A stretch of 64,000 nt of DNA. It comes from an uncultured SAR116 cluster alpha proteobacterium. GTDB lineage: Bacteria > Pseudomonadota > Alphaproteobacteria > Puniceispirillales > Marisalimonadaceae. The notes under the pieces were generated by a model, which was not told the origin of the DNA, ran no database searches, and saw only the letters and a list, made by a program, of their open reading frames with translations. Shown here piece after piece: positions 1-64,000 of the stretch. Numbering within the stretch: position 1 is the stretch's first letter; every line of letters begins with the position of its first letter. The translations under genes were made by a program, and so were the position numbers. The stretch covers positions 18,646-82,645 of the forward strand of contig CABZSR010000007.1 in assembly GCA_902528415.1 (NCBI GenBank), in the 5' to 3' direction.

Positions 1-2620
1 CTAAAAAAGTAACTTTTGTGCCTGCAGCTGTTGCTGAATTAGCATTTAATACGGCTGTAGGATTTGCACTTAGTTGTAGTTGTCTGTCATTTGTAATTGC
101 AATAACTCTAGTACCTGCTGTTATTCCAGCTCCTACAACCCTGTCCCCTATCCTAATACCTTTTGTTCCACCGTCAACTGTAAGAAGATCAGAGTTTGTA
201 GCACCAGCCGCAGTTCTCTCATATATAACGTTGGTACCAGCTGTGCCTGCTGTTCTTCCGGCAGTAGCTGGTGTAGCCGTAAGTGTAGTACTTCTTAAAA
301 TATCAGTAAAGTCACTCATAATTCCGTCAGTGAAAGTAACTAATTTGACAGTTGCATCGTCTTGGGCAGTAGCTTTTGTAGTGCCATTGACTTCCCTGGT
401 AACTCCCGTAAATGATGTAGCGGTAGTACCAGTATAATTCACTTGTTCAGTACCTATCAACAAAGTACCACTAGCAGGGAAACCAGCAGTGGTGTCTACT
501 GTAAGTGTTGTTACAGTATCATTTATAGCACCATTTAAAAGTGTATTTGGCTGTTTAACATCTTTGTTAAGATAAGAATGTTTATTTAACTCCTTTAAAA
601 CTATTCTATTGCTTCCAAAATGTTCTGTTTGTCCTGAGAAGACATCCGTACCACCTTCAAAATAAGCAGATATATCTTTAGATTCTGTATGTAGAACTTT
701 GATTTTTGTGTCTGTAATATTTATTGCAGTTGTTGAGTCTGATTTTAAATTTAAAAACTCATTACCATCAGCATCTGTACCAGCACTAGATACAGAAAAT
801 TTTGCACCGTTATATTTTGCATCATTTACCGTAGAGGCTGTCGTGTCAAATTCACCAGCTAAGAACACCTCAGTTGGAAAACTGGTAGAGCTTATTGTAT
901 TAGCTGTGTCATTTATATAAACTTTCAAAGTTCCACTGGCATCTTGAACCATAGTATTTCCGCTTACTGCTGTAACATCCAGAGCCTTATCAAAAACTTT
1001 TAGCGTAGGAGAGGCATTGTAATAACTATGTAATAAAAATTTTTCTTCGTTTGTTACGTTATTTTCGTCTGATAAGTCTGCTGTAGGATGTTTATAATTA
1101 AAACTTAATACTTCAGTTTCTTTAATTGCACCATCAAGTGCTTTCCCATTCACTCTGCTAAATAATGAAGAATTAACACCGTAGGTAGAAGAGTTGTTAG
1201 TATTACCGTCAGAGGAAACTGCTGCCCTATTTAAAGCATCATTTATCCTTAATTGAGCGTGGGCTAAAAATTCTTCTCTTGTAAAATTTGGTGATGCAAC
1301 ATTTTCTATTCCATTTGTAATAGAAAAAAGGTCTTCTGTTACAAAACTGTCTTTCATTAAATCAACATTAATAGCTGCCAAAGTTTGAATTTCGTCGTTA
1401 TTGTCAAGCTGATTAAATTGTATTGAAAAACTGCCATCAGTTACAGGATCAATGGCTAATTTAGAATCATCTGACAAACCTGCATTTATAGCTCTTTGAA
1501 CCTCAGACGCAAGAGAGGTTGCAGTGTAAGTCCCAGGTCTAATATCAATACTCTTAAAACTCGCGCTTCCTGTTGTATCATCGACTCGAACTGTTAAGAA
1601 ATCCTTACCCCAGTAAGTTGATTTGTTAAGAGTTGGGTTAGCTTCATAAGTGGTATAATATTGTAGGGGGTCTGTTACAACTGTTATAGAAGGCGCTGTT
1701 GCAGTGAAAGCAGCATCCTCTAAAACTGTTGACTCGACTGTCGCGGCTTTCGAAACCGTCTTGTTAGATAAATCATCTAGAAAAAATAGAGGTTGAGTTT
1801 GGGCAACAGAAATAATTTGTGGTTTTTCATTAATTGGGATTATTTGACCAAAACGATCAACAACTAACGTTTGACCAGTTGGAGAAATAGCTTCAGTTAG
1901 AGATGGTTGAACCTCTCTTCCGTCCACTATAAATTTTGTTTGATATTTGTGAGTTGCTTGATCACCTGAAGCTGCTTGTGTTTTTATAAAAAAGGCTGTC
2001 GCAATAACCGGGTTACCTAAATTATCAAAAATTGTAACAGAAGTAGAAGAATTAAATGTAGCTGGATTTTTTGGATCAAAATCAGCAGCAGATTCAAAAA
2101 CAGTTGATGACGCTGGTAAATTTACCGCTAATTCTAAGTTATCTGTCTTTTTAGCCTCTCCTGCCTCTAACTCTAATTTAAGAGGTTTAGCATCAACAAT
2201 TTCACCACCTTGAACAGATCCATCATCAGAAACAGGTAACGCGAGTACAAACTGACCTGCAGAATCTACAACAAATCTGTCATTATTTACTGAAAAAGAA
2301 CCGTTTCTGGTATAAACGGTTTGATTAGTAGTTAAAGATGGCTTCAAAGCAAAAAAACCTTGTCCTGAAATAGCCATATCCAAAGCATTAAGTGAGGAAG
2401 AAACGTTACCTTGAGTAAATTGCTGTTTAATTCCCTTCAAAATAGTTCCAGAACCAATCGATGAAGAGCTGTTCTGTAATGGAGAAGTCGCAAAGATATC
2501 GCCAAATTCAGCTTTACTTCTTTTATAACCTGTAGTCGCAACGTTAGCGATGTTATTTGACGTTGCTGATATATCTGCTTGTGATCCGTTTAATCCTGTA
2601 AGAGCGGTATAAAATGACAT
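1..2620 (-). CDS. flgE: Flagellar hook protein FlgE, very long, C-terminus outside the window
   Basis: This builds the flagellar hook outside the cell. The ORF track missed it because it is open at the left edge. I checked the frame down to base 1 and found no stop, so at least 873 codons are present. It begins MSFYTALTGLNGSQADISAT and contains the SNNIANVATTGYK rod/hook motif near residues 21-33, which identifies the family. AGGAGA lies upstream of the ATG. Enteric FlgE is about 400 residues, so this protein carries a large surface insertion. Around residues 725-790 is a TLTVDTTAGFPASGTLLIG segment, and near residues 820-870 a GDRVVGAGITAGTRV segment; both resemble beta modules of phage structural proteins. 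It is the last gene of the flgBCDE unit visible here. The family call is firm; the nature of the insertion is inferred. Confidence 0.93.
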   Translation of the reverse strand, partial: MSFYTALTGLNGSQADISATSNNIANVATTGYKRSKAEFGDIFATSPLQNSSSSIGSGTILKGIKQQFTQGNVSSSLNALDMAISGQGFFALKPSLTTNQTVYTRNGSFSVNNDRFVVDSAGQFVLALPVSDDGSVQGGEIVDAKPLKLELEAGEAKKTDNLELAVNLPASSTVFESAADFDPKNPATFNSSTSVTIFDNLGNPVIATAFFIKTQAASGDQATHKYQTKFIVDGREVQPSLTEAISPTGQTLVVDRFGQIIPINEKPQIISVAQTQPLFFLDDLSNKTVSKAATVESTVLEDAAFTATAPSITVVTDPLQYYTTYEANPTLNKSTYWGKDFLTVRVDDTTGSASFKSIDIRPGTYTATSLASEVQRAINAGLSDDSKLAIDPVTDGSFSIQFNQLDNNDEIQTLAAINVDLMKDSFVTEDLFSITNGIENVASPNFTREEFLAHAQLRINDALNRAAVSSDGNTNNSSTYGVNSSLFSRVNGKALDGAIKETEVLSFNYKHPTADLSDENNVTNEEKFLLHSYYNASPTLKVFDKALDVTAVSGNTMVQDASGTLKVYINDTANTISSTSFPTEVFLAGEFDTTASTVNDAKYNGAKFSVSSAGTDADGNEFLNLKSDSTTAINITDTKIKVLHTESKDISAYFEGGTDVFSGQTEHFGSNRIVLKELNKHSYLNKDVKQPNTLLNGAINDTVTTLTVDTTAGFPASGTLLIGTEQVNYTGTTATSFTGVTREVNGTTKATAQDDATVKLVTFTDGIMSDFTDILRSTTLTATPATAGRTAGTAGTNVIYERTAAGATNSDLLTVDGGTKGIRIGDRVVGAGITAGTRVIAITNDRQLQLSANPTAVLNANSATAAGTKVTFL

Positions 2621-2650
2621 CTCTAATTTCTCCTAGTATTTTCTTATTAA

Positions 2651-3343
2651 TTAATTCTTAAATCTGACAACTTGTGAGGGGTCAATCGTTCCATAATCTT
2701 CAACTTCTAACATTACCCCGTTTTTAGTTTTTGAAGTTCCATTAACATTTGCGTATACTTGTGTTGAAAGTTCACCAGTATCACCCAAATTACCAGTAAA
2801 TGCTCTTATTGTTATTGGAGAGTTAGAAGTTTTAATATCCTCGGGTAAATCTTTCCACTCGAAACCTACTAAACCAGCCTTTTGCATTCCAAGTGTATCT
2901 TGATGTAAAACCTCACCATCACTATTTTCAAATATAATACTTAAGTTAGAAGCCGTGTCAGGCAAGTCTACAATGCCACTTATAATACCTTCTTTATCTG
3001 GTCGAGCATATTTACCAGGGACTAATACAGAATGACCCATTAATTGTGTTGTTGAAGCAATTCTCATTTCAGATAGTTGTTGGCTTACAGACTTCATAGT
3101 TTCGTCCATAGAAGTAATACCAGTAACTGTAGAAAACTGCGCCATCTGGGCTATAAAATCAGCGTTATCGACAGGAGCAAAAGGGTCTTGGTTTTGTAAT
3201 TGTGTAGTCATTAATTTAAGAAAATCTTCTTGTCCAAGCTGATCTTTTGTCTCTTTAGGCGTAAATTTTTCTTTAGCAGAATTAATGCCTAATTTATCTA
3301 AAATATTTGTTAGTGATTGATTTGATGAATTAATTTCAGACAT
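2651..3343 (-). CDS. flgD: Flagellar hook cap / assembly scaffold FlgD
   Basis: FlgD caps the growing hook and allows FlgE subunits to polymerise. The 230-residue protein has the conserved N-terminal motif LGQEDFLKLMTTQLQNQDP near residues 36-54, followed by the FIAQMAQFSTV stretch. The C-terminal half looks like the usual Ig/tudor-like beta region. Its length is normal for the family. It lies between flgC (7 bp upstream) and flgE on the same strand, the standard order. The predicted start MSEINSSNQSL is the only reasonable one. Confidence 0.95.
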   Translation of the reverse strand: MSEINSSNQSLTNILDKLGINSAKEKFTPKETKDQLGQEDFLKLMTTQLQNQDPFAPVDNADFIAQMAQFSTVTGITSMDETMKSVSQQLSEMRIASTTQLMGHSVLVPGKYARPDKEGIISGIVDLPDTASNLSIIFENSDGEVLHQDTLGMQKAGLVGFEWKDLPEDIKTSNSPITIRAFTGNLGDTGELSTQVYANVNGTSKTKNGVMLEVEDYGTIDPSQVVRFKN

Positions 3344-3349
3344 AATTTA

Positions 3350-3763
3350 TTACTTTCCTATGTTTAGTGTTCGCATTGTTAGAGCTCTTAAAGTTGTTAT
3401 AACTTCAACGTTATTTTGGTACTGCCTGGATGCCTCCATCATATCTACCATTTCTTCGTCTACATTTACGGCTGCTTTATATATGTATCCATCCGCATCT
3501 GCCGCCGGGTGGGCAGGCATATAGGACTTGATGGGCTCTCTTCCAATTTCTTTCACTTCAACTGCGTCAACTGTTGCGACACCGTTTTTCTTGACTAAAT
3601 CACTATATTGCGTTTCAAAAATTGGTTTTAGTGGCTTATAAGTAGTCTTTGGATCACCAGTGGTAGATCCTGCATTAGCAAGGTTTGAAGCTACCGTATT
3701 TAATCTTACTAATTGGGCAGCCATTGCTCGACCAGCTATATCATAAACTGATTTAATATCCAT
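3350..3763 (-). CDS. flgC: Flagellar basal-body rod protein FlgC
   Basis: This is a proximal rod component. The 137-residue protein has the N-terminal rod motif (AAQLVRLNTVASNLANAGST, about residues 15-34). Its C-terminus, VDMMEASRQYQNNVEVITT, is the coiled segment typical of FlgC. Length matches the family. The start codon abuts or overlaps the end of flgB, indicating translational coupling. fliE, which often follows flgC, is absent here and flgD comes next. Confidence 0.96.
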   Translation of the reverse strand: MDIKSVYDIAGRAMAAQLVRLNTVASNLANAGSTTGDPKTTYKPLKPIFETQYSDLVKKNGVATVDAVEVKEIGREPIKSYMPAHPAADADGYIYKAAVNVDEEMVDMMEASRQYQNNVEVITTLRALTMRTLNIGK

Positions 3764-4149
3764 TATTCACCCCTGATCGCCGACATAATTTTGTTAATTT
3801 TTCCATTTAGAAAATTTACTGTAGTAGAATATCTCATTGAATTTTCTGCAAATTGCATTTGCTCAACAGCTAGTTCAACTGTGTTTCCATCTAATGATGT
3901 TATTAGAGGCTCTCTATATGAAACTTCGTTAACTGATTTACCTGAATTTTGTACTATATGGTTAGAATGTGATGTGATTATAGGCCCGTTTTTATCTAGT
4001 TTTTTAATTTCATCTTCAAAACTTATATCTCTTGCCTTGTAATTAGGTGTTGCTGCGTTAGCAATGTTGGAAGCTAAAATATTGTTACGCTTACCTCTTA
4101 ATTGTAGGGCCGATGAATAAAAAGATAATTGATCTTTGATTGTATCCAT
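3763..4149 (-). CDS. flgB: Flagellar basal-body rod protein FlgB
   Basis: This proximal rod subunit is 128 residues long. It has the rod motif RGKRNNILASNIANAATPNYKAR near residues 18-40 and a C-terminal helix with FAENSMRYSTTVNFLNGKI, both typical of FlgB. It is the first gene of the minus-strand flgBCDE unit. A very good sigma-54-type promoter (4191-4207) lies just upstream, giving a predicted short leader. Confidence 0.96.
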   Translation of the reverse strand: MDTIKDQLSFYSSALQLRGKRNNILASNIANAATPNYKARDISFEDEIKKLDKNGPIITSHSNHIVQNSGKSVNEVSYREPLITSLDGNTVELAVEQMQFAENSMRYSTTVNFLNGKINKIMSAIRGE

Positions 4150-4190
4150 TACTAAAAAACTCGAATAATTACTATATTTAAGACAATATT

Positions 4191-4207
4191 TGCAAATAAG
4201 GTGCCAA
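4191..4207 (-). promoter_or_regulatory. Predicted sigma-54 promoter of flgBCDE
   Basis: Read on the minus strand, the sequence is TTGGCACCTTATTTGCA. It has the invariant GG and GC dinucleotides separated by ten bases and matches the known TTGGCAC-N5-TTGCA consensus at nearly every position. The predicted transcription start lies about 30 bases before the flgB ATG. RpoN control of hook/rod genes is established in Caulobacter and Vibrio; its use here is inferred from sequence and position. Confidence 0.8.
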
Positions 4208-4296
4208 TTTAATTAAAGGTAAAATTTAATTATTTATTAATAAAACTTTAATAATTTTTTTATTGTCGTTATTAATTAAAGGTGTAGGGTAGTCTT

Positions 4297-4749
4297 ATGG
4301 ATTTTTCAGAAAAAATTATTGATAAAAAAGAAGAAATTCTAGATGAGTTTGAAGAATTAACACTTAAAGAAATAGCGGTTAAAATAAAACAAGCATCCAA
4401 TCGTGAAGATGGGTTAATATTTACAATTGCGTGCTTAGCTGCTAGGATTTCAGTTTTAAATCGAAGAATACAAGAAATTATTGATGAAAATAGTGCCAAT
4501 GATAATCGTGCCGATAATGGAGCAAATAGCAAAGGCAATATTGTTGAAAAGATTATCAAACGTTCTAAAAAGCCCTCAAACGTTCCTGTTGAATGGGTAA
4601 GAGTTCAAATAAAAGAAACAACTGAAGTAAATGGTGTTAGGTTCCCTTCTGGTATCCAAATAGATGTCACAAAAGAGGATGCCCAACAAATGATAGACGG
4701 AAGTAAAGCAATTTTACTTGAAGATTCAGAAAATACCGATGAAGTTTAA
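4297..4749 (+). CDS. Hypothetical protein of 150 residues, flagellar neighbourhood
   Basis: I do not recognise this protein. It is acidic, with a helical N-terminal part (residues 1-65) and a low-complexity Asn-rich linker (about 66-80). The C-terminal block contains VEWVRVQIKETTEVNGVRFPSG and is predicted to be mainly beta. There is no signal peptide or membrane segment. It is divergent from flgB and is followed immediately by a convergent gene. AGGG precedes the ATG at reasonable distance. Codon use resembles neighbours and the frame is long, so it is likely real. A flagellar role is only guilt by association. Confidence 0.75.
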   Translation: MDFSEKIIDKKEEILDEFEELTLKEIAVKIKQASNREDGLIFTIACLAARISVLNRRIQEIIDENSANDNRADNGANSKGNIVEKIIKRSKKPSNVPVEWVRVQIKETTEVNGVRFPSGIQIDVTKEDAQQMIDGSKAILLEDSENTDEV

Positions 4750-4755
4750 AGCAAG

Positions 4756-5172
4756 TTATTTTTTATAATAAGTATAAATAGCCTCAATCTCATCTTCCCT
4801 TAGACCTGTTTTGTTTTTTATTTCTTCTCTATTGTTACCATTTTTAGCCATATCAATAGCTATACTTAACATATCTTCGGAACCTTTTATATTTCCTAAC
4901 CTACTAATTTCTCTTTCAATAAAACTAATTTTGTCCGACAAATTAGCTAGCTCTTTTTTCTGATGTTCTAATAAATTACCAACAATAATAAGATATTCTT
5001 TTATTTCTTTATTATTTTTGTTAATTACATCAGCATACACAATTATTGCATCTTTATTATTTTGAAATTTTAAATTTTGAAAAAAAAATATTAGAAAAAA
5101 TCCTATCACCAATAAACAAATAGAAAAGAAAATAAAAATCTCAAAATTGGATAAAAGATAATCTACAAACAT
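4756..5172 (-). CDS. Single-pass membrane protein with DUF2802-like C-terminus
   Basis: The 138-residue protein has one N-terminal membrane segment (about residues 9-32), a charged coiled-coil stretch (about 45-90) and a small C-terminal helical domain. That domain, AIDMAKNGNNREEIKNKTGL, resembles the DUF2802 family often encoded beside flagellar and chemotaxis genes. The reaction or role is unknown. It has its own short upstream region and does not overlap flgM/flgN. The family assignment is by motif memory only. Confidence 0.7.
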   Translation of the reverse strand: MFVDYLLSNFEIFIFFSICLLVIGFFLIFFFQNLKFQNNKDAIIVYADVINKNNKEIKEYLIIVGNLLEHQKKELANLSDKISFIEREISRLGNIKGSEDMLSIAIDMAKNGNNREEIKNKTGLREDEIEAIYTYYKK

Positions 5173-5226
5173 AATGTATATTTATTCATTATTTTATACA
5201 AAATTACTATAAGTAATTTAAAATAT

Positions 5227-5499
5227 TTATATGATAGATTTTGAAAAGGAATTTAAGAGATTTGCTTTTGGTAGAATTTTTAATTCAAGCATTTCTATTT
5301 TATTTAATATTTTTTGTAAAAAAACCTGTTCTTGATTAATAGTTTTTTCTTGGTCAATATTAATTGTAGAAACTAATTCACTTATAGCAGTTTCTAACTG
5401 TTGATTAACTTCTTTGAAATCAATAGAAGAGAATTTGTTTTTATTCAGTTCTTCTAATTTATTTAAGTTTAAGTCAATTATGTCTAGTTTATCAATCAT
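5227..5499 (-). CDS. Small helical protein, candidate FlgN-type export chaperone
   Basis: The protein has about 90 residues, is wholly helical and lacks Cys or a signal peptide. It follows flgM by 15 bp, the position flgN occupies in many bacteria. FlgN chaperones the hook-filament junction proteins. Sequence similarity to FlgN is not obvious, so the call rests on size, helical heptad-like content and position. The ORF track starts at a TTG at 5508; the ATG at 5499 is the more likely start. Confidence 0.55.
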   Translation of the reverse strand: MIDKLDIIDLNLNKLEELNKNKFSSIDFKEVNQQLETAISELVSTINIDQEKTINQEQVFLQKILNKIEMLELKILPKANLLNSFSKSII

Positions 5500-5514
5500 A
5501 ATAACCAAAGAATA

Positions 5515-5811
5515 TTAAGATTTCATTTCTCTGTATGCTTGCATAAGAGCATCAGATAACTTATCTAAATCAAGAGGATAGTTACCAGATGAAATTGCTT
5601 CTTTAATCTTCGCAACTTTATCTACATCAATAGGTGCTGACTTAGCCATTTCAGAAACCAATTTCTTAGTATCTTTTATATCAACGACATTTGAAGACAT
5701 CGCTTTATCAACTTTAGACGATGATTTAACCAAATCATTCAAAGAATTTTTAGTATCTTTAACCTCATTCTTAGGAAGATTATTTATGATGTTATTTGTT
5801 ATTTTGTCCAT
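5515..5811 (-). CDS. flgM: Anti-sigma-28 factor FlgM
   Basis: FlgM binds and inhibits FliA (sigma-28) until the hook is complete, then is exported. The C-terminal half has the family pattern APIDVDKVAKIKEAISSGNY followed by a LDLDKLSDALMQAY helix. The N-terminal half is Ser/Asn/Lys-rich and probably disordered, as expected. The ORF track uses a GTG at 5826, but GGAG lies within that extension, nine bases before the ATG at 5811. The true product is therefore probably 98 residues. Its target fliA is in the same window (13133). Confidence 0.9.
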   Translation of the reverse strand: MDKITNNIINNLPKNEVKDTKNSLNDLVKSSSKVDKAMSSNVVDIKDTKKLVSEMAKSAPIDVDKVAKIKEAISSGNYPLDLDKLSDALMQAYREMKS

Positions 5812-5857
5812 TTTATTTATCTCCACAGTATTAATAACGACAACTGATTTAATTATT

Positions 5858-6610
5858 TTAGCGAAATACCCTAATTATTTTATCTTTTTTAATATAACCT
5901 TTAATTGTTTTCCCACTTCTTAAATTTTTTACTTTTATCAAATCACCTAAATTTCCAGAACCTTGGGCTTCTCCAGATACGCTAACTGAGGCATTACCTA
6001 TATTTGAAACAATTGAAATTACATCTCCGTTGTTAACTTCATATTTCTCATATAAATGTCTAGGATGCAATAATTGTCCCATTTTTAAATTTTTTTTGAT
6101 TTTTCTACCAACTAATTCTTTTTTATAAGAGAAAAATGATTTTTGAGAAGAATTAGATACTTCTACTAATTCTATATCATCCAAACCTATAATATCATTT
6201 TTTTCTAGTGATTGCTTTAATCTTAAAACTTTATAAGTTCGATTTTTTTTGATTTTTACTAGTTTATTTTTATATATTTTTTTTGATTTAACTATTGAAT
6301 CTTTTGAAGTCTTTTCTTTGTTTTTTTTGTTAGGAATTTTTATCCTTATTAATAGTTGATAACCCTTTTTATCTGAACAATTTACTTTTACTGTTCTATA
6401 ATCATTGTATATTTTTTTTATTTCAAGATTATTATTGCAGTCCTTATATACACTAGAATTCGAAAAAACAGGCTTTCCATTTACCCCTTCTGAAACAAGC
6501 CAATTTGAAACTATTTCTGAAATATCTTTTCCTGTTAAGGCTATAGTTGGTTTGCTCAGTAAAGTAATTGTCAGAATATGTAGAAAATATTTAGAAGTTA
6601 TTTTAAACAT
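5858..6610 (-). CDS. flgA: Flagellar P-ring assembly chaperone FlgA
   Basis: FlgA is a periplasmic chaperone for P-ring (FlgI) assembly. The 250-residue protein has an N-terminal signal peptide (residues 1-25, ending near PTIALT). A Lys-rich middle is followed by a SAF domain: VLRLKQSLEKNDIIGLDDIEL, then LVGRKIKKNLKMGQLLHPRHL and a C-terminal beta region with VSVSGEAQGSGNLGDLIKVKN. This order is typical of FlgA. It lies in the flgP-flgT-LysM-flgA-flgM run, 4 bp from the preceding gene. Confidence 0.93.
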   Translation of the reverse strand: MFKITSKYFLHILTITLLSKPTIALTGKDISEIVSNWLVSEGVNGKPVFSNSSVYKDCNNNLEIKKIYNDYRTVKVNCSDKKGYQLLIRIKIPNKKNKEKTSKDSIVKSKKIYKNKLVKIKKNRTYKVLRLKQSLEKNDIIGLDDIELVEVSNSSQKSFFSYKKELVGRKIKKNLKMGQLLHPRHLYEKYEVNNGDVISIVSNIGNASVSVSGEAQGSGNLGDLIKVKNLRSGKTIKGYIKKDKIIRVFR

Positions 6611-6613
6611 TAA

Positions 6614-7054
6614 TTAACCCCCAAAAAAATATATCTGAGATGTAATTGATGAATTGTTTTTTTCAGTATTTTCTTTGTTTTTATTTTTTTTAATAATTAA
6701 ATCTTTGATCTCGTTGATACTCGGAAGATATAAACTTTTTCCTGAATATAAATAATTTGGGTTGTTTCTTACAAAAGCTTTTTTATTAAAGTGAACAATA
6801 GCTAAACTCAAAATATTATTATTAAATGATTTTGATCCATAATAATTCAGCATTATATCACTTAATGTTTCATTTTTTAATACAACATGTTTTGAGCTAT
6901 GATCTAAATCTTTTAAAAATTCATTATCAGAGGTTAAATTGCCTCTTTCTATGTTGCCTCTATATTCTAATACTACAAAAGGTTCTGAAAAGGAGACTTT
7001 AGAAAAGAAAAAAATAAAGACTAAATAAACGTAAAAAATTTGATTTTTTTTCAT
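6614..7054 (-). CDS. Secreted LysM / FimV-N-like protein
   Basis: The 146-residue protein has a signal peptide (residues 1-23, ending VSFSEP). A LysM-like segment follows: VLKNETLSDIMLNYYG, then LAIVHFNKKAFVRNNPNYLYSGKSLYLPS. The spacing and the terminal SLYLPS resemble the peptidoglycan-binding N-terminal part of FimV. It probably binds cell wall near the flagellar base. The C-terminal 30 residues are Lys/Asn-rich and end in a Gly-Gly. It sits between flgT and flgA with gaps of 4-5 bp, so it belongs to the same operon. Confidence 0.75.
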   Translation of the reverse strand: MKKNQIFYVYLVFIFFFSKVSFSEPFVVLEYRGNIERGNLTSDNEFLKDLDHSSKHVVLKNETLSDIMLNYYGSKSFNNNILSLAIVHFNKKAFVRNNPNYLYSGKSLYLPSINEIKDLIIKKNKNKENTEKNNSSITSQIYFFGG

Positions 7055-7058
7055 TCAA

Positions 7059-8219
7059 TTACTCCACAAATTCTACAATCATATTTTCTAAATTACTTAA
7101 TTTCATATTGTCATTTAAAGGTAATAAAATGCTATAGTTGTCATATATCTTATTAGCATGCACTATAACCGAACTATTATTAAGCATTGAATTTTTTATA
7201 TTTATACCTTTTACCAAACCAATCTGTTTTTGTTTAAGACCTTGTTTTCTTCCTAAATCAACAATCAAGCTTCCTTCGTTTACCTTTAATTTACCCTCCA
7301 ATGGACGACAATTTAGATCTTGCAAAAATTTAGTTGCGGCAAGAATCATATGGTCATGTACATTTTGATCAACTAATTGAATGTCCGAAGTAGATATATT
7401 ATTAATAAACTGAAATTTACTTTTATACTGGTATTCAATTGGTAAATCATATGTTTTGGTAGCTATTAATTTAATTCCAGGACCTTTAAAAATCTTGAAG
7501 GATACTCTTAACAAATAATTTGAGAAACTATTTTTTTTATTACTTTCTGTTAACAATAATGCAGGAACAAGACTATAATCACCTGCTTGAATAACAGGTA
7601 ATCCATTTGTAAGTGCATTATAATCGAAGGACATATTTGATGTAGATTTGATTATTTGCTCTAGCGATTTTCTTTTATGATTTATTGCCTTCACATTTGG
7701 TAGTCTCGAAATCACATCATAGATTCCAGCATACCATATTGATGTATATCTAGCCAACTTTGACGGTACATTAGACTCAATGTTATAAGATCCTTTAAAT
7801 AAAGTAATATTTATTGGTCTATTTTTACAATTATTCTTTGATAATTTTCCACCAACAACAGCACTTATTTTAATACTGATAAATTCTTTACTTTGCTTTT
7901 CTGACAATATTTTAAAATCTAAAACTCTATTAGTAGCTTTCACAATTGATTGGTCATTGATTACTGTATTGGAAGTAATAGCAGAAAATCCATTTATATC
8001 CGCTCCGCCTTGCAAAGCAGCTATATATAATGCATCCTCCAAAGCTCTTTTTCTTGAGGTTTCAATATCATCAGAAATTAAAACTGCTCTTCCAGTAGTC
8101 TCAACTTGTCTGAAATTTGTATTATCATCAGCTAATAATGAGCTGCTTAATAATACTAAAATTCCTATAGATATAATATATTTTATTAATTTAATAATAT
8201 TAACAATGCTATTTATCAT
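7059..8219 (-). CDS. flgT: Flagellar assembly protein FlgT-like (H-ring)
   Basis: In Vibrio, FlgT forms the H-ring around the LP ring and helps anchor the stator. This 386-residue protein has an N-terminal hydrophobic export segment (about residues 8-30). The FlgT N-domain signature follows: QVETTGRAVLISDD, then SRKRALEDALYIAALQGGADI (about 38-75). The middle and C-terminal domains match the family length and include a VNEGSLIVDLGRKQGLKQKQ motif. It is directly downstream of flgP, as in Vibrio-type loci. Identification is from motifs, with good confidence. Confidence 0.85.
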   Translation of the reverse strand: MINSIVNIIKLIKYIISIGILVLLSSSLLADDNTNFRQVETTGRAVLISDDIETSRKRALEDALYIAALQGGADINGFSAITSNTVINDQSIVKATNRVLDFKILSEKQSKEFISIKISAVVGGKLSKNNCKNRPINITLFKGSYNIESNVPSKLARYTSIWYAGIYDVISRLPNVKAINHKRKSLEQIIKSTSNMSFDYNALTNGLPVIQAGDYSLVPALLLTESNKKNSFSNYLLRVSFKIFKGPGIKLIATKTYDLPIEYQYKSKFQFINNISTSDIQLVDQNVHDHMILAATKFLQDLNCRPLEGKLKVNEGSLIVDLGRKQGLKQKQIGLVKGINIKNSMLNNSSVIVHANKIYDNYSILLPLNDNMKLSNLENMIVEFVE

Positions 8220-8226
8220 TTTTATA

Positions 8227-8748
8227 CTATGTTCTTCTTGCGTTTCTTAACATCATAAGCATCATATCTTTATCAATTTCTAAAACAGTCTCGTAAGTGT
8301 CAACACCTGTTGGATTTATTCGTACTGTTTTTGCTCCTCTTATAATACCTTTAACTACAGCCCTAAAAGTGTCATTTTGAACCATCAAATCTATTACTGT
8401 AGTATTAGAGTCAACTTGTATACCGTGTATTTGTTCAGCTAACTCTCTCATAGCAGCCATTCTTGCCGACCTTATAGCCATCAATCGTTTTTGTGCATCA
8501 GTTCTTCCCGGCTGACTAGATACAACTGCATACCCTACAGCCGATAAAGTAGGAATTTTTTCAACTGAACTGTCAAAAACTTCTTTTAACGCTACGATGC
8601 CATCACTTTCAGAGTTAATTTTTTTGGCACTTAAACTGTTAGTTGTTGAAAAGTGAGAATTTGCTAAATTTTGAAGGCATCCAGTGCTTAAAAATAATGA
8701 GCAGATTGTAAAACTTACAAGTATGTTTTTTTGATTTATTAATAACAT
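8227..8748 (-). CDS. flgP: Flagellar lipoprotein FlgP-like (LPP20 family)
   Basis: The 173-residue protein has a lipoprotein signal peptide with FLSTGC, giving a lipidated Cys at about residue 24; the -3 residue is Ser rather than the usual Leu. The family core follows: LSAVGYAVVSSQPGRTDAQKR, then AIRSARMAAMRELAEQIHGIQ. FlgP forms an outer-membrane-associated basal disk in Vibrio and Campylobacter. It is the first gene of the flgP-flgT-LysM-flgA-flgM unit, downstream of a predicted sigma-54 promoter. Confidence 0.85.
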   Translation of the reverse strand: MLLINQKNILVSFTICSLFLSTGCLQNLANSHFSTTNSLSAKKINSESDGIVALKEVFDSSVEKIPTLSAVGYAVVSSQPGRTDAQKRLMAIRSARMAAMRELAEQIHGIQVDSNTTVIDLMVQNDTFRAVVKGIIRGAKTVRINPTGVDTYETVLEIDKDMMLMMLRNARRT

Positions 8749-8783
8749 GGAAACTCCTAAAAAATAATTATTTCAAATTTCAA

Positions 8784-8800
8784 TGCAGATAACATGCCAA
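8784..8800 (-). promoter_or_regulatory. Predicted sigma-54 promoter of the flgP-flgT-flgA-flgM unit
   Basis: On the minus strand the sequence is TTGGCATGTTATCTGCA. GG and GC are separated by exactly ten bases. The -24 element matches TTGGCA and the -12 element is CTGCA, one change from TTGCA. The flgP ATG lies about 25 bases past the predicted start. A second such element points the other way 70 bases away. Confidence 0.72.
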
Positions 8801-8868
8801 TCTTTAAATTTTAATGAATAGAAAATAAGCTAGTAAATTTAATTATTTTATATGTTTACCTAAAATGA

Positions 8869-8885
8869 TTGGCATTGTTCTTGCT
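8869..8885 (+). promoter_or_regulatory. Predicted sigma-54 promoter of flhA-flhF-flhG-fliA
   Basis: The sequence TTGGCATTGTTCTTGCT matches the sigma-54 consensus TTGGCAC-N5-TTGCW, with GG-N10-GC spacing. It lies about 85 bases before the predicted flhA start, in the 230-base divergent region shared with flgP. No strong sigma-70 hexamers compete nearby. Confidence 0.78.
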
Positions 8886-8978
8886 TCTTAAATAATTAAA
8901 TATTTTAAAAATTATTAAATTAATTAAATCACTGTTTTTATTGATTTTTTAATAGATTATGAATTGCTAGGAGATGTC

Positions 8979-11099
8979 ATGAATTTGACAAATACATTAA
9001 GCACCCAAATTTTTTCTCCAGGAAAACTTAAACCATTTGGTTTGCCAATTGCTATACTAATGTTAATGGTAATGATGGTGATACCCTTGCCTTCTATATT
9101 GCTAGATGTATTTTTCACTACAAACATATTGTTATCATTACTAATATTAATGGTGTCTATACATACTTTTAGACCTTTAGATTTTTCAAGTTTTCCAACA
9201 GTTTTGTTATTTGCAACTATTTTAAGGCTTGGTTTAAATGTTGCTTCGACAAGAATTGTGTTAAGTGCAGGTCATACTGGACCTGACGCAGCAGGTAAAG
9301 TTATAGAAGCTTTTGGAGAATTTGTAATTGCGGGTAACTATGTTGTAGGTATTTTTGTATTTGCAATTCTTATAATTATAAATTTAGTTGTTATTACAAA
9401 AGGTGCTGGGAGAGTTTCAGAAGTTTCTGCTAGATTTACACTAGATGCTATGCCAGGAAAACAAATGGCTATTGATGCTGACTTGAATGCAGGACTTCTA
9501 ACCAGTGAAGAAGCAAAACAAAGGAGAGATGATATTGCTAAAGAAGCTGACTTTTATGGATCAATGGATGGTGCGTCTAAGTTTGTAAAGGGTGACGCTA
9601 TTGCTGGAATTTTAATACTTCTAATTAATATCATCGGGGGCCTAATAATAGGTATAGCACAACATGACCTACCAGTTTCAACGGCTGCAGAGAACTATAT
9701 TATTTTATCAGTTGGTGACGGATTAGTTGCTCAGATACCATCTCTTTTACTAGCAATTGCGACAGCAATCATTGTTACTAGAGTTTCAACCAGTCAAGAC
9801 CTCTCGAAACAAATTGGTTCACAGATAGGCGTTAAGCAAGCGTGGTTACCCAGCGCATGTGTGCTATTTCTTCTTGGTTTAATACCAGGAATGCCAAATA
9901 CTTTGTTCCTAATAGGTTCTGGTTTAACTTTTTTTGTATGGTGGATCTTAAGAAAAAATAATGAAGCTCTGGATGATAATGAAAACATTATCTCTGAAAA
10001 AGATGCTGATGTTAAAAAATCAGATAATAACACAGATCAAAACAATATTTCTTTATCTGAGATTGCTGACAATTCTGCTATTTCGATGCAATTAGGATAT
10101 GGACTAATTCAACTTGTAGACGATGAAAATGATGGTCCTTTAATTGCCCGAATTACTGGAGTAAGAAAACAAATTTCAAAAGAATTAGGTTTTATTATTC
10201 CTCAAGTCAGAATAAGAGACGATTTATCATTAGAATCAAATCATTATAGAATAAGAATTGGGCAAGAAATTGTTGCTGAAGATAAAATTTTTCCACAACT
10301 ACTATTAGCTATTCCAGGAGATAATGCCCAAACTAAAATTGAGGGTACCGATGTTAAAGACCCAAGCTTTAATATGGATGCGACGTGGATTGAAGTTCAT
10401 CAACAGGCAAGAGCTGAAAATTTAGGTTACATGGTTGTAGAACCTGAAGCTGTAATTGCTACTCATCTAAACCAAATTTTGTCCAAACAAGCAGCTGAAC
10501 TACTAGGTCAAGACGATGTTCAAACATTATTAGATAATTTATCACAAACTTCACCCCAATTAGTCGCTTCAACTGTACCAAAACTAGTAACATTGAATAT
10601 TCTTACGACTATTCTTAAAACTTTATTAGCTGAAAAAATGCCCGTAAGTGATCTGAAGCGTATATTAGAAGTATTAGCCTCTCAAAATGTTAAAAATATG
10701 ACAGCAATAGAATTAGCTGAGGCTATTAGACCTTCAATAGCTGGATTATTAATTCAACAAATTGCCCCCTTAAACAGTCCACTTCCAGTAATAACATTTT
10801 CAGCAGATCTTGAGCAAATGATAGTCAATGTAGCAAAACAAACAGGTGCAAATGGTTTAATTCTTGAAGCCAATTTAATACAGAAAATTGTGTCTGCAAT
10901 AAATAATATTATGGAAAAAATGCAAAGTGAAAATAGAAAAGCAGTCATGATTACAGCCCCTGTAATTAGAAGAGATTTATCTCATATGCTCAGACAACAC
11001 ATTCCATCATTGGATGTATTGTCTTTCACAGAATTACCTGACAGTAAAAAAATAGAAGTAGTAGCCAATATTGGTTCTGAGGAAGAAAGTAAAAATTAA
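8979..11099 (+). CDS. flhA: Flagellar type III export gate protein FlhA
   Basis: FlhA is the inner-membrane gate and cytoplasmic docking ring of the flagellar secretion system. The first 330 residues hold eight predicted membrane segments. The cytoplasmic loop has the family signature GRVSEVSARFTLDAMPGKQMA, then DADLNAGLLTSEEAKQRR. The C-terminal half is the soluble ring domain. The ORF track begins at TTG 8964, but AGGAG at 8969-8973 sits five bases before ATG 8979, giving a 706-residue product of normal length. It heads the plus-strand operon. Confidence 0.97.
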   Translation: MNLTNTLSTQIFSPGKLKPFGLPIAILMLMVMMVIPLPSILLDVFFTTNILLSLLILMVSIHTFRPLDFSSFPTVLLFATILRLGLNVASTRIVLSAGHTGPDAAGKVIEAFGEFVIAGNYVVGIFVFAILIIINLVVITKGAGRVSEVSARFTLDAMPGKQMAIDADLNAGLLTSEEAKQRRDDIAKEADFYGSMDGASKFVKGDAIAGILILLINIIGGLIIGIAQHDLPVSTAAENYIILSVGDGLVAQIPSLLLAIATAIIVTRVSTSQDLSKQIGSQIGVKQAWLPSACVLFLLGLIPGMPNTLFLIGSGLTFFVWWILRKNNEALDDNENIISEKDADVKKSDNNTDQNNISLSEIADNSAISMQLGYGLIQLVDDENDGPLIARITGVRKQISKELGFIIPQVRIRDDLSLESNHYRIRIGQEIVAEDKIFPQLLLAIPGDNAQTKIEGTDVKDPSFNMDATWIEVHQQARAENLGYMVVEPEAVIATHLNQILSKQAAELLGQDDVQTLLDNLSQTSPQLVASTVPKLVTLNILTTILKTLLAEKMPVSDLKRILEVLASQNVKNMTAIELAEAIRPSIAGLLIQQIAPLNSPLPVITFSADLEQMIVNVAKQTGANGLILEANLIQKIVSAINNIMEKMQSENRKAVMITAPVIRRDLSHMLRQHIPSLDVLSFTELPDSKKIEVVANIGSEEESKN

Positions 11100-11125
11100 C
11101 TTTTAGTTAGAATATGGAGAAAAAA

Positions 11126-12316
11126 ATGACACAACACAAAGTAATTGCGGAAGACAGCCTATCTGCAATGGATAAAATATCTAAAGTACTCGGGAAGGAC
11201 GCAGTTATTTTGAAAACTACTAAGGTTAATGGAAAAATTGAAATATTGGGCTCTAATAACATTGAAGATATTGCTTCCTCGAATGCGAAAAAAATCGTCA
11301 AACAAAAATCAAATTTTAGTCATTTATTTTCAAATCACAATCTTGAACAGAAGATTCAAAATAGGAAAGTTAATAACATACTTGATGAAAAAAAACTAAA
11401 CCAAAACGAACATTTAGAAAATGAAGTTCAATCAAATATTGAAAATTTGAATTCTAAATATGTTGATGTGAAAACGTTCTCTGAATTTACCACTAAAATA
11501 GAAAAACTATTAAAAAATATGGTTGTTTCGGATATCGATGAATTATACCGTTCTGATAATAAGTCTGTAACTATTGAGTTATTAAAAAAAGGGTTTTCAA
11601 AAAGTATAATATCTGAATTTCAAGAACAAAATTTTAATAAAGAAGATGTTGGTGCTGAATTATTATTCTATCATTACCTAGCAAAAAAATTAGTGCTTCC
11701 CTACAAAGACCAAATTGCAGACTCAGAAATTATTTTTGTTAATGGCCCAAGTGGTTCAGGGAAAACAACCTTATGTTCAAAGATCGCTTCACATATTTTA
11801 GATAATAAATTTGTAGCAAATGAAAAGGATAAATTATCAATAGTTAATTTTGCACCAAAATCGTCAAATAATTCTGAACTTGTAAATTTTGGAAGACTAT
11901 TAAATTTAAATGTATCTTCTATTTCTTCTATGGAGGATTTTATTAATTTGATTAGTACTAACCATGATAATAAGAAAATAATAATAGATGTATCACAAGA
12001 GATTATAAATACTTCAGGTTACATACAATATTTAGAAAAACTTACTTTAAATAAAAAATGTTCTAATTTAATAGCGCTTCCTGCAAGTACAAATAAAAGT
12101 ATGATTGAAACTATAATAAGATTTTATAGAGATACTTTTCCTGTAATTGGACTTACAAAATTAGATGAAGCAAATATAAATGCAGAAGAGTTGTCAGTTT
12201 TAGGAGAATTAAATTGTAAAATTGGCATTCTATCTGGATCTAGATCAATAATTGGTTCAATTGCTTTTGCTAAAAGGGAAGTTTTGGCACAATATATGAA
12301 AGATATGAGTATATAG
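11126..12316 (+). CDS. flhF: Flagellar SRP-type GTPase FlhF
   Basis: FlhF sets the position and number of polar flagella. The 396-residue protein has a variable N-terminal B-domain. The NG GTPase domain contains a P-loop GPSGSGKTTL near residue 207 and a G4 motif GLTKLDEA near residue 347. The ORF track starts at ATG 11114, but GGAGA at 11116-11120 lies five bases before ATG 11126, so the shorter start is preferred. Some other G-motif positions look degenerate relative to SRP54. It is followed by flhG, the usual antagonist pair. Confidence 0.92.
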   Translation: MTQHKVIAEDSLSAMDKISKVLGKDAVILKTTKVNGKIEILGSNNIEDIASSNAKKIVKQKSNFSHLFSNHNLEQKIQNRKVNNILDEKKLNQNEHLENEVQSNIENLNSKYVDVKTFSEFTTKIEKLLKNMVVSDIDELYRSDNKSVTIELLKKGFSKSIISEFQEQNFNKEDVGAELLFYHYLAKKLVLPYKDQIADSEIIFVNGPSGSGKTTLCSKIASHILDNKFVANEKDKLSIVNFAPKSSNNSELVNFGRLLNLNVSSISSMEDFINLISTNHDNKKIIIDVSQEIINTSGYIQYLEKLTLNKKCSNLIALPASTNKSMIETIIRFYRDTFPVIGLTKLDEANINAEELSVLGELNCKIGILSGSRSIIGSIAFAKREVLAQYMKDMSI

Positions 12317-12328
12317 TAAGGATTAATT

Positions 12329-13108
12329 ATGACTACAACAATCGCAATTGCTTCTGGAAAAGGTGGTGTAGGTAAAACCACAATAGCTGTTAATCTTTCT
12401 TTAGCTCTTACCAAACAAAATAAGAATACGCTACTTCTTGACGCCGACTTGGGCATGGCAAATTCTCATATTCTACTGGGAATAAATCCTAAATTCTCAT
12501 TAGAGGATTTCGTGTTAGGGAGCAAATTATTAGATGATGTAATAAAGACTACAAACGATAAGCTAAGATTTGTATCCGGTGGAAGCGCGATTAATCATCT
12601 TTTAAATTTAAGTGATTTAGAAAGGCATAAAATAATACAAAATTTTGGCAATGTTAAAAATAAACCTGAAACTATGATAATTGATGTAGGTGCTGGAGCA
12701 GAATCTTCTTCATTAACTTTTATGGCATCTGCAGATAAAGTTATTGTAGTTATTACGGCTGAACCCACAAGTTTTATTGATGCTTATGGACTAATCAAAA
12801 CCGCTTTTTTAGATCATAAAATGGAAAATTTTGGTGTAATTGTAAATATGGCTCATTCTCAAATACAAGCAAAATTAAATTTTGATAAATTTAGAGCTAT
12901 TACTCAAAAATTTTTAGATGTTAATTTAAAATTTATTGGAGGCGTTTCTTCTTCGCAAAGAATTAAAAACTCAATAATTAGCAGAAAACCAATCATGTCA
13001 GGCAATCCAAATAAAAATCCTGATGTAGAAGCTTTTTTGAACTTAGCAACAAACTTAAATACTTTGGCAACCAATAACACTGGAACAATTAAATTTTTTG
13101 ATAATTGA
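12329..13108 (+). CDS. flhG: MinD-like ATPase FlhG (FleN), flagellar number regulator
   Basis: The 259-residue ATPase has a deviant Walker A motif GKGGVGKTT at residues 10-18 and an LLLDADLGMANSH switch I segment typical of FlhG. It partners FlhF to limit flagellar number and can inhibit the sigma-54 activator FleQ/FlrA in gammaproteobacteria. Here it follows flhF by 12 bp and precedes fliA, the standard polar-flagellum order. The predicted sigma-54 promoters nearby fit a similar regulatory circuit, but no activator gene is in the window. Confidence 0.93.
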   Translation: MTTTIAIASGKGGVGKTTIAVNLSLALTKQNKNTLLLDADLGMANSHILLGINPKFSLEDFVLGSKLLDDVIKTTNDKLRFVSGGSAINHLLNLSDLERHKIIQNFGNVKNKPETMIIDVGAGAESSSLTFMASADKVIVVITAEPTSFIDAYGLIKTAFLDHKMENFGVIVNMAHSQIQAKLNFDKFRAITQKFLDVNLKFIGGVSSSQRIKNSIISRKPIMSGNPNKNPDVEAFLNLATNLNTLATNNTGTIKFFDN

Positions 13109-13132
13109 AATGATTTTATGAAAGTTATTTAA

Positions 13133-13837
13133 ATGAATAGTTATTCTAAAATAATAAAACCAAATATTAATCAATTGATCAGTGATCATACTAATTTGGT
13201 TAAAAAAATTTCATGGCATCTTCATGGACGTGTAAATTCAATAGTTGATATAGAGGATATCATCCAAATTGGAATGCTTGGATTAATATCCGCTGCTCAA
13301 AATTATGTCCCTCAAAAAGATGCTTCTTTTGCTTCTTATGCAAGCATTAGAGTAAAAGGAGAAATTTTAGACTATTTAAGAAAGAGTTCTAATTTAGATA
13401 GAACTACAATTGCAATAAAGAAAAACTCCGAAAAAGCTATAAACAATTTACGTAATAAATTAGGCCGTGAACCATTTCACAATGAAGTTGCAAATGAACT
13501 TGGTATATCTATCGATAAATATTTTGAATGGTCTCACGCATTTGAGGCTAGCATAATAAAAAGTTTGGAAGATTCATATGATGATTATTCAAATTGGTTT
13601 GTTACTAATGAATTAAACCCAGAAGAACAAATTAATGACATAGAACTAAGAAATAATTTAAAAGAAGTTCTGAAAACACTTCAAGGTAAAGAAGCACTTA
13701 TTATACAGCTATATTTTGTTGAAGAGTTAAATATTTATGAAATTGCTGAGATAATGGAGGTATCTACAGGAAGAGTTTCACAAATTAAAACTTTGGCTAT
13801 AAAAAGAATAAGAGAAAATTTACAAAAAGAAAATTAA
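13133..13837 (+). CDS. fliA: Flagellar sigma-28 factor FliA
   Basis: FliA directs late flagellar gene transcription and is inhibited by FlgM. The 234-residue protein has region 2 (DIEDIIQIGMLGLISAAQNY, about residues 39-58), region 3 (NKLGREPFHNEVANELGI) and a region 4 helix-turn-helix (NIYEIAEIMEVSTGRVSQIK). Length is normal for the family. It is the fourth gene of the flhA operon, 24 bp after flhG. Sequence identity to other alternative sigmas (WhiG, SigD) is shared, but context makes FliA clear. Confidence 0.93.
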   Translation: MNSYSKIIKPNINQLISDHTNLVKKISWHLHGRVNSIVDIEDIIQIGMLGLISAAQNYVPQKDASFASYASIRVKGEILDYLRKSSNLDRTTIAIKKNSEKAINNLRNKLGREPFHNEVANELGISIDKYFEWSHAFEASIIKSLEDSYDDYSNWFVTNELNPEEQINDIELRNNLKEVLKTLQGKEALIIQLYFVEELNIYEIAEIMEVSTGRVSQIKTLAIKRIRENLQKEN

Positions 13838-13844
13838 ATCTATA

Positions 13845-14225
13845 ATGCAAAAATTAGAGATGCTTATTAAAACCGTAGACGCGCATTACGACAGCCTACA
13901 CCATATTCAATGTTATTATTTATCATGTAGCCTTCTAAACATAGCTAGAGGAACTTGCAATATGATGATTGTTAAGGAAGCTAGCAATTTTAAAAATAAA
14001 ATAACTATAAAATTTGAAAGAGCAGTTATGTCAGGTTCTATAAAAGTGACAAACGATTTTTTCAATTCATTACAAACTCAGCTATCTGTTAGAAATGAAC
14101 GTCCAGCAAGATTAGAATTGGTTATTAATGATAAATTAAATATTAATAAAAATGGAATTTTATTTCTAGAAGAAGAACTTACTTCAGATATAATTGAATA
14201 TAAATTTTTTATTCCACTTTTATAA
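13845..14225 (+). CDS. Hypothetical protein downstream of fliA
   Basis: I do not recognise this 126-residue protein. It has no signal peptide or membrane segment. The N-terminal half is helical with several Cys residues (CYYLSCSLLNIARGTC). The C-terminal half looks alpha/beta. It starts 7 bp after the fliA stop on the same strand, so it is probably the last gene of the flhA-flhF-flhG-fliA operon. No function is proposed. Confidence 0.7.
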   Translation: MQKLEMLIKTVDAHYDSLHHIQCYYLSCSLLNIARGTCNMMIVKEASNFKNKITIKFERAVMSGSIKVTNDFFNSLQTQLSVRNERPARLELVINDKLNINKNGILFLEEELTSDIIEYKFFIPLL

Positions 14226-14263
14226 AAAATTAGGTGTATTTTATATTTTAATCATTTACGAAA

Positions 14264-15067
14264 TTAACCGTCAATTAATCTTTTTGTTATATCAACTTCA
14301 GTCTGTAGCAGTCTAGAAACACCTGAAAATGCTTGCTGTGTCTTTAGCATTGTTACCATCTCAGAAGTAATATCTACATTTGCTCTTTCTAAGTTGCCTG
14401 CTTCAAGTTTTCCAAAAGCACCATCCATAGGAACACCAAATTTAGGCAAACCTGATTTAGCATTATTTTGAAAGCGATTATTTCCGACAGGTTGTAATCC
14501 CTGATCATTTACAAAAGAAGCCAATACAAAATTTCCAATATCAACTTCTTGATCAAGTCCATATATAGCTGTGATCTTACCTTTTGAACTAACATTTATG
14601 TTAGAAATTATAGAAATACTTTGATCTGTATTTTCTTTTGTTGTTGGAATAACTAAATTTTTTAAAACTCCTTTGTTATCTCCCATAAAACCCATAACAC
14701 TTAATCCGTCGTTAGTAACAACTTCACCATTGGCTTTTATGTTGAATGAACCATCTCTAGTAAAATATGGCTTATCAATTTGATTTCCTTGAACCACAGG
14801 AAAAAAACCTAATCCAATTACTGCTAAATCCAAGGCACCTCCTGTTACCTGCAAAGAACCTTGGCTCATTTGTAAACGTGGATCACTAATATTTACGCCT
14901 TGTCCGGAAAACTTATCCGGATCTGTTGAATTATGAGTTGAGTAAATATGTTCAAAATTTGTACTACTTTTTTTAAAACCTGTACTATTTGCATTTGCTA
15001 TATTGTTAGAAACTATTCCCATTTCTTTTGTGTTAGCATTTAAAGCACTTTTTAGAATTGATAACAT
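14264..15067 (-). CDS. Flagellar rod protein of the FlgF/FlgG family
   Basis: The 267-residue protein has the N-terminal rod motif IVSNNIANANSTGFKKSS (about residues 18-35). The central LDLAVIGLGFFPVV segment and the C-terminal helix VTMLKTQQAFSGVSRLLQTEVDI are shared by FlgF, FlgG and short FlgE. Length favours FlgF or FlgG of the distal rod; I cannot choose firmly, though FlgF seems likelier. The ORF track includes ten extra residues. AGGAGA seven bases before ATG 15067 sets the start, and a sigma-54-type promoter lies only 26 bases upstream of it. Confidence 0.88.
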   Translation of the reverse strand: MLSILKSALNANTKEMGIVSNNIANANSTGFKKSSTNFEHIYSTHNSTDPDKFSGQGVNISDPRLQMSQGSLQVTGGALDLAVIGLGFFPVVQGNQIDKPYFTRDGSFNIKANGEVVTNDGLSVMGFMGDNKGVLKNLVIPTTKENTDQSISIISNINVSSKGKITAIYGLDQEVDIGNFVLASFVNDQGLQPVGNNRFQNNAKSGLPKFGVPMDGAFGKLEAGNLERANVDITSEMVTMLKTQQAFSGVSRLLQTEVDITKRLIDG

Positions 15068-15092
15068 ATTAAATCTCCTATACGTTAATATG

Positions 15093-15109
15093 AGCAAAAT
15101 TTATGCCAT
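15093..15109 (-). promoter_or_regulatory. Predicted sigma-54 promoter of the FlgF-like gene
   Basis: On the minus strand the sequence reads ATGGCATAAATTTTGCT, with GG and GC separated by ten bases and a perfect TTGCT -12 element. The predicted start falls about 16 bases upstream of the ATG, leaving room only for the AGGAGA ribosome-binding site. It matches the other three flagellar elements in this window. Confidence 0.72.
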
Positions 15110-15205
15110 TGACTTTATATTAAATTAAATTTTATAAACATATGGTAGATTTAATCGTAATGTTATTTAGAATTATTTTTATATAAATCTGGAGAATATA
15201 TTAAA

Positions 15206-15604
15206 ATGAGCAAACCCTCTAAAAGTACAGATTTAGTAAAATTTAATAAAAAAAAATCTAACCTCCCAATAAAATTTGATCAAACTGAAGTGAAACAAGC
15301 TCTTGAATTAGTTGATAAAGATTTAATTTTAAAAAATAGAGAAGATGTAAAAAAATATTTACCTGATATATTAGGAAGAGTTTTAGCTAGAATATGGATT
15401 GATAAATCTTTCAAGAATAGTTTTAAGTCAAACCCCAAGGAAGTTTTAAATGATAATGGTGTTTTTTTACCAGACGATATGATACTGGAATTCCAAAAAC
15501 CAAATTCCGATAGGCCTAAAATTATAGTTTATGAAAAAAAAGAAAAATCAAATTTTAAGGTTAGGGTTGTACAGTTACAATTAGTAATGTTAGCAGGCAG
15601 ATAG
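15206..15604 (+). CDS. Protein with nitrile-hydratase-leader-like (NHLP) domain
   Basis: The 132-residue protein has a Lys-rich N-terminus (residues 1-30) and then a helical domain. The domain contains LGRVLARIWIDKSFKNSFKSNPKEVLNDNGVFLPDD, which recalls the nitrile hydratase alpha N-terminal fold and NHLP leader peptides of some RiPP precursors. The end VVQLQLVMLAGR has a leader-like AG motif but no core peptide. No modification enzyme is nearby, so a RiPP role is doubtful. GGAGA precedes the ATG by about ten bases. The similarity is by eye only. Confidence 0.7.
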   Translation: MSKPSKSTDLVKFNKKKSNLPIKFDQTEVKQALELVDKDLILKNREDVKKYLPDILGRVLARIWIDKSFKNSFKSNPKEVLNDNGVFLPDDMILEFQKPNSDRPKIIVYEKKEKSNFKVRVVQLQLVMLAGR

Positions 15605-15606
15605 AA

Positions 15607-16242
15607 TTGTTTGACTTTTTAAAAAGTAATTTAAAGTCTATAAGGATTTTAATAAGTTTAATATCATTAAGTTTCAGTGTCTTAGGATCTTCGGTTTATG
15701 GAGCAGAGGATAGAAGCAAAGATATGAAAATTGTTTATAAACTTTTACAGGAGAAAAAGTTTGATGAGGGTATCCAAAAGTTACAGGCTCTTTCAGAAAA
15801 TAATAATATTAGCGCACAACTCCTAATTTCAAAAATTTTTCTTACTGGAGATTTAACACCCCAAGACTTTCAAAATTCTTATTTTTGGGCATCTTCAGCA
15901 TTATTAGGTGGATTAAAAAAATCAGAAAAAATTCTTGAAAAATTAAGTAATTACCTCACAGAAAAACAAATTAATGAAATTAAAGATAAACTTAAAATAT
16001 TTTTAGAAAAAAGAGCTATAAATAACGATAAAAGAGCAATTGTACAAATTGCAAAGCTCTATGAAAATTATTTAGACCCTCCTGACATGATTAATGCATA
16101 CACATGGTATAATATTGCTGTAGCTAAGGGTGTTAAGTCTGCTAAAGCTAAAAGAGACGAAATTTTGAATGAATTAAATGAAAAAGATTTACTTGAAGCT
16201 CAATCTTTATCATTTAAGCTGTTTAAACAAATTAACAATTAA
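15607..16242 (+). CDS. Exported Sel1/TPR-like repeat protein
   Basis: The 211-residue protein begins with a hydrophobic segment ending near SSVYGAED, a likely signal peptide. Helical repeats follow with the Sel1-like patterns NSYFWASSALLGGLKKSEK and NAYTWYNIAVAKGVKSAKAK. Such proteins are scaffolds in the periplasm; the partner is unknown. The start is a TTG two bases after the preceding stop with no strong ribosome-binding site, so it may be translationally coupled. A later ATG at 15724 would remove the signal peptide and is less likely. Confidence 0.75.
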   Translation: MFDFLKSNLKSIRILISLISLSFSVLGSSVYGAEDRSKDMKIVYKLLQEKKFDEGIQKLQALSENNNISAQLLISKIFLTGDLTPQDFQNSYFWASSALLGGLKKSEKILEKLSNYLTEKQINEIKDKLKIFLEKRAINNDKRAIVQIAKLYENYLDPPDMINAYTWYNIAVAKGVKSAKAKRDEILNELNEKDLLEAQSLSFKLFKQINN

Positions 16243-16253
16243 TGGAGATATTC

Positions 16254-16439
16254 ATGAAATACAAAGTTCATTGGTTAATTGATGGTCTTATCGAAATAGA
16301 CGCTAATAATACTGATGTAGCTGAAAAAATTATTAAAGAAAAAATTGAATCCTTCGTAGAGAACAATGCGTCTTTCTTTAAAGAAATTGGAGCAAAAGCT
16401 GTACAGGGTCAAGCATATCTCCCAGGAAATGATGAATAA
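16254..16439 (+). CDS. Small hypothetical protein (61 residues)
   Basis: I do not recognise it. The product begins MKYKVHWLIDGLIEIDANNT and continues with a charged helix, a compact alpha/beta pattern with no signal peptide. The ORF track starts at 16242, but GGAGA there is five bases before ATG 16254 and is the ribosome-binding site, so the shorter start is chosen. It lies 11 bp after the Sel1-like gene and is probably cotranscribed. Confidence 0.65.
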   Translation: MKYKVHWLIDGLIEIDANNTDVAEKIIKEKIESFVENNASFFKEIGAKAVQGQAYLPGNDE

Positions 16440-16453
16440 TTGATTGGAGTATT

Positions 16454-16753
16454 ATGATTTTAAATTTTAGGAATAATTTTATTAGTTATTTATTTTTAAC
16501 AATTAGTTTATGTCTTTATTCATCATATTCTTTTTCTAAAGGTAAAATTTATGGTCAATCCAAAACTTTATCTAAAGAATACATTAAATATGAAAACTGT
16601 CGTCTTAAACATACACTAATTAATATGAAAGATGGCCAAAAAGATGGTTATAAATGTATTTATAGAAGACAGGGTAAAGGTAAAGATGTTACAGTTTTTC
16701 AACCATCGCACATTTGTCAAAAGTCTTTTAAGTGTAAAACTGAAAATCAATAA
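16454..16753 (+). CDS. Small exported protein with Cys residues
   Basis: The 99-residue product has a signal peptide (residues 1-28, ending near SSYSFS). The mature part is basic and has four Cys residues: one in YENCRLKH, one in YKCIYRR and two in ICQKSFKC, suggesting disulfides in the periplasm. GGAG lies upstream of the ATG. No family is recognised. It ends the run of small same-strand genes beginning at 15206. Confidence 0.65.
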   Translation: MILNFRNNFISYLFLTISLCLYSSYSFSKGKIYGQSKTLSKEYIKYENCRLKHTLINMKDGQKDGYKCIYRRQGKGKDVTVFQPSHICQKSFKCKTENQ

Positions 16754-16883
16754 ATTATTTGACGTCTACAACATTTTATTAAAGTAATTTGATAAACATA
16801 CAACATATAGTATATATTCTTAATTTTAACAATAAAATCATATATTTATAGTAAAAAACTATATTTTATATTAAAATGAAAAT

Positions 16884-17243
16884 ATGGATAATTATGAAAT
16901 AAATATTTTAAGAAGAGACGGTAACTGGAAAAAAGTTAATCCTAATGATCGCATTATGGATAATTTGGAAAAGAATGATGATAATGAAGTGAAGTCAGTA
17001 AACTCAAAAGATAATAAATTCAAAAATAATTTTCTTTTTTATCTTGATAAGGTTAATTCTATAATTGGTAAATTAGAAGTTTTAGAAAACGAGAAAACTA
17101 GATTAAAAGATCAGCTCAAAAATTATGAACAAGAGTTTTTGAATGAAAAGATTAACACTGAAGATAAAATCAACTCATTGACTAAAGAAAAAGAAATGCT
17201 TGATAAAACCATAAGTGTGATCAAAAATTTAAAAAAAATTTGA
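16884..17243 (+). CDS. Coiled-coil protein upstream of an orphan ParA
   Basis: The 119-residue protein has a short N-terminal motif MDNYEINILRRDGNWKKVNP, an acidic linker and a coiled coil over roughly residues 50-119. No enzyme motif is visible. It lies 13 bp before the ParA-like gene and both are on the same strand. It may be the ParA partner that stimulates ATP hydrolysis or marks a cell location; this is inference from pairing and shape. Confidence 0.65.
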   Translation: MDNYEINILRRDGNWKKVNPNDRIMDNLEKNDDNEVKSVNSKDNKFKNNFLFYLDKVNSIIGKLEVLENEKTRLKDQLKNYEQEFLNEKINTEDKINSLTKEKEMLDKTISVIKNLKKI

Positions 17244-17256
17244 TGTGGAGGTGTAG

Positions 17257-18021
17257 ATGGCTACTAATAAGGTTAAGGATGCTAAATCAATTTTCGTTGC
17301 AAATGTTAAAGGTGGTGTTGGGAAGAGCACTTTGTCAATTATGCTTGCTAGAGTTTTAGCTGAAAAAATACCCCCACAAAATATTACCGTTATAGACACA
17401 GATCTCCAAAGAACAGCAACAGAATTTCTAACAAATAGTAATCCTGAAATAAACGTGGAGTTTTTACCTATTACACCAGCTTTTGAAAATACTAACATTT
17501 CTTTAGTTCAGCAGTTTATTAAGCAAAATGAATTCAGACCTGGCCATGTTGTAATTGTTGATACTCCAGCAGGAAGCTCTCAAAGGCTTTGGAACCTTGT
17601 TGCTGAAGGTTATTGTGTTTTAATCCCAACTACGCTTAGCAATGCAGATTTATTCCCTACTGAAAATTTTATAAGAAGTATGGACAAGGTAAAAGCAAGA
17701 TATACAAAATCACACCCACACTTAGTGGTATGTCCAAATAAAATACCATTTGGTCAAAAAGATTTTTCTTTAATGGCCGAAAGACTAAAAAATCATGATG
17801 TTGTAATTGGACCACCCTTGAGAGACTTAGCTAGCGTAAGACATTTTTATAATGGTAAAATGGAAAGTTGGGAAAATAAATCTAATAATAACGCACAATC
17901 TGATTTTAAACAATTTGGGTCTTTTATTGAAAAATATGTTTTAGATGGTGAACTTGACAAAATCTATTTGCAAAAAGAAGGTGCAAAAAATATTATTCCT
18001 TTTGAAAAGGCTAACAATTAA
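17257..18021 (+). CDS. ParA/MinD-family ATPase without a ParB gene
   Basis: The 254-residue ATPase has a deviant Walker A motif NVKGGVGKSTL near residues 18-28. It also has a VIDTDLQRTATEF switch I/Walker A' region and a VIVDTPAGSS Walker B-type segment. Members of this family position plasmids, chromosomes, chemoreceptors or other cargo. No parB, parS cluster or replication gene is nearby, so it is not an obvious plasmid partition system. GGAGG precedes the ATG. Neighbours suggest a role in placing a surface or flagellar structure, which is inference. Confidence 0.85.
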   Translation: MATNKVKDAKSIFVANVKGGVGKSTLSIMLARVLAEKIPPQNITVIDTDLQRTATEFLTNSNPEINVEFLPITPAFENTNISLVQQFIKQNEFRPGHVVIVDTPAGSSQRLWNLVAEGYCVLIPTTLSNADLFPTENFIRSMDKVKARYTKSHPHLVVCPNKIPFGQKDFSLMAERLKNHDVVIGPPLRDLASVRHFYNGKMESWENKSNNNAQSDFKQFGSFIEKYVLDGELDKIYLQKEGAKNIIPFEKANN

Positions 18022-18187
18022 TTTCTAGTCTGTTACCTAATTGTTCTAGCCATTTTTCAGTTGCTACGTAAGATAAAGTAGGTACTTTACCTTTATCTTT
18101 ATTAACGATAATATTTTTAACAAATAAATTCTCTTCAAATTTATTTTCGTTAAGTCTTTCTGAAATATTATCCAAGATTATATCCAT
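18011..18187 (-). CDS. Possible small hypothetical protein
   Basis: The reading frame extends from a TTG at 18286, but the ATG at 18187 (MDIILDNISERLNENKF) gives a more protein-like 58-residue product ending GNRLEINC. There is no clear ribosome-binding site for either start. It overlaps the last 11 bases of the convergent ParA gene. I keep it because the amino-acid composition is reasonable for a helical protein; it may be spurious. Confidence 0.35.
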   Translation of the reverse strand: MDIILDNISERLNENKFEENLFVKNIIVNKDKGKVPTLSYVATEKWLEQLGNRLEINC

Positions 18188-18273
18188 ATAATTAATTACG
18201 TCATCTTTAAAATTTTGTTTAACTTTGCCGTAATAATAAGTAATAAAAAAATAATAGAAGTGAATATTTTTAA

Positions 18274-18489
18274 ATGAATAATTCAATAAAAAAAGATGGT
18301 CATGAATTAATAAATAAAATTATTTTAATTTTAAATGATTTTGAAAGTTTTGAAAAACCATTTGTTAATGAACAAGGTGATATAATCATAAGAAATAAAA
18401 TAATTAGAAAAAGGAAGAGGGACAAATATATTTTAACAAATGTTTTCAAAAAAATTATTGGTGATGATATAAAAAAAAACAGGGTTTAA
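18274..18489 (+). CDS. Possible small basic protein
   Basis: The 71-residue frame has a helical N-terminus (HELINKIILILNDFESF) and a strongly basic end (IIRKRKRDKYI). It starts at an ATG with no good ribosome-binding site. Its stop codon lies inside the hairpin of a terminator that serves the opposite strand. That overlap, plus the weak start, lowers confidence. No family is recognised. Confidence 0.35.
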   Translation: MNNSIKKDGHELINKIILILNDFESFEKPFVNEQGDIIIRNKIIRKRKRDKYILTNVFKKIIGDDIKKNRV

Positions 18490-18500
18490 AAACCCTGTTT
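18468..18500 (-). terminator. Intrinsic terminator of the 26-codon gene
   Basis: The arms AAACAGGGTTT and AAACCCTGTTT pair perfectly over 11 bp with a two-base loop. On the minus strand the hairpin is followed at once by a run of T. On the plus strand the trailing sequence is much less T-rich. The structure therefore mainly ends minus-strand transcription. It lies 26 bases after the stop of the small ORF at 18526-18606. Confidence 0.82.
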
Positions 18501-18525
18501 CGTATTTGATTGAAAATTATGCCTT

Positions 18526-18606
18526 TTAAAGGGATAATTTTATCAAAGGCTGCTCTGATAAATTTAAAACCTTAAGAGAACAATTTTCATAAAAAATACT
18601 AGACAT
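18526..18606 (-). CDS. 26-residue micropeptide gene with near-perfect Shine-Dalgarno
   Basis: This is too short for the ORF track. The minus strand reads AAAGGAGGTGATCTG then ATG, the near-exact complement of the 16S rRNA 3' end with seven bases to the start. The product begins MSSIFYENCSLKVLNLSEQP and ends IKLSL. It has one Cys and no membrane segment. An intrinsic terminator follows the stop, so it seems to be a stand-alone transcription unit. It may be a functional micropeptide or a leader peptide without a downstream gene. It does not resemble PqqA or an amino-acid attenuator peptide. Confidence 0.65.
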   Translation of the reverse strand: MSSIFYENCSLKVLNLSEQPLIKLSL

Positions 18607-18725
18607 CAGATCACCTCCTTTTGATTTGTTAAAATAATTTCTTATAGTATTATTAACCATATAAGATGTATTTTACAAACTGTTTAGATTAAAAATAAAT
18701 TTATATTTCTATTAAGGTAATATTT

Positions 18726-19115
18726 ATGACAAAAAGTAATCAAGAAACTAAAACTTTTAAAGCAGGAGAAACTATTTATTCTCATAATGATCCAGCTGAA
18801 TATATCTTTTTAATTCATAGCGGCAAAGTAAGAATAGAATCCAAGCATGGCCTAGAATTAGGAATACTTGATACTGGAGAGATATTTGGAGAAGTTGGAC
18901 ATATCATAGAATCTCCTAGAACTGTTACAGCTGTAGCTGTTACTAATTCGATAATAAGAGTTATTGACGAAAAAACAGTTAAAGAGAAAATGAATAAAGC
19001 TGATCCAGTTTTGGCAGCAATAATTAGAGGATTATCCCTAAGGATTGGAGATGCTAATGCTTTAGCTGAAAAGCATTGGTTAGAGTTAAGTGTATATAAA
19101 TCTCTTGGTAAATAA
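18726..19115 (+). CDS. Cyclic-nucleotide-binding-domain protein
   Basis: The 129-residue protein is a single Crp-like cNMP-binding domain. KAGETIYSHNDPAEYIFLIHSGKVRI at about residues 11-36 forms the beta-roll start, and LDTGEIFGEVGHIIESPRTVTAVA is the phosphate-binding-cassette region. The usual FGE(xx)L...R pattern is present as IFGEVGHIIESPRTVTA, with the Arg conserved. There is no DNA-binding domain, so it is a stand-alone sensor. It is upstream of the FliL-like gene on the same strand, which hints at a link between a nucleotide second messenger and motility (inference). Confidence 0.82.
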   Translation: MTKSNQETKTFKAGETIYSHNDPAEYIFLIHSGKVRIESKHGLELGILDTGEIFGEVGHIIESPRTVTAVAVTNSIIRVIDEKTVKEKMNKADPVLAAIIRGLSLRIGDANALAEKHWLELSVYKSLGK

Positions 19116-19139
19116 AAAATATCAAAAGGAGATACAAAA

Positions 19140-19733
19140 ATATCTTTAAAAAATAAAATTTTGAATATTAAAAATTTATATGTTTACTTAATTGCATTCT
19201 TTTCTTCAGTTTTAACTTTTGTGTTTTTTTATTTTAGTAGTGAAGTCATTAAAGAAGAAAAAATTGTTGAAGAAAAGATTGATGTTTATAAAGTCGCAAA
19301 AGAAGAAGCCATTAAACTTGGAAGAATGGAACCAGATGAGAAACCTATAGTTCAAGAGATTGGACCTGATGGAAAAGTTATTGTTCCAACATTAACTTAT
19401 GTTGATATTGGCGGAATGGGAGATAACGCCAATAAAAGTTTTTGGACGAATATACCTGGTTCAAACTCATTCATAAGTTTTGATTTAGCTCTTTCATCCT
19501 ATGAAGGTGAAATGTTAACAAACTACTTAACCGATTATGATCCTGATCTTAGAAAAATTGTATATCAGGAAATAAGTAAACAAAATCTTTCTAAATTAGA
19601 AGGAAGTAAAGGAAAAAAGAAATTGCTTGAAGACATTAAAAATGAATTTAATGCTTATTTTGCTGAAAAAGAATTAGATCCAGTAGTTTTTGGTGCTCAT
19701 TTTAAGGTACTTGCTATTACAACTAGAGGATAA
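19140..19733 (+). CDS. FliL-like membrane protein, probable ATA start
   Basis: The protein has one N-terminal membrane segment (about residues 14-33). A periplasmic domain follows with the pattern ISFDLALSSYEGEMLTNYL, DPDLRKIVYQEISKQNLSKL and a late LEDIKNEFNAYF helix. This resembles FliL, which binds stator units. The ORF track uses TTG 19161, but no ribosome-binding site lies near it. AAAGGAG at 19125-19131 is eight bases before an in-frame ATA at 19140, giving SLKNKIL as the N-terminal extension. The gene ends back to back with the convergent threonine synthase. Confidence 0.75.
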   Translation: MSLKNKILNIKNLYVYLIAFFSSVLTFVFFYFSSEVIKEEKIVEEKIDVYKVAKEEAIKLGRMEPDEKPIVQEIGPDGKVIVPTLTYVDIGGMGDNANKSFWTNIPGSNSFISFDLALSSYEGEMLTNYLTDYDPDLRKIVYQEISKQNLSKLEGSKGKKKLLEDIKNEFNAYFAEKELDPVVFGAHFKVLAITTRG

Positions 19734-20960
19734 TTAAAGAAAAGTACTATAATTAATATTTTTATTTTTATCTATTGTATTTATTACCTCAGGCAAAGGG
19801 TATTTTAAACCTATAGCACAGTTAAAAAGTATAACTTTATCATTACGTGTTATTAATTCAGAAGTAATAGCCTTTTCGTAGGCAGTCATTGTCGCAGCAC
19901 CTTCAGGACATAAAAAGCATCCATCGACTGCCGCCACTCTGTCTCTTGCCTCCATTATATCTTCATCTGAAACAGATATTGCAAATCCATTACTTTCACG
20001 TATAGCTCTTATAATAAGGAAGTCTCCTACTGCTACTGGCACTCTAATTCCTGCAGCTTTTGTGGATGCATTTTCCCATAATGGGGCATGTTCTTCACCA
20101 CTTTGCCAAGCCTTAACTATAGGTGCACATCCATCTGCTTGAACGGCTACCATTCTTGGTAATTTCTTTTTTATCCAACCAAGTTCTTTTAATTCTAAAA
20201 AAGCTTTCCACATACCAATCAAACCAGTTCCACCACCTGTTGGATAAAAAATAACATCTGGTAATTCCCAATCAAGCTGTTCAGCTAATTCAAGTCCCAT
20301 TGTTTTCTTGCCTTCTATTCTGTAAGGCTCTTTCAAAGTTGACACATCAAACCACCCTACTTTGTCTTTACCTTCTCCAACTATTTTTCCGCAATCATTA
20401 ATTAAACCATTAACTAAGTACGTTTCAGCTCCAAGTGATTGAATTTCTCTTGCGTTGATATCAGGAGTGTCGTCAGGACAAAACACTGTTGACTTTATGC
20501 CCGCATGAGTTGCATATGCAGCCATAGCGGCACCTGCATTTCCGTTGGTTGGAATGGCTAAATGATCTAATTTAAACTGTTTTGCCATAGAAACAGCCAT
20601 ACATAGTCCCCTTGCTTTAAAAGAACCTGTTGGTAATCTGCCTTCATCTTTTACAAGAACACATCCCTTATCCTTATTATTATAATTTAAGGACCTATCT
20701 AATTTAATTAATGGCGTGATGGTCTCACCAAGAGTTATTCTATTTTTTGGATCTGCAACTGGCAAAAGAGGAAAGTATCTCCATAGGCCATCTATTTTAG
20801 AGTTAGAAATATCATCTCGTGAAACTTCTTTTTTTAATTTATGTAAATCATATTTAACCAGTAAAGGTCTTCCTGCTTCTGATAAACCATGGACTTTATT
20901 GGCTTCATATTGCTTACCCGAAATTGAACACTCCAAGTGACTTACATAACTTTTATCCAT
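19734..20960 (-). CDS. thrC: Threonine synthase-like PLP enzyme
   Basis: Threonine synthase converts O-phosphohomoserine to threonine using PLP. The 408-residue protein has the N-terminal segment LECSISGKQYEANKVHGLSE. The PLP-lysine motif DEGRLPTGSFKARG lies near residues 104-117, and the phosphate-binding loop PTGGGTGLIGMW near 240. These fit threonine synthase of the fold-type II group. Related threonine dehydratases are possible, but the N-terminal Cys-bearing segment favours ThrC. The gene runs alongside a malate/tartrate dehydrogenase (21 bp upstream) and is probably cotranscribed with it. Confidence 0.8.
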   Translation of the reverse strand: MDKSYVSHLECSISGKQYEANKVHGLSEAGRPLLVKYDLHKLKKEVSRDDISNSKIDGLWRYFPLLPVADPKNRITLGETITPLIKLDRSLNYNNKDKGCVLVKDEGRLPTGSFKARGLCMAVSMAKQFKLDHLAIPTNGNAGAAMAAYATHAGIKSTVFCPDDTPDINAREIQSLGAETYLVNGLINDCGKIVGEGKDKVGWFDVSTLKEPYRIEGKKTMGLELAEQLDWELPDVIFYPTGGGTGLIGMWKAFLELKELGWIKKKLPRMVAVQADGCAPIVKAWQSGEEHAPLWENASTKAAGIRVPVAVGDFLIIRAIRESNGFAISVSDEDIMEARDRVAAVDGCFLCPEGAATMTAYEKAITSELITRNDKVILFNCAIGLKYPLPEVINTIDKNKNINYSTFL

Positions 20961-20981
20961 TTTGTTTCCTTAAAATTTTAA

Positions 20982-22052
20982 TTAATTATTTTTACCCGAA
21001 AGAATGTCTATCATTACTTTTGTTATTTGTTTAGTGGTGCTTTTTCCACCTAGATCCTTGGGTAAAACTTTTTTGTCTTCAGTAAGTTTTTCTATCGCAA
21101 ACATTAACTTTTGAGCAGCTTGAAGTTCTCCTAAATTTTCTAACATCATAACAGCTGACCAATATGAACCAATTGGATTGGCAATACCTTTACCCATTAT
21201 ATCAAAAGCAGACCCATGAATTGGTTCAAACATTGATGGATGACGTTTATCAGGGTCTAAATTTGCTGTAGGTGCAATTCCCATGGAACCTGACAAGGAC
21301 GCAGCTAAATCAGTTAAAATATCTGCATGTAAGTTTGATGCAACAACGGTATCTATACTTTTAGGATCTAAAACCATTCGGGTAGTCATTGCATCAACAA
21401 GCATTTTATCGGTGTTAACGTCTCTATAATCTTCTGAGATTTCTTTAAAGGTTTCGTCCCACATAACCATACCATGCCTTTGTGCGTTAGATTTTGTTAC
21501 TAAAGTTAATAATTTTCTGGGTCTGGAACGTGCTATCTCAAATGCAAACCTCTGTATTCTCTCAACTCCTTGCTTTGTGAAAAGAGTTACATCCATTGCA
21601 GTATCGTTTGAATAGCCCTTATGACTTCTACCTCCAATTCCTGAATATTCCCCCTCAGAATTTTCTCTAATAAAACTCCAATCAATATCTTTTTCTTCAA
21701 CATTTTTTAATGGAGATGAGATACCAGGAAGCAACTTTACAGGTCTTAAATTTGCATATTGATCAAGCCCTTGACATATTTTTAATCTTAATCCCCATAA
21801 AGTTATATGATCAGGAATGTCTGGAACTCCAGCTGATCCAAAATAAATTGCATTATAATCTTTAAGTTCGTCTACCCCTTCATCTGGCATCATTATTCCA
21901 TGTTCTTTATAATATTCTGCACCCCAATCAAAATGATTAAATTCTATTGGCAGATTAGGAACAATCTTTGAAAGAGCTTGTAAAACTTCAACCCCACTTT
22001 TGATTACCTCAGTCCCTATTCCATCACCTGGAATCACTGCAATTTTGTACAT
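20982..22052 (-). CDS. Tartrate/D-malate dehydrogenase family (beta-decarboxylating)
   Basis: The 356-residue NAD-dependent enzyme belongs to the isocitrate/isopropylmalate dehydrogenase superfamily. It starts MYKIAVIPGDGIGTEVIKSG. It has the substrate-loop segment SFIRENSEGEYSGIGG near residues 127-142 and a C-terminal FEPIHGSAFDIMGKGIANP loop for NAD binding. The ENSEGEYSG loop and the length match the TtuC/DmlA group rather than LeuB. Substrates could be D-malate, tartrate or a related hydroxyacid. It is upstream of thrC on the same strand. Confidence 0.85.
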   Translation of the reverse strand: MYKIAVIPGDGIGTEVIKSGVEVLQALSKIVPNLPIEFNHFDWGAEYYKEHGIMMPDEGVDELKDYNAIYFGSAGVPDIPDHITLWGLRLKICQGLDQYANLRPVKLLPGISSPLKNVEEKDIDWSFIRENSEGEYSGIGGRSHKGYSNDTAMDVTLFTKQGVERIQRFAFEIARSRPRKLLTLVTKSNAQRHGMVMWDETFKEISEDYRDVNTDKMLVDAMTTRMVLDPKSIDTVVASNLHADILTDLAASLSGSMGIAPTANLDPDKRHPSMFEPIHGSAFDIMGKGIANPIGSYWSAVMMLENLGELQAAQKLMFAIEKLTEDKKVLPKDLGGKSTTKQITKVMIDILSGKNN

Positions 22053-22138
22053 ATTTGATCCTTAAGAGAAAAATTTATGAAGAGTTTAAATGTAAACTAT
22101 GCTAAATCAATAATTTATTAATTTTAAAAGTATAGACT

Positions 22139-23791
22139 ATGAAGTTAGATTTATCTCTTTCTTATTTTAAAAATTTACTAAATTTTTGGAAAAACACTTC
22201 TTATATACTGATAATTTTACTATTAACCCCTATTGCAATGTTAATCCTCTACTCATTTCAAAATAATTTTGAAACGTGGTTACACCTTTTTAATACAAAA
22301 TTATCCCTTTATTTTTTTAATACTTTTTTTTTGATGCTTGGTGTTGGAAGCTTTTCATTAGCTATAGGTGTTTCATGTGCTTGGATTGTTACGAAATACA
22401 AATTTTTCTTATCTAATTATATAGAATGGGCGCTCCTTTTACCAGCTGCAATACCTGCTTACATTGTTGCATACAGTTATACAGATTTTCTTGAGTATGG
22501 GGGAATTGTTCAAACAATGTTAAGGGACATATTTGATTGGAGTTCCTCGAAAGAATACTATTTTCCTGATATACGATCAATGATTGGCGCTATTTTTATT
22601 TTATCATTTGCTTTGTATCCATATATATATTTCATCACTAAAGCTGCTTTTCGATCAACTCCCAAAAGCTTATTTGATGTAGCCAAAATTCACGGTAAAT
22701 CTGGTTTTATATATGTAGCTTTGCCCATGGCGAGACCAGCTATAATTGCAGGTTTATCCCTAGTTTTAATGGAAACTATTTCTGATTTTGGAACTGTTGA
22801 GTTTTTAGCTGTAGAAACAATTACACTTGGAATATTTAACCTCTGGTTGGGTATGAATAATTTTAGTGCTGCTTCGCAATTATCAATTCTAGCATTTACC
22901 TTTATTGTTGTTTTGTTAGGGATTGAATTAAGTGCTAGAAAAAATCAAAAATTTAATAATCCAAGGGTCTCTTCTTTTGAAAATAAATTTGATGAAATTA
23001 ATTTAAGGCAAAATATAATTTTATTATCCATTTGTCTGATACCAATCATATTTGGATTTATAATCCCAGTACTTATCCTAATAAATTTATCATTACAGAG
23101 TTTAAACCAGGATAATTTTTCCACTTTTTTAGAAATATCCATCAATTCTATTTCTATTTCATTTTTTGCAGCATTCCTGATTATTTTATTCTCATTTATC
23201 ATTGTGGTTGCAGTCAGATATCACGGTGGTAAAAAATTTACTTTTTTATCTACATTAGCTGGAAGTGGTTATGCTTTTCCAGGTGTTATTCTTGCTTTAG
23301 GTACAACATTTTTCTTATCTTTAGTTCAAGATAGCATTAATAGATTATTCATTACATTTGATGTAAATTGGAACTTAACTATAATAGGAACATTTACTGC
23401 TTTATTGTACACTTACATTTGTAGATTTAACGCTATCGGAATTGGATATATAAATTCAGGCATTCAAAGAATTTCTCCAAACTTACTTGAGGCTGGGAGA
23501 CTACAAGGTGTATCTTTTGAAAAAAGTCTTTTCAAAATTATTTTTCCCCTAATACGTCCTTCTATTTTAACTGGTTTTTTGATTATTTTTGTAGATATAA
23601 TTAAAGAATTACCTGTAACGCTTTTACTTAGACCCTTTAATTTTGAAACTTTAGCAACTTATGTTTATCAATATGCTAAAGAAGAAATGCTTGAACAATC
23701 TGCATTAGCAGCTCTTTTAATAATTATAATTGGTATAGTTCCAGTAATTGTATTAAATAAAGTTATTAATTTGTCTTATAAAAAACAATAA
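22139..23791 (+). CDS. Ferric iron ABC transporter permease (fused, FbpB-type)
   Basis: The 550-residue protein has about twelve membrane segments arranged as two tandem permease domains. Each has an EAA-like loop: FRSTPKSLFDVAKIHGKSGF in the first half, and LLEAGRLQGVSFEKSLFKIIFPLIRP in the second. This is the FbpB/SfuB/AfuB architecture. It is beside fur and 1.4 kb from a ferric-binding protein gene (25224), so iron is the likely substrate; thiamine or sulfate relatives are less likely. No ATPase gene is in the window. No clear Fur box lies upstream. Confidence 0.87.
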   Translation: MKLDLSLSYFKNLLNFWKNTSYILIILLLTPIAMLILYSFQNNFETWLHLFNTKLSLYFFNTFFLMLGVGSFSLAIGVSCAWIVTKYKFFLSNYIEWALLLPAAIPAYIVAYSYTDFLEYGGIVQTMLRDIFDWSSSKEYYFPDIRSMIGAIFILSFALYPYIYFITKAAFRSTPKSLFDVAKIHGKSGFIYVALPMARPAIIAGLSLVLMETISDFGTVEFLAVETITLGIFNLWLGMNNFSAASQLSILAFTFIVVLLGIELSARKNQKFNNPRVSSFENKFDEINLRQNIILLSICLIPIIFGFIIPVLILINLSLQSLNQDNFSTFLEISINSISISFFAAFLIILFSFIIVVAVRYHGGKKFTFLSTLAGSGYAFPGVILALGTTFFLSLVQDSINRLFITFDVNWNLTIIGTFTALLYTYICRFNAIGIGYINSGIQRISPNLLEAGRLQGVSFEKSLFKIIFPLIRPSILTGFLIIFVDIIKELPVTLLLRPFNFETLATYVYQYAKEEMLEQSALAALLIIIIGIVPVIVLNKVINLSYKKQ

Positions 23792-23872
23792 TAACTTTAA
23801 ACTTGCACTTTTGTGTTTTTAGTAATTAACTATACCTAGTTTGTAACGATTATAATGTATGTAGAGGGTCCA

Positions 23873-24277
23873 ATGGCAGAGCTTTATGAAAAATGTTTAA
23901 GAGTTGGCTTAAGAATGACTTTGCCTAGGAAAATTATTTTAGAAGTTATTGAGGCAGCAGAAGATCATCCTGACGTTGATGAGATGTACAGACGAGCTGT
24001 AGAAAAAGATAGATCCATTTCAATTGCTACAGTCTATAGAACTATCAAACTTTTTGAAGAGGCTGGTATAATTGAAAAACTAGATATTGGAGATGGTAGA
24101 TCAAGATATGAAGAAGCAGGAGAGCATCATGAACATTTAATTGATGTTGAAAGTGGAGAAATTATTGAGTTCCAAAACGAAGAACTTGAAGAAATGAAAA
24201 GACAAGTCGCTCTAAATATGGGTTACGAGTTGGTGGATCACCGTTTAGAACTATTTGGAAAGAAGATTAAAAAATAA
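23873..24277 (+). CDS. fur: Ferric uptake regulator family protein (Fur)
   Basis: Fur represses iron genes when bound to Fe(II). The protein starts MAELYEKCLRVGLRMTLPRK and has the winged helix (SIATVYRTIKLFEEAGIIEKL, about residues 50-70) and the EEAGEHHEHLIDVESG metal segment near 79-95. The C-terminal Cys pairs of enteric Fur are absent, as in alphaproteobacterial Fur/Mur. The ORF track starts at ATG 23855, but AGAGGG before ATG 23873 and the family N-terminus favour 23873 (134 residues). In alphaproteobacteria this family may instead sense manganese (Mur); Fur-type palindromes near iron genes here favour iron. Confidence 0.9.
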   Translation: MAELYEKCLRVGLRMTLPRKIILEVIEAAEDHPDVDEMYRRAVEKDRSISIATVYRTIKLFEEAGIIEKLDIGDGRSRYEEAGEHHEHLIDVESGEIIEFQNEELEEMKRQVALNMGYELVDHRLELFGKKIKK

Positions 24278-24359
24278 ACTTTCTAATAAGAAAAAATTAT
24301 TGCAATATTAGCTATTAATGTTAAATTTAAGAATGATTATCAATATCAGAAAAGTATAA

Positions 24360-25100
24360 ATGGAAAATAACGAAAAAATTATTATTCTTTCCGGTGGAAG
24401 CCGTGGGATTGGGCATGCCACGTCAAAAAAATTCTGGGATGATGGATGGACAGTTATTACATTCTCAAGATCTGAAGTCGCACCTCAATGCCCCTGGTCT
24501 AATAATAAACAATTTCACTTTCAAGTTGATTTGGAAAATCAAATTTCTTTAAATAAAACTCTAATAGATTTAAATAAATTTCTTAATGGTAGACCAGTAA
24601 AAGCATTAATAAATAATGCTGCAATCTCGCCTAAAAACGCGGATAATAAGAGACTAGGGTTTACTGACACTGACTTAAGTTTATGGAGACAAGTCTTTAA
24701 TGTTAATTTTTTTGCTCCAATAATAATTTCTCAATCAATCATTAATAATCTAAAGTTAGCTAAAGGCGTAATTATTAATGTCACATCAATTGCTAGTGAT
24801 AGTGTACATCAATTTGCTGGACCAGCGTATGCCACCTCAAAAGCAGCTTTAAAATCTTTAACTCGTGAAATGGCCTCAGACTTAGCACGTGAGGGTATAA
24901 GAGTTAATGCAATTGCACCTGGTGAAATTGAAACTTCAATGGTAACGCCTGATAGTAAAAAACTGCTTACAGAAAAAATACCTATGAAACGTTTTGGAAC
25001 TCCTGAAGAAGTTGCTGGTGTGATACACTCTATGTGTTCAGAAACATTTTCTTATGTTAACGGAACAGAAATCCAAATAAACGGCGGTCAAACTGTATAA
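24360..25100 (+). CDS. Short-chain dehydrogenase/reductase
   Basis: The 246-residue SDR has a dinucleotide-binding loop LSGGSRGIGHA near residues 10-20, an NNAA motif (LINNAAISPK), a catalytic Ser in VTSIAS, and the catalytic AYATSKAAL (YxxxK). The C-terminal NAIAPGEIETSM and NGTEIQINGGQTV segments are typical FabG-like features. The substrate cannot be told from sequence. It is a single gene between fur and an imperfect terminator. A short TGATTATCA half-box upstream is too weak to claim Fur control. Confidence 0.88.
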   Translation: MENNEKIIILSGGSRGIGHATSKKFWDDGWTVITFSRSEVAPQCPWSNNKQFHFQVDLENQISLNKTLIDLNKFLNGRPVKALINNAAISPKNADNKRLGFTDTDLSLWRQVFNVNFFAPIIISQSIINNLKLAKGVIINVTSIASDSVHQFAGPAYATSKAALKSLTREMASDLAREGIRVNAIAPGEIETSMVTPDSKKLLTEKIPMKRFGTPEEVAGVIHSMCSETFSYVNGTEIQINGGQTV

Positions 25101-25110
25101 AAGACTGTTT

Positions 25111-25160
25111 AACAAGCTTGACCTAAAAAAAACTGGTCTTGTTGTTTTTTTATTCTTTTT
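25111..25160 (+). terminator. Probable intrinsic terminator after the SDR gene
   Basis: AACAAG and a following ACC pair with GGT and CTTGTT around an A-rich loop, with a CTTG bulge in the 5' arm. A GTTTTTTTATTCTTTTT stretch follows. The hairpin is imperfect but its position just after the stop and the T-rich tail support a terminator. Confidence 0.5.
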
Positions 25161-25223
25161 AATTAAAGGTATTTTTTGGTTAATAATTGGTTACTTTGGC
25201 CTTAAAATTTTTTTATAAATTAA

Positions 25224-26234
25224 TTACCAATAGACTGTATCAATAATTTCTTGAGCTTTTGGAGCGAGCTTTGCAATATCTTCAATCAACAGACTATCTT
25301 CTTTAAAAGTACCAAGAGCCTTAAGTCTTTTTGGTAATTTTGACTTATTATTTATTGGATACTCAAAATTTACATCCCCATACAAAATTTGGGCTTCATC
25401 GGTAACTAGAAATTCTAAAAACTTAGTTGCTGTTTCTTTGTTTTTTGAAAACTTTACAACACCTCCACCAGAAATATTTACATGAGCACCTCTGTCGCCA
25501 GGTCCTTGATTTGGAAAGACTATTATTGACGCCTTTGCCCATTTACGATGATCAGGATTTTTAGAGTATGTTAATTTACCATAATAATAATGATTAATAA
25601 TAGCTACGTCACATTCACCAGAATATATTGATTTTAATTGGGACCTGTCATTTCCCTGAGGTCTTTTTGCTAGATTAGAAACTAGTCCTTTTGCCCATTT
25701 TTCTGCTTCACTAACTCCTTTTGCTGCAATCATAGACGCCATTAAAGCTCTATTATAAACATGACTTCCAGGCCTGCTACAAATTTTACCTTTAAGCTTT
25801 GGATCAGCTAAATCTTCATATTTTAGAACATCTCCAGAATTCATTCTATCCTTTGAAACTGCTATGGCCCTCGTTCTCTTAGACAGTCCAAACCAAGTAT
25901 TATTTTTACTTCTGAGATAAGGGGGAATATTTTCAATTAATATTTTAGAGTCTATTTTAGCCAACAAATCTAAATCTTCGTATCTGTACAATCGAGCAAT
26001 ATCTACAGTTAGAATTAAATCTGCCGGACTATTAGCTCCTTCAGCTGCAAGCCTTTGTGCAAGCCCTTTTGATGAATATACCACGTTTAATTGCACCCCA
26101 GTTTTCTTAGTATATGCATCTATAAAAGGTTTCAGGAGATAAGGCTGTCTATGAGAGTAAATATTTAAACTTTTTGCATTTACTACATTTGAAATAAATA
26201 TTGTTGAAAGCACTAATAATATACTGATTTTCAT
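25224..26234 (-). CDS. Ferric iron-binding periplasmic protein (FbpA/FutA family)
   Basis: The 336-residue protein delivers Fe(III) to an ABC permease. It has a signal peptide (residues 1-20, ending VVNAKS) and starts as LNIYSHRQPYLLKPFIDAYTKKTG, typical of the family. Near residues 220-225 is NHYYYGKL, the Tyr cluster that coordinates iron in FutA/FbpA. It is on the strand opposite the permease gene at 22139 and is separated from it by fur and an SDR gene. The pairing is functional inference. No Fur box is seen directly before the start, because the desaturase-like gene ends 8 bp upstream. Confidence 0.9.
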   Translation of the reverse strand: MKISILLVLSTIFISNVVNAKSLNIYSHRQPYLLKPFIDAYTKKTGVQLNVVYSSKGLAQRLAAEGANSPADLILTVDIARLYRYEDLDLLAKIDSKILIENIPPYLRSKNNTWFGLSKRTRAIAVSKDRMNSGDVLKYEDLADPKLKGKICSRPGSHVYNRALMASMIAAKGVSEAEKWAKGLVSNLAKRPQGNDRSQLKSIYSGECDVAIINHYYYGKLTYSKNPDHRKWAKASIIVFPNQGPGDRGAHVNISGGGVVKFSKNKETATKFLEFLVTDEAQILYGDVNFEYPINNKSKLPKRLKALGTFKEDSLLIEDIAKLAPKAQEIIDTVYW

Positions 26235-26242
26235 ATTTTTTA

Positions 26243-27250
26243 TTACCTAGTTTGTTTATTAAATGTAAATTTTTGTTTTTTAACTTTTAGATTTTTGGAG
26301 GAGACGTAATTTGCAATTAATTTATAAATGCCTATAAGGGGGCTTAAATATAAATATATAATATTATTTTCATATTTATGTTCTGTTTCAGAAATTCCAA
26401 ATTTTACGTCTTCATCACTTTTTGAGATATATAAAGACCCAAACATGTAATCCCAGAAGGCAAATGCAACTCCAAAATTTTTATTATGATGCTCTTTTTT
26501 TATTGAATGATGAATTTGATGTTGAGCAGGAGAAATAAAAATTTTTTCTAACCAACTCCAATAATTAATCCTTATATGAGAGTGTCTTAAATTGGATCCA
26601 AACAAATGAAACCAAAATGAAAATAAATTTGCTCCTAATATAGTCACAAAAGTAATATTACCACCATATACATAGTAAAATGTAGCTATAACTATACCTT
26701 GTGTAAAAGCACTTCTTACTACGAAAATAACACCTTCAATTGGGTGAGTTCTAAATATAGTAAGCGGTGTAAGAGTTCTTGCAGAATGATGAGTTTTATG
26801 AATTTCCCATAATAATGGGACTTTGTGCATTAGTGCATGAGTTATGTACTTTGTAAAATCATCAAGTACAAAATAACAAAATGTGAAAAAAATTGGTATC
26901 ATCCACATATAATTTATATCAATACCCAATGGTGTTAAAATTGTTTGTGAATGAAGATATTCAAAGACAAAATGTGCAATTGCTAATTGTGAAATTAATA
27001 ATGGAGATAAAAACATCAAAATTATTATATTTAACAAAAATAAAACGTAGTCTGCTTTTGCAGATTTTGACATAAAAATTTTTTTATCAAAAATTTTGTA
27101 GATTGATTGTTTAATTTTTTCTTTTTTAACAAAGGTTAGCCATATAAATGAAATTAAGAATGCTGAAAATAAATATCCCAAAAACACTCTTTTTTTGGGA
27201 TCAAAAAAGTTTTCACTTATAGTTTCTAAGTATTGATAAAATATTTCCAT
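26243..27250 (-). CDS. Fatty acid hydroxylase / sterol desaturase family membrane protein
   Basis: The 335-residue integral membrane protein has four or more hydrophobic segments and the diiron His clusters of the family: HALMH, HKTHHS and HQIHHS (about residues 138-226). These enzymes hydroxylate or desaturate lipids using O2 and iron. The substrate is unknown. It lies between the ferric-binding protein gene and the DUF4856 gene on the same strand. A perfect hairpin (27261-27284) separates it from the upstream gene. Confidence 0.87.
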   Translation of the reverse strand: MEIFYQYLETISENFFDPKKRVFLGYLFSAFLISFIWLTFVKKEKIKQSIYKIFDKKIFMSKSAKADYVLFLLNIIILMFLSPLLISQLAIAHFVFEYLHSQTILTPLGIDINYMWMIPIFFTFCYFVLDDFTKYITHALMHKVPLLWEIHKTHHSARTLTPLTIFRTHPIEGVIFVVRSAFTQGIVIATFYYVYGGNITFVTILGANLFSFWFHLFGSNLRHSHIRINYWSWLEKIFISPAQHQIHHSIKKEHHNKNFGVAFAFWDYMFGSLYISKSDEDVKFGISETEHKYENNIIYLYLSPLIGIYKLIANYVSSKNLKVKKQKFTFNKQTR

Positions 27251-27260
27251 TTTTAAATTA

Positions 27261-27284
27261 CTGACCAGTTGTATAACTGGTCAG
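27261..27284. repeat. Perfect inverted repeat between the DUF4856 and desaturase-like genes
   Basis: CTGACCAGTT and AACTGGTCAG form a 10-bp perfect stem with loop GTAT. On the minus strand, in which both flanking genes are read, no T-run follows, so it is not a typical terminator. It may protect or attenuate the upstream transcript and lower expression of the downstream membrane protein. Confidence 0.7.
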
Positions 27285-27298
27285 TTTCTTATTTTATA

Positions 27299-28750
27299 TT
27301 AATCGTTTTCAGCGGATTTTTTGGTGCCTACTTCTTCAAGTAGTGCTGCCATACCACCAGTTGCATCATTTACTTTAGCCTTAAGAGCATATTTATCAGC
27401 CATAAGATTTTGTATTTTAAGCATATGAAGCTTGTAATATCCAATTGAAGAACCCTGGTCTTTTATATAATTTCCAGAAGAGTCAATTCCTACAACCTGT
27501 GATAAATTAGGCATCAATGGACCAAATCCCATCATGCGATTCATCCTGTTAAATGTATCGCTTTTGTTGTCAGGACCAGCTTGAAGAGCCATGGCAAATC
27601 CTTTTAACTCACCCCAATGCTTTAAATACTTTGACATTGCCTTGTCCATTCCAGAACCTGAAGCTAGGGCTTTTTCTATCTTACTTAAATCTTTGTAAAC
27701 AGATCCAGCGTATTTAAAGACAGACTCAGCTATTACATCTTCCCAATTACTACAAATTATTTGAACATAATCTTGTATTTTATTTAATTCAGCTTCAGAT
27801 AATTTATTTCCATCAGCTGCTGTAATAAGCTTTCTTCCGTCAATAAAAGCTCCTGTTACAGTTTTAAGGTAATTTGTTTTACCTTTTTTATCATAGCTTG
27901 AAGCATAGTAAGCATGCGCATATGTCATTTCAGTTTGAAGATCAACCACTCCATCTTTATTATAGTCTGCTGCTTTTAAATCTTTCTTTTTAGCAACGTC
28001 ATAGCTTTGAGCAGCGGATAGCTTCATAGTATGGGCAGCAGCTCCCCAATATCCAAAAGCTTCATCCCAACTATGTTCTTTACCTGTATAATAAGCTCCT
28101 TTTTTATAAGGTTTATTGTTTGGCTTTGAACTTGCTGTCATTTTCTCGTCAAGATAATTATCACAAGCCTGATGATATAAAACTGCTCCCATAGTATATT
28201 TTGAGATAAGTTGAGGATAATTCATGCCATTTCTAGTATCGACGCCACCCTTTGTTTTACCTGCTTTTTTAATCATAAATTTAATAACATCTACACCACT
28301 CATATTTCCAGGCCATGATGTTTGGATTCTTTTGTCTGCTTTACCTGATAGGTTAGCTCCTCCAGACAATTCACCGATCATTTTTTGTTTAACTGGAAAT
28401 TTAGAACTATTTTTAGGATCCATTATCGGAAGAGATTTTGATTTATCTTTAGTATTTAGATATGCAAGCATCTTCTTTTCAGGAGATAATGTTGGATCAC
28501 CTGGGTTACCCTTTGATGCTAATTTTTTTAAACTGTTATGTAATAATTGTCTGGCCATTTGGCCGCCATATGAGACAGAATTCTTTTTAGTACCTTTATA
28601 ACTTTTTTCAGTTATTGGATAAGGACCATAAACGTTTCCATGATGTCCAGCATTAACAGAAGTAATGGATGAGCACATGAAAGAAAAAGTTACAGCACCA
28701 ACAAAAGATAGTTTTGCTAAGGTTGTACCTTTAAACTCTATATTATTCAT
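27299..28750 (-). CDS. Exported DUF4856 / imelysin-like protein, Fur-controlled
   Basis: The 483-residue protein has a signal peptide (about residues 1-35, ending SVNAGHHG). The body is helical with blocks SVSYGGQMARQLL, GKEHSWDEAFGYWGAAAHT and an EF-hand-like DYNKDGVVDLQTE at about residue 263. The WDEAFGYWG block matches my memory of DUF4856 proteins, relatives of imelysins. A textbook Fur-like palindrome lies 34 bases upstream, indicating iron repression and a possible role in iron capture in the periplasm or at the surface. That role is inferred. Confidence 0.72.
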   Translation of the reverse strand: MNNIEFKGTTLAKLSFVGAVTFSFMCSSITSVNAGHHGNVYGPYPITEKSYKGTKKNSVSYGGQMARQLLHNSLKKLASKGNPGDPTLSPEKKMLAYLNTKDKSKSLPIMDPKNSSKFPVKQKMIGELSGGANLSGKADKRIQTSWPGNMSGVDVIKFMIKKAGKTKGGVDTRNGMNYPQLISKYTMGAVLYHQACDNYLDEKMTASSKPNNKPYKKGAYYTGKEHSWDEAFGYWGAAAHTMKLSAAQSYDVAKKKDLKAADYNKDGVVDLQTEMTYAHAYYASSYDKKGKTNYLKTVTGAFIDGRKLITAADGNKLSEAELNKIQDYVQIICSNWEDVIAESVFKYAGSVYKDLSKIEKALASGSGMDKAMSKYLKHWGELKGFAMALQAGPDNKSDTFNRMNRMMGFGPLMPNLSQVVGIDSSGNYIKDQGSSIGYYKLHMLKIQNLMADKYALKAKVNDATGGMAALLEEVGTKKSAEND

Positions 28751-28783
28751 TTAAATCTCCAAGTGTAAGTTATTATGCGAATC

Positions 28784-28800
28784 ATTATCATAATGATAAT
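28784..28800. promoter_or_regulatory. Fur-box palindrome upstream of the DUF4856 gene
   Basis: ATTATCAT-A-ATGATAAT is a perfect 8+1+8 inverted repeat. It fits the known Fur consensus GATAATGATAATCATTATC. It is 34 bases before the DUF4856 ATG, in the divergent region shared with the 28910 gene. Confidence 0.8.
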
Positions 28801-28876
28801 CACTCTTATCTAAATTACATTAGATACTTTTATTTAAAATTCAAGTTTTTTATTGACTGTACAAAAATATTATTAA

Positions 28877-28900
28877 TAATAATAGTAATTATCATTATTA
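28877..28900. promoter_or_regulatory. Second Fur-box-like palindrome, upstream of the 28910 gene
   Basis: TAATAATAGTAATTATCATTATTA is an imperfect palindrome centred on AATT, with two mismatched pairs in twelve. It sits 10 bases before the plus-strand ATG at 28910 and overlaps the expected -10 region downstream of TTGACT (28853-28858). Binding by Fur would block that promoter. Confidence 0.6.
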
Positions 28901-28909
28901 ATACTTTTT

Positions 28910-29179
28910 ATGTCTAATATTATACAAATTCATACTTTCAAAAATAATAACTTAAACAAGCGTCCAACTAATGGAATGGATAACGTTAAGAGACTGTATC
29001 ATCAATTAATCAATTCTGGTTTTTCGACCTGCGCCGCCTACCATGAAGCAATGAAGTTATTACTAGTTTCTAACCCAAGTCTTGAACTTTCTGATTTATC
29101 TCAAAAAACTTTTGAAATCATTAATCCTGTATTTGATAATTATAATGAAAATGGTATTGACAATCATTCTCAAAATTAG
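28910..29179 (+). CDS. Small hypothetical protein, predicted Fur-controlled
   Basis: I do not recognise this 89-residue protein. It has no signal peptide or membrane segment. The central part (DNVKRLYHQLINSGFSTCAA) is helical and includes one Cys. The Fur-like palindrome before it and the bfd gene 30 bp after it suggest a role in iron use or storage. No ribosome-binding site is evident and the start may be leaderless-like after the nearby promoter. Confidence 0.6.
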   Translation: MSNIIQIHTFKNNNLNKRPTNGMDNVKRLYHQLINSGFSTCAAYHEAMKLLLVSNPSLELSDLSQKTFEIINPVFDNYNENGIDNHSQN

Positions 29180-29209
29180 TTTAATATATTTGCTTGGGGG
29201 AAAGTATAA

Positions 29210-29395
29210 ATGATAATTTGTGTTTGCAATGCAATTTCAGATAAGGCTATAACCACAGCAATTACTAGCGGTGCTAATACACCCTCACTAGTTTATAAAA
29301 GCTGCGGAGCTAAGCCACAATGTGGAAGTTGTTCAGAATATATTAAACAAGAAATAAATCAGTCTCAGACAAATTTTGAATCTAATTTAAAATAA
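29210..29395 (+). CDS. bfd: Bacterioferritin-associated ferredoxin Bfd
   Basis: Bfd carries a [2Fe-2S] cluster and reduces bacterioferritin to release iron. The 61-residue protein has CVC at residues 4-6 and a CGAKPQCGSC segment near 32-41, giving the CxC...CxxC ligand set of the family. GGGGGAAAG precedes the ATG. It is convergent with bfr, separated by a single base between stop codons, and probably shares the Fur-controlled promoter of the 28910 gene. Confidence 0.92.
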   Translation: MIICVCNAISDKAITTAITSGANTPSLVYKSCGAKPQCGSCSEYIKQEINQSQTNFESNLK

Positions 29396-29396
29396 A

Positions 29397-29867
29397 TTAT
29401 TCAGCGATTTGCTCTTGCAAGAAATTTTTGAGGCCAGCATGTTCAATTACATGTTGCTGAGACTCAATCCAATCTATGTGTTCTTCTGTATCATCTAATA
29501 TTTTGAGAAAGATATCTCTAGTTACATAGTCATTCTTGTCTTCACAAACATTTATAGCAACTTTTAAACATGATTGATTTGTCATCTCTAAGCCCAAATC
29601 TGCACTAAACATTTCAGGAACATTTTCACCAATTTTTAATTTACCTAAATCCTGCAAATTAGGAAGACCTTCAAGTGTTAATACCCTTTCAATAATCCAG
29701 TCAGCGTGCTTCATTTCACCCATTGACTCATCATATATCTTTTTGGCTAGACCTAAGAATCCCCAATCTTTTAGAATTCGAGCGTGTAGAAAATATTGAT
29801 TGATAGCTGTTAATTCGTTCTTAAGAATAATATTTAGTTGTTCTATAACAACTTTTTCACCTTTCAT
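29397..29867 (-). CDS. bfr: Bacterioferritin
   Basis: Bfr is a 24-subunit, heme-containing iron store. The 156-residue protein keeps the ferroxidase ligands E18, E51 and H54 and the heme-ligand M52 in GEMKHADWIIERVL. The segment LEGLPNLQDLGKLKIGE is also a hallmark. The ORF track starts at 29879, but GGAG in that extension is the ribosome-binding site and ATG 29867 gives the family start MKGEKVVIEQL. Its upstream region carries a Fur-box-like element. Confidence 0.96.
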   Translation of the reverse strand: MKGEKVVIEQLNIILKNELTAINQYFLHARILKDWGFLGLAKKIYDESMGEMKHADWIIERVLTLEGLPNLQDLGKLKIGENVPEMFSADLGLEMTNQSCLKVAINVCEDKNDYVTRDIFLKILDDTEEHIDWIESQQHVIEHAGLKNFLQEQIAE

Positions 29868-29950
29868 TATAAGCTCCATTTATATTATAAATAATGTTAG
29901 CTTAATAACATAGATAAATTAATAAGTCATTGTTTTTGTTGATTATTTTT

Positions 29951-29969
29951 GATAATGATAACAAATATT
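29951..29969. promoter_or_regulatory. Fur-box-like element upstream of bfr
   Basis: GATAATGATAACAAATATT matches the left eleven bases of the Fur consensus nearly perfectly, with a poor right half. It is about 85 bases before the bfr ATG. Fur could act here as a repressor or an activator; the sequence does not decide. Confidence 0.5.
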
Positions 29970-29989
29970 AATATCAAAATAAAAAGATG

Positions 29990-30018
29990 TTGACAATGAT
30001 AATAGTTATCATTATTAA
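29990..30018 (+). promoter_or_regulatory. Sigma-70 promoter with a Fur palindrome filling its spacer
   Basis: TTGACA (29990-29995) and TATTAA (30013-30018) are separated by exactly 17 bases. The palindrome AATGATAA-TAG-TTATCATT (29995-30013) covers the whole spacer. Fur bound here would exclude RNA polymerase, so the transcript should rise under iron starvation. The predicted start falls at the first base of a 10-bp stem. Confidence 0.78.
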
Positions 30019-30023
30019 TAATT

Positions 30024-30077
30024 GATGTGGATGAGCTCAAGCTATATCTCCCAAGATTGACTTAGTGCATCCACATC
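30024..30077 (+). ncRNA. Candidate iron-responsive small RNA or structured leader
   Basis: GATGTGGATG (30024-30033) pairs perfectly with CATCCACATC (30068-30077). The interior extends the rod: GCU/AGU, then AAG/CUU after a bulged C, and AUCU/AGAU closing a CCCA loop. The exposed CUCCC recalls the anti-Shine-Dalgarno loops of known alphaproteobacterial sRNAs. The predicted transcription start is at the base of the stem. No intrinsic terminator is evident downstream, so it could instead be the 5' leader of the 30171 gene, whose start is 93 bases further on. The 3' end is unknown. Confidence 0.55.
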
Positions 30078-30170
30078 ACCAATTCCCTTATCGTCATAAA
30101 ACTTAAATATTGTAAAACTACATTTTGAAGATTATTGTTAAACATAAGTATATAAGGTTTATTGATTAAG

Positions 30171-31292
30171 ATGGATAACTTTCATATTGCAACTGTTCCT
30201 GGAGATGGGATCGGTAAAGACATAGTAAACTCAGCGAAATCAATAGTTGATCTCTCATCTGAAATTATTGGTGGTTTTAAATGTAACTGGGAAAATATTA
30301 ATGCTGGTGCAGAATATTTTGCACAAGAAGGTTGTGATGTAGAACCAGGTGGTGAAGATAGAATAAGTGATGCTGACAGTATTTTCCTTGGGGCGATTGG
30401 GCTACCTACGATACGACATAAAGATGGGACAGAAGTATGCCCTCACCTCAGATTTAGAGAAATGTTTGGATTATATGCTGGAGTTAGACCAGTTAAGGCT
30501 TACCCAAACATTACAAACAGGTTAAGTAATAAATTAGCAAGTAATATTGATTTAGTTATATTAAGAGAGTCAACTGAAGGTTTGTTCTACACAGCAGCTG
30601 TTCACAACAGATGCCCCGTAGATAACAATGACGAAGTTCAGGATATTATGCGTATCACTAGAAAAACAACAGAGAAATTACATGACTTTGCATTTAAATT
30701 AGCACGACAAAGAAAGAGTAAGGGAAAGTTGGGGAAAGTTACTTGCGTTGATAAAGCCAATGTATTTCGCTCTCAGGCTTTATTTAGAAAAATATTTGAT
30801 GAGAGGAAAGATAATTTTACAGATATAGAAGCGGACCATTGTTATGTTGATGCAATGGCATTAAACCTTATAAGGAATCCCTGGGAATATGACGTTATGG
30901 TAATGGAAAATATGTTTGGCGATATATTATCTGACCTTGGTGGAGGGTTGGTAGGTGGAATGGGGATGGCTTCATGTGCAGAAATTGGAGACAACCATGG
31001 TTTATTTCAACCCGCTCACGGAAGCGCTCCAGATATAATGGGGCAAGACAAGGCAAATCCATTAGCGACTATTCTTAGCTCTACTTTGATGCTTGACTAT
31101 TTATCAGATAAAAAAGGATGTAAAAGTGCCTCTGAAGGCTCAAAACTAATAGAAGCCGCAATTGAAACAGGATTTGAAAGAAATGAGCTAAGGCCAATTG
31201 AATTTGGTGGTGATATGGGAACAAAAGCAGTAACTGAAAAATTAGTCACATTATTAAAAGATAAAAATGTTCAGAATGAAGTATTAACCTAA
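30171..31292 (+). CDS. Isocitrate/isopropylmalate dehydrogenase-family enzyme
   Basis: The 373-residue NAD(P)-dependent beta-decarboxylating dehydrogenase has VPGDGIGKDIV at residues 8-18, ILRESTEGLFYTA near 127-139 and MENMFGDILSDLGGGLVGGMGMA near 244-266. The PAHGSAPDIMGQDKANPLATI cofactor loop is also present. The STEGLFY loop is unlike LeuB (ELTGGIYFG) and typical of uncharacterised family members beside DUF1537 kinases, so a hydroxy-acid substrate is likely. TTG 30162 is an alternative start. It heads a unit with an ABM protein and a DUF1537 kinase, downstream of the Fur-controlled promoter. Confidence 0.85.
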   Translation: MDNFHIATVPGDGIGKDIVNSAKSIVDLSSEIIGGFKCNWENINAGAEYFAQEGCDVEPGGEDRISDADSIFLGAIGLPTIRHKDGTEVCPHLRFREMFGLYAGVRPVKAYPNITNRLSNKLASNIDLVILRESTEGLFYTAAVHNRCPVDNNDEVQDIMRITRKTTEKLHDFAFKLARQRKSKGKLGKVTCVDKANVFRSQALFRKIFDERKDNFTDIEADHCYVDAMALNLIRNPWEYDVMVMENMFGDILSDLGGGLVGGMGMASCAEIGDNHGLFQPAHGSAPDIMGQDKANPLATILSSTLMLDYLSDKKGCKSASEGSKLIEAAIETGFERNELRPIEFGGDMGTKAVTEKLVTLLKDKNVQNEVLT

Positions 31293-31310
31293 TAGGAGTT
31301 CAGATTAACA

Positions 31311-31601
31311 ATGTTTGTAATAACTGTTAAATTTGTAATTCACGAAAAAGACACAGAAAAATTTAAAGTAAGAATCTTACAGCAAGCTAGAGACTCTCTG
31401 GAACTTGAAAAAGATTGCCATGAATTTGATGTCTGCCACGACCCCAATAATAAAAATATAGTATTTTTATATGAAACTTACACCGACAAAGACGCTTTTG
31501 ACATTCACCTCAACAGCAAACATTATCTATCATTTAATGAAGAAGTAACACCTTGGGTTAAAGAAAAAATTGTAACACAATTAGAAAAACAAGCATTATA
31601 G
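31311..31601 (+). CDS. Antibiotic-biosynthesis-monooxygenase-fold (ABM) protein
   Basis: The 96-residue protein matches the YgiN-type ABM fold: FVITVKFVIHEKDTEKFKVRIL at the start, a CHEFDVCHDPNNKNIVFLYETY centre and a KHYLSFNEEV end. Members act as quinol monooxygenases or small-molecule isomerase partners. The substrate is unknown. It sits between the dehydrogenase and the kinase with gaps below 20 bp and is probably cotranscribed. Confidence 0.85.
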   Translation: MFVITVKFVIHEKDTEKFKVRILQQARDSLELEKDCHEFDVCHDPNNKNIVFLYETYTDKDAFDIHLNSKHYLSFNEEVTPWVKEKIVTQLEKQAL

Positions 31602-31616
31602 AATAAAGAGCGGATT

Positions 31617-32888
31617 ATGAAACTAGGTATAATAGGTGATGATTTTACAGGCTCATCTGATATTGCAAATAACCTTAAAAAATCAGGAATGCAAGTATCC
31701 ATATATGCTGGTATTCCAACTCTACTTCCTTCGGAAATAAAAAAAGAACCAACTGACGCCGCCGTAATTGCCCTCAAAACTAGAACCATACCAATTGAAG
31801 AAGCAATATCAGAGAGCTTAAAAGCTCTTTCATGGTTAAAAGATTGTGGATGTGAACAATTTATTTTTAAATATTGCTCAACTTTTGACTCTACCAAAAA
31901 AGGAAATATAGGACCGGTAGCTGATGCAATTATGGAAGAATTAAATACAGATTTTACTATAGCGTGCCCGTCCTTTCCTGATGCTGGTCGAACTGTTTAT
32001 TTTGGACATATGTTTGTTAATGGCAACCCATTAAATGAATCAGGAATGGAAAATCATCCTCTAACTCCCATGACAGACCATAATTTAGTTAGGTGGCTTA
32101 ATTATCAAACCAAAGATAATGTTGGCCTGATTGATTTTCAAACTATTTCAAAAGGAGCGAATAGCATCAAAGAGAGAATTCAAACGTTAAAAACAGATGG
32201 ATATAAGTATGCAATTGTTGACACTATTAAAAATGATGACTTTGACATTATTTGTAACGGCGTAAAAGACTTACCATTTTTAACTGGTGGATCTGGTATT
32301 GCGCTTGGATTACCAAAAATTTATAAAGATAGAGGTTTGTTGTCTGCATCTAATTTTGAAATTCCTAAAAATAATTCCAATGCAATTATTCTTTCTGGAT
32401 CATGCTCAGTTGCAACAATAAATCAAATAAATATTTATAAGGAGAATAATCCATCCTTATATGTTTCTCCTGATGAAGTAATTAACAATGAAGACTTGGT
32501 TGAAAAGGTCTTTTCATGGATTAAAGATAATGAAACATTATCTCCTCTTGTATACTCGTCTTCTGATACTAAAACTGTCACAGAAAAACAAAAACAATAT
32601 GGCCAAGAAATCTTAGCAAATAAAATTGAAAACTTTTTTGAATTACTATCTAATAAACTTGTAAAAGATAATTTTGGAACTTTTATCTCAGCTGGAGGAG
32701 AAACCTCAGGAGCAGTCATAAAAGGTTTAGGTGTCCAAGAGCTTAAAATAGGCGAAGAAATTTCTCATGGCGTCCCTGCCCTATGGTCTCCTCATTCTGA
32801 TGGTAATAAGCCAATTTCTGTAACACTTAAATCTGGTAACTTTGGTCAAACAGATTTCTTTGAGAGAGCTCTCAAAGTGTTTGATTAA
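31617..32888 (+). CDS. DUF1537 four-carbon acid sugar kinase (OtnK/DtnK-like)
   Basis: This family phosphorylates 3-oxo-tetronate, threonate or erythronate. The 423-residue protein begins MKLGIIGDDFTGSSDIANNL, the invariant DDFTG(S/A)xD motif. The C-terminal domain has SGSCSVATINQI near residue 262 and the nucleotide-binding SAGGETSGAVIKGLGV near 360. Length is normal. The neighbouring dehydrogenase and the convergent RraA-type aldolase suggest a pathway for four-carbon sugar acids; the exact substrate is not shown by the sequence. Confidence 0.9.
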   Translation: MKLGIIGDDFTGSSDIANNLKKSGMQVSIYAGIPTLLPSEIKKEPTDAAVIALKTRTIPIEEAISESLKALSWLKDCGCEQFIFKYCSTFDSTKKGNIGPVADAIMEELNTDFTIACPSFPDAGRTVYFGHMFVNGNPLNESGMENHPLTPMTDHNLVRWLNYQTKDNVGLIDFQTISKGANSIKERIQTLKTDGYKYAIVDTIKNDDFDIICNGVKDLPFLTGGSGIALGLPKIYKDRGLLSASNFEIPKNNSNAIILSGSCSVATINQINIYKENNPSLYVSPDEVINNEDLVEKVFSWIKDNETLSPLVYSSSDTKTVTEKQKQYGQEILANKIENFFELLSNKLVKDNFGTFISAGGETSGAVIKGLGVQELKIGEEISHGVPALWSPHSDGNKPISVTLKSGNFGQTDFFERALKVFD

Positions 32889-32896
32889 CTCAAAAA

Positions 32897-33547
32897 TTAA
32901 ATTTTAGAAAACTTCTTTAAAGCATTTGTAAAAGTTAATCCAGCATCCATTTCTTCCATTGCCTTTCTGTCATCGGCAGAAAACTTTTCGGAAGCTTCAG
33001 TTATATTCTCAGCATGCTCAATTGGGATACATAAAACACCTGTGCCATCAGCAACAATAATATCACCTTTTCTTACTCTTACTCCTGCACAAACAACTGG
33101 ATCATTTATAGATATAACTTTTATCCTGGTTTTTCCGGGTGTTGGTACCATGTGTCTAGAAAATGCTGGAAAGGAAAATTCTATAATTTCTTCTCTATCA
33201 CGAATACCTCCATCGACCACAAGGCCACCAACTCCTTTCAACTTTGCAGCATAAGAAGCCATCCCACCCCAGGTAGACACCTGAGCTCCATTATTGGCAA
33301 CAACAATGACATCTCCTGGATTTGCCGCGTCAATCATATGCCCAACTTTAAAATCATTTGATGAAAAACTGCCAAAAGGACCTGTTGTTTCTTGAACCGT
33401 AATAGCTCTTCCTACTACCTTCATACCAAAACCTGCAGGAGCCAGGTTATTCATAACACCATTAAAACCAACATCATCTAGTGCATTAGCTAAGGTTGGT
33501 GTAGCAATTTTTTTTAATCTTTCTAAAATTTCATCATTAACAGACAT
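32897..33547 (-). CDS. RraA / HMG-aldolase family protein
   Basis: The 216-residue protein belongs to the RraA-like fold that includes 4-hydroxy-4-methyl-2-oxoglutarate aldolase and oxaloacetate decarboxylase. It has the signature GVGGLVVDGGIRDREEI near residues 98-114 with the conserved Arg-Asp, and an N-terminal TPTLANALDDVGFNG segment. RNase E regulator activity is unlikely in this context. It is convergent with the DUF1537 kinase gene (8 bp between stops) and may work on the same acids. Confidence 0.88.
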   Translation of the reverse strand: MSVNDEILERLKKIATPTLANALDDVGFNGVMNNLAPAGFGMKVVGRAITVQETTGPFGSFSSNDFKVGHMIDAANPGDVIVVANNGAQVSTWGGMASYAAKLKGVGGLVVDGGIRDREEIIEFSFPAFSRHMVPTPGKTRIKVISINDPVVCAGVRVRKGDIIVADGTGVLCIPIEHAENITEASEKFSADDRKAMEEMDAGLTFTNALKKFSKI

Positions 33548-33689
33548 TTATAAACTCCCGAAGTACCAAAATAATTTTACTCTTAATTAATAATGTTAAT
33601 ATAAGGACATTTTTTTGTATTAATTATATTGACCTTTATCCTATATAATTTAACTTATTTTAAATTAATTAACAAAATAAGTATTATAA

Positions 33690-34844
33690 ATGTCTAAGTT
33701 TAATTTTCCTTCTATTAAAGAAACGAATGATTTATCAAACCTTCGAAAAGAAGTAAGAAATTTTATAACAAAATCTTTAAATGATAAAGATTTTGAGCCT
33801 TCTGCTGATGCTTGGGTCTTTTCTGCCAGCCCAGAGTTTAGTAAGAAACTTGGATCGATGGGATGGCTAGGCATGTCATTTCCAAAAAAATACGGCGGGA
33901 ATGAAAGAACTGCACTTGAGAGGTATGTTGTGACCGAAGAGCTTTTAGCTTCTGGAGCTCCTGTCGCCGCCCATTGGATAGCTGACAGACAAAGCGGGAG
34001 TCAAATTTTAAGATATGGAAATGAGGAGCAAAAAAAATCAATTATTCCTAAAATAACCGCAGGAGAATGCTTTTTTGCTATTGGAATGAGTGAGCCTGAC
34101 TCTGGTTCAGACTTAGCTTCAGTTAAAACTAAAGCTACTAAGATAGAAAATGGTTGGAAACTTGAAGGTAGAAAAATTTGGTCTACTGGCGCTCATATAG
34201 CAAATTATATGATTGTACTTGTAAGAACTAGTCCTGCGTCAGAAAACAATAGGCATGAAGGACTATCTCAGTTTTTGGTTGATTTATCACTTCCAAATGT
34301 AAGTGTAAAAGGTATCCCTGACATGACAGGTCAACGCCATTTTAACGAAACTCTATTCGATAATGTTATACTTTCTGAGGATGCATTGCTTGGAGTTGAA
34401 GGAAAAGGTTGGTCTCAGGTAGTTGGTGAACTTGCACTTGAAAGATCTGGCCCTGAAAGATTTTTGTCTCATTTCACATTACTTGAGAGTTTTGTAAATG
34501 AATTCAAAAATATTTTAATAAAATCAGGTTCAAAATTAATAGGTAAATTAATTGCTGAACTTCAAACATTAAGAAGAATGAGTTTTTCTATAGCCTCTAT
34601 GTTACAAAATGGAGAATCTCCAGAGACACAAGCTGCATTTGTTAAGGAGTTGGGTAATAAATTTGAAAAGACCATGGTAGAAACGTTAAGAGAGTTTTCC
34701 AATATAATTCCACTTTATGAATGGCCTTCTCAATTACAAAATTTATTTGAAGACGCCACTCTCAGAATACCCTCAAACTCGTTAAGAGGTGGAACAACTG
34801 AAATTATGAAAGGGATAATTGCAAGACAGTTAGGTCTGAGATGA
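33690..34844 (+). CDS. Acyl-CoA dehydrogenase, first subunit
   Basis: The 384-residue flavoprotein has the family blocks GMSFPKKYGGNERTALERYVV, FFAIGMSEPDSGSDLASVKTKATK (FAD contact, about residues 128-151) and a C-terminal LRGGTTEIMKGIIARQLGLR. It overlaps the next acyl-CoA dehydrogenase by 4 bp (ATGA). Paired genes of this kind form alpha2beta2 heterotetramers in steroid side-chain degraders. Here the acyl substrate is unknown. Confidence 0.92.
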   Translation: MSKFNFPSIKETNDLSNLRKEVRNFITKSLNDKDFEPSADAWVFSASPEFSKKLGSMGWLGMSFPKKYGGNERTALERYVVTEELLASGAPVAAHWIADRQSGSQILRYGNEEQKKSIIPKITAGECFFAIGMSEPDSGSDLASVKTKATKIENGWKLEGRKIWSTGAHIANYMIVLVRTSPASENNRHEGLSQFLVDLSLPNVSVKGIPDMTGQRHFNETLFDNVILSEDALLGVEGKGWSQVVGELALERSGPERFLSHFTLLESFVNEFKNILIKSGSKLIGKLIAELQTLRRMSFSIASMLQNGESPETQAAFVKELGNKFEKTMVETLREFSNIIPLYEWPSQLQNLFEDATLRIPSNSLRGGTTEIMKGIIARQLGLR

Positions 34845-35869
34845 ATGAAGAGCTAGGTATTATTTTAGAAACAACCTCAAAAATTCTTAACAAGCATGTA
34901 GATCATAAATTAAGACAAAACATAGATAACAACAATTCTGATTTAATTAATTTATGGAGTGAAATTGAACAACTTGGCCTTCCTAAAATAGCCGTTAAAG
35001 ATAAGTTCAATGGATCAGGTTTACCTCTTTCAACCACTTTACCAATAATCAAATTATCAAATAATATAGGAGCACCAATACCTTTATCCGAAACAATATT
35101 GTCTAATTATATTCTGTCAGAATCTGATATAAACCCTCCAAGTGGCATTATAACTTATGCAATAGATGTAAAGAACCTTAAAATCTTAGGTAATGAAATA
35201 TCCGGAGAATTAATTTCGGTTCCATATTTAAATCTTACTGATAAAATTGTCTTTATTACTGAAATTGAAAAAACAAAAAAAGTTATTCTTATTAAAAATA
35301 GCGGGGAAAACAAAGAGTTAAAAAAGAATTTTTTATCTGAACCACGCTATAATTTAAAATTAAATAAATGTAAAATCCTTGATATGAAAACAATTAACTT
35401 AAGGGTAAATTTTAAACATTTAGGCGCTATTGTAAGATCTGCTCAAATGATAGGGTCAATGGAAAAAATTTTAGATTTATGTATTGATTACTGTTCACAA
35501 AGAAAACAATTTGGAAGAGCACTCTCAAAATTCCAAGCTATTCAACATCAGATATCTGAAATGGCCGTTGAGCTATCTGCATCTTCTGCAGCTTTATCAA
35601 CAATCACTAATTCTTATGATTTTTATAAAAATAAAAAGGATATAGCTATTTTAAAAATAAGAGCTGGAGCTGCTGCAGGAAAAGTTATAGCAATATCTCA
35701 TCAAGTTCATGGCGCAATTGGATTTACTCAAGAGTATGAATTAGCTTACTTTACTCGAAATATAAATAGTTGGAGAAACGATTTTGGAAATGAGAGTTAT
35801 TGGGAAGACCTATTAGGAAAAGATTTTTTAGAAAATAACAATCAAAATTTATGGGAATATTTAACTTAA
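34841..35869 (+). CDS. Acyl-CoA dehydrogenase, second subunit
   Basis: The 342-residue protein is shorter and more divergent in the N-terminal half. The C-terminal half keeps CIDYCSQRKQFGRALSKFQAIQHQ and HQVHGAIGFTQEYELAYFTR. It lacks the obvious FAD-loop SEPDSGSD block of its partner, as expected for the complementary subunit in heteromeric ACADs. Its start overlaps the stop of the first subunit, so translation is coupled. Confidence 0.9.
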   Translation: MNEELGIILETTSKILNKHVDHKLRQNIDNNNSDLINLWSEIEQLGLPKIAVKDKFNGSGLPLSTTLPIIKLSNNIGAPIPLSETILSNYILSESDINPPSGIITYAIDVKNLKILGNEISGELISVPYLNLTDKIVFITEIEKTKKVILIKNSGENKELKKNFLSEPRYNLKLNKCKILDMKTINLRVNFKHLGAIVRSAQMIGSMEKILDLCIDYCSQRKQFGRALSKFQAIQHQISEMAVELSASSAALSTITNSYDFYKNKKDIAILKIRAGAAAGKVIAISHQVHGAIGFTQEYELAYFTRNINSWRNDFGNESYWEDLLGKDFLENNNQNLWEYLT

Positions 35870-35894
35870 ATACTATTTTAATTCGAGGTGAAAA

Positions 35895-36692
35895 ATGACT
35901 GACTCAGTTTTATATGAACAAGATGATAGAATTGTTAAAATAACACTAAATAGACCGGACACTAGAAATGCTCTTTCCGGAGATATTATAGAAGGTTTAG
36001 TAGATTCTCTAAATAAAGCTGATAAAGATAAAAATGTAGGTTGTGTAATATTAACAGGTGCTGGAAAAAGCTTTTCGTCTGGTGGAAATCTTCAAGAAAT
36101 CAAAGATATGACCACTAAGGACAACATGTCTTTAACTGAATTAGAGGATTGGTATAGATTTGGAATACAAAAAATTCCACTTACAATGAATAGTATTGAT
36201 GTTCCAATTGTAGCTGCTGTAAATGGACACGCCATTGGTGCAGGAAACGATTTGTGTACAATGTGCGATATTAGAATTGCAGCAGAAGACGCAAAGTTTT
36301 CAGAGAGTTTCCTTAGAATTGGAATTATTCCAGGTGATGGTGGATCCTGGTTTCTTCCGAAAATAATTGGACTAGCAAGAGCAAATGAAATGATTTTAAC
36401 TTGTGACGTTCTTGATGCCCAAAAGGCTCTAGATTGGGGTCTTGTTTCAAAGGTTGTAACAAATGATGAACTTTTGGATGAAGCTTATAGAACTGCAAAT
36501 AAAATTGCCTCACAACCCCCTGAAGCATCAAGAAGAGCTAAAAGATTATTAAGAATGTCACAAAATGTTTCTCTGGACAAAGCGTTAGAAATGGCGGCAA
36601 GTCAACAAAGTATTCTTCAACAACTTGATGACCATAGAGAAGCAATAGACGCCCTTTTAGAAAAAAGAAAACCTAATTACACAAACTCCTAG
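35895..36692 (+). CDS. Enoyl-CoA hydratase/isomerase family protein
   Basis: The 265-residue crotonase has oxyanion-hole segments GKSFSSGGNLQEIKDM (about residues 58-73) and AAVNGHAIGAGNDLCTMCDIRIA (about 104-126). Two catalytic acidic positions seem present, in ESFLRIGIIPGDGG. It would hydrate the enoyl-CoA made by the acyl-CoA dehydrogenase pair 25 bp upstream, with which it is probably cotranscribed. GAGGTG precedes the ATG. Confidence 0.9.
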   Translation: MTDSVLYEQDDRIVKITLNRPDTRNALSGDIIEGLVDSLNKADKDKNVGCVILTGAGKSFSSGGNLQEIKDMTTKDNMSLTELEDWYRFGIQKIPLTMNSIDVPIVAAVNGHAIGAGNDLCTMCDIRIAAEDAKFSESFLRIGIIPGDGGSWFLPKIIGLARANEMILTCDVLDAQKALDWGLVSKVVTNDELLDEAYRTANKIASQPPEASRRAKRLLRMSQNVSLDKALEMAASQQSILQQLDDHREAIDALLEKRKPNYTNS

Positions 36693-36708
36693 CTAAGGTT
36701 TTTAAATT

Positions 36709-37212
36709 CTACATGTACATTCTGGGAAAAAAATAATCAATAACTTCCCCGTTTGTAAAAACTGGTGGTTTAAAATTATTTTCGGAATATTCTATAATAA
36801 CAACACCACAAGTCACTAAGTTAACAGGTAACTTATTATAACCTTTAGTTGATAATTGATACATTAATGAATTTAAAATAGGATTATGACCTATTACAAC
36901 CACGGTGCTAAATCCATGCACTTTGGAGGTTAATTTTTTTTTAATCTGATCTATTGATGCATGATATAAATCTTCTTCAATCGATAAAAAATTGTCTTTA
37001 TTATCCCAATTTAAAAAAATATTTTCGTAAGTTAGCTTTGCCCTTAACGCTGGAGAGATTAAAAACAAATCTGGTTTATCTATTCTTTTTTTAAGTTCCT
37101 CAGAAATAACTTTACAAGAATTATAACCTCTTTTATTCAAACCCCTTTGAAGATCATTGACGTTACCACTCCAATCGGATTTAGCATGACGTATTAATAT
37201 TAATTTAGACAT
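36709..37212 (-). CDS. SixA-like histidine phosphatase
   Basis: The 167-residue protein begins SKLILIRHAKSDWSG, with the RHA(K/E) catalytic motif at residues 7-10. The second catalytic His lies in VVVIGHNPILNSL, near residue 110. SixA dephosphorylates His residues in phosphorelay proteins in E. coli. The substrate here is unknown. It follows the thiolase gene on the same strand with a 6-bp gap. Confidence 0.87.
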   Translation of the reverse strand: MSKLILIRHAKSDWSGNVNDLQRGLNKRGYNSCKVISEELKKRIDKPDLFLISPALRAKLTYENIFLNWDNKDNFLSIEEDLYHASIDQIKKKLTSKVHGFSTVVVIGHNPILNSLMYQLSTKGYNKLPVNLVTCGVVIIEYSENNFKPPVFTNGEVIDYFFPRMYM

Positions 37213-37218
37213 TTAATA

Positions 37219-38385
37219 TTAACGTATTCTCTCCAAAATTGAGACATAATTTGCGACAGAGGCTCCGCCCATATTAAAAATACCTGCTAATTTAGCATCT
37301 TTGACCTGCATGTCATCTGCCTCCCCAGTGAGTTGCATTGCTGACATCACATGTTGAGAAACTCCAGTAGCGCCGACAGGGTGCCCTTTTGACTTAAGAC
37401 CGCCTGAGGGATTTATAGGAAGTCTACCATTTTTTTGAACCCAGCCCTCTTCGATTGCTTTATAACCTTCGCCTAATTTAGTTAAACCCATTGCTTCATA
37501 TTCAATAAGTTCTGCAATTGTGAAACAGTCATGGGTTTCTACAAACGACAAATCATCAAGATTTATTTTAGCATCTTGCAGGGCATAACTCCAAGCTTGA
37601 CGAGCACCTTCAAACTCTGTTTTTTCTCTTTTACTCAGTGGAAGAATATCATTTACGTGTCTTCTTGCTCTAAAGGCAATTGCTCTCTTTGCAGAAAGGG
37701 CAAGGTCTATGTCTTGAATTATTAAAGCAGCAGCACCGTCAGATACCATAGAGCAATCTGTTCTTCTTAACGGCTCTGCAACGTAAGGATTCTTTTCTGA
37801 AACAGAATTACAAAAATCAAAACCTAGATTTTTTTGCATATGAGCAAGAGGATTTACACTTCCATTCTCGTGATTTTTAGCAGCAATTTTAGCCAGCACA
37901 TCTGATTTATCCCCATATTTTTGAAAATAAGCATTTGCTATAGTTGCAAAAACACCTGTAAACCCCCCTTTGGTTTCTCCTTCTTCTGGCCGATAACTTG
38001 CACCTAAGAGAATGTCACCAACTTTTTCGGAAGACGTGTCTGTCATTTTCTCTACACCAACAACAAGTGTTGTCTTTGCTCTTTTGGCTTCAATTGCATT
38101 CATCGCTGTATGAATGGCCGCTGAACCTGTTGCGCACGCATTTTCAACTCTCATAGCTGGTACATACCTTAGATCTATCTGTGAAACAGCTGGTAATGCA
38201 CCATGAAAATCCTGCTTTTGAAACCCATTATTGAACGTTCCAACATAAATTGCATCTATATCTTTTGGCGAAATTTCTGCATGATTTATTGCCTGTTCAA
38301 CAACTTCTGCAATCATATTCTCTGAAGATTGATCTTTATTTACACCAAATTTATTATGGGCCCAGCCAGTTATACAAGATGACAT
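37219..38385 (-). CDS. Thiolase-family acetyl-CoA acyltransferase (SCPx-type)
   Basis: The 388-residue thiolase has the nucleophile Cys in RVENACATGSAAIHTAMNAI (about residue 84), the HDCF His near 285 and a C-terminal GGLKSKGHPVGATG His motif. The HDCF and the lack of the second active-site Cys (CGGG) place it with the SCP-2/SCPx type thiolases. It probably cleaves 3-oxoacyl-CoA from the neighbouring beta-oxidation genes. AGGAGG precedes the ATG. Confidence 0.9.
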   Translation of the reverse strand: MSSCITGWAHNKFGVNKDQSSENMIAEVVEQAINHAEISPKDIDAIYVGTFNNGFQKQDFHGALPAVSQIDLRYVPAMRVENACATGSAAIHTAMNAIEAKRAKTTLVVGVEKMTDTSSEKVGDILLGASYRPEEGETKGGFTGVFATIANAYFQKYGDKSDVLAKIAAKNHENGSVNPLAHMQKNLGFDFCNSVSEKNPYVAEPLRRTDCSMVSDGAAALIIQDIDLALSAKRAIAFRARRHVNDILPLSKREKTEFEGARQAWSYALQDAKINLDDLSFVETHDCFTIAELIEYEAMGLTKLGEGYKAIEEGWVQKNGRLPINPSGGLKSKGHPVGATGVSQHVMSAMQLTGEADDMQVKDAKLAGIFNMGGASVANYVSILERIR

Positions 38386-38408
38386 TTTATCCTCCTAAAA
38401 AAGATATT

Positions 38409-39131
38409 CTAATTACAAATTTTCATAAGTAAATTCAAAGTTTCTTTTGGATGTGTAAACATAGCATTATGCCCTGCCTTCAATTCAAAAATTGGCCAAT
38501 TCATTTTTCTTACTGACACTCTTGAACTTTCTAAAGATTGATAGACTGGATCAGTACAAAATATGTAAGAAACAGAAAGTCCATTCCCAATTTCATTTTC
38601 TAAATTCAGTTTTGATTTAAAAGTGCTTACAGGATGAGGAGTTAATTTACTAGCCAAGATTAAAGATTTTCTAATATCAAAAACTCCAAATGCTTCGGGT
38701 GATGGAGGAGGAATTGAGAGCTTGCCTTCAGATTGTTCTGCTAAAGCCGTTCTTTCTTTAACTATTTCTTTTGGAGCAATATCAAAAGGACTTTGACCAC
38801 TTGATAAAATCATTGCATCAAAATAAACAAGCCTATTAATTCTCTCTTTTAATCTGTCTGCAACACCACTTATGATACTTCCCGCAAAGCTATGTCCTAC
38901 TAATACTATATTTTCTAAATCTTCTAACAAAATATGATTAATTATATCATCAATATATGTGTCTAAAGTTATCTCAGGGGACAATAAATGTTTTCTTTCA
39001 CCTAAACCCGTTTGGGTAGGACAAGTTACATTATAACCTTGATATACTAAGAGATCTGCAACTTCTTTCCAAATCCACCCACCATGCCAAGCACCGTGAA
39101 CTAATACAAAATTAGGTTTATTATTTGTCAT
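38409..39131 (-). CDS. Alpha/beta-hydrolase (EstC/pyrethroid hydrolase-like)
   Basis: The protein has HGAWHGGWIWKEV near the N-terminus (oxyanion hole). The nucleophile is in VLVGHSFAGSIIS (about residue 80), and the His in ELKAGHNAMFTHPKE near the C-terminus. The ORF track adds 16 residues; AGAG before ATG 39131 and the family start support MTNNKPNFVLVHG. The ester substrate is unknown. It lies upstream of the thiolase on the same strand with a 23-bp gap. Confidence 0.85.
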   Translation of the reverse strand: MTNNKPNFVLVHGAWHGGWIWKEVADLLVYQGYNVTCPTQTGLGERKHLLSPEITLDTYIDDIINHILLEDLENIVLVGHSFAGSIISGVADRLKERINRLVYFDAMILSSGQSPFDIAPKEIVKERTALAEQSEGKLSIPPPSPEAFGVFDIRKSLILASKLTPHPVSTFKSKLNLENEIGNGLSVSYIFCTDPVYQSLESSRVSVRKMNWPIFELKAGHNAMFTHPKETLNLLMKICN

Positions 39132-39220
39132 ATAGATCTCTTTAAATTTATCAATTAAATGATAATATAATACTATCAATAATAAATATGTGTCACTTAA
39201 TTTAAATAAAAGAAATTAGA

Positions 39221-39919
39221 ATGGAACCATTAAATATAGCTATTTTTGGGAGCTCTGGTGCAATTGGCAAAGCATTGTGTTTTGAATTTTCAAAAAACAA
39301 TAGTGTAAATAACATATTTGCCTTTTCTAGGAATGGTGTTCAATTAGATCATCAATCTATAATTTCAAAAGAAGTAAATTATTTAAATGAAAATAGCTTG
39401 GCTGAGACCGCTCAATCACTTGAATGTAAGTTGGACGTTATTGTTGTGGCAATTGGTGCGCTTGAACAACCAGAAAAATCAATAAGAGATCTATCCTCTG
39501 TTAAATTTATTGACATGTTTAATGCTAATACTATTCCAACTGCTTTAATTGCAAAATATTTTTTACCCAAATTATACAGAGATAGAATAACAAAATTTGC
39601 TTCAATTTCAGCTAGAGTTGGAAGTATAGAAGACAACGAACTAGGTGGTTGGTATTCTTATAGGGCATCTAAATCTGCTTTAAATATGGTTTTAAAAGGA
39701 TTATCAATTGAACAAAAAAGATCAAATCCAGATAGTATCATCTTTGGACTTCATCCAGGCACAGTAGATTCAAAATTATCGAAACCTTTTCAAAAAAAAG
39801 ATAAAGAATATTTTACTCCCGAATATTCTGCAAAAAAATTGGTAAGTGTTATTGGTACAAAGACAGTAGCTAGTAATGGTAAAATATTTGATTGGGATAA
39901 TAAAATCATTCCCTATTAA
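39221..39919 (+). CDS. Short-chain dehydrogenase, C-factor-like
   Basis: The 232-residue SDR has NIAIFGSSGAIGKALC at the N-terminus (nucleotide loop), SISARVGS (catalytic Ser) and YSYRASKSALNM (YxxxK). The pattern NELGGWYSYRASKSAL is typical of CsgA/C-factor-like dehydrogenases. The substrate is unknown. Its stop codon overlaps the stop of the convergent gate-domain gene. Confidence 0.88.
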   Translation: MEPLNIAIFGSSGAIGKALCFEFSKNNSVNNIFAFSRNGVQLDHQSIISKEVNYLNENSLAETAQSLECKLDVIVVAIGALEQPEKSIRDLSSVKFIDMFNANTIPTALIAKYFLPKLYRDRITKFASISARVGSIEDNELGGWYSYRASKSALNMVLKGLSIEQKRSNPDSIIFGLHPGTVDSKLSKPFQKKDKEYFTPEYSAKKLVSVIGTKTVASNGKIFDWDNKIIPY

Positions 39920-40887
39920 GAATTAGGTTTATATTCTGGTATATTATAATTAGTGAGATGTTTCTGCCAAAATTCTTGCGTCAATTTAGCCCCTAATCTC
40001 ATAAAAACATAAACGATACATAATGTTAAAACCGCTCTTAAAAAAAGCGTTATTATAATATTTGAACCTATAAGTGAAATGACTGCAGTATCTTCAATTA
40101 TGCTATGAAGCATTCCTACTAAGACTAAAACGCCAAAAACATCCTTATAGTGAAGTTTTCCAGTTTTAACTTCTTTAATTAAAAGTCCTGCACCAAAGCC
40201 AATCCCAAGGGTCACTCCTACTATTGCAATTGTAGAAGCTTTTTCACCAACTCCGAGAAAGTTTAAAAAGGGTTTTAGAGCTTTTTCTATTAATCGTTCA
40301 ATGCCTACATATTTTAAAAAATCTAAAATTATTACAAGTGCTATAATAATAATAAAGATCATGCCCAGCCCTTTTAGTTGAGATAAGCCCCAACTAAATA
40401 AATCAGGTGCGCTTTCTAAACTTGGTAATAAAATTGTAGCTGGGTAATTCATATAACCAGTAAGTTGAAAAAAAAGATTCAAAAAATAGCATGATAAAAT
40501 ACCAAGGCCTAATCTAATAAATATCATAGCACGGGCTCTTACTCCTGCTTTTCTACAAATAATAACTTCAATAGGCAATGAATGTGTGAATAAAATTAAA
40601 AGTCCTAATACACTTGCCTGAGCAGCAGTAAATGGCATGTCGGCTGGTAGACCTGAAAAAACTATTAAACCTGCATAGGGGCTTGTGAGCAATGAAGTGG
40701 TAAAAACTAATGAAATAGCCTCTGGTAATCCTAACAAAAACATTAAAGGAGCACAGAACTTATTTAATATTTCAACAAAACCTAACTCATCTAGTATTTT
40801 TACTATAATTAATGTTGGTATCATTATTATGAATAGCTCATAAGTAATTTCAAGGGATGACTTTGTAAGCTCTCTGATCTTATTCAT
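39916..40887 (-). CDS. Nucleoside-recognition (Gate) domain membrane protein
   Basis: The 323-residue integral membrane protein has about eight hydrophobic segments in two halves. The segments SLLTSPYAGLIVFSGLP and ILFTHSLPIEVIICRKAG, and the second-half VTLGIGFGAGLLIKEV, match Gate-domain proteins related to spore maturation proteins and nucleoside carriers. The transported substrate is unknown. It lies 13 bp after the MFS gene on the same strand, so a transport operon is plausible. Confidence 0.8.
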   Translation of the reverse strand: MNKIRELTKSSLEITYELFIIMIPTLIIVKILDELGFVEILNKFCAPLMFLLGLPEAISLVFTTSLLTSPYAGLIVFSGLPADMPFTAAQASVLGLLILFTHSLPIEVIICRKAGVRARAMIFIRLGLGILSCYFLNLFFQLTGYMNYPATILLPSLESAPDLFSWGLSQLKGLGMIFIIIIALVIILDFLKYVGIERLIEKALKPFLNFLGVGEKASTIAIVGVTLGIGFGAGLLIKEVKTGKLHYKDVFGVLVLVGMLHSIIEDTAVISLIGSNIIITLFLRAVLTLCIVYVFMRLGAKLTQEFWQKHLTNYNIPEYKPNS

Positions 40888-40900
40888 TAGTAATTCCTCT

Positions 40901-42142
40901 TCAATCCAGAACTAGCTTATCTTTTTTGAAATAAATTTGCCACATTATGAATGTTACTATCAAAAGATTTGTAAAATTCCAAAAGATTCCATTTACAAAT
41001 GCTAATTTATAAGATTGGGTAATATCAAAAATTTCACCAGACATCCAGCCACCTAAGCCCATACCTACAATTGTTGCCATAATGACTAATCCAACTCTTT
41101 CACCAACCTGTTCAATTGGCAGATATTTTCTTATTATCATAGCATATGCAGGCACTATACCTCCTTGGGACAACCCAAACATTAACGAAACAATATAAAG
41201 CGATAATTGACTATCAAACGGCAAGAAAAATACTAAGGAAAGCATTTGTAATAATGATCCAATAAATAAAGTGTAAACAGGACCAATCTTGTCGGACAAG
41301 AAACCGAACCCAACTCTACTTATCATTCCTGAAAAAAGCATTACTGCCAAAATTTCAGCTCCGATGCTCAATCCAAAGCCTCTCTCAACACATAAAGCAA
41401 CAATATGTACTTGTGGCATTGCCATTGCCAAGCAACAACCAATTCCTGCCAAAATTAATAAGATTTGTAATGTATTGGGACTTAAGTTGGTTAAACTGTT
41501 TCCATCAGTACTTAAATCATTATTAGATATGTTACTTGCAACATTGTTTTTTAGAAATAATGCTATTGGAAACATAATCACCATACAGATTATTGCTATA
41601 TACAAGTAAACTTCTTTCCATGAAGTGTATTCAAGGAAATAACTAATGATTAAAGGCCAAAAAGCTCCAGCCACATAATTAGCACTAGCAATAATCGCAA
41701 CAGCTAACCCTCTTCTTTTTTCAAAAAAATTTCCTATATCCGCCATAGATGGGCCAAAAAAAGTCGCAGCAGCCGTCCCCATGAAAATTTGTAAGATTAA
41801 CAAATGCCAAAAATTGGTAGATATCATTGCAATTAAATAAGAAGAAACAAGAATTATTATTGCGAAAATAATTGGTAACTTTAAGCCAAATTTATCAATA
41901 ATTTTTCCAATTAAAAAATTACCAAGTCCAAAACCAACCATAGTAGTAGCGTATAGTAAACTTGCCTGTCCCCTATCTATATTAAACTCGTTTTCAATTG
42001 CAGGCATTACAACCACAACTGACCACATACCAACTGTACCAATAACACCTATAGTAAATAATAATATTAGCCTAATCCAAGACTTTAAGCTGTCATATTC
42101 TATGTTAGAGGTAGTATTAAATGCGCTTATGACACCCACCAT
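40901..42142 (-). CDS. MFS carrier, probably for monocarboxylates (OFA/MCT-like)
   Basis: The 413-residue protein has twelve predicted membrane segments. The loop GKIIDKFGLKLPI between segments 2 and 3 and a SDKIGPVYTLF repeat in the second half are MFS signatures. Its length and layout resemble the oxalate/formate and monocarboxylate carriers. The class III CoA transferase 33 bp upstream on the same strand supports an organic-acid substrate, which is inference. Confidence 0.85.
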   Translation of the reverse strand: MVGVISAFNTTSNIEYDSLKSWIRLILLFTIGVIGTVGMWSVVVVMPAIENEFNIDRGQASLLYATTMVGFGLGNFLIGKIIDKFGLKLPIIFAIIILVSSYLIAMISTNFWHLLILQIFMGTAAATFFGPSMADIGNFFEKRRGLAVAIIASANYVAGAFWPLIISYFLEYTSWKEVYLYIAIICMVIMFPIALFLKNNVASNISNNDLSTDGNSLTNLSPNTLQILLILAGIGCCLAMAMPQVHIVALCVERGFGLSIGAEILAVMLFSGMISRVGFGFLSDKIGPVYTLFIGSLLQMLSLVFFLPFDSQLSLYIVSLMFGLSQGGIVPAYAMIIRKYLPIEQVGERVGLVIMATIVGMGLGGWMSGEIFDITQSYKLAFVNGIFWNFTNLLIVTFIMWQIYFKKDKLVLD

Positions 42143-42175
42143 TAATTATATTAAAAACGATTTAATCAGGTTAAT

Positions 42176-43393
42176 TTATATTATACCTTTATCCTTTAAA
42201 TTCTTGATCTCATCCAACGACAAGCCAATTTTTTCAGATAAAATTTCTTCAGTATGTTCTCCTAATGATGGAGGTGACAATCTATAACTTGGAGGTGTCT
42301 CCTGCATTTTTATTGGATTGGCTATTAATCTTAGTGGGGCTTTTCCTGTTTTAGTGTGGTCCATTTCAACAATCATTTCTCTAGCCTTTACGTGTGGATC
42401 TGAAAAAACTTCACTCAATGTATTAATTGGACCACATCCAATTTTTTGTTTTTCCAACTCAGTCAGCCACCAAGATGAAGTATGTCTTTTGGTAATTTCA
42501 TTTAGTGTATTTGTTACAAATTCTCTATTAGACACTCGATCTGCATTTGTCTTAAATTTCGGATCTTCTATTAATTGTTCATCTCCAGACAACTTACAAA
42601 ATCTTTCAAATGTAGGATCATTACCAATTGATAAAACAATATAACCATCTGATGTTGGCATAACTTGATAAGGAACAATATTTGGATGTTGATTACCTAA
42701 TCTATGTGGATTTTTATTAGTAGATAAATAATTCATACCTTGATTTGCTAACCATGCAACATGAGTATCTAACATCCCAATATCTATAAACTGGCCTTCA
42801 CCTGTATTTATTTGATGCCGGACAGCTGCTAATATCCCAACAGAAGCAAACATACCCGCCATTAGATCTCCGATAGGAACCCCAACTTTCATAGGCTCAC
42901 CGTCTGGCTCTCCTGTTAAAGCCATTACACCACCCATTGCTTGAATTAATCCGTCGTAACCTGGTCTGGATGCATATGGCCCGGTCTGTCCAAAACCAGT
43001 AATAGAACAATATATTAACTTTGGAAAATCTGATTTTAAATTATTATATCCAAGTCCGTATTTTTCTAAGGTACCTGTTTTAAAGTTTTCAACTAAAATA
43101 TCACATTCAGATAATAATTTTTTAACTAAGCCCTGACCTTCTTTTGTACTAAGATTGATCGTAATTGATCTTTTGTTTCTATTAGCGCCACAAAAATACG
43201 CGCTAAGGTCTGTCTCTTCGCCATCATCATTTTTTACAAAAGGTGGAGCAAATCCTCTAGTATCGTCGCCACCTCCAGGTCTCTCAACTTTAATTATATC
43301 AGCCCCTAAATCTCCTAGCATTTGTGTACAATATGGACCAGCTAATACCCTAGTTAAATCTAGCACTTTAATACCCTTTAATGAATTATTCAT
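42176..43393 (-). CDS. Class III CoA transferase (CaiB/BaiF/Frc family)
   Basis: The 405-residue enzyme moves CoA between acyl carriers. It has the N-terminal LKGIKVLDLTRVLAGPYCTQMLGDLGADIIKVE block. The catalytic Asp lies in GQFIDIGMLDTHVAW (about residue 168-180), after the glycine-rich PDGEPMKVGVPIGDL. Length is typical of formyl-CoA transferase relatives. The specific acid cannot be read from sequence. The MFS gene downstream may import its substrate. Confidence 0.92.
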   Translation of the reverse strand: MNNSLKGIKVLDLTRVLAGPYCTQMLGDLGADIIKVERPGGGDDTRGFAPPFVKNDDGEETDLSAYFCGANRNKRSITINLSTKEGQGLVKKLLSECDILVENFKTGTLEKYGLGYNNLKSDFPKLIYCSITGFGQTGPYASRPGYDGLIQAMGGVMALTGEPDGEPMKVGVPIGDLMAGMFASVGILAAVRHQINTGEGQFIDIGMLDTHVAWLANQGMNYLSTNKNPHRLGNQHPNIVPYQVMPTSDGYIVLSIGNDPTFERFCKLSGDEQLIEDPKFKTNADRVSNREFVTNTLNEITKRHTSSWWLTELEKQKIGCGPINTLSEVFSDPHVKAREMIVEMDHTKTGKAPLRLIANPIKMQETPPSYRLSPPSLGEHTEEILSEKIGLSLDEIKNLKDKGII

Positions 43394-43567
43394 ATTTTAA
43401 TCTCTTATTGTGTTTTAATTTTTATTGTCTGGCTTGAAATATATACAAACTAAATTAAATATGCATTGTTTTAATTAAATATTAGATTTACTAGAACTAA
43501 ATTAATTTTAATGTATATTCTTAACTTCTTAAGTATTTATTACCAACCGACTTTTCATGAGATATTA

Positions 43568-44581
43568 ATGACAAAATTAGAAATTAATAAGCCAAAATTT
43601 GGTGAATTAACTCAGATAGCTTCTGATTTATATTGGGCACATTTCGAGCTACCTTTTAGATTAAACCATGTAAATTTATTTCTTATGGATACCCCTAGCG
43701 GCATTTTAATTTTAGACGCAGGTTTAAAATCAGATCATTCAGAAGAACATTGGGAGGCATTGATTAATGGACCACTCAAATCAAAAAAATTTGCTGGATT
43801 ATTAATAACTCATTATCACCCTGATCACATAGGAATGGCCGGGTGGCTCCAAGATAAATTAAACATAAAATGTTACACTAGTGAAAAAGAGCTTTTTACT
43901 GCGAAAACATTTCGCTTAATGCCAGATGATAAATATGCTGATATCTTCAGAAATGTTTTTGTAAGGGCTGGTATGACTGAAGAAGATATTATCGCAAAGG
44001 GACCAGCTACAAGACTTTATAAAAATAGAGTTTATGAACTTCCAGAATTTGAAATTATCAAATCTGGACACGAAATTGAATCAAATGATGGTAATTGGTT
44101 AGTAAGAACTGACTCAGGTCATTCACCAGAACATATTTCATTATTGGACAAAAAAAGAAAGTTATACCTCTCGGGAGATTTTTTACTACCTCGTATATCT
44201 CCTAACATTTCTGATAATTTTTTTGATCCTTTTGATGATAGACTAGGAGGATATTTTAAATACTTAAATCAAATTCAAGTAATTGGTTCTGATACAAAAG
44301 TTTTTCCTTGTCATGATTGGCCTTTCATTAACGGTTCAGAACGGGCTCAAGATTTAATCAAACACCATAATAATAGACTTAGTTTAATTTTAAATGAGTT
44401 AGAAAATCGAAGTATTACAATTATGGATTCAATTGAAATTATCTTTGACAGAAAAATTGGTGACGAACAAATGCATTTTGCTATTGGAGAAGCAAGAGCA
44501 CACTTAATTCATTTAGATGTAACTGGACAGGCTAAAAGTGAAACGGATGATAGAGGTACGGTTCATTATTCTTGTTTGTAA
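43568..44581 (+). CDS. Metallo-beta-lactamase-fold hydrolase
   Basis: The protein has the metal motif THYHPDHIGMAGW (HxHxDH, about residue 78-84). Further ligands lie in RTDSGHSPEHISLL (His) and YLSGDFLLPRIS (Asp), then FPCHDWPF (His). The order fits the glyoxalase II-like group. It probably hydrolyses a thioester or lactone. ATG 43511 gives 19 more residues, but GAGAT before ATG 43568 and the sequence of the extension favour the shorter start. It is divergent from the CoA transferase. Confidence 0.87.
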   Translation: MTKLEINKPKFGELTQIASDLYWAHFELPFRLNHVNLFLMDTPSGILILDAGLKSDHSEEHWEALINGPLKSKKFAGLLITHYHPDHIGMAGWLQDKLNIKCYTSEKELFTAKTFRLMPDDKYADIFRNVFVRAGMTEEDIIAKGPATRLYKNRVYELPEFEIIKSGHEIESNDGNWLVRTDSGHSPEHISLLDKKRKLYLSGDFLLPRISPNISDNFFDPFDDRLGGYFKYLNQIQVIGSDTKVFPCHDWPFINGSERAQDLIKHHNNRLSLILNELENRSITIMDSIEIIFDRKIGDEQMHFAIGEARAHLIHLDVTGQAKSETDDRGTVHYSCL

Positions 44582-44608
44582 TTGATTCATAAAAATAATT
44601 TTTTATGG

Positions 44609-44652
44609 ATCATTACGATACTAAAATGTATGTAAATTAATCATTACGATAC
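44609..44652. promoter_or_regulatory. Tandem 13-bp direct repeat upstream of urtA
   Basis: ATCATTACGATAC occurs at 44609-44621 and again at 44640-44652. The start-to-start distance of 31 bp is close to three helical turns, the pattern of paired operator half-sites on one face of DNA. It lies about 130-170 bases before urtA. The factor is unknown. Confidence 0.6.
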
Positions 44653-44671
44653 AATTGGTATTTAAAGTGAT

Positions 44672-44741
44672 TAATAAATAGACCTTTAACACATTTACAT
44701 GTCGCAATTTGTAATATACGAAAAATTCATAATAAATAGAC
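44672..44741. repeat. Second pair of direct repeats upstream of urtA
   Basis: TAATAAATAGAC occurs at 44672-44683 and at 44730-44741, 58 bp apart. The element is AT-rich, so chance is harder to exclude. It lies between the first repeat pair and urtA. Confidence 0.45.
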
Positions 44742-44780
44742 ATAACATATATTTTTATATTTATTAATGAAAGGAATATT

Positions 44781-46067
44781 ATGTTATTTAATTTAACTAA
44801 AAGATTAACACTAGTTATGTTCGCTATTTTTTTGGGAAACAGCGTTTTAGCCGACGGTCACGGTAAAATTAAAATCGGTATTTTACATTCGTTATCAGGA
44901 ACTATGGCTATTTCTGAGACAACACTAAAAGATACAATGTTAATGTTAATTGATGAACAAAATAAAAAAGGAGGTATTTTAGGAAAAAAATTAGAACCTG
45001 TGGTAGTTGATCCTGCATCTAATTGGCCGTTATTTGCCGAAAAAGCTAGAGAACTATTAACCGTATCTAAAGTTGATGTTATGTTTGGTTGTTGGACTTC
45101 AGTTTCCAGAAAATCAGCATTACCAGTACTTGAAGAATTAAATGGATTGTTGTTTTATCCTGTTCAGTATGAAGGTGAAGAAAGTTCAAAAAATGTTTTT
45201 TACACTGGCGCCGCACCTAATCAACAAGCTATACCAGCAACTGATTATTATTTAGAAGAATTAGGTGTCAAAAAATTTGCATTGCTTGGAACCGACTATG
45301 TATATCCAAGAACAACTAATAAAATCTTAAAGCAATATCTTATTGACAAAGGAATTCCTGAATCAGACATTTTTGTAAACTATACACCCTTTGGTCACTC
45401 AGATTGGTCTAAAATCGTTGCTGATGTGGTTGGCCTTGGTGCAGACGGTAAAAAAGTTGGTGTTATTTCAACTATCAATGGTGACGCCAATATAGGTTTT
45501 TACAAAGAACTCGCTGCTGCTGGTATTAAAGCCGATGATATTCCAGTTGTTGCATTTTCTGTTGGTGAAGAAGAATTATCTGGTCTTGATACTAAAAATT
45601 TGGTTGGTCATCTTGCCGCGTGGAATTATTTTCAATCAGCTGAGTCTGACTTGAATACTGATTTTATTAAACAATGGAAATCTACAATGGGTGATAAGAG
45701 AGTTACTAATGATCCGATGGAAGCACATGTAATTGGATTTAAAATGTATGTAAAAGCAGTTGAAAAAGCTGGCACGACAGATGTAGATGCTGTTAGAAAA
45801 GCTATGTATGGCATGAAAGTACCAAACTTGACCGGTGGAATGGCTGAAATGTTGCCTAATCATCACCTGTCAAAACCTGTACTTATTGGTGAAATACAAG
45901 CGGATGGACAATTTGACATTATTAGTCAAACTAAAGAAGTGCCTGGTGACGCTTGGACTGATTATTTAGCTGAATCAAAGCCTCTAGTCTCTGATTGGAA
46001 ATCCTTAGGTTGCGGAATGTATAATAAAGATACTAAAACTTGCGTCCAAATGAAATCTAATTATTAA
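44781..46067 (+). CDS. urtA: Urea ABC transporter substrate-binding protein UrtA
   Basis: UrtA captures urea or short amides in the periplasm. The 428-residue protein has a signal peptide (residues 1-25, ending SVLADG). The core begins KIKIGILHSLSGTMAISETTLKDT and includes FGCWTSVSRKSALPVLEE and LLFYPVQYEGEESSKNVFYTGA, close to known UrtA. The following urtBCDE and urease genes confirm the role. AAAGGA precedes the ATG. A hairpin after the stop could favour excess UrtA over the membrane subunits. Confidence 0.96.
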   Translation: MLFNLTKRLTLVMFAIFLGNSVLADGHGKIKIGILHSLSGTMAISETTLKDTMLMLIDEQNKKGGILGKKLEPVVVDPASNWPLFAEKARELLTVSKVDVMFGCWTSVSRKSALPVLEELNGLLFYPVQYEGEESSKNVFYTGAAPNQQAIPATDYYLEELGVKKFALLGTDYVYPRTTNKILKQYLIDKGIPESDIFVNYTPFGHSDWSKIVADVVGLGADGKKVGVISTINGDANIGFYKELAAAGIKADDIPVVAFSVGEEELSGLDTKNLVGHLAAWNYFQSAESDLNTDFIKQWKSTMGDKRVTNDPMEAHVIGFKMYVKAVEKAGTTDVDAVRKAMYGMKVPNLTGGMAEMLPNHHLSKPVLIGEIQADGQFDIISQTKEVPGDAWTDYLAESKPLVSDWKSLGCGMYNKDTKTCVQMKSNY

Positions 46068-46086
46068 TCTATAATTTAAAATTATT

Positions 46087-46113
46087 CTGTAGAGCTTTCC
46101 TTAAGCTCTACAG
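46087..46113 (+). repeat. Stem-loop between urtA and urtB
   Basis: CTGTAGAGCTT and AAGCTCTACAG form a perfect 11-bp stem with loop TCCTT. No T-run follows, and urtB begins 11 bases later, so it is probably an mRNA-stability or partial-attenuation structure typical after binding-protein genes. The loop is complementary to a Shine-Dalgarno core. Confidence 0.75.
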
Positions 46114-46124
46114 TGGAAATTAAA

Positions 46125-48146
46125 ATGAATTCTTTTTTAAAATTAATCTTCCAACTTTTTTTCGTTTTAATTTTTTCTAATCCTCTATATGCATCAGAAT
46201 CTAATAATCTTGAAAAAGTTTTAAATAATAATTTTAAGCTTATTATAAAAAGTTCTTCAAGAACTATTGAGCCTGTAATTGAAGATTTATTAAGTACCAA
46301 ATCACCTAACCTTGAAGAATTTCTCAAAAGCTGGAGAAATAAAGAATTATATTATGTCAAAAAATCCAAGCTTATAGCGATTTTAAAACAAAAAAACTCT
46401 AATGGTTACGAACTATTACAGTTTTCAAACAAAACTAGTCTGGGTTTCTTTAAAAAGAAAGAAATAAAAGTTATTAAGCCAAATAGCGGTGTTAGGTCGA
46501 AAATATCTAATGCTCTTATTGGTTTTCAACTATTAAATGACGATCCTAAAGTTAGATCTAAAAGTTTAGAAACACTTACAAGAAAATTCAATTCAAAATA
46601 TTTAATACCCTTAAAGAACGCTTTAGAAAAAGAAAATAATCCAGATTTAAAAAAAAGAATGTCTGAATTACTAGTTTTTGGAACTATTAAATATTCTCAA
46701 AATGAGGATGAAAAAATATCTTCGTTAAATTCTCTAAGGGGCAACATGTCTATAGAGGCAAGAGGCACTATTGCATCTCTACTTGAGTCAAAATTATATG
46801 TCTCTAATAAAATGCCTAATTTACCAAACTTAGCTAGAAATATTATACCTGGTAATTCATATAAAAATGCTGATGGGTCTAGTAACAAACCATTCTTTTA
46901 TTTCAATAAAAAACCAGAAATTTCAAGGTCAGAGGCAATAGATCTACTTATTAAAAATAATTTTTTAAAAGATTATATTACACCATCAAGAAGAGACGAA
47001 ATTTTAAAACAAAATATTTCAAACTCCCATATTGAGGGAATACCTGTAAAGCAATTAAATTCAAGTGAAGAACGAAACAATGCTTACAATCTGTTAGTAA
47101 AATCAGGTAAAGCTATTCCACTAAAATCTGATAAAGAAATTGATGACTTAATTAAGGGTCACTTTTTTTATGCTGTCTATAAAGAAAAATCACCAAAAGT
47201 AATCAATACAGCAAAATTGGTTTTTAATGACATAAATTATAAGGTTAATTTTTATGAATATCTAGATCTTATATTAGACGGATTGAGTTTAGCTTCTATA
47301 TATTTTTTAGGAGCTATAGGTCTTGCAATTACATTTGGAGTAATGAGAGTAATTAATATGGCTCATGGAGAATTTATAATGATTGGGGCATATACTGGTT
47401 ATGTGGTCCAGTTATTCATACCTAATCATACAATTTCACTACTTGTAGCCTTTCCATTAGCATTTTTAGTAACTTTTTTAGGAGGAGTTGCTATGGAAAG
47501 ATTAGTTATTAGACATTTATATAGAAATCCTTTGGATACCTTATTAGCCACTTTTGGAATTAGTATAGCTTTACAACAAATTGCAAAAAACATTTTTGGT
47601 ACACAAGCAAGGCCCCTTACTTCTCCTGAATGGTTAGATGGTGCTTTGGTAGTCAATGATGTTTTATCTATAAGTTTAATAAGAATTGCTATTTTTGTTT
47701 TGGGGTTGATTTTCTTAGTATTACTTTTGTTAGTGATGAATAAGACAAGACTAGGGCTAGAAACAAAAGCAGTTACACAAAACCCAATGATGGCCTCAAG
47801 TATGGGGATTAATCCCGATAGAATAAATATGTTAACATTTGGATTTGGATCGGGCATTGCCGGAATTGCTGGTGTGGCCATTGGATTGTTTTCTAAAGTA
47901 ACATCAGAATTAGGAGCAGATTATATAGTCCAAAGCTTTATGACTGTTGTGGTAGGTGGGGTTGGTAACATTTGGGGCACTCTTGCAGGAGCAACAATGA
48001 TTGGAATGCTTCAAAAATTTATTGAATGGTTTAATCCATCTAACACTCTTGCTGCTCAGACTTATATGATTATTTTTATAATATTGTTTATTCAGTTCAG
48101 ACCAAAAGGAATAATGGCGTTAAAAGGAAGGGCCGCTGAGGATTGA
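46125..48146 (+). CDS. urtB: Urea ABC transporter permease UrtB with long N-terminal domain
   Basis: The 673-residue protein has a signal peptide (about residues 1-24, ending LYASES). A roughly 350-residue extracytoplasmic helical domain follows, then a LivH-type permease domain (about 375-673) with GAIGLAITFGVMRVINMAHGEFIM. N-terminal extensions are known in UrtB. The ORF track starts at GTG 46113, inside the hairpin; GGAAA before ATG 46125 supports the shorter start. It pairs with UrtC, encoded 3 bp downstream. Confidence 0.94.
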   Translation: MNSFLKLIFQLFFVLIFSNPLYASESNNLEKVLNNNFKLIIKSSSRTIEPVIEDLLSTKSPNLEEFLKSWRNKELYYVKKSKLIAILKQKNSNGYELLQFSNKTSLGFFKKKEIKVIKPNSGVRSKISNALIGFQLLNDDPKVRSKSLETLTRKFNSKYLIPLKNALEKENNPDLKKRMSELLVFGTIKYSQNEDEKISSLNSLRGNMSIEARGTIASLLESKLYVSNKMPNLPNLARNIIPGNSYKNADGSSNKPFFYFNKKPEISRSEAIDLLIKNNFLKDYITPSRRDEILKQNISNSHIEGIPVKQLNSSEERNNAYNLLVKSGKAIPLKSDKEIDDLIKGHFFYAVYKEKSPKVINTAKLVFNDINYKVNFYEYLDLILDGLSLASIYFLGAIGLAITFGVMRVINMAHGEFIMIGAYTGYVVQLFIPNHTISLLVAFPLAFLVTFLGGVAMERLVIRHLYRNPLDTLLATFGISIALQQIAKNIFGTQARPLTSPEWLDGALVVNDVLSISLIRIAIFVLGLIFLVLLLLVMNKTRLGLETKAVTQNPMMASSMGINPDRINMLTFGFGSGIAGIAGVAIGLFSKVTSELGADYIVQSFMTVVVGGVGNIWGTLAGATMIGMLQKFIEWFNPSNTLAAQTYMIIFIILFIQFRPKGIMALKGRAAED

Positions 48147-48148
48147 TT

Positions 48149-49321
48149 ATGAAAAAAGACTTTTTGAGCCATATTGACAAAAGAAACTCTTTTTTTTGGG
48201 TTTCATCTATAGTTATTTTATTTACACTAATTATAATCCTACTCAGCGAGGCATATGGTTTAAATTTAGTTTCAACTAGTTTTACTAAAGTGCTTGGAAA
48301 GACTCTATGTTTATGCATTGTTGCTTTAGCCATGGATTTAGTTTGGGGATATTGTGGAATTTTATCTTTAGGCCATTTTGCCTTTTTTGGTCTTGGCGGC
48401 TACATGATTGGGATGTGGCTTATGTTCGAAAGAACTAAAAATATCGTCGTAGAGTCAACTCAAAATAATGTGCTCCCCTTAACTGAAATAGAAATTAGTG
48501 AGGCTGTAGGAACTCAAATTTTTGGAGTCGTAGGTGGTGCAGAGATACCCTTAATTTGGTCTTTTGCGGATTCACTTTTAATCCATGTTGTATTAATTCT
48601 TTTGGTGCCTGGTGTGTTAGCTTATATTTTTGGTTGGCTGGCTTTTAGGTCAAGAGTGACAGGCGTTTACCTTTCAATTTTAACTCAAGCAATGACACTA
48701 GCACTTTCGTTATATCTATTTCAAAATGACAGTGGTTTAAGAGGCAATAATGGTTTATCGGGTTTACAAAATATTCCAAACTTAGATGATTTTTCCCAAG
48801 CAGAGTTATCAATATGGTTTCTTGTCTTAAGTGCACTAACCCTAATATTTACTTATTATGTATGTAATTTAATTGTTAATAGCAAACTCGGAAATATTAT
48901 AACAGGCATTAGAGACAATGAAACAAGAGTTAGGTTTTTGGGGTATAAGGTTGAAAGTTACAAATTATTTATATTTGTTATAACGGCTATTATTTCTGGA
49001 GTTGCCGGAGCGCTTTATTATCCCCAAGCAGGTATTATTAATCCTGCAGAACTTGCACCAATTGCTTCTATTTATTTGGCAGTATGGGTCGCCATTGGTG
49101 GAAGAGGTTATTTATACGGTGCTCTTATTGGAGCAGCTTTTGTTTCTTTGGCATCTAGCTATTTTACCGGTGGACAAATACCTAATATTAATTTTGGAGT
49201 ATTTACACTTAAATGGGTTGACTGGTGGGTAGTAATTTTAGGACTAAGCTTTGTAATCACAACTCTTTATGCCCCTAAAGGGATTGGGGGCTTAATTGAA
49301 CGAATTTTTAGAAGAAATTGA
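48149..49321 (+). CDS. urtC: Urea ABC transporter permease UrtC
   Basis: The 390-residue LivM-type permease has about ten membrane segments and the motifs CIVALAMDLVWGYCGILSLGHFAFFGLGGYMIGM and TGIRDNETRVRFLGYKVESYKLFIF. ATG 49 bases in from TTG is not needed: GAGG at 48138-48141 precedes ATG 48149 by seven bases, so the ORF-track TTG at 48143 is unlikely. Its stop TGA is two bases before the urtD ATG. Confidence 0.95.
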   Translation: MKKDFLSHIDKRNSFFWVSSIVILFTLIIILLSEAYGLNLVSTSFTKVLGKTLCLCIVALAMDLVWGYCGILSLGHFAFFGLGGYMIGMWLMFERTKNIVVESTQNNVLPLTEIEISEAVGTQIFGVVGGAEIPLIWSFADSLLIHVVLILLVPGVLAYIFGWLAFRSRVTGVYLSILTQAMTLALSLYLFQNDSGLRGNNGLSGLQNIPNLDDFSQAELSIWFLVLSALTLIFTYYVCNLIVNSKLGNIITGIRDNETRVRFLGYKVESYKLFIFVITAIISGVAGALYYPQAGIINPAELAPIASIYLAVWVAIGGRGYLYGALIGAAFVSLASSYFTGGQIPNINFGVFTLKWVDWWVVILGLSFVITTLYAPKGIGGLIERIFRRN

Positions 49322-49323
49322 AT

Positions 49324-50064
49324 ATGAGTGTTTTGTTAGAAGTAAACGGGATTAGTGTCTCCTTTGATGGTTTTAAGGCAATTAATAATCTAAGTTTTTC
49401 AATATCAAATAGAGAACTGCGTGCAATTATAGGTCCTAATGGTGCTGGTAAAACTACATTCATGGACATTGTTACTGGAAAGACAAAACCTGACGAGGGT
49501 ACTGTTTTATGGGGAGAAAAAAATCTTTCGTTACTTAGAATGAGTGAGGCACAAATTGTAGAAGCAGGTATTAGCAGAAAATTCCAAAAACCTACACTAA
49601 TTGAAACACAAACTGTTTTTGAAAATTTATTGTTATCTTTAAAAAAATCTAGAAATCCCCTATCAACACTTTTTTATAAATTATCAATAGCTGATGAAAA
49701 AGAAATAAACATTATTGCTAATGAAGTGAATTTAACAGAAAGCTTAAGTGTTTTAGCAGGACAACTCAGCCATGGTCAAAAGCAATGGCTTGAAATTGGA
49801 ATGTTGTTAGCACAAAAGCCAGACTTACTTCTAATTGACGAGCCTGCTGCTGGTATGACTGCTCCCGAAAGGAAAAAAACGGTAGAACTTTTAAAACGGT
49901 TATCTCAAAGTCAATCTGTGATTGTTGTAGAACACGATATGGAATTTATTAAATCATTAGAATGCAGGGTAACTGTATTACATGATGGAGGTGTTATTGC
50001 AGAAGGTTCTCTAGATTATGTGTCCCAAAACGAAAAAGTCATTGATGTTTATTTAGGAAGATAA
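49324..50064 (+). CDS. urtD: Urea ABC transporter ATPase UrtD
   Basis: The 246-residue LivG-type ATPase has Walker A IIGPNGAGKTTFMDIV near residue 35, a signature LSHGQKQWLEIGMLLA near 150 and Walker B LLLIDEPAAGM. The start is ATG 49324 rather than TTG 49318 of the ORF track. It lies between urtC and urtE with gaps of 2 bp on each side. Confidence 0.95.
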   Translation: MSVLLEVNGISVSFDGFKAINNLSFSISNRELRAIIGPNGAGKTTFMDIVTGKTKPDEGTVLWGEKNLSLLRMSEAQIVEAGISRKFQKPTLIETQTVFENLLLSLKKSRNPLSTLFYKLSIADEKEINIIANEVNLTESLSVLAGQLSHGQKQWLEIGMLLAQKPDLLLIDEPAAGMTAPERKKTVELLKRLSQSQSVIVVEHDMEFIKSLECRVTVLHDGGVIAEGSLDYVSQNEKVIDVYLGR

Positions 50065-50066
50065 GA

Positions 50067-50762
50067 ATGCTAAAAACTAATGAGATATGTCTTCATTACG
50101 GGTCTTCTCAAATCTTATACAATATTTCTATAGAAGCTATGATTGGAGAAATCACCTGTTTAATGGGTTCAAATGGTGTTGGCAAAACATCATTGCTAAA
50201 GGTTTTGTCTGGGAATCATCCAAGTAGCTCAGGAAATTATATTTTAAATGAAAAAGACGTTACTAATTTTGAGGCTCACGAGCTAGCGTCACGCGGTGTA
50301 GGATATGTTCCTCAGGGTCGCTTTATTTTTCCATTACTTACAGTTGAAGAAAATCTTATGTCTGGTTTTGCAGTGTTAAAAAAAGATGAAAGATATATTC
50401 CTAAATTAATTTTTGACCTATTTCCTGTTTTAAAAAAAATGTTATCTAGAAAAGGCGGAGATTTATCTGGTGGGCAACAACAACAACTAGCCATTGCAAG
50501 AGCATTAATAATGCAACCTAAACTTTTGCTTTTAGATGAACCAACAGAAGGAATTCAACCTAATATAATTACGTTGATTGGAGAGGTTATTGATTATTTG
50601 AAGTCTCAAAAAAATATGGCTATAATTTTAGTTGAACAGTATTTTGATTTTGCATTTGCACGAGCTGACAATATATTTGCAATTACACGTGGCGAAATCG
50701 TTTACGAAGGAAGAAAAGCTATTATAGATAAAAAAAAACTTAGGAAAGCTGTCAGCATATAG
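50067..50762 (+). CDS. urtE: Urea ABC transporter ATPase UrtE
   Basis: The 231-residue LivF-type ATPase has Walker A CLMGSNGVGKTSLLKVL near residue 31, signature LSGGQQQQLAIARALIM and Walker B LLLLDEPTEGIQPN. The TEGIQP segment is typical of UrtE. Its stop TAG is directly followed by the ureD ATG, joining the transport and urease parts of the operon. Confidence 0.95.
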   Translation: MLKTNEICLHYGSSQILYNISIEAMIGEITCLMGSNGVGKTSLLKVLSGNHPSSSGNYILNEKDVTNFEAHELASRGVGYVPQGRFIFPLLTVEENLMSGFAVLKKDERYIPKLIFDLFPVLKKMLSRKGGDLSGGQQQQLAIARALIMQPKLLLLDEPTEGIQPNIITLIGEVIDYLKSQKNMAIILVEQYFDFAFARADNIFAITRGEIVYEGRKAIIDKKKLRKAVSI

Positions 50763-51572
50763 ATGTTAAATGCACAAAAAAAATTTCAAAGGGCACATGG
50801 TAATATTAATGTCAAAATTAATAAAAACGAAATTAATCGCTTCTACCAGTCAGGTTCTGCAAAAGTTTTTTACCCAAAGTCTTCCCAAGAAATTAAAGAA
50901 CTAGTCCTTGTAAATACTGCTGGTGGATTAACTAGTGGTGATAATTTTTTTTATAATATTGAGATAACTAACAAGTCAAAAATCTTTGTAACAACTCAGA
51001 CCGCCGAAAGAGTTTACAAAGGAATAAATGATAATGCTGAAATTAAAATTACATTGTCTTTGGATGACACAAGTAAACTATTTTGGATACCTCAAGAACT
51101 TATTCTATTTAATAATTGTAGTCTGTACAGAAGAATTGAAGTTGATTTAAAAACAAATTCAAATTTTCTCTTAGCTGAAACAACAATATTTGGAAGAACG
51201 GCAATGGGTGAATTTTTAGAAAAAGGGTTTTTTAAGGATAATTGGAAAATTTATGTAAATAAAAAATTAATACATGCTGAAGCATTAAGTTTAACTGGTA
51301 ATATTAAAGATAAACTATCAAGCATAGCCTGTGCTGATAATGGTGTAGCTATTTGTAATATTTTTATATCAGGACAAAATTTTTTATCCAAAGAAGATTA
51401 TTTAACCCAAACACTCAAAAGTTCAGAAATGATTTTATCTTCTCATTCAAAATGGAATGATAAAATGCTTATCAGAATAGTTTCCAAAGATGCCTATGAA
51501 TTGAAATTAATTAAAAAAAAATTAATATTATGTTTATCAGATAAAAACCTACCTAGAGTATGGAATAGTTGA
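50763..51572 (+). CDS. ureD: Urease accessory protein UreD (UreH)
   Basis: UreD is part of the UreDFG chaperone that loads nickel into urease. The 269-residue protein shows the family block VLVNTAGGLTSGDNFFYNIEITNKSKIFVTTQTAERVYKG near residues 48-87, and ELILFNNCSLYRRIEVDL in the middle. Length matches the family. Its ATG directly follows the urtE stop, so translation is probably coupled. Confidence 0.95.
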   Translation: MLNAQKKFQRAHGNINVKINKNEINRFYQSGSAKVFYPKSSQEIKELVLVNTAGGLTSGDNFFYNIEITNKSKIFVTTQTAERVYKGINDNAEIKITLSLDDTSKLFWIPQELILFNNCSLYRRIEVDLKTNSNFLLAETTIFGRTAMGEFLEKGFFKDNWKIYVNKKLIHAEALSLTGNIKDKLSSIACADNGVAICNIFISGQNFLSKEDYLTQTLKSSEMILSSHSKWNDKMLIRIVSKDAYELKLIKKKLILCLSDKNLPRVWNS

Positions 51573-51581
51573 GGAGAAAAA

Positions 51582-51884
51582 ATGAAATTATCACCAAGAG
51601 AAAAAGATAAACTTTTAGTAAGTTTAGCGGCAATAGTTGCACGAAACAGAAAAAGTAGAGGTGTTAAGCTTAATTACCCTGAAGCAATCGCACTTATAAC
51701 TGATTTTGTTATAGAAGGAGCTAGAGATGGAAAAAGCGTAGCTGAATTAATGGAAGCAGGTGCTCACGTAATTAAAAAAGACGATTGTATGTCTGGTATA
51801 CCAGATATGATTCATGACGTTCAAGTTGAAGCTACCTTTCCTGACGGAACAAAACTAGTGACAGTTCACCACCCTATTAGATAA
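51582..51884 (+). CDS. ureA: Urease gamma subunit UreA
   Basis: The 100-residue protein begins [27 protein letters not shown], which is diagnostic for the urease gamma subunit, and ends [23 protein letters not shown] precedes the ATG. It forms the structural trimer with UreB and UreC encoded next. Confidence 0.97.
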
Positions 51885-51895
51885 AGGAGAAACCA

Positions 51896-52201
51896 ATGAA
51901 ACCTGGAGAAATAATTACTCTTGATGAAAAAATAACCTTAAATGAATCATCTAAAATAAAAAAAATCAAAGTTTCTAATACTGGAGATAGACCAATTCAA
52001 GTGGGAAGTCATTACCATTTTTTTGAAAGTAACAAATTTCTGTCTTTTGATAGAGAACTCGCAAAAGGAATGCGTTTAAATATTGCGGCAGGAACTGCTG
52101 TTCGTTTTGAACCAGGTCAAACTAGAGAGATAGAATTAATAGACATAAAAGGAAAAAGAAATATTTTTGGATTTAATCAAGAAATCATGGGGGCACTATA
52201 A
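51896..52201 (+). CDS. ureB: Urease beta subunit UreB
   Basis: The 101-residue protein begins [17 protein letters not shown] and has [21 protein letters not shown] and [17 protein letters not shown], standard urease beta features. AAAGGAG precedes the ATG. The stop codon overlaps the ureC start by one base (TAATG). Confidence 0.97.
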
Positions 52202-53910
52202 TGAGTTCAAATATTTCAAGATCTTCTTACAGTGAGATGTATGGCCCTACAACTGGTGACAAAGTTAGATTGGCAGACACAGATTTAATCATAGAAGTAG
52301 AAAATGATTTTACTGTTTATGGTGAGGAAGTGAAGTTTGGAGGTGGAAAAGTTATAAGAGACGGTATGGGACAGTCTCAAGTTACGCGTAAAGATGGTGC
52401 TGTCGACACTGTAATTACTAATGCTTTGGTTGTTGACATAAATGGAATATTCAAAGCAGATATTGGAATAAAGGATGGTTTAATACATAAAATTGGAAAA
52501 TCAGGGAACCCTGATACACAACCTCAAATTGATATCATAATAGGGCCTGGAACAGAAATTATAGCTGGAGAAGGTAAAATAATAACAGCAGGAGGGTTTG
52601 ATTCCCACATTCATTTCATATGTCCCCAACAAATTGAGGATGCACTTCACTCTGGTTTAACAACAATGCTTGGTGGTGGGACTGGTCCAGCTCATGGAAC
52701 TTTAGCAACCACATGTACACCTGGATCTTGGCATATAAGTAGAATGATCCAATCTGCAGATGCTTTTTCTATGAATTTAGCGTTTGCAGGAAAAGGAAAT
52801 TCGTCAAAACCTGAAGGGTTGATTGAACAGGTTAATGCTGGCGCATGTGCATTAAAACTTCACGAGGACTGGGGAACAACACCTGGTGCTATTGATAACT
52901 GTTTAAATGTTGCAGATAAAATGGATGTGCAAGTTATGATACATACTGACACATTGAATGAAAGTGGATTTGTAGAAAATACTATAGAAGCAATTAAAAA
53001 TAGAACTATTCATGCTTTTCATACTGAAGGAGCTGGAGGAGGACATGCGCCAGATATTATAAAAGTTTGTGGAAATCAAAATGTTATTCCATCATCAACA
53101 AACCCAACAAGACCCTATACAATTAATACCCTAGAGGAACATCTCGATATGCTTATGGTTTGTCATCACTTAGATAAATCAATACCTGAAGATGTTGCTT
53201 TTGCAGAAAGTAGAATAAGAAAGGAAACAATAGCCGCTGAGGATATACTCCACGATATGGGAGCCTTTTCAATAATTGCGTCTGACAGTCAAGCTATGGG
53301 AAGAGTTGGAGAGGTTATAATAAGAACTTGGCAGACAGCTCATAAAATGAAAATACAAAGAGGTCGACTTAGAGAAGAAAATGGTGATAACGATAATGTA
53401 AGAGTAAAAAGATATATAGCCAAGTATACTATCAACCCTGCAATTACACATGGGATTTCTCAACATATTGGATCAATAAGTGAAGGAAAAAGAGCAGACA
53501 TAGTTTTATGGGATCCTGCTTTTTTCGGTGTTAAACCTGAAATTGTAATGATAGGTGGCAGTATTGCCTGCGCACAAATGGGTGATCCCAATGCGTCTAT
53601 TCCAACCCCTCAACCAGTTTATACCAGGCCGATGTTCTCATCTTTCGGAAGATCACTTGAAGCATCATCAATAACTTTTGTAAGTAAAGATTCGATCAAA
53701 ACTGGTAGTTTAGACAGTTTGAACTTAGCTAAAGAGACAATTGGTGTTGAAAAAACAAGAGATATTTCAAAAGAAAATATGGTATTTAATAATTACTGTC
53801 CTGATATATCAGTAGATCCAGAAACATATGAAGTTACAGCTGACGGTAATATACTTACTTGTGAACCAGCAACTGAGCTTCCACTAGCTCAAAGATATTT
53901 TTTATTTTAG
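52201..53910 (+). CDS. ureC: Urease alpha subunit UreC (catalytic)
   Basis: UreC hydrolyses urea to ammonia and carbamate at a dinickel site. The 569-residue protein retains the metal His pair in [14 protein letters not shown], the carbamylated Lys in [15 protein letters not shown] and the active-site flap Cys-His in [15 protein letters not shown]. The Asp ligand lies in [12 protein letters not shown]. Length is normal. All catalytic residues appear intact, so activity depends on maturation, for which UreG below is broken. Confidence 0.98.
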
Positions 53911-53918
53911 GTGTATTT

Positions 53919-54359
53919 ATGATAGTAGAAAAAGTTATACCTGATGCTTCAAATGAAAAAATAAAAGATACTATAACACTAACATATCACGACAGATTTA
54001 TTAGGCGAAAAAAACTTATTTCAGATAATAAAGTTGAGTTTTTAGTTAATTTACCTGAAACTATTTCATTAAAGGAAAATAATTCGTTTGTGTTAGAAAA
54101 TGGTTCCTTAATTTTAATTAAATATGCAAAGGAACCTTTGTTAGAAATAGCAAGTGAAAACTTAATGAAAATAGTATGGCACATAGGTAATAGACATATA
54201 CCGTGTCAAATTGAACTTGATCGTCTGTTAATACAAGAAGATAAAGTAATTGAAGAACTAATTATAAAATTAGGGGGTAAAATTAAAAAAATACATGAAG
54301 AGTTTTGTCCTGAGGGTGGAGCTTACGGTTTAGGAAGAACACATGGACATAAGCATTAA
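53919..54359 (+). CDS. ureE: Urease accessory protein UreE (nickel carrier)
   Basis: UreE brings nickel to the UreDFG complex. The 146-residue protein has a central WHIGNRHIPCQIE block containing the conserved nickel-site His, and a C-terminal [10 protein letters not shown] tail that is moderately His-rich. Length is normal. It overlaps ureF by 17 bp. Confidence 0.94.
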   Translation: MIVEKVIPDASNEKIKDTITLTYHDRFIRRKKLISDNKVEFLVNLPETISLKENNSFVLENGSLILIKYAKEPLLEIASENLMKIVWHIGNRHIPCQIELDRLLIQEDKVIEELIIKLGGKIKKIHEEFCPEGGAYGLGRTHGHKH

Positions 54360-54999
54360 AGAAATAGAACCAAAGTTTGATTACCATCAATTATTACTTT
54401 CATGGTTTTCCCCTACTTTTCCTATAGGAAGCTATAATTTTTCACATGGTTTAGAAGCTGCTATAGAAATGAATTATATAAGAGATATTGAAAGTTTAGA
54501 AAATTGGATAAATTATTTAATTAATTTTGGATCCGCTAAAACAGATACCATTTTACTTTCTAACTCGTACCAAGGTAAAAATATAAATGAACTTGCTTTT
54601 GCTTTATGCCCTTCAAAAGAAAGATGGATTGAAACAAAAAAACTAGGAAATGCTTTTTGTAAAAATATTAGTGAACATTGGTCTTTTAATATTGGGAATA
54701 ACTTAGCATATCCAGTTGCTATAGGAAAAGCTGGGGCTTTTTTTAAAATACCTTTAGAACAACTTTTAATAACTTTCATGCAAAGTTTTGTTTCAAATTT
54801 AGTGAATGTTGGTATCAAACATGTTCCATTAGGGCAGAGTGACGGTCAAAGAATACTGGTAAAGCTATTACCTAATATAAGAGAATTAGCTTTGAAATAC
54901 AAAGAGTGTGAAATTGACGATTTAGGAACCTCAGCATTTATATCTGACCTAACAAGCATGTATCACGAAACTTTAAACAATAGGATTTATCAAACATGA
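54343..54999 (+). CDS. ureF: Urease accessory protein UreF
   Basis: UreF is the helical part of the UreDFG activation complex. The 218-residue protein has [26 protein letters not shown] (about residues 17-42), the family hallmark. A late [21 protein letters not shown] segment is also typical. It overlaps both ureE and ureG, so the three are translationally coupled. Confidence 0.94.
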
Positions 55000-55617
55000 T
55001 TAATAAATTTGGACCACTTAAAGTTGGTATTGGAGGACCTGTAGGTGCGGGTAAAACTAGTTTAACTGAAGCTCTTTGTAAAAAACTTTCAAAAAAAATC
55101 TCAATGGCAGTTATATCTAACGATATATATACTATAGAAGATGCTGAGTATCTCATGAAAGCACAAGCTCTACCTTTAGAGAGAATTAAAGGTGTGGAAA
55201 CGGGGGGGTGTCCTCATACCGCTATCAGAGAAGATGCATCTATTAATTTGTTAGCTGTTGACGAATTAAAAGAAAAATTTCCTGATTTAGATTTAATTTT
55301 AATTGAATCGGGGGGAGATAATTTGGCTGCAACATTTAGTCCAGAGCTTGTTGATTTATCAATATATGTTATTGATGTCGCAATGGGGGGGGGACATCCC
55401 AAGAAAAGGTGGGCCAGCTATAACAAGATCAGATTTGCTTTTAATAAATAAAACAGATTTAGCTCCACATGTTGGAGTTAATTTAGAAGTAATGCAAAAT
55501 GATGTAGAACTTGCAAGGAATAGATTACCTTATGTTTTTGGTCAGATGAAAAATAATGATGGAATAGAACAAATTACATCTTTTCTGAATACTGAGGGTG
55601 GACTATCTTTAAATTAA
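54996..55617 (+). pseudogene. ureG: UreG (urease nickel-insertion GTPase), frameshifted in a nine-G tract
   Basis: UreG is the GTPase that drives nickel insertion. The first frame gives [27 protein letters not shown] (P-loop), [14 protein letters not shown] and [27 protein letters not shown], then shifts at G55385-55393. The correct continuation, [28 protein letters not shown], is in the next frame to 55617. Eight Gs instead of nine would restore a 206-residue protein of normal length. Two more G-runs of seven and six occur at conserved Gly codons. It may be a sequencing error, a lesion, phase variation or programmed slippage. Confidence 0.9.
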
Positions 55618-55626
55618 AATTAAATT

Positions 55627-57399
55627 TTATTCTTCTTTAAAGTTCGTTATCCAAATTGTCTGATACGGATTAAGTTTAATGTTCTGTTCATCCTTGAAAC
55701 TAACTTCAGGGTTTAATAAATCATACCATTTTTCATCATCAATTAAGTTTATCATGTTAGTATTTAAGTCAATGTTTTTTGAAGTGACATTTGTAATTGC
55801 GAAAATACTTTGACGTCTATCCCTACTCTGTCTCCAAACTGAAAAGACATTTTTATTTAAATTTAAAGTAAATTGAGTTGCATTTGGATGAAAAGCAGGC
55901 TGAGCTTTTCTAATAGATATTAATGTTTTTAAAAGTTCGTAACATTTATTTTCAATTGAGTTTTCATCATTCAAAGTAGCTTCTAAATTTGAATAATTCC
56001 ATTTATGCCTATTAAGGTCTCTTTTCACCTTACTATTTAGATAAGATTTATCATCATTTCGGGTAGCAAAAAAAGAGTTAAAATAAAAAGCAGGAACACC
56101 TTCAATAGATAAAATAATACAATGTGATGCTATAAATCGCTCTAAAGAATATTTTCCCATACTATCTTCATCAGTATACTGTAAAGCGTTAAATAATGAT
56201 ATGTTAGCTTCGTAAACTTTTTCTTCCTTTGACGGCAACTTTCTCATTGAAAACTGACTACCGTTCTTTTCTAATCTCATCAACATACCATTGATTTCTT
56301 CTTCAGATAAAACACCTTCAGCTGGTCTCATCCCTATTCCATCATGAGATGCAATAAAATTTAAATATGCATTACCAACTTGTGCAGGTGGCATTTTCAT
56401 ACTCCATTTTGTGAGTGACGAAGAATCTCCAAATAAAAATGTATGGACAATTAATGGAGGTAAAGGAAAATTATATATCCAGTGTGCTTCATCATTTTTT
56501 CCAAAATAGCTTAGGTTTTCCTCTTTTGGTAAATTTGTTTCTGTTACTATAATTATATTCTTATCAAGTTGATCAACAATATCCCTAAGTAACTTAATTA
56601 TTTCATGAGTTTCAGGTAAATTGAGACACGTGGTTCCAGTTTCTTTCCAAATAAAAGCTACAGCATCTAATCTAAATATTTTTATCCCATAACTAGACAA
56701 TTTTAATATTAAAGTAATAAACTCTAATAAGACGTCTGGATTTCTAAAATCTAAATCAATTTGATCATAACTGAATGTACACCATAAATTTTTGGTATCA
56801 TTTAATATTTTAATCTTTTTTAGAAGATCGTGATCTCGTGGTCTAATAACATTACTATAATCGTAATTATTATTAATTGTAAAAAAATAGTCTTTACCGG
56901 GATTCTTATTCAAAAGAAAATTTTTAAACCATTTCCCTTCAGAAGAAGCGTGATTTAAGACCAAATCTGTCATAACATTAGCATTTTTTGATAATATTTT
57001 TATTTCATCCCAAGTTCCAAATGCTGGGTCTATATCTTCATGATTTTTAACAGAAAAACCTCCGTCTCCACTTGATGGAAAAAAAGGTAAAAAATGAATA
57101 CTGTCTATGAATGAAGAAAAAAATTTATTATAAAATGAAATAAAATCACTAATTGTTTTTCCATACAGCCCATTTTTAACATTATCAGCATATGTAATTA
57201 GTAAAGTAGTTTTTTCAGACCAGGGCTCATTAACATCGGTAGAAGTATTTTTTGATTTATAAAGATTAATCAATTGATTAATTTTTTTGGAATAATCAAG
57301 GGTTTTGTCCGCAGATATAGTTGACCTATAGATATAGTTTAATCTTTTTAAAACGTCTAAATTAATATTATCATTAATTTTATTATCTGAGATCTTCAT
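55627..57399 (-). CDS. GH13 sugar phosphorylase, likely glucosylglycerate phosphorylase
   Basis: The 590-residue GH13 enzyme is of the sucrose-phosphorylase type. It has the nucleophile Asp in GIKIFRLDAVAFIWKETGT, the acid/base Glu in IIIVTETNLPKEENLSYFG and the third Asp in FIASHDGIGMRPAEGV. Sucrose, glucosylglycerate and glucosylglycerol phosphorylases share this pattern. The adjacent synthase and phosphatase genes favour glucosylglycerate, giving Glc-1-phosphate and glycerate. The start overlaps the synthase stop by 17 bp. Confidence 0.87.
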   Translation of the reverse strand: MKISDNKINDNINLDVLKRLNYIYRSTISADKTLDYSKKINQLINLYKSKNTSTDVNEPWSEKTTLLITYADNVKNGLYGKTISDFISFYNKFFSSFIDSIHFLPFFPSSGDGGFSVKNHEDIDPAFGTWDEIKILSKNANVMTDLVLNHASSEGKWFKNFLLNKNPGKDYFFTINNNYDYSNVIRPRDHDLLKKIKILNDTKNLWCTFSYDQIDLDFRNPDVLLEFITLILKLSSYGIKIFRLDAVAFIWKETGTTCLNLPETHEIIKLLRDIVDQLDKNIIIVTETNLPKEENLSYFGKNDEAHWIYNFPLPPLIVHTFLFGDSSSLTKWSMKMPPAQVGNAYLNFIASHDGIGMRPAEGVLSEEEINGMLMRLEKNGSQFSMRKLPSKEEKVYEANISLFNALQYTDEDSMGKYSLERFIASHCIILSIEGVPAFYFNSFFATRNDDKSYLNSKVKRDLNRHKWNYSNLEATLNDENSIENKCYELLKTLISIRKAQPAFHPNATQFTLNLNKNVFSVWRQSRDRRQSIFAITNVTSKNIDLNTNMINLIDDEKWYDLLNPEVSFKDEQNIKLNPYQTIWITNFKEE

Positions 57400-58618
57400 T
57401 ATCTAATTCAACACTTGATTTTAATCTATCTAAAAAGTCAGGAATTGCACTCAGAACTCTGTTCCATGTAGGTATAAATGGTGTTTCCATTGGGTTTTCA
57501 AAAAATGATTCTCCTGCTTTCATTATATTTAAAGCAAAAAGTTCAACTGTTTTTTCTTCAATATGAGAATCAAAAGTTAAACCATTCATTTGAGCATCAC
57601 TTCTATATATATCAATCATATCTAAGGCTGATCTATAGTAAGTTGCCTTTATACTTCTAAAAGTTTCTAAAGTAAAAATATTACCTTGAGTTGCAAGTTT
57701 TCTAATGAGTGCTTTAGTTATGTCGATAGACATTCTAGATAAACCTAAATTATCATCCTTTTCAGATAAATCCTGATGTTTGTGATCATAGGTTTGAGCT
57801 AAATCTACTTGACATATTCTATTACTAGAATGATTTCTTTGCATCTCTGATAAGATTCCTATTTCTAACCCCCAGTCTGATGGAATTCTTAGTTGTGGAA
57901 GTAAGTTTTTTCTAAAAGAAAATTCACCCGCAAGTGGATAGCGAAATGACTTCATAAAATCTAGATAATCACTTTTTCCTATTGTTCTTTCCATTGCTAA
58001 CAATAGCGGAAACACCAATAATCTGGAAACTCTACCATTCATTTTGGAGTCTGCAACCCTTGGATAATATCCTTTACAGAACTGAAAATTAAAAACTGGA
58101 TTAGCTACTGGATAAAATAGTTTAGCCAGAAGTGATTTTTCATATGTTAGAATATCGCAGTCATGTAAGGCTATTGATTCTGCTTTACCTCTAGCTAATG
58201 TCATACCTATACAATACCAAACGTTTCTACCTTTACCAAACTCACCAGGAGCCAATCCTTTTGATTTTAGTTCTTTATCAAGTTCTGTTAATCTTGGTCC
58301 ATCATTCCAAAGCATAGAAAATGGGAGTTTTAATTTTTTAAAAAAATTATATGCTTTTTTGTATTCTTCGTGATTTGCTTTGTCCAATCCTATTACAATA
58401 TGATTTAAAAAATCTGTCTTATTTATTTCATTAATTATTTTAGGTAGAGCTTTTCCATCAATTTCAGAGAACAAACTTGGAAGTATTAGTTCCATTGGAT
58501 TATCTTTAGAAAAATTAATTAAATCATTTTCTAATTTTTTGTAATTCTTTTCTGACGATGAACCATAAGAAAAATCGTGCAAGTTGGCTACAATACCATT
58601 TTGATAAAAGCTACCCAT
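57383..58618 (-). CDS. Glucosyl-3-phosphoglycerate synthase (GpgS, GT81)
   Basis: GpgS transfers glucose from NDP-glucose to 3-phosphoglycerate. The 411-residue protein has the family pieces LPSLFSEIDGKALPKI, LDKELKSKGLAPGEFGKGRNVWYCIGM and the metal motif ALHDCDILTYEKSL (DxD-like, about residue 152). The segment FMKSFRYPLAGEFSFRK follows. Mannosyl-3-phosphoglycerate synthase is a more distant alternative. AGGA precedes the ATG by eight bases. It is the middle gene of the operon with the phosphatase and phosphorylase. Confidence 0.87.
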   Translation of the reverse strand: MGSFYQNGIVANLHDFSYGSSSEKNYKKLENDLINFSKDNPMELILPSLFSEIDGKALPKIINEINKTDFLNHIVIGLDKANHEEYKKAYNFFKKLKLPFSMLWNDGPRLTELDKELKSKGLAPGEFGKGRNVWYCIGMTLARGKAESIALHDCDILTYEKSLLAKLFYPVANPVFNFQFCKGYYPRVADSKMNGRVSRLLVFPLLLAMERTIGKSDYLDFMKSFRYPLAGEFSFRKNLLPQLRIPSDWGLEIGILSEMQRNHSSNRICQVDLAQTYDHKHQDLSEKDDNLGLSRMSIDITKALIRKLATQGNIFTLETFRSIKATYYRSALDMIDIYRSDAQMNGLTFDSHIEEKTVELFALNIMKAGESFFENPMETPFIPTWNRVLSAIPDFLDRLKSSVELDNEDLR

Positions 58619-58622
58619 TTAT

Positions 58623-59447
58623 CTATCCTACAAAATTAATATTTATTTTTTTTAAGGAAGATTTTATAACCTCTTCCCATCCTTTTGGAGCATATTTTTT
58701 AGCTCTAATAATATTTTTTATTTCTAAATCAATCAAATTATCTTTGTTTGGTAATGGTATTATACATGGTTGATCTGATTGTTTTAACATCGAAATATCA
58801 TTTGGGCTGTCGCCAACAACAATAGTATACGGATTAGACTTAAGTTCAGTTCTAAGTTTTTTAACAACTGATTTCATTGCAAACCCTTTTGAACAGTCAT
58901 CACAAATATTAAAAACTCTTCCACCTTCATGTAATTTTAATCCAAGACTTTTTAAAAACAAACTAAACTCTCTAATGAGTTTTCGTGATCCATTAAAAAT
59001 TAATGGCAATGAATAATCTCTATTTAAAGCGAAGGGTAAATATTTATGATTTAAACCAAGTGTCTGCATTTGTTTGTCTTGTGTCATATCTTCAATAAAA
59101 TCACATTTTTCACGAAATTCTAAAGGAACTTTCGTTTTGAAAATTTCTAAAATTTCTTTGATTGATCTACTTAAAATTATTGAATTGTCTTTCAATTTTA
59201 AATTAGCATTAAGTAAATCCAAGTTGTGGACTGCTGCTCCATTTTCAGAAATATAAGGTAATTCTTTTCCCAATTGATTAAAAAAAAGCTCAATTTCTAT
59301 TTTAGTTTTACTTGAATTAGGTATTATTTTTATACCTGTATCTAAACATTTTAATATGAAATCTTTAATATCTTGGAATTCAAAATTATCATGATCTAAT
59401 AAAGATCCATCTAGGTCTGTAAATATTAAAATATCTTCACATTTCAT
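58623..59447 (-). CDS. HAD-IIB phosphatase for glucosyl/mannosyl-3-phosphoglycerate
   Basis: The 274-residue HAD phosphatase has the nucleophile FTDLDGSLLDHDNF at residues 9-22, NSSKTKIEIELFFNQLG and YISENGAAVHN in the family pattern of MpgP/GpgP, and VVGDSPNDISMLKQSD near residue 220. It would dephosphorylate the GpgS product to glucosylglycerate. The genes are in reaction order: phosphatase, synthase, phosphorylase, separated by 4 bp or overlapping. Confidence 0.87.
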   Translation of the reverse strand: MKCEDILIFTDLDGSLLDHDNFEFQDIKDFILKCLDTGIKIIPNSSKTKIEIELFFNQLGKELPYISENGAAVHNLDLLNANLKLKDNSIILSRSIKEILEIFKTKVPLEFREKCDFIEDMTQDKQMQTLGLNHKYLPFALNRDYSLPLIFNGSRKLIREFSLFLKSLGLKLHEGGRVFNICDDCSKGFAMKSVVKKLRTELKSNPYTIVVGDSPNDISMLKQSDQPCIIPLPNKDNLIDLEIKNIIRAKKYAPKGWEEVIKSSLKKININFVG

Positions 59448-59475
59448 ATTCGGGAACTTATCTACAATTTAAACA

Positions 59476-60702
59476 TTATAAAGATTTTTGTTTGGTTACA
59501 AATATATTTGATGATTTATTAGGCAAAAGCAACCCTGAGATTATAATAGCAATAGATATAAACGCTAGTGCTTCAAGAATAAATGAAAAATTGTATCCAT
59601 TTTTTAATAGATATGATGTTACGGGTAACACGCAAGCTCCAGCACATAAGTTGACCATAAATTTTATAGAGAGAACCCTACCCCTCCAATTATCTTGAAC
59701 GTATTTAACTAATATAACATCTGTTATAGGAACTTGCCCAAAAACAAAAATCATAGCTGCTAACATAATAAATAGTAAACTATAATCATAAGAATAACTT
59801 GCAATATATATAAAAACTAATTGACCTAAACCCATAGCTGATAAAACAAATTTTGGAGGAATTTTATCAACCAACCACCCTGTACCTATTTGGGAGAATG
59901 AAGCAATTGCATAAACAAATCCTGCTAACAGTCCAGTTACTGCTACATCATTTGAAATTTGCAACATATTGACTTCAAAGAGTCTTGGTATAAGAAATGT
60001 CAAAGATCCAAAAATAAATCCACCAGATAAGGTTACAACACTTAAACAAAGAAGCACAGTTTGCCAACCTTCCGATATTATTGATGGGTCTTTATTTTCG
60101 TTATGTGGCTTGTCTTGTGGTTTATTTTCTTCTAATTCTATAAAAGCAAATATTTGTGAAACTCCAAAGCAGAAACATATTAGTGATGGAACAATAAATG
60201 CAAGCCTCCAGTCACTGTAGAGTATCAGGAAGCCAGTTAAGATAGGAGCTATGGCAACACCCATATTTCCCCATACTCCATTAACACCCAACCTCAAACC
60301 CACTTTACCTGGTCTCTTTGTTATCATAGCAATGCCTACAGGGTGATATATCGCAGCAAAAAAACCAATAATCCCAAGAGAAATACCTAACATCATCGTT
60401 GAACTAGATAGTGCAGCTGAAATAGAACCTAAAGCTAAACCAAATGGATAAATAGTTATTAATATTGCTCTAGAATACTTGTCTGCCAACCAACCTGCTA
60501 ATGGTGCAGCCGCCCCAAACAAAATAACGCCTAGGGTACCATAAACAATAATTTGTTCATAAGATAATCCAAATTCCCTTCCAGCGTCAAAAGCAGCTTT
60601 AGCAAAAATTAACATCATAAAATGATCTAATAAATGCCCAATATTTAAATAGATATCAGGAATCGAATAAGATTTTGTACTATCTAAAGTAATCATTTTC
60701 AT
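59476..60702 (-). CDS. MFS transporter (FSR-like)
   Basis: The 408-residue protein has twelve predicted membrane segments, the inter-domain loop GWLADKYSRAILIT after segment 2 and a GWLVDKIPPKFVL repeat. The N-terminal segment LNIGHLLDHFMMLIFAKAAF recalls fosmidomycin-resistance-type MFS proteins. The substrate is unknown. It is 28 bp upstream of the phosphatase gene on the same strand, so it may move a solute tied to glucosylglycerate metabolism (inference). Confidence 0.82.
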   Translation of the reverse strand: MKMITLDSTKSYSIPDIYLNIGHLLDHFMMLIFAKAAFDAGREFGLSYEQIIVYGTLGVILFGAAAPLAGWLADKYSRAILITIYPFGLALGSISAALSSSTMMLGISLGIIGFFAAIYHPVGIAMITKRPGKVGLRLGVNGVWGNMGVAIAPILTGFLILYSDWRLAFIVPSLICFCFGVSQIFAFIELEENKPQDKPHNENKDPSIISEGWQTVLLCLSVVTLSGGFIFGSLTFLIPRLFEVNMLQISNDVAVTGLLAGFVYAIASFSQIGTGWLVDKIPPKFVLSAMGLGQLVFIYIASYSYDYSLLFIMLAAMIFVFGQVPITDVILVKYVQDNWRGRVLSIKFMVNLCAGACVLPVTSYLLKNGYNFSFILEALAFISIAIIISGLLLPNKSSNIFVTKQKSL

Positions 60703-60732
60703 GATTAAGAACCTAAAATTATAATTTCTAAT

Positions 60733-61350
60733 TTATTCCGATAGGAAAGTTGTATAATCAGTATAATCCAATTTCTCAACTCTTAATGCATTTTCTTTAA
60801 AGTTAAGCTGATCGGCGATGAGTGTATGAAATTTAGTAAATGCTACCTGACCACATGAATGCAAACCTTCCCCTCTAGCACCAACTAAAATACTTTGAAT
60901 GAACATACCTACATCCATAAATGTACCAGTAGCAAGCCTTCTATCCATTGTTATAAACATTCCAAGTGGGGCCCCAAAAAAATGAAAATTTTCTTGCATT
61001 TGTTTATCTCTAGCTTCGAAATCTTCTCTTCCAATATTAAGTAATTTGTAAAGCTCAAAACCCACAGCTCTTCTTCTTGATATAAAAGGTTCAAACCATT
61101 CAGTAGGATAATAATCAAACTCTTGTTTGAATTTTTTAGCAGATCCATCTTTAATAGATTCTAAAATTGAGTTTGTTATAGCTTCTTTTTTCTTACCTTC
61201 AACCACATATACATGCCAAGGTTGAATGTTATGACCACTTGGCGCAAAAGCGGAACACTCTAATATATTTTTAATCTTATCTTTAGGAATTGGCTTAGAT
61301 AAAAATCTTCTAACAGACCTTCTTGATAAGAACGCTTCCTTCACATTCAT
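60733..61350 (-). CDS. Nitroreductase-family FMN enzyme
   Basis: The 205-residue protein has MNVKEAFLSRRSVRRFLSKPIP at its start, SAFAPSGHNIQPWHVYVVEG (FMN site, about residues 34-52) and VGARGEGLHSCGQVAFTKF near the C-terminus. It reduces nitro or quinone substrates with NAD(P)H; the natural substrate is unknown. The ORF track adds six residues; a GGGG run before ATG 61350 supports the shorter start. An inverted repeat just upstream may be its operator. Confidence 0.88.
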   Translation of the reverse strand: MNVKEAFLSRRSVRRFLSKPIPKDKIKNILECSAFAPSGHNIQPWHVYVVEGKKKEAITNSILESIKDGSAKKFKQEFDYYPTEWFEPFISRRRAVGFELYKLLNIGREDFEARDKQMQENFHFFGAPLGMFITMDRRLATGTFMDVGMFIQSILVGARGEGLHSCGQVAFTKFHTLIADQLNFKENALRVEKLDYTDYTTFLSE

Positions 61351-61374
61351 ATTTATAACCCCATACATTATTCT

Positions 61375-61398
61375 AAATAGTTAACTACTTAACTATTT
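61375..61398. promoter_or_regulatory. Inverted repeat upstream of the nitroreductase gene
   Basis: AAATAGTTAA-CTAC-TTAACTATTT is a perfect 10-bp inverted repeat with a 4-bp centre. It is 25 bases before the nitroreductase ATG. The shape fits an operator for a MarR- or HxlR-type dimer; no regulator gene is adjacent. Confidence 0.6.
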
Positions 61399-61429
61399 AC
61401 ATATTTATTTTTTTAATCAATTAATAAAT

Positions 61430-62125
61430 TTAATTTTGTGAGAATATATTTCTAAAAAATTTTACTTTTTCAATCCTTGCAAATAAATAAGGCTGACTGT
61501 CTTTTATTATGCTTGAAAGTGAATTTATGTTAACTTCTTTTTTTTTGGTATTTATTACAGACTTCATTGTCTTATATTTTTCACTTTTCCAAAACTGATT
61601 CACTTTAATTAAATAAGGTTTATTTTTATTTGGATCTGAAGAGTGATAGTGTTTTATGGCCTTATCCCACGAACCATGTTTATTTTTTAATTGTAATAGA
61701 AATGATGCTGCATAAGAGACATTTGGCTCAACAGCAAACATGTCAATTATTTTTTTAAAATTATTTTTATGCCACTTTATGTTTATTTGCATACAACCAA
61801 CATCAAGGTTAAAATCTTTCATTTCAACATGCTTTAAAACATACTTTTGCATTTGTTTTTTTGTATCAAAAAAAAGACTCTTTCCCGCATGATTCACTGT
61901 CCATGGCCAGATAATATGTGTATTATTATTTAATATCCGACCTGATTCAGCTTTACCAATACTTGAGAGAAGATTTTTTGGAATATCAGTATAGTCTTCT
62001 AAAGTTTTAATAACACTTTCACAGGAATTATTTTTTTTTGAGGTAAATGCGTATGTGTCTTTTATTGTAAAAATAAAAATACTAATAAATATTAAAAAGC
62101 TTTTAAATAAGGTCATACTGTACAT
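61430..62125 (-). CDS. Lytic transglycosylase (SLT)-like exported protein
   Basis: The protein has an N-terminal signal peptide (about residues 1-28, ending DTYAFT). An SLT-like domain follows with a catalytic Glu in LLSSIGKAESGR (about residue 58) and FNLDVGCMQINIKWH (the GxMQIN motif). NVSYAASFLLQLKNKHGSWDKAIKHYHS is the usual last block. It would cleave peptidoglycan. ATGs at 62125 and 62116 are both possible, with no strong ribosome-binding site. It is separate from the flagellar genes at the window start. Confidence 0.85.
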   Translation of the reverse strand: MYSMTLFKSFLIFISIFIFTIKDTYAFTSKKNNSCESVIKTLEDYTDIPKNLLSSIGKAESGRILNNNTHIIWPWTVNHAGKSLFFDTKKQMQKYVLKHVEMKDFNLDVGCMQINIKWHKNNFKKIIDMFAVEPNVSYAASFLLQLKNKHGSWDKAIKHYHSSDPNKNKPYLIKVNQFWKSEKYKTMKSVINTKKKEVNINSLSSIIKDSQPYLFARIEKVKFFRNIFSQN

Positions 62126-62151
62126 TAGCAATCACTATGCCAGATAAAAAA

Positions 62152-62937
62152 CTATCTCAACTTTTTATAATCTGGTGTTCTTTTTTCTAGAAAAGCGTCT
62201 ATGCCTTCTATACTCTCCTTATCACCTTGAGATTTTACCATATAGTCAGTTTCTAATTTAATTTGTTTTGAAAAATCATTACCGTAGGCTGCTCTGGATA
62301 ATTTTTTAATTCTCGAGATAGAGTTTTTAGGAAGATTTTCAAAATTTTTAGATAATTCTACAGCAGTCTCTTTTGCATTACCTTTTTGTGCTAATACATT
62401 AACAGCTCCAATGTTATATAGTCTTGATGCATCAATTTTTCCTCCTATCATTGCCATCTCAGCTAGCATTTGGCGGGGCATTGTTTCAGACAAAAATTTA
62501 GTAGCAGCACCATCAGGAGTTAAACCAATTTTAACATACGCCAATGAAAAAAAGCTATATTCGCTCATGACTACTAAATCACAGGCCATAGCTAATGAAA
62601 CACCCGCTCCAGCTGCTCCTCCTTCAATTGCAGCTATAATTGGTTTTGAACAATTATAAATAGATTCGATGGTTCCATTTAACTGATTTAAAGTTTGGTA
62701 CCTTTCTGGTTCAGTCATTGATCTTCTTGTTTTCAAAGCATTCAGATCACCACCTGCACAAAAAAAATCGCCTTCACCTGTAATGATAACAGAGCAAACA
62801 TTTTTATCTTCCTCTGCTATTTTTATAGCTGACTGAAATTCGTCATGAAATCCCTTGATCATTGAGTTTCTTTTTGATGGATTATTAAAGGTAATAATCA
62901 AAGTATTACCAATTATTTTATTTTCAATTATAGACAT
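62152..62937 (-). CDS. Enoyl-CoA hydratase/isomerase family protein
   Basis: The 261-residue crotonase has oxyanion segments GDFFCAGGDLNALKTRR (about residues 56-72) and AAIEGGAAGAGVSLAMACDLVVMSE (about 102-126). The C-terminus EGIDAFLEKRTPDYKKL is typical. The acyl substrate is unknown. One usual catalytic Glu region reads YVKIGLTPDGAATK, where an Asp replaces it, so it may be an isomerase or another activity. It is divergent from the glycerate kinase. Confidence 0.88.
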   Translation of the reverse strand: MSIIENKIIGNTLIITFNNPSKRNSMIKGFHDEFQSAIKIAEEDKNVCSVIITGEGDFFCAGGDLNALKTRRSMTEPERYQTLNQLNGTIESIYNCSKPIIAAIEGGAAGAGVSLAMACDLVVMSEYSFFSLAYVKIGLTPDGAATKFLSETMPRQMLAEMAMIGGKIDASRLYNIGAVNVLAQKGNAKETAVELSKNFENLPKNSISRIKKLSRAAYGNDFSKQIKLETDYMVKSQGDKESIEGIDAFLEKRTPDYKKLR

Positions 62938-63027
62938 TTAATTCCTATGTTGTAGTTTATTGTGAGATTGAAATTATATATTTACTAATTCATTCTTTAA
63001 GAAAGTTAAATAAATTGCAAACATATT

Positions 63028-64000
63028 ATGAATAATGAAAAATCACTTAAACTAATCATGGATGCTGCCCTAGAAGCCGCTAAACCAAAAGATAAGTTTA
63101 AAAAAATCCCAATCAGACCTGAAGGAAAACTTATAGTTATTGGCGCAGGAAAAGCTGCAGCCAGTATGGCAAGAGAATTTGAAAATAATTACGAAGGACC
63201 TATTGAAGGCCTAGTTATAACAAGATATGGGCATTCCACAGAAACAAGATTTGTAGAAGTAATTGAAGCCGCACATCCAGAACCAGATGCAAATGGGTTA
63301 CTTGCATCACAAAAAATTTTTAATATAGCTACGAACTCATCTGAGAAGGATCATGTTGTTTTTCTTATTTCTGGAGGAGCTTCATCTTTATTAACATTAC
63401 CTTTAAATGGTATAAGTTTTAAAGAAAAACAAAGAATAAATAAAGAACTTTTAATTAGTGGCGTACCAATCGATGAGATGAATATTGTAAGACGATCTCT
63501 ATCTCAATTAAAAGGTGGTCGCCTTGCTGAAGCAATTTTTCCTGCACAACTGACTACCTATATGATATCAGATATTCCAGGAGATGATCCCGCCTATATT
63601 GGCTCTGGTCCTACAATACAAGCAAATGGCTCAAATCAAGATTCAATAACCATATTAGAAAATTATAAGATAGCTATAAGTGACAAAATTAAAAAAATTA
63701 TTTATAAAAATACATTGCCCCAATTAATAAAATCACCTCAGCACATGCTTGCCAATCCAATAATGGCCCTCAAAAACGCAGCTAGTGTTGCAGAAAAAGA
63801 GGGTTATATTCCAATAATTTTATCTGACAGCCTTGAAGGTGAGGCTAAAATTGAAGGGGAAAAAATGGCTAAGTTAGCGATCAAGATAAGTAATGAGAAA
63901 AAGTATAAAAATATTAGTTTAAGCAAACCAATTTTACTTTTATCTGGAGGAGAAACTACTGTTAAGGTCAAAGGAAATGGAAAAGGAGGTAGAAATACTG
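63028..64000 (+). CDS. Glycerate 2-kinase (GckA/TtuD type), 3' end outside the window
   Basis: The ORF track omits this because the frame is open at the right edge; 324 codons are present. The protein starts MNNEKSLKLIMDAALEAAKP and has LIVIGAGKAAASMAREFE, IEAAHPEPDANGLLASQ, VVFLISGGASSLLTLP and a YMISDIPGDDPAYIGSGPT block. The following LLLSGGETTVKVKGNGKGGRNT is the start of the MOFRL domain. It makes 2-phosphoglycerate from glycerate, perhaps that released by the GH13 phosphorylase at 55627. Confidence 0.92.
   Translation, partial: MNNEKSLKLIMDAALEAAKPKDKFKKIPIRPEGKLIVIGAGKAAASMAREFENNYEGPIEGLVITRYGHSTETRFVEVIEAAHPEPDANGLLASQKIFNIATNSSEKDHVVFLISGGASSLLTLPLNGISFKEKQRINKELLISGVPIDEMNIVRRSLSQLKGGRLAEAIFPAQLTTYMISDIPGDDPAYIGSGPTIQANGSNQDSITILENYKIAISDKIKKIIYKNTLPQLIKSPQHMLANPIMALKNAASVAEKEGYIPIILSDSLEGEAKIEGEKMAKLAIKISNEKKYKNISLSKPILLLSGGETTVKVKGNGKGGRNT

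Follow-up and report, generated by a model that had tools for sequence, protein, structure and literature searches.

A conserved hairpin RNA element with a Fur-type operator upstream of a dehydrogenase gene in a SAR116 genus: a candidate iron-responsive RNA

Iron limits growth across large parts of the ocean, where the SAR116 cluster is a widespread group, and we know of no mechanism for post-transcriptional iron sparing in small-genome bacteria of this kind. The closest functional analogue of the promoter-hairpin unit described here appears to be IsrR, with which no homology is claimed. The IsrR RNA of Staphylococcus and the SAR116 unit both have Fur boxes at the promoter, a genus-wide distribution, a C-rich anti-Shine-Dalgarno motif and little covariation, but IsrR consists of three stem-loops and a Rho-independent terminator, whereas the SAR116 unit has a single hairpin, with no terminator found (PMC9410917). 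Unlike RyhB and FsrA, IsrR is reported to be free of chaperone dependency (PMC9410917). A Fur-type operator at the promoter is also common to the SAR116 unit and the RyhB, PrrF and NrrF RNAs of gammaproteobacteria and Neisseria, from which the unit differs in that it gave no Rfam match and in that its host genus apparently lacks Hfq. For the Fur-controlled sRNA NrrF, petABC is an experimentally supported target, and its action on petA is apparently Hfq-independent in E. coli (PMC5586341); NrrF represses petABC, and petA is a candidate target in the SAR116 genome.

Within the alphaproteobacteria, RusT of Caulobacter resembles the SAR116 unit in its link to iron starvation and its conserved loop, which RusT uses for pairing, but it is controlled by NtrYX rather than by Fur, and it needs Hfq (PMC11005374). 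According to the same study (PMC11005374), no sRNA has been identified in the Caulobacter Fur regulon; the SAR116 unit, if our reading is correct, would provide a Fur-controlled RNA in an alphaproteobacterium. UpsM, from the 5' leader of the Rhodobacter dcw operon, is likewise an operon leader that probably acts in trans, as may be the case here, but it ends in a Rho-independent terminator, undergoes Hfq-dependent processing and is not linked to iron (PMC5089854). The SAR116 hairpin fell into none of the described RNA families with which it was compared, and it would work in the manner of a Fur-controlled sRNA only if the regulation that we infer for it holds. The AbcR sRNAs of Rhizobiales reportedly carry a short regulatory motif, and CUCCC is mentioned in one study of them. 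To our knowledge, AbcR is not Fur-controlled; no Rfam match to this family was obtained at the SAR116 hairpin.

The DNA analysed here (the window, a stretch of 64,000 nt) comes from a SAR116 genome of 1.72 Mb that is 73% complete. It contains the following features.

29990..29995, plus strand: -35 hexamer TTGACA, read from the letters, with TTGAC kept in all aligned copies
29995..30013, plus strand: palindromic Fur-type operator AATGATAATAGTTATCATT within the promoter spacer, read from the letters and little changed in the carriers
30013..30018, plus strand: -10 hexamer TATTAA (TATTGT in clade C), from the letters and the alignment
30024..30077, plus strand: predicted 5'-terminal RNA hairpin of 54 nt, from its fold and conservation
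30045..30058, plus strand: invariant apical segment UAUCUCCCAAGAUU, a candidate seed (anti-Shine-Dalgarno UCUCCC), identical in 23/23 copies
30046..30057, plus strand: predicted inner 4-bp helix AUCU/AGAU closing a CCCA loop, which never varies and hence lies outside the covariation test
30078..30170, plus strand: unconserved stretch from the hairpin to the dehydrogenase gene (48-53% identity between distant clades), with no terminator-like site
30171..31292, plus strand: gene of the isocitrate/isopropylmalate/tartrate dehydrogenase family (PF00180), called idh here, always downstream of the hairpin
29397..29879, minus strand: divergent bacterioferritin gene (PF00210; synteny)
23855..24277, plus strand: gene for a Fur-family regulator (PF01475, E 2.7e-36), a candidate repressor in the same iron-gene region

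The initial annotation had described a promoter with a Fur-type palindrome filling its spacer, and the letters bear this out: TTGACA-N17-TATTAA spans positions 29990-30018, the spacer is exactly 17 nt long, and 16 of the 19 positions of AATGATAATAGTTATCATT are self-complementary. With up to three mismatches allowed, two matches to the palindrome were found in the 64 kb window (0.45 expected), and the site at the hairpin promoter has one mismatch. The relaxed motif was not more frequent than the control genome-wide (15 sites versus 17), and only two sites in the whole genome, including that of the hairpin promoter, have no more than one mismatch. As in Fur-controlled iron-sparing sRNAs, the predicted operator overlaps the promoter, and the spacer palindrome is conserved in the carriers. 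Its position argues strongly for repression by Fur, in agreement with the gating originally proposed, and the promoter is probably on only when iron is scarce. The best NCBIfam model for the protein encoded at 23855-24277 was that of the ferric uptake regulator, with a score below the cut-off. Two further Fur-like sequences were observed in the window: a palindrome with two mismatches at 28878-28896, between a gene with a DUF4856 domain and an 89-residue ORF, and the degenerate sequence TGATAATGATAACAAATATT at 29950-29969, nearer the bacterioferritin gene. Genome G006, which has no hairpin unit, still has a box similar to TGATAATGATAACAAATATT beside an exporter gene.

The hairpin starts where transcription from the promoter would be expected to begin, at about 30024, as had been reported. 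The arms, GATGTGGATG (30024-30033) and CATCCACATC (30068-30077), pair perfectly over 10 bp and lie 34 nt apart. The predicted RNA fold is strong (-20.5 kcal/mol, z -4.54), with none of 200 shuffled sequences as stable, and the fold of the minus strand is weaker (z -2.66). The 64 kb window has about three perfect 10-nt inverted repeats with closely spaced arms and at least five G+C. Such a repeat is therefore uncommon but would not by itself settle the matter; its conservation in 23 genomes does. The CUCCC motif, which had been assigned to the apical loop, is partly exposed, but does not lie wholly in the loop, as the loop predicted at 30050-30053 is CCCA and a weak 4-bp stem closes it. No match reaching the gathering score was obtained at the hairpin with the covariance models of Rfam 15, including those of the RyhB, PrrF, NrrF and AbcR families as far as present. 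Relaxing the threshold to E values of up to 5 yielded a single sub-threshold match, on the minus strand (17.1 bits versus a cut-off of 91 bits), and at neither threshold was there a reason to revise the earlier view that the hairpin belongs to no described family. We regard the unit, with its Fur-type operator, as a real and conserved RNA element that has not been described before.

The promoter-hairpin unit was identified by DNA search in 20 genomes of one SAR116 genus, and a covariance model raised the number of carriers in this genus to 23, with one copy per genome, providing the conservation in relatives on which the initial annotation had made its case depend. Weak matches to the model on the opposite strand are the reverse reading of the same hairpin. 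In a further genome, the 24th (G004), a trace of the unit remains, in the form of the 3' arm of the hairpin at a contig end, and a contig of G014 begins just past this arm. Two genomes, G006 and G031, have idh without the hairpin unit. It is likewise missing from the idh loci inspected in the family's other genera, and the covariance-model search did not find it in other genera of the order. There was no further match in a sample of the class comprising 385 genomes, such large searches applying stricter filters, and none in the viral contigs searched. The GTDB collection contained 26 exact matches to the pattern, 22 of them from SAR116-cluster alphaproteobacteria. The other four (Actinomycetes, Rhizobiales, Bacteroidales and Croceitalea) were judged to be due to chance, as they had no resemblance to the promoter or Fur box and their flanks look coding. 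A weak model match in G070 was also dismissed, the motif being absent and the sequence resembling coding sequence.

In each of the 22 aligned leaders, 94-128 nt separate the hairpin from the ATG of idh. Downstream from the hairpin, the idh-family dehydrogenase gene is accompanied by genes for an ABM protein and a 3-oxo-tetronate kinase, with an RraA-like protein encoded on the other strand. The surroundings in the window are linked to iron, with a bacterioferritin, a bacterioferritin-associated ferredoxin, a solute-binding protein and the Fur-family regulator. In other carriers, the place of the divergent bacterioferritin is taken by an MbfA-like iron exporter (NF045676 just under the cut-off), and in G022 and G034 the upstream neighbour is neither of these genes. 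The alternation of bacterioferritin and its ferredoxin with an MbfA-like exporter amounts to a swap of iron storage and export at one locus. In G013 (L092) and G036 (L091), a hairpin region similar to that of clade C is joined to an idh similar to that of clade A (protein 96-97% identical), probably by recombination between or near the hairpin and idh. The locus of G026 (L082) was considered as a case of a hairpin split from idh and rejected: unrelated coding sequence follows directly on the initial portion of idh, the remaining part starts at a contig end, and the contig is probably an amplification chimera.

Between clade A, to which the window belongs, and clade C, identity was 82% for the promoter, 83% for the hairpin, 51% for the post-hairpin sequence and 34% for the fourfold-degenerate sites of idh; the corresponding values for clades A and B were 89%, 85%, 48% and 37%. 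Conservation thus ends sharply at the 3' end of the hairpin. The stem differs in form between clades, running through GGAUGAACU/AGUUCAUCC in clade C and through GAUGUGGAUG/CAUCCACAUC in clade A. Despite this difference and adjoining 2-nt indels, the 14-nt tip UAUCUCCCAAGAUU is unchanged in 23/23 copies, as would be expected of a seed. In the structure count, 88% of the cells were paired, versus 26-38% for slid versions. Compensatory changes in the stem had been put forward in the initial annotation as support for the RNA; three pairs changed on both sides among the aligned carriers, a number not above that in shuffles, and the evidence comes instead from the invariance of the sequence. The case for conservation is therefore one of sequence, not of covariation.

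Several readings of this pattern were weighed. A leader peptide, translated from a micro-ORF that begins within the 5' arm at a GTG or ATG (window sequence VDELKLYLPRLT), would be consistent with some of the differences between copies, which are synonymous in its frame. However, its lengths and ends vary among copies, and 2-nt deletions beside the tip shift the frame in G013, G019, G021 and G036, with the tip nucleotides remaining the same. Since these deletions adjoin an unchanged tip, what is constrained is the RNA or DNA rather than a peptide, and the micro-ORF, which we consider very unlikely, was rejected. We find it scarcely credible that the unit is a DNA element with no RNA role, such as a mobile-element inverted repeat or a palindrome bound by a protein: the repeat is perfect, and the contigs of G004 and G014 end in or just after it, but there is one copy per genome, in one place, at a fixed distance from a conserved promoter, the tip is asymmetric and invariant, and of the two strands it is the plus strand that folds better. 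The invariant tip might also serve an RNA-binding protein, as a recognition site or a decoy, instead of being a pairing seed. This would fit the invariance of the sequence on both sides of the inner helix, and IsrR stems with little covariation have been read in this way (PMC9410917). As a candidate protein is lacking and a CUCCC tip is a typical pairing motif, this appears improbable.

The alternatives given in the initial annotation were an iron-starvation sRNA and a leader of the gene at 30171. The evidence is good for Fur gating, by operator position, and for a structured RNA that is conserved and undescribed, but it fits both outcomes, with constant hairpin-idh synteny and no terminator on the one hand, and conservation ending with the hairpin on the other. 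If the element were a cis-acting leader only, the Fur promoter would drive the idh operon and no mRNA but that of idh would be governed by the hairpin, which would shield the 5' end of the message from decay or act through a protein or ligand bound at the tip. Stems at the 5' end slow mRNA decay, and the hairpin lies at the predicted 5' end, in a constant position upstream of the same gene, as in a cis-leader or riboswitch for idh. No terminator-like site was found in the window leader (30078-30170); T-runs of up to 8 downstream from the hairpin occur only in clade C. However, the stretch between the hairpin and the idh start codon is not conserved (48-53% identity between distant clades), so an expression platform is not visible, a simple 5' stabiliser would need no invariant tip, and G006, G031 and other genera have idh but not the unit. 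Action in cis alone is a possibility that we take seriously, but consider doubtful.

The reading that we prefer, with about an even chance of being correct, is that of a Fur-repressed RNA with a 5'-terminal hairpin and an anti-Shine-Dalgarno tip, acting in trans under iron starvation. When iron is sufficient, Fur would sit on the spacer operator and block RNA polymerase; when iron is scarce, transcription would proceed from about 30024, giving an RNA that opens with the 54-nt hairpin. The invariant tip would then open and pair with the G-rich ribosome-binding sites (GGGAGAU) of other mRNAs, and this Hfq-independent pairing would lower the translation of iron-containing proteins. Either a short RNA or the 5' leader of the dehydrogenase mRNA might carry the hairpin, which in the latter case would act there or after cleavage. 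This reading is consistent with the predicted operator within a near-consensus promoter and the hairpin at the predicted start site, an arrangement kept as a whole in 23 genomes, and with the iron-gene neighbourhood and its Fur-family gene. Trans action is favoured by a C-rich tip that never varies, by the abrupt stop in conservation at the hairpin and by the lack of conservation beyond it; a leader role is favoured by the constant synteny and the absence of a recognisable terminator in the window. The two roles can be compatible, by analogy with leader-derived sRNAs such as UpsM. Against the preferred reading stand the missing terminator, the constant presence of the dehydrogenase gene downstream, the non-significant covariation and a weakening of the petA match in some carriers.

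The Hfq family was found in 0/25 genomes of the genus, versus 15/16 genomes from other families of the order. As several of these 25 genomes are 90-99% complete, the genus has likely lost Hfq, and any trans-acting RNA here would need to work independently of it. In the window genome, GGGAGAU occurs shortly before an ATG at 10 places, one of which is petA, the gene that we take, from its sequence, to encode the Rieske iron-sulfur (Fe-S) protein. A perfect 10-nt complement to the tip overlaps the petA ribosome-binding site (predicted duplex -15.8 kcal/mol), suggesting that petA is a candidate target in this genome. GGGAGAU is kept at this site in about nine carriers, with GGAAGAU in G002, GAGAGUU in G001 and GUGAGAU in most of clade C, and the variants follow the phylogeny. 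Given the weakened match in clade C, G001 and G002, petA was rejected as a universal target. The number of GGGAGAU motifs before ATG codons was not above that of the reversed control in the window genome; among 14 genomes, it exceeded the control in some (G001, G018, G066 and G022) and was highest in G031. As G031 has no hairpin, the motif probably corresponds to ordinary Shine-Dalgarno sequences. Neither the bacterioferritin nor the idh start region of the window was among the best 15 of 69 for strength of pairing. Other genes with GGGAGAU in relatives encode what we presume, from reading their sequences, to be an Nfu-type Fe-S scaffold (G036), a 43-residue Cys-rich protein (G036 and G066) and substrate-binding proteins. 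The Cys-rich protein, CGCGRSPTGKCIGWH (L315 and L317), has GGGAGATATA just before its start and gave no NCBIfam match.

We tentatively suggest, while considering it short of probable, that the unit represents a new RNA family. Its members would be iron-sparing RNAs gated by Fur and independent of Hfq, each made of one 5'-terminal anti-Shine-Dalgarno hairpin and acting from a metabolic operon's leader, in an oceanic genus of alphaproteobacteria that has lost Hfq. A Fur-gated RNA in an apparently Hfq-less genus would, if confirmed, constitute an iron-sparing circuit without the usual chaperone. The conserved motif can be searched for directly in existing ocean metatranscriptomes. Elsewhere in the window, a match to the Rfam family 5_ureB_sRNA (52361-52634, minus strand, 69 bits) is probably due to conservation of the urease coding sequence and not to an sRNA.
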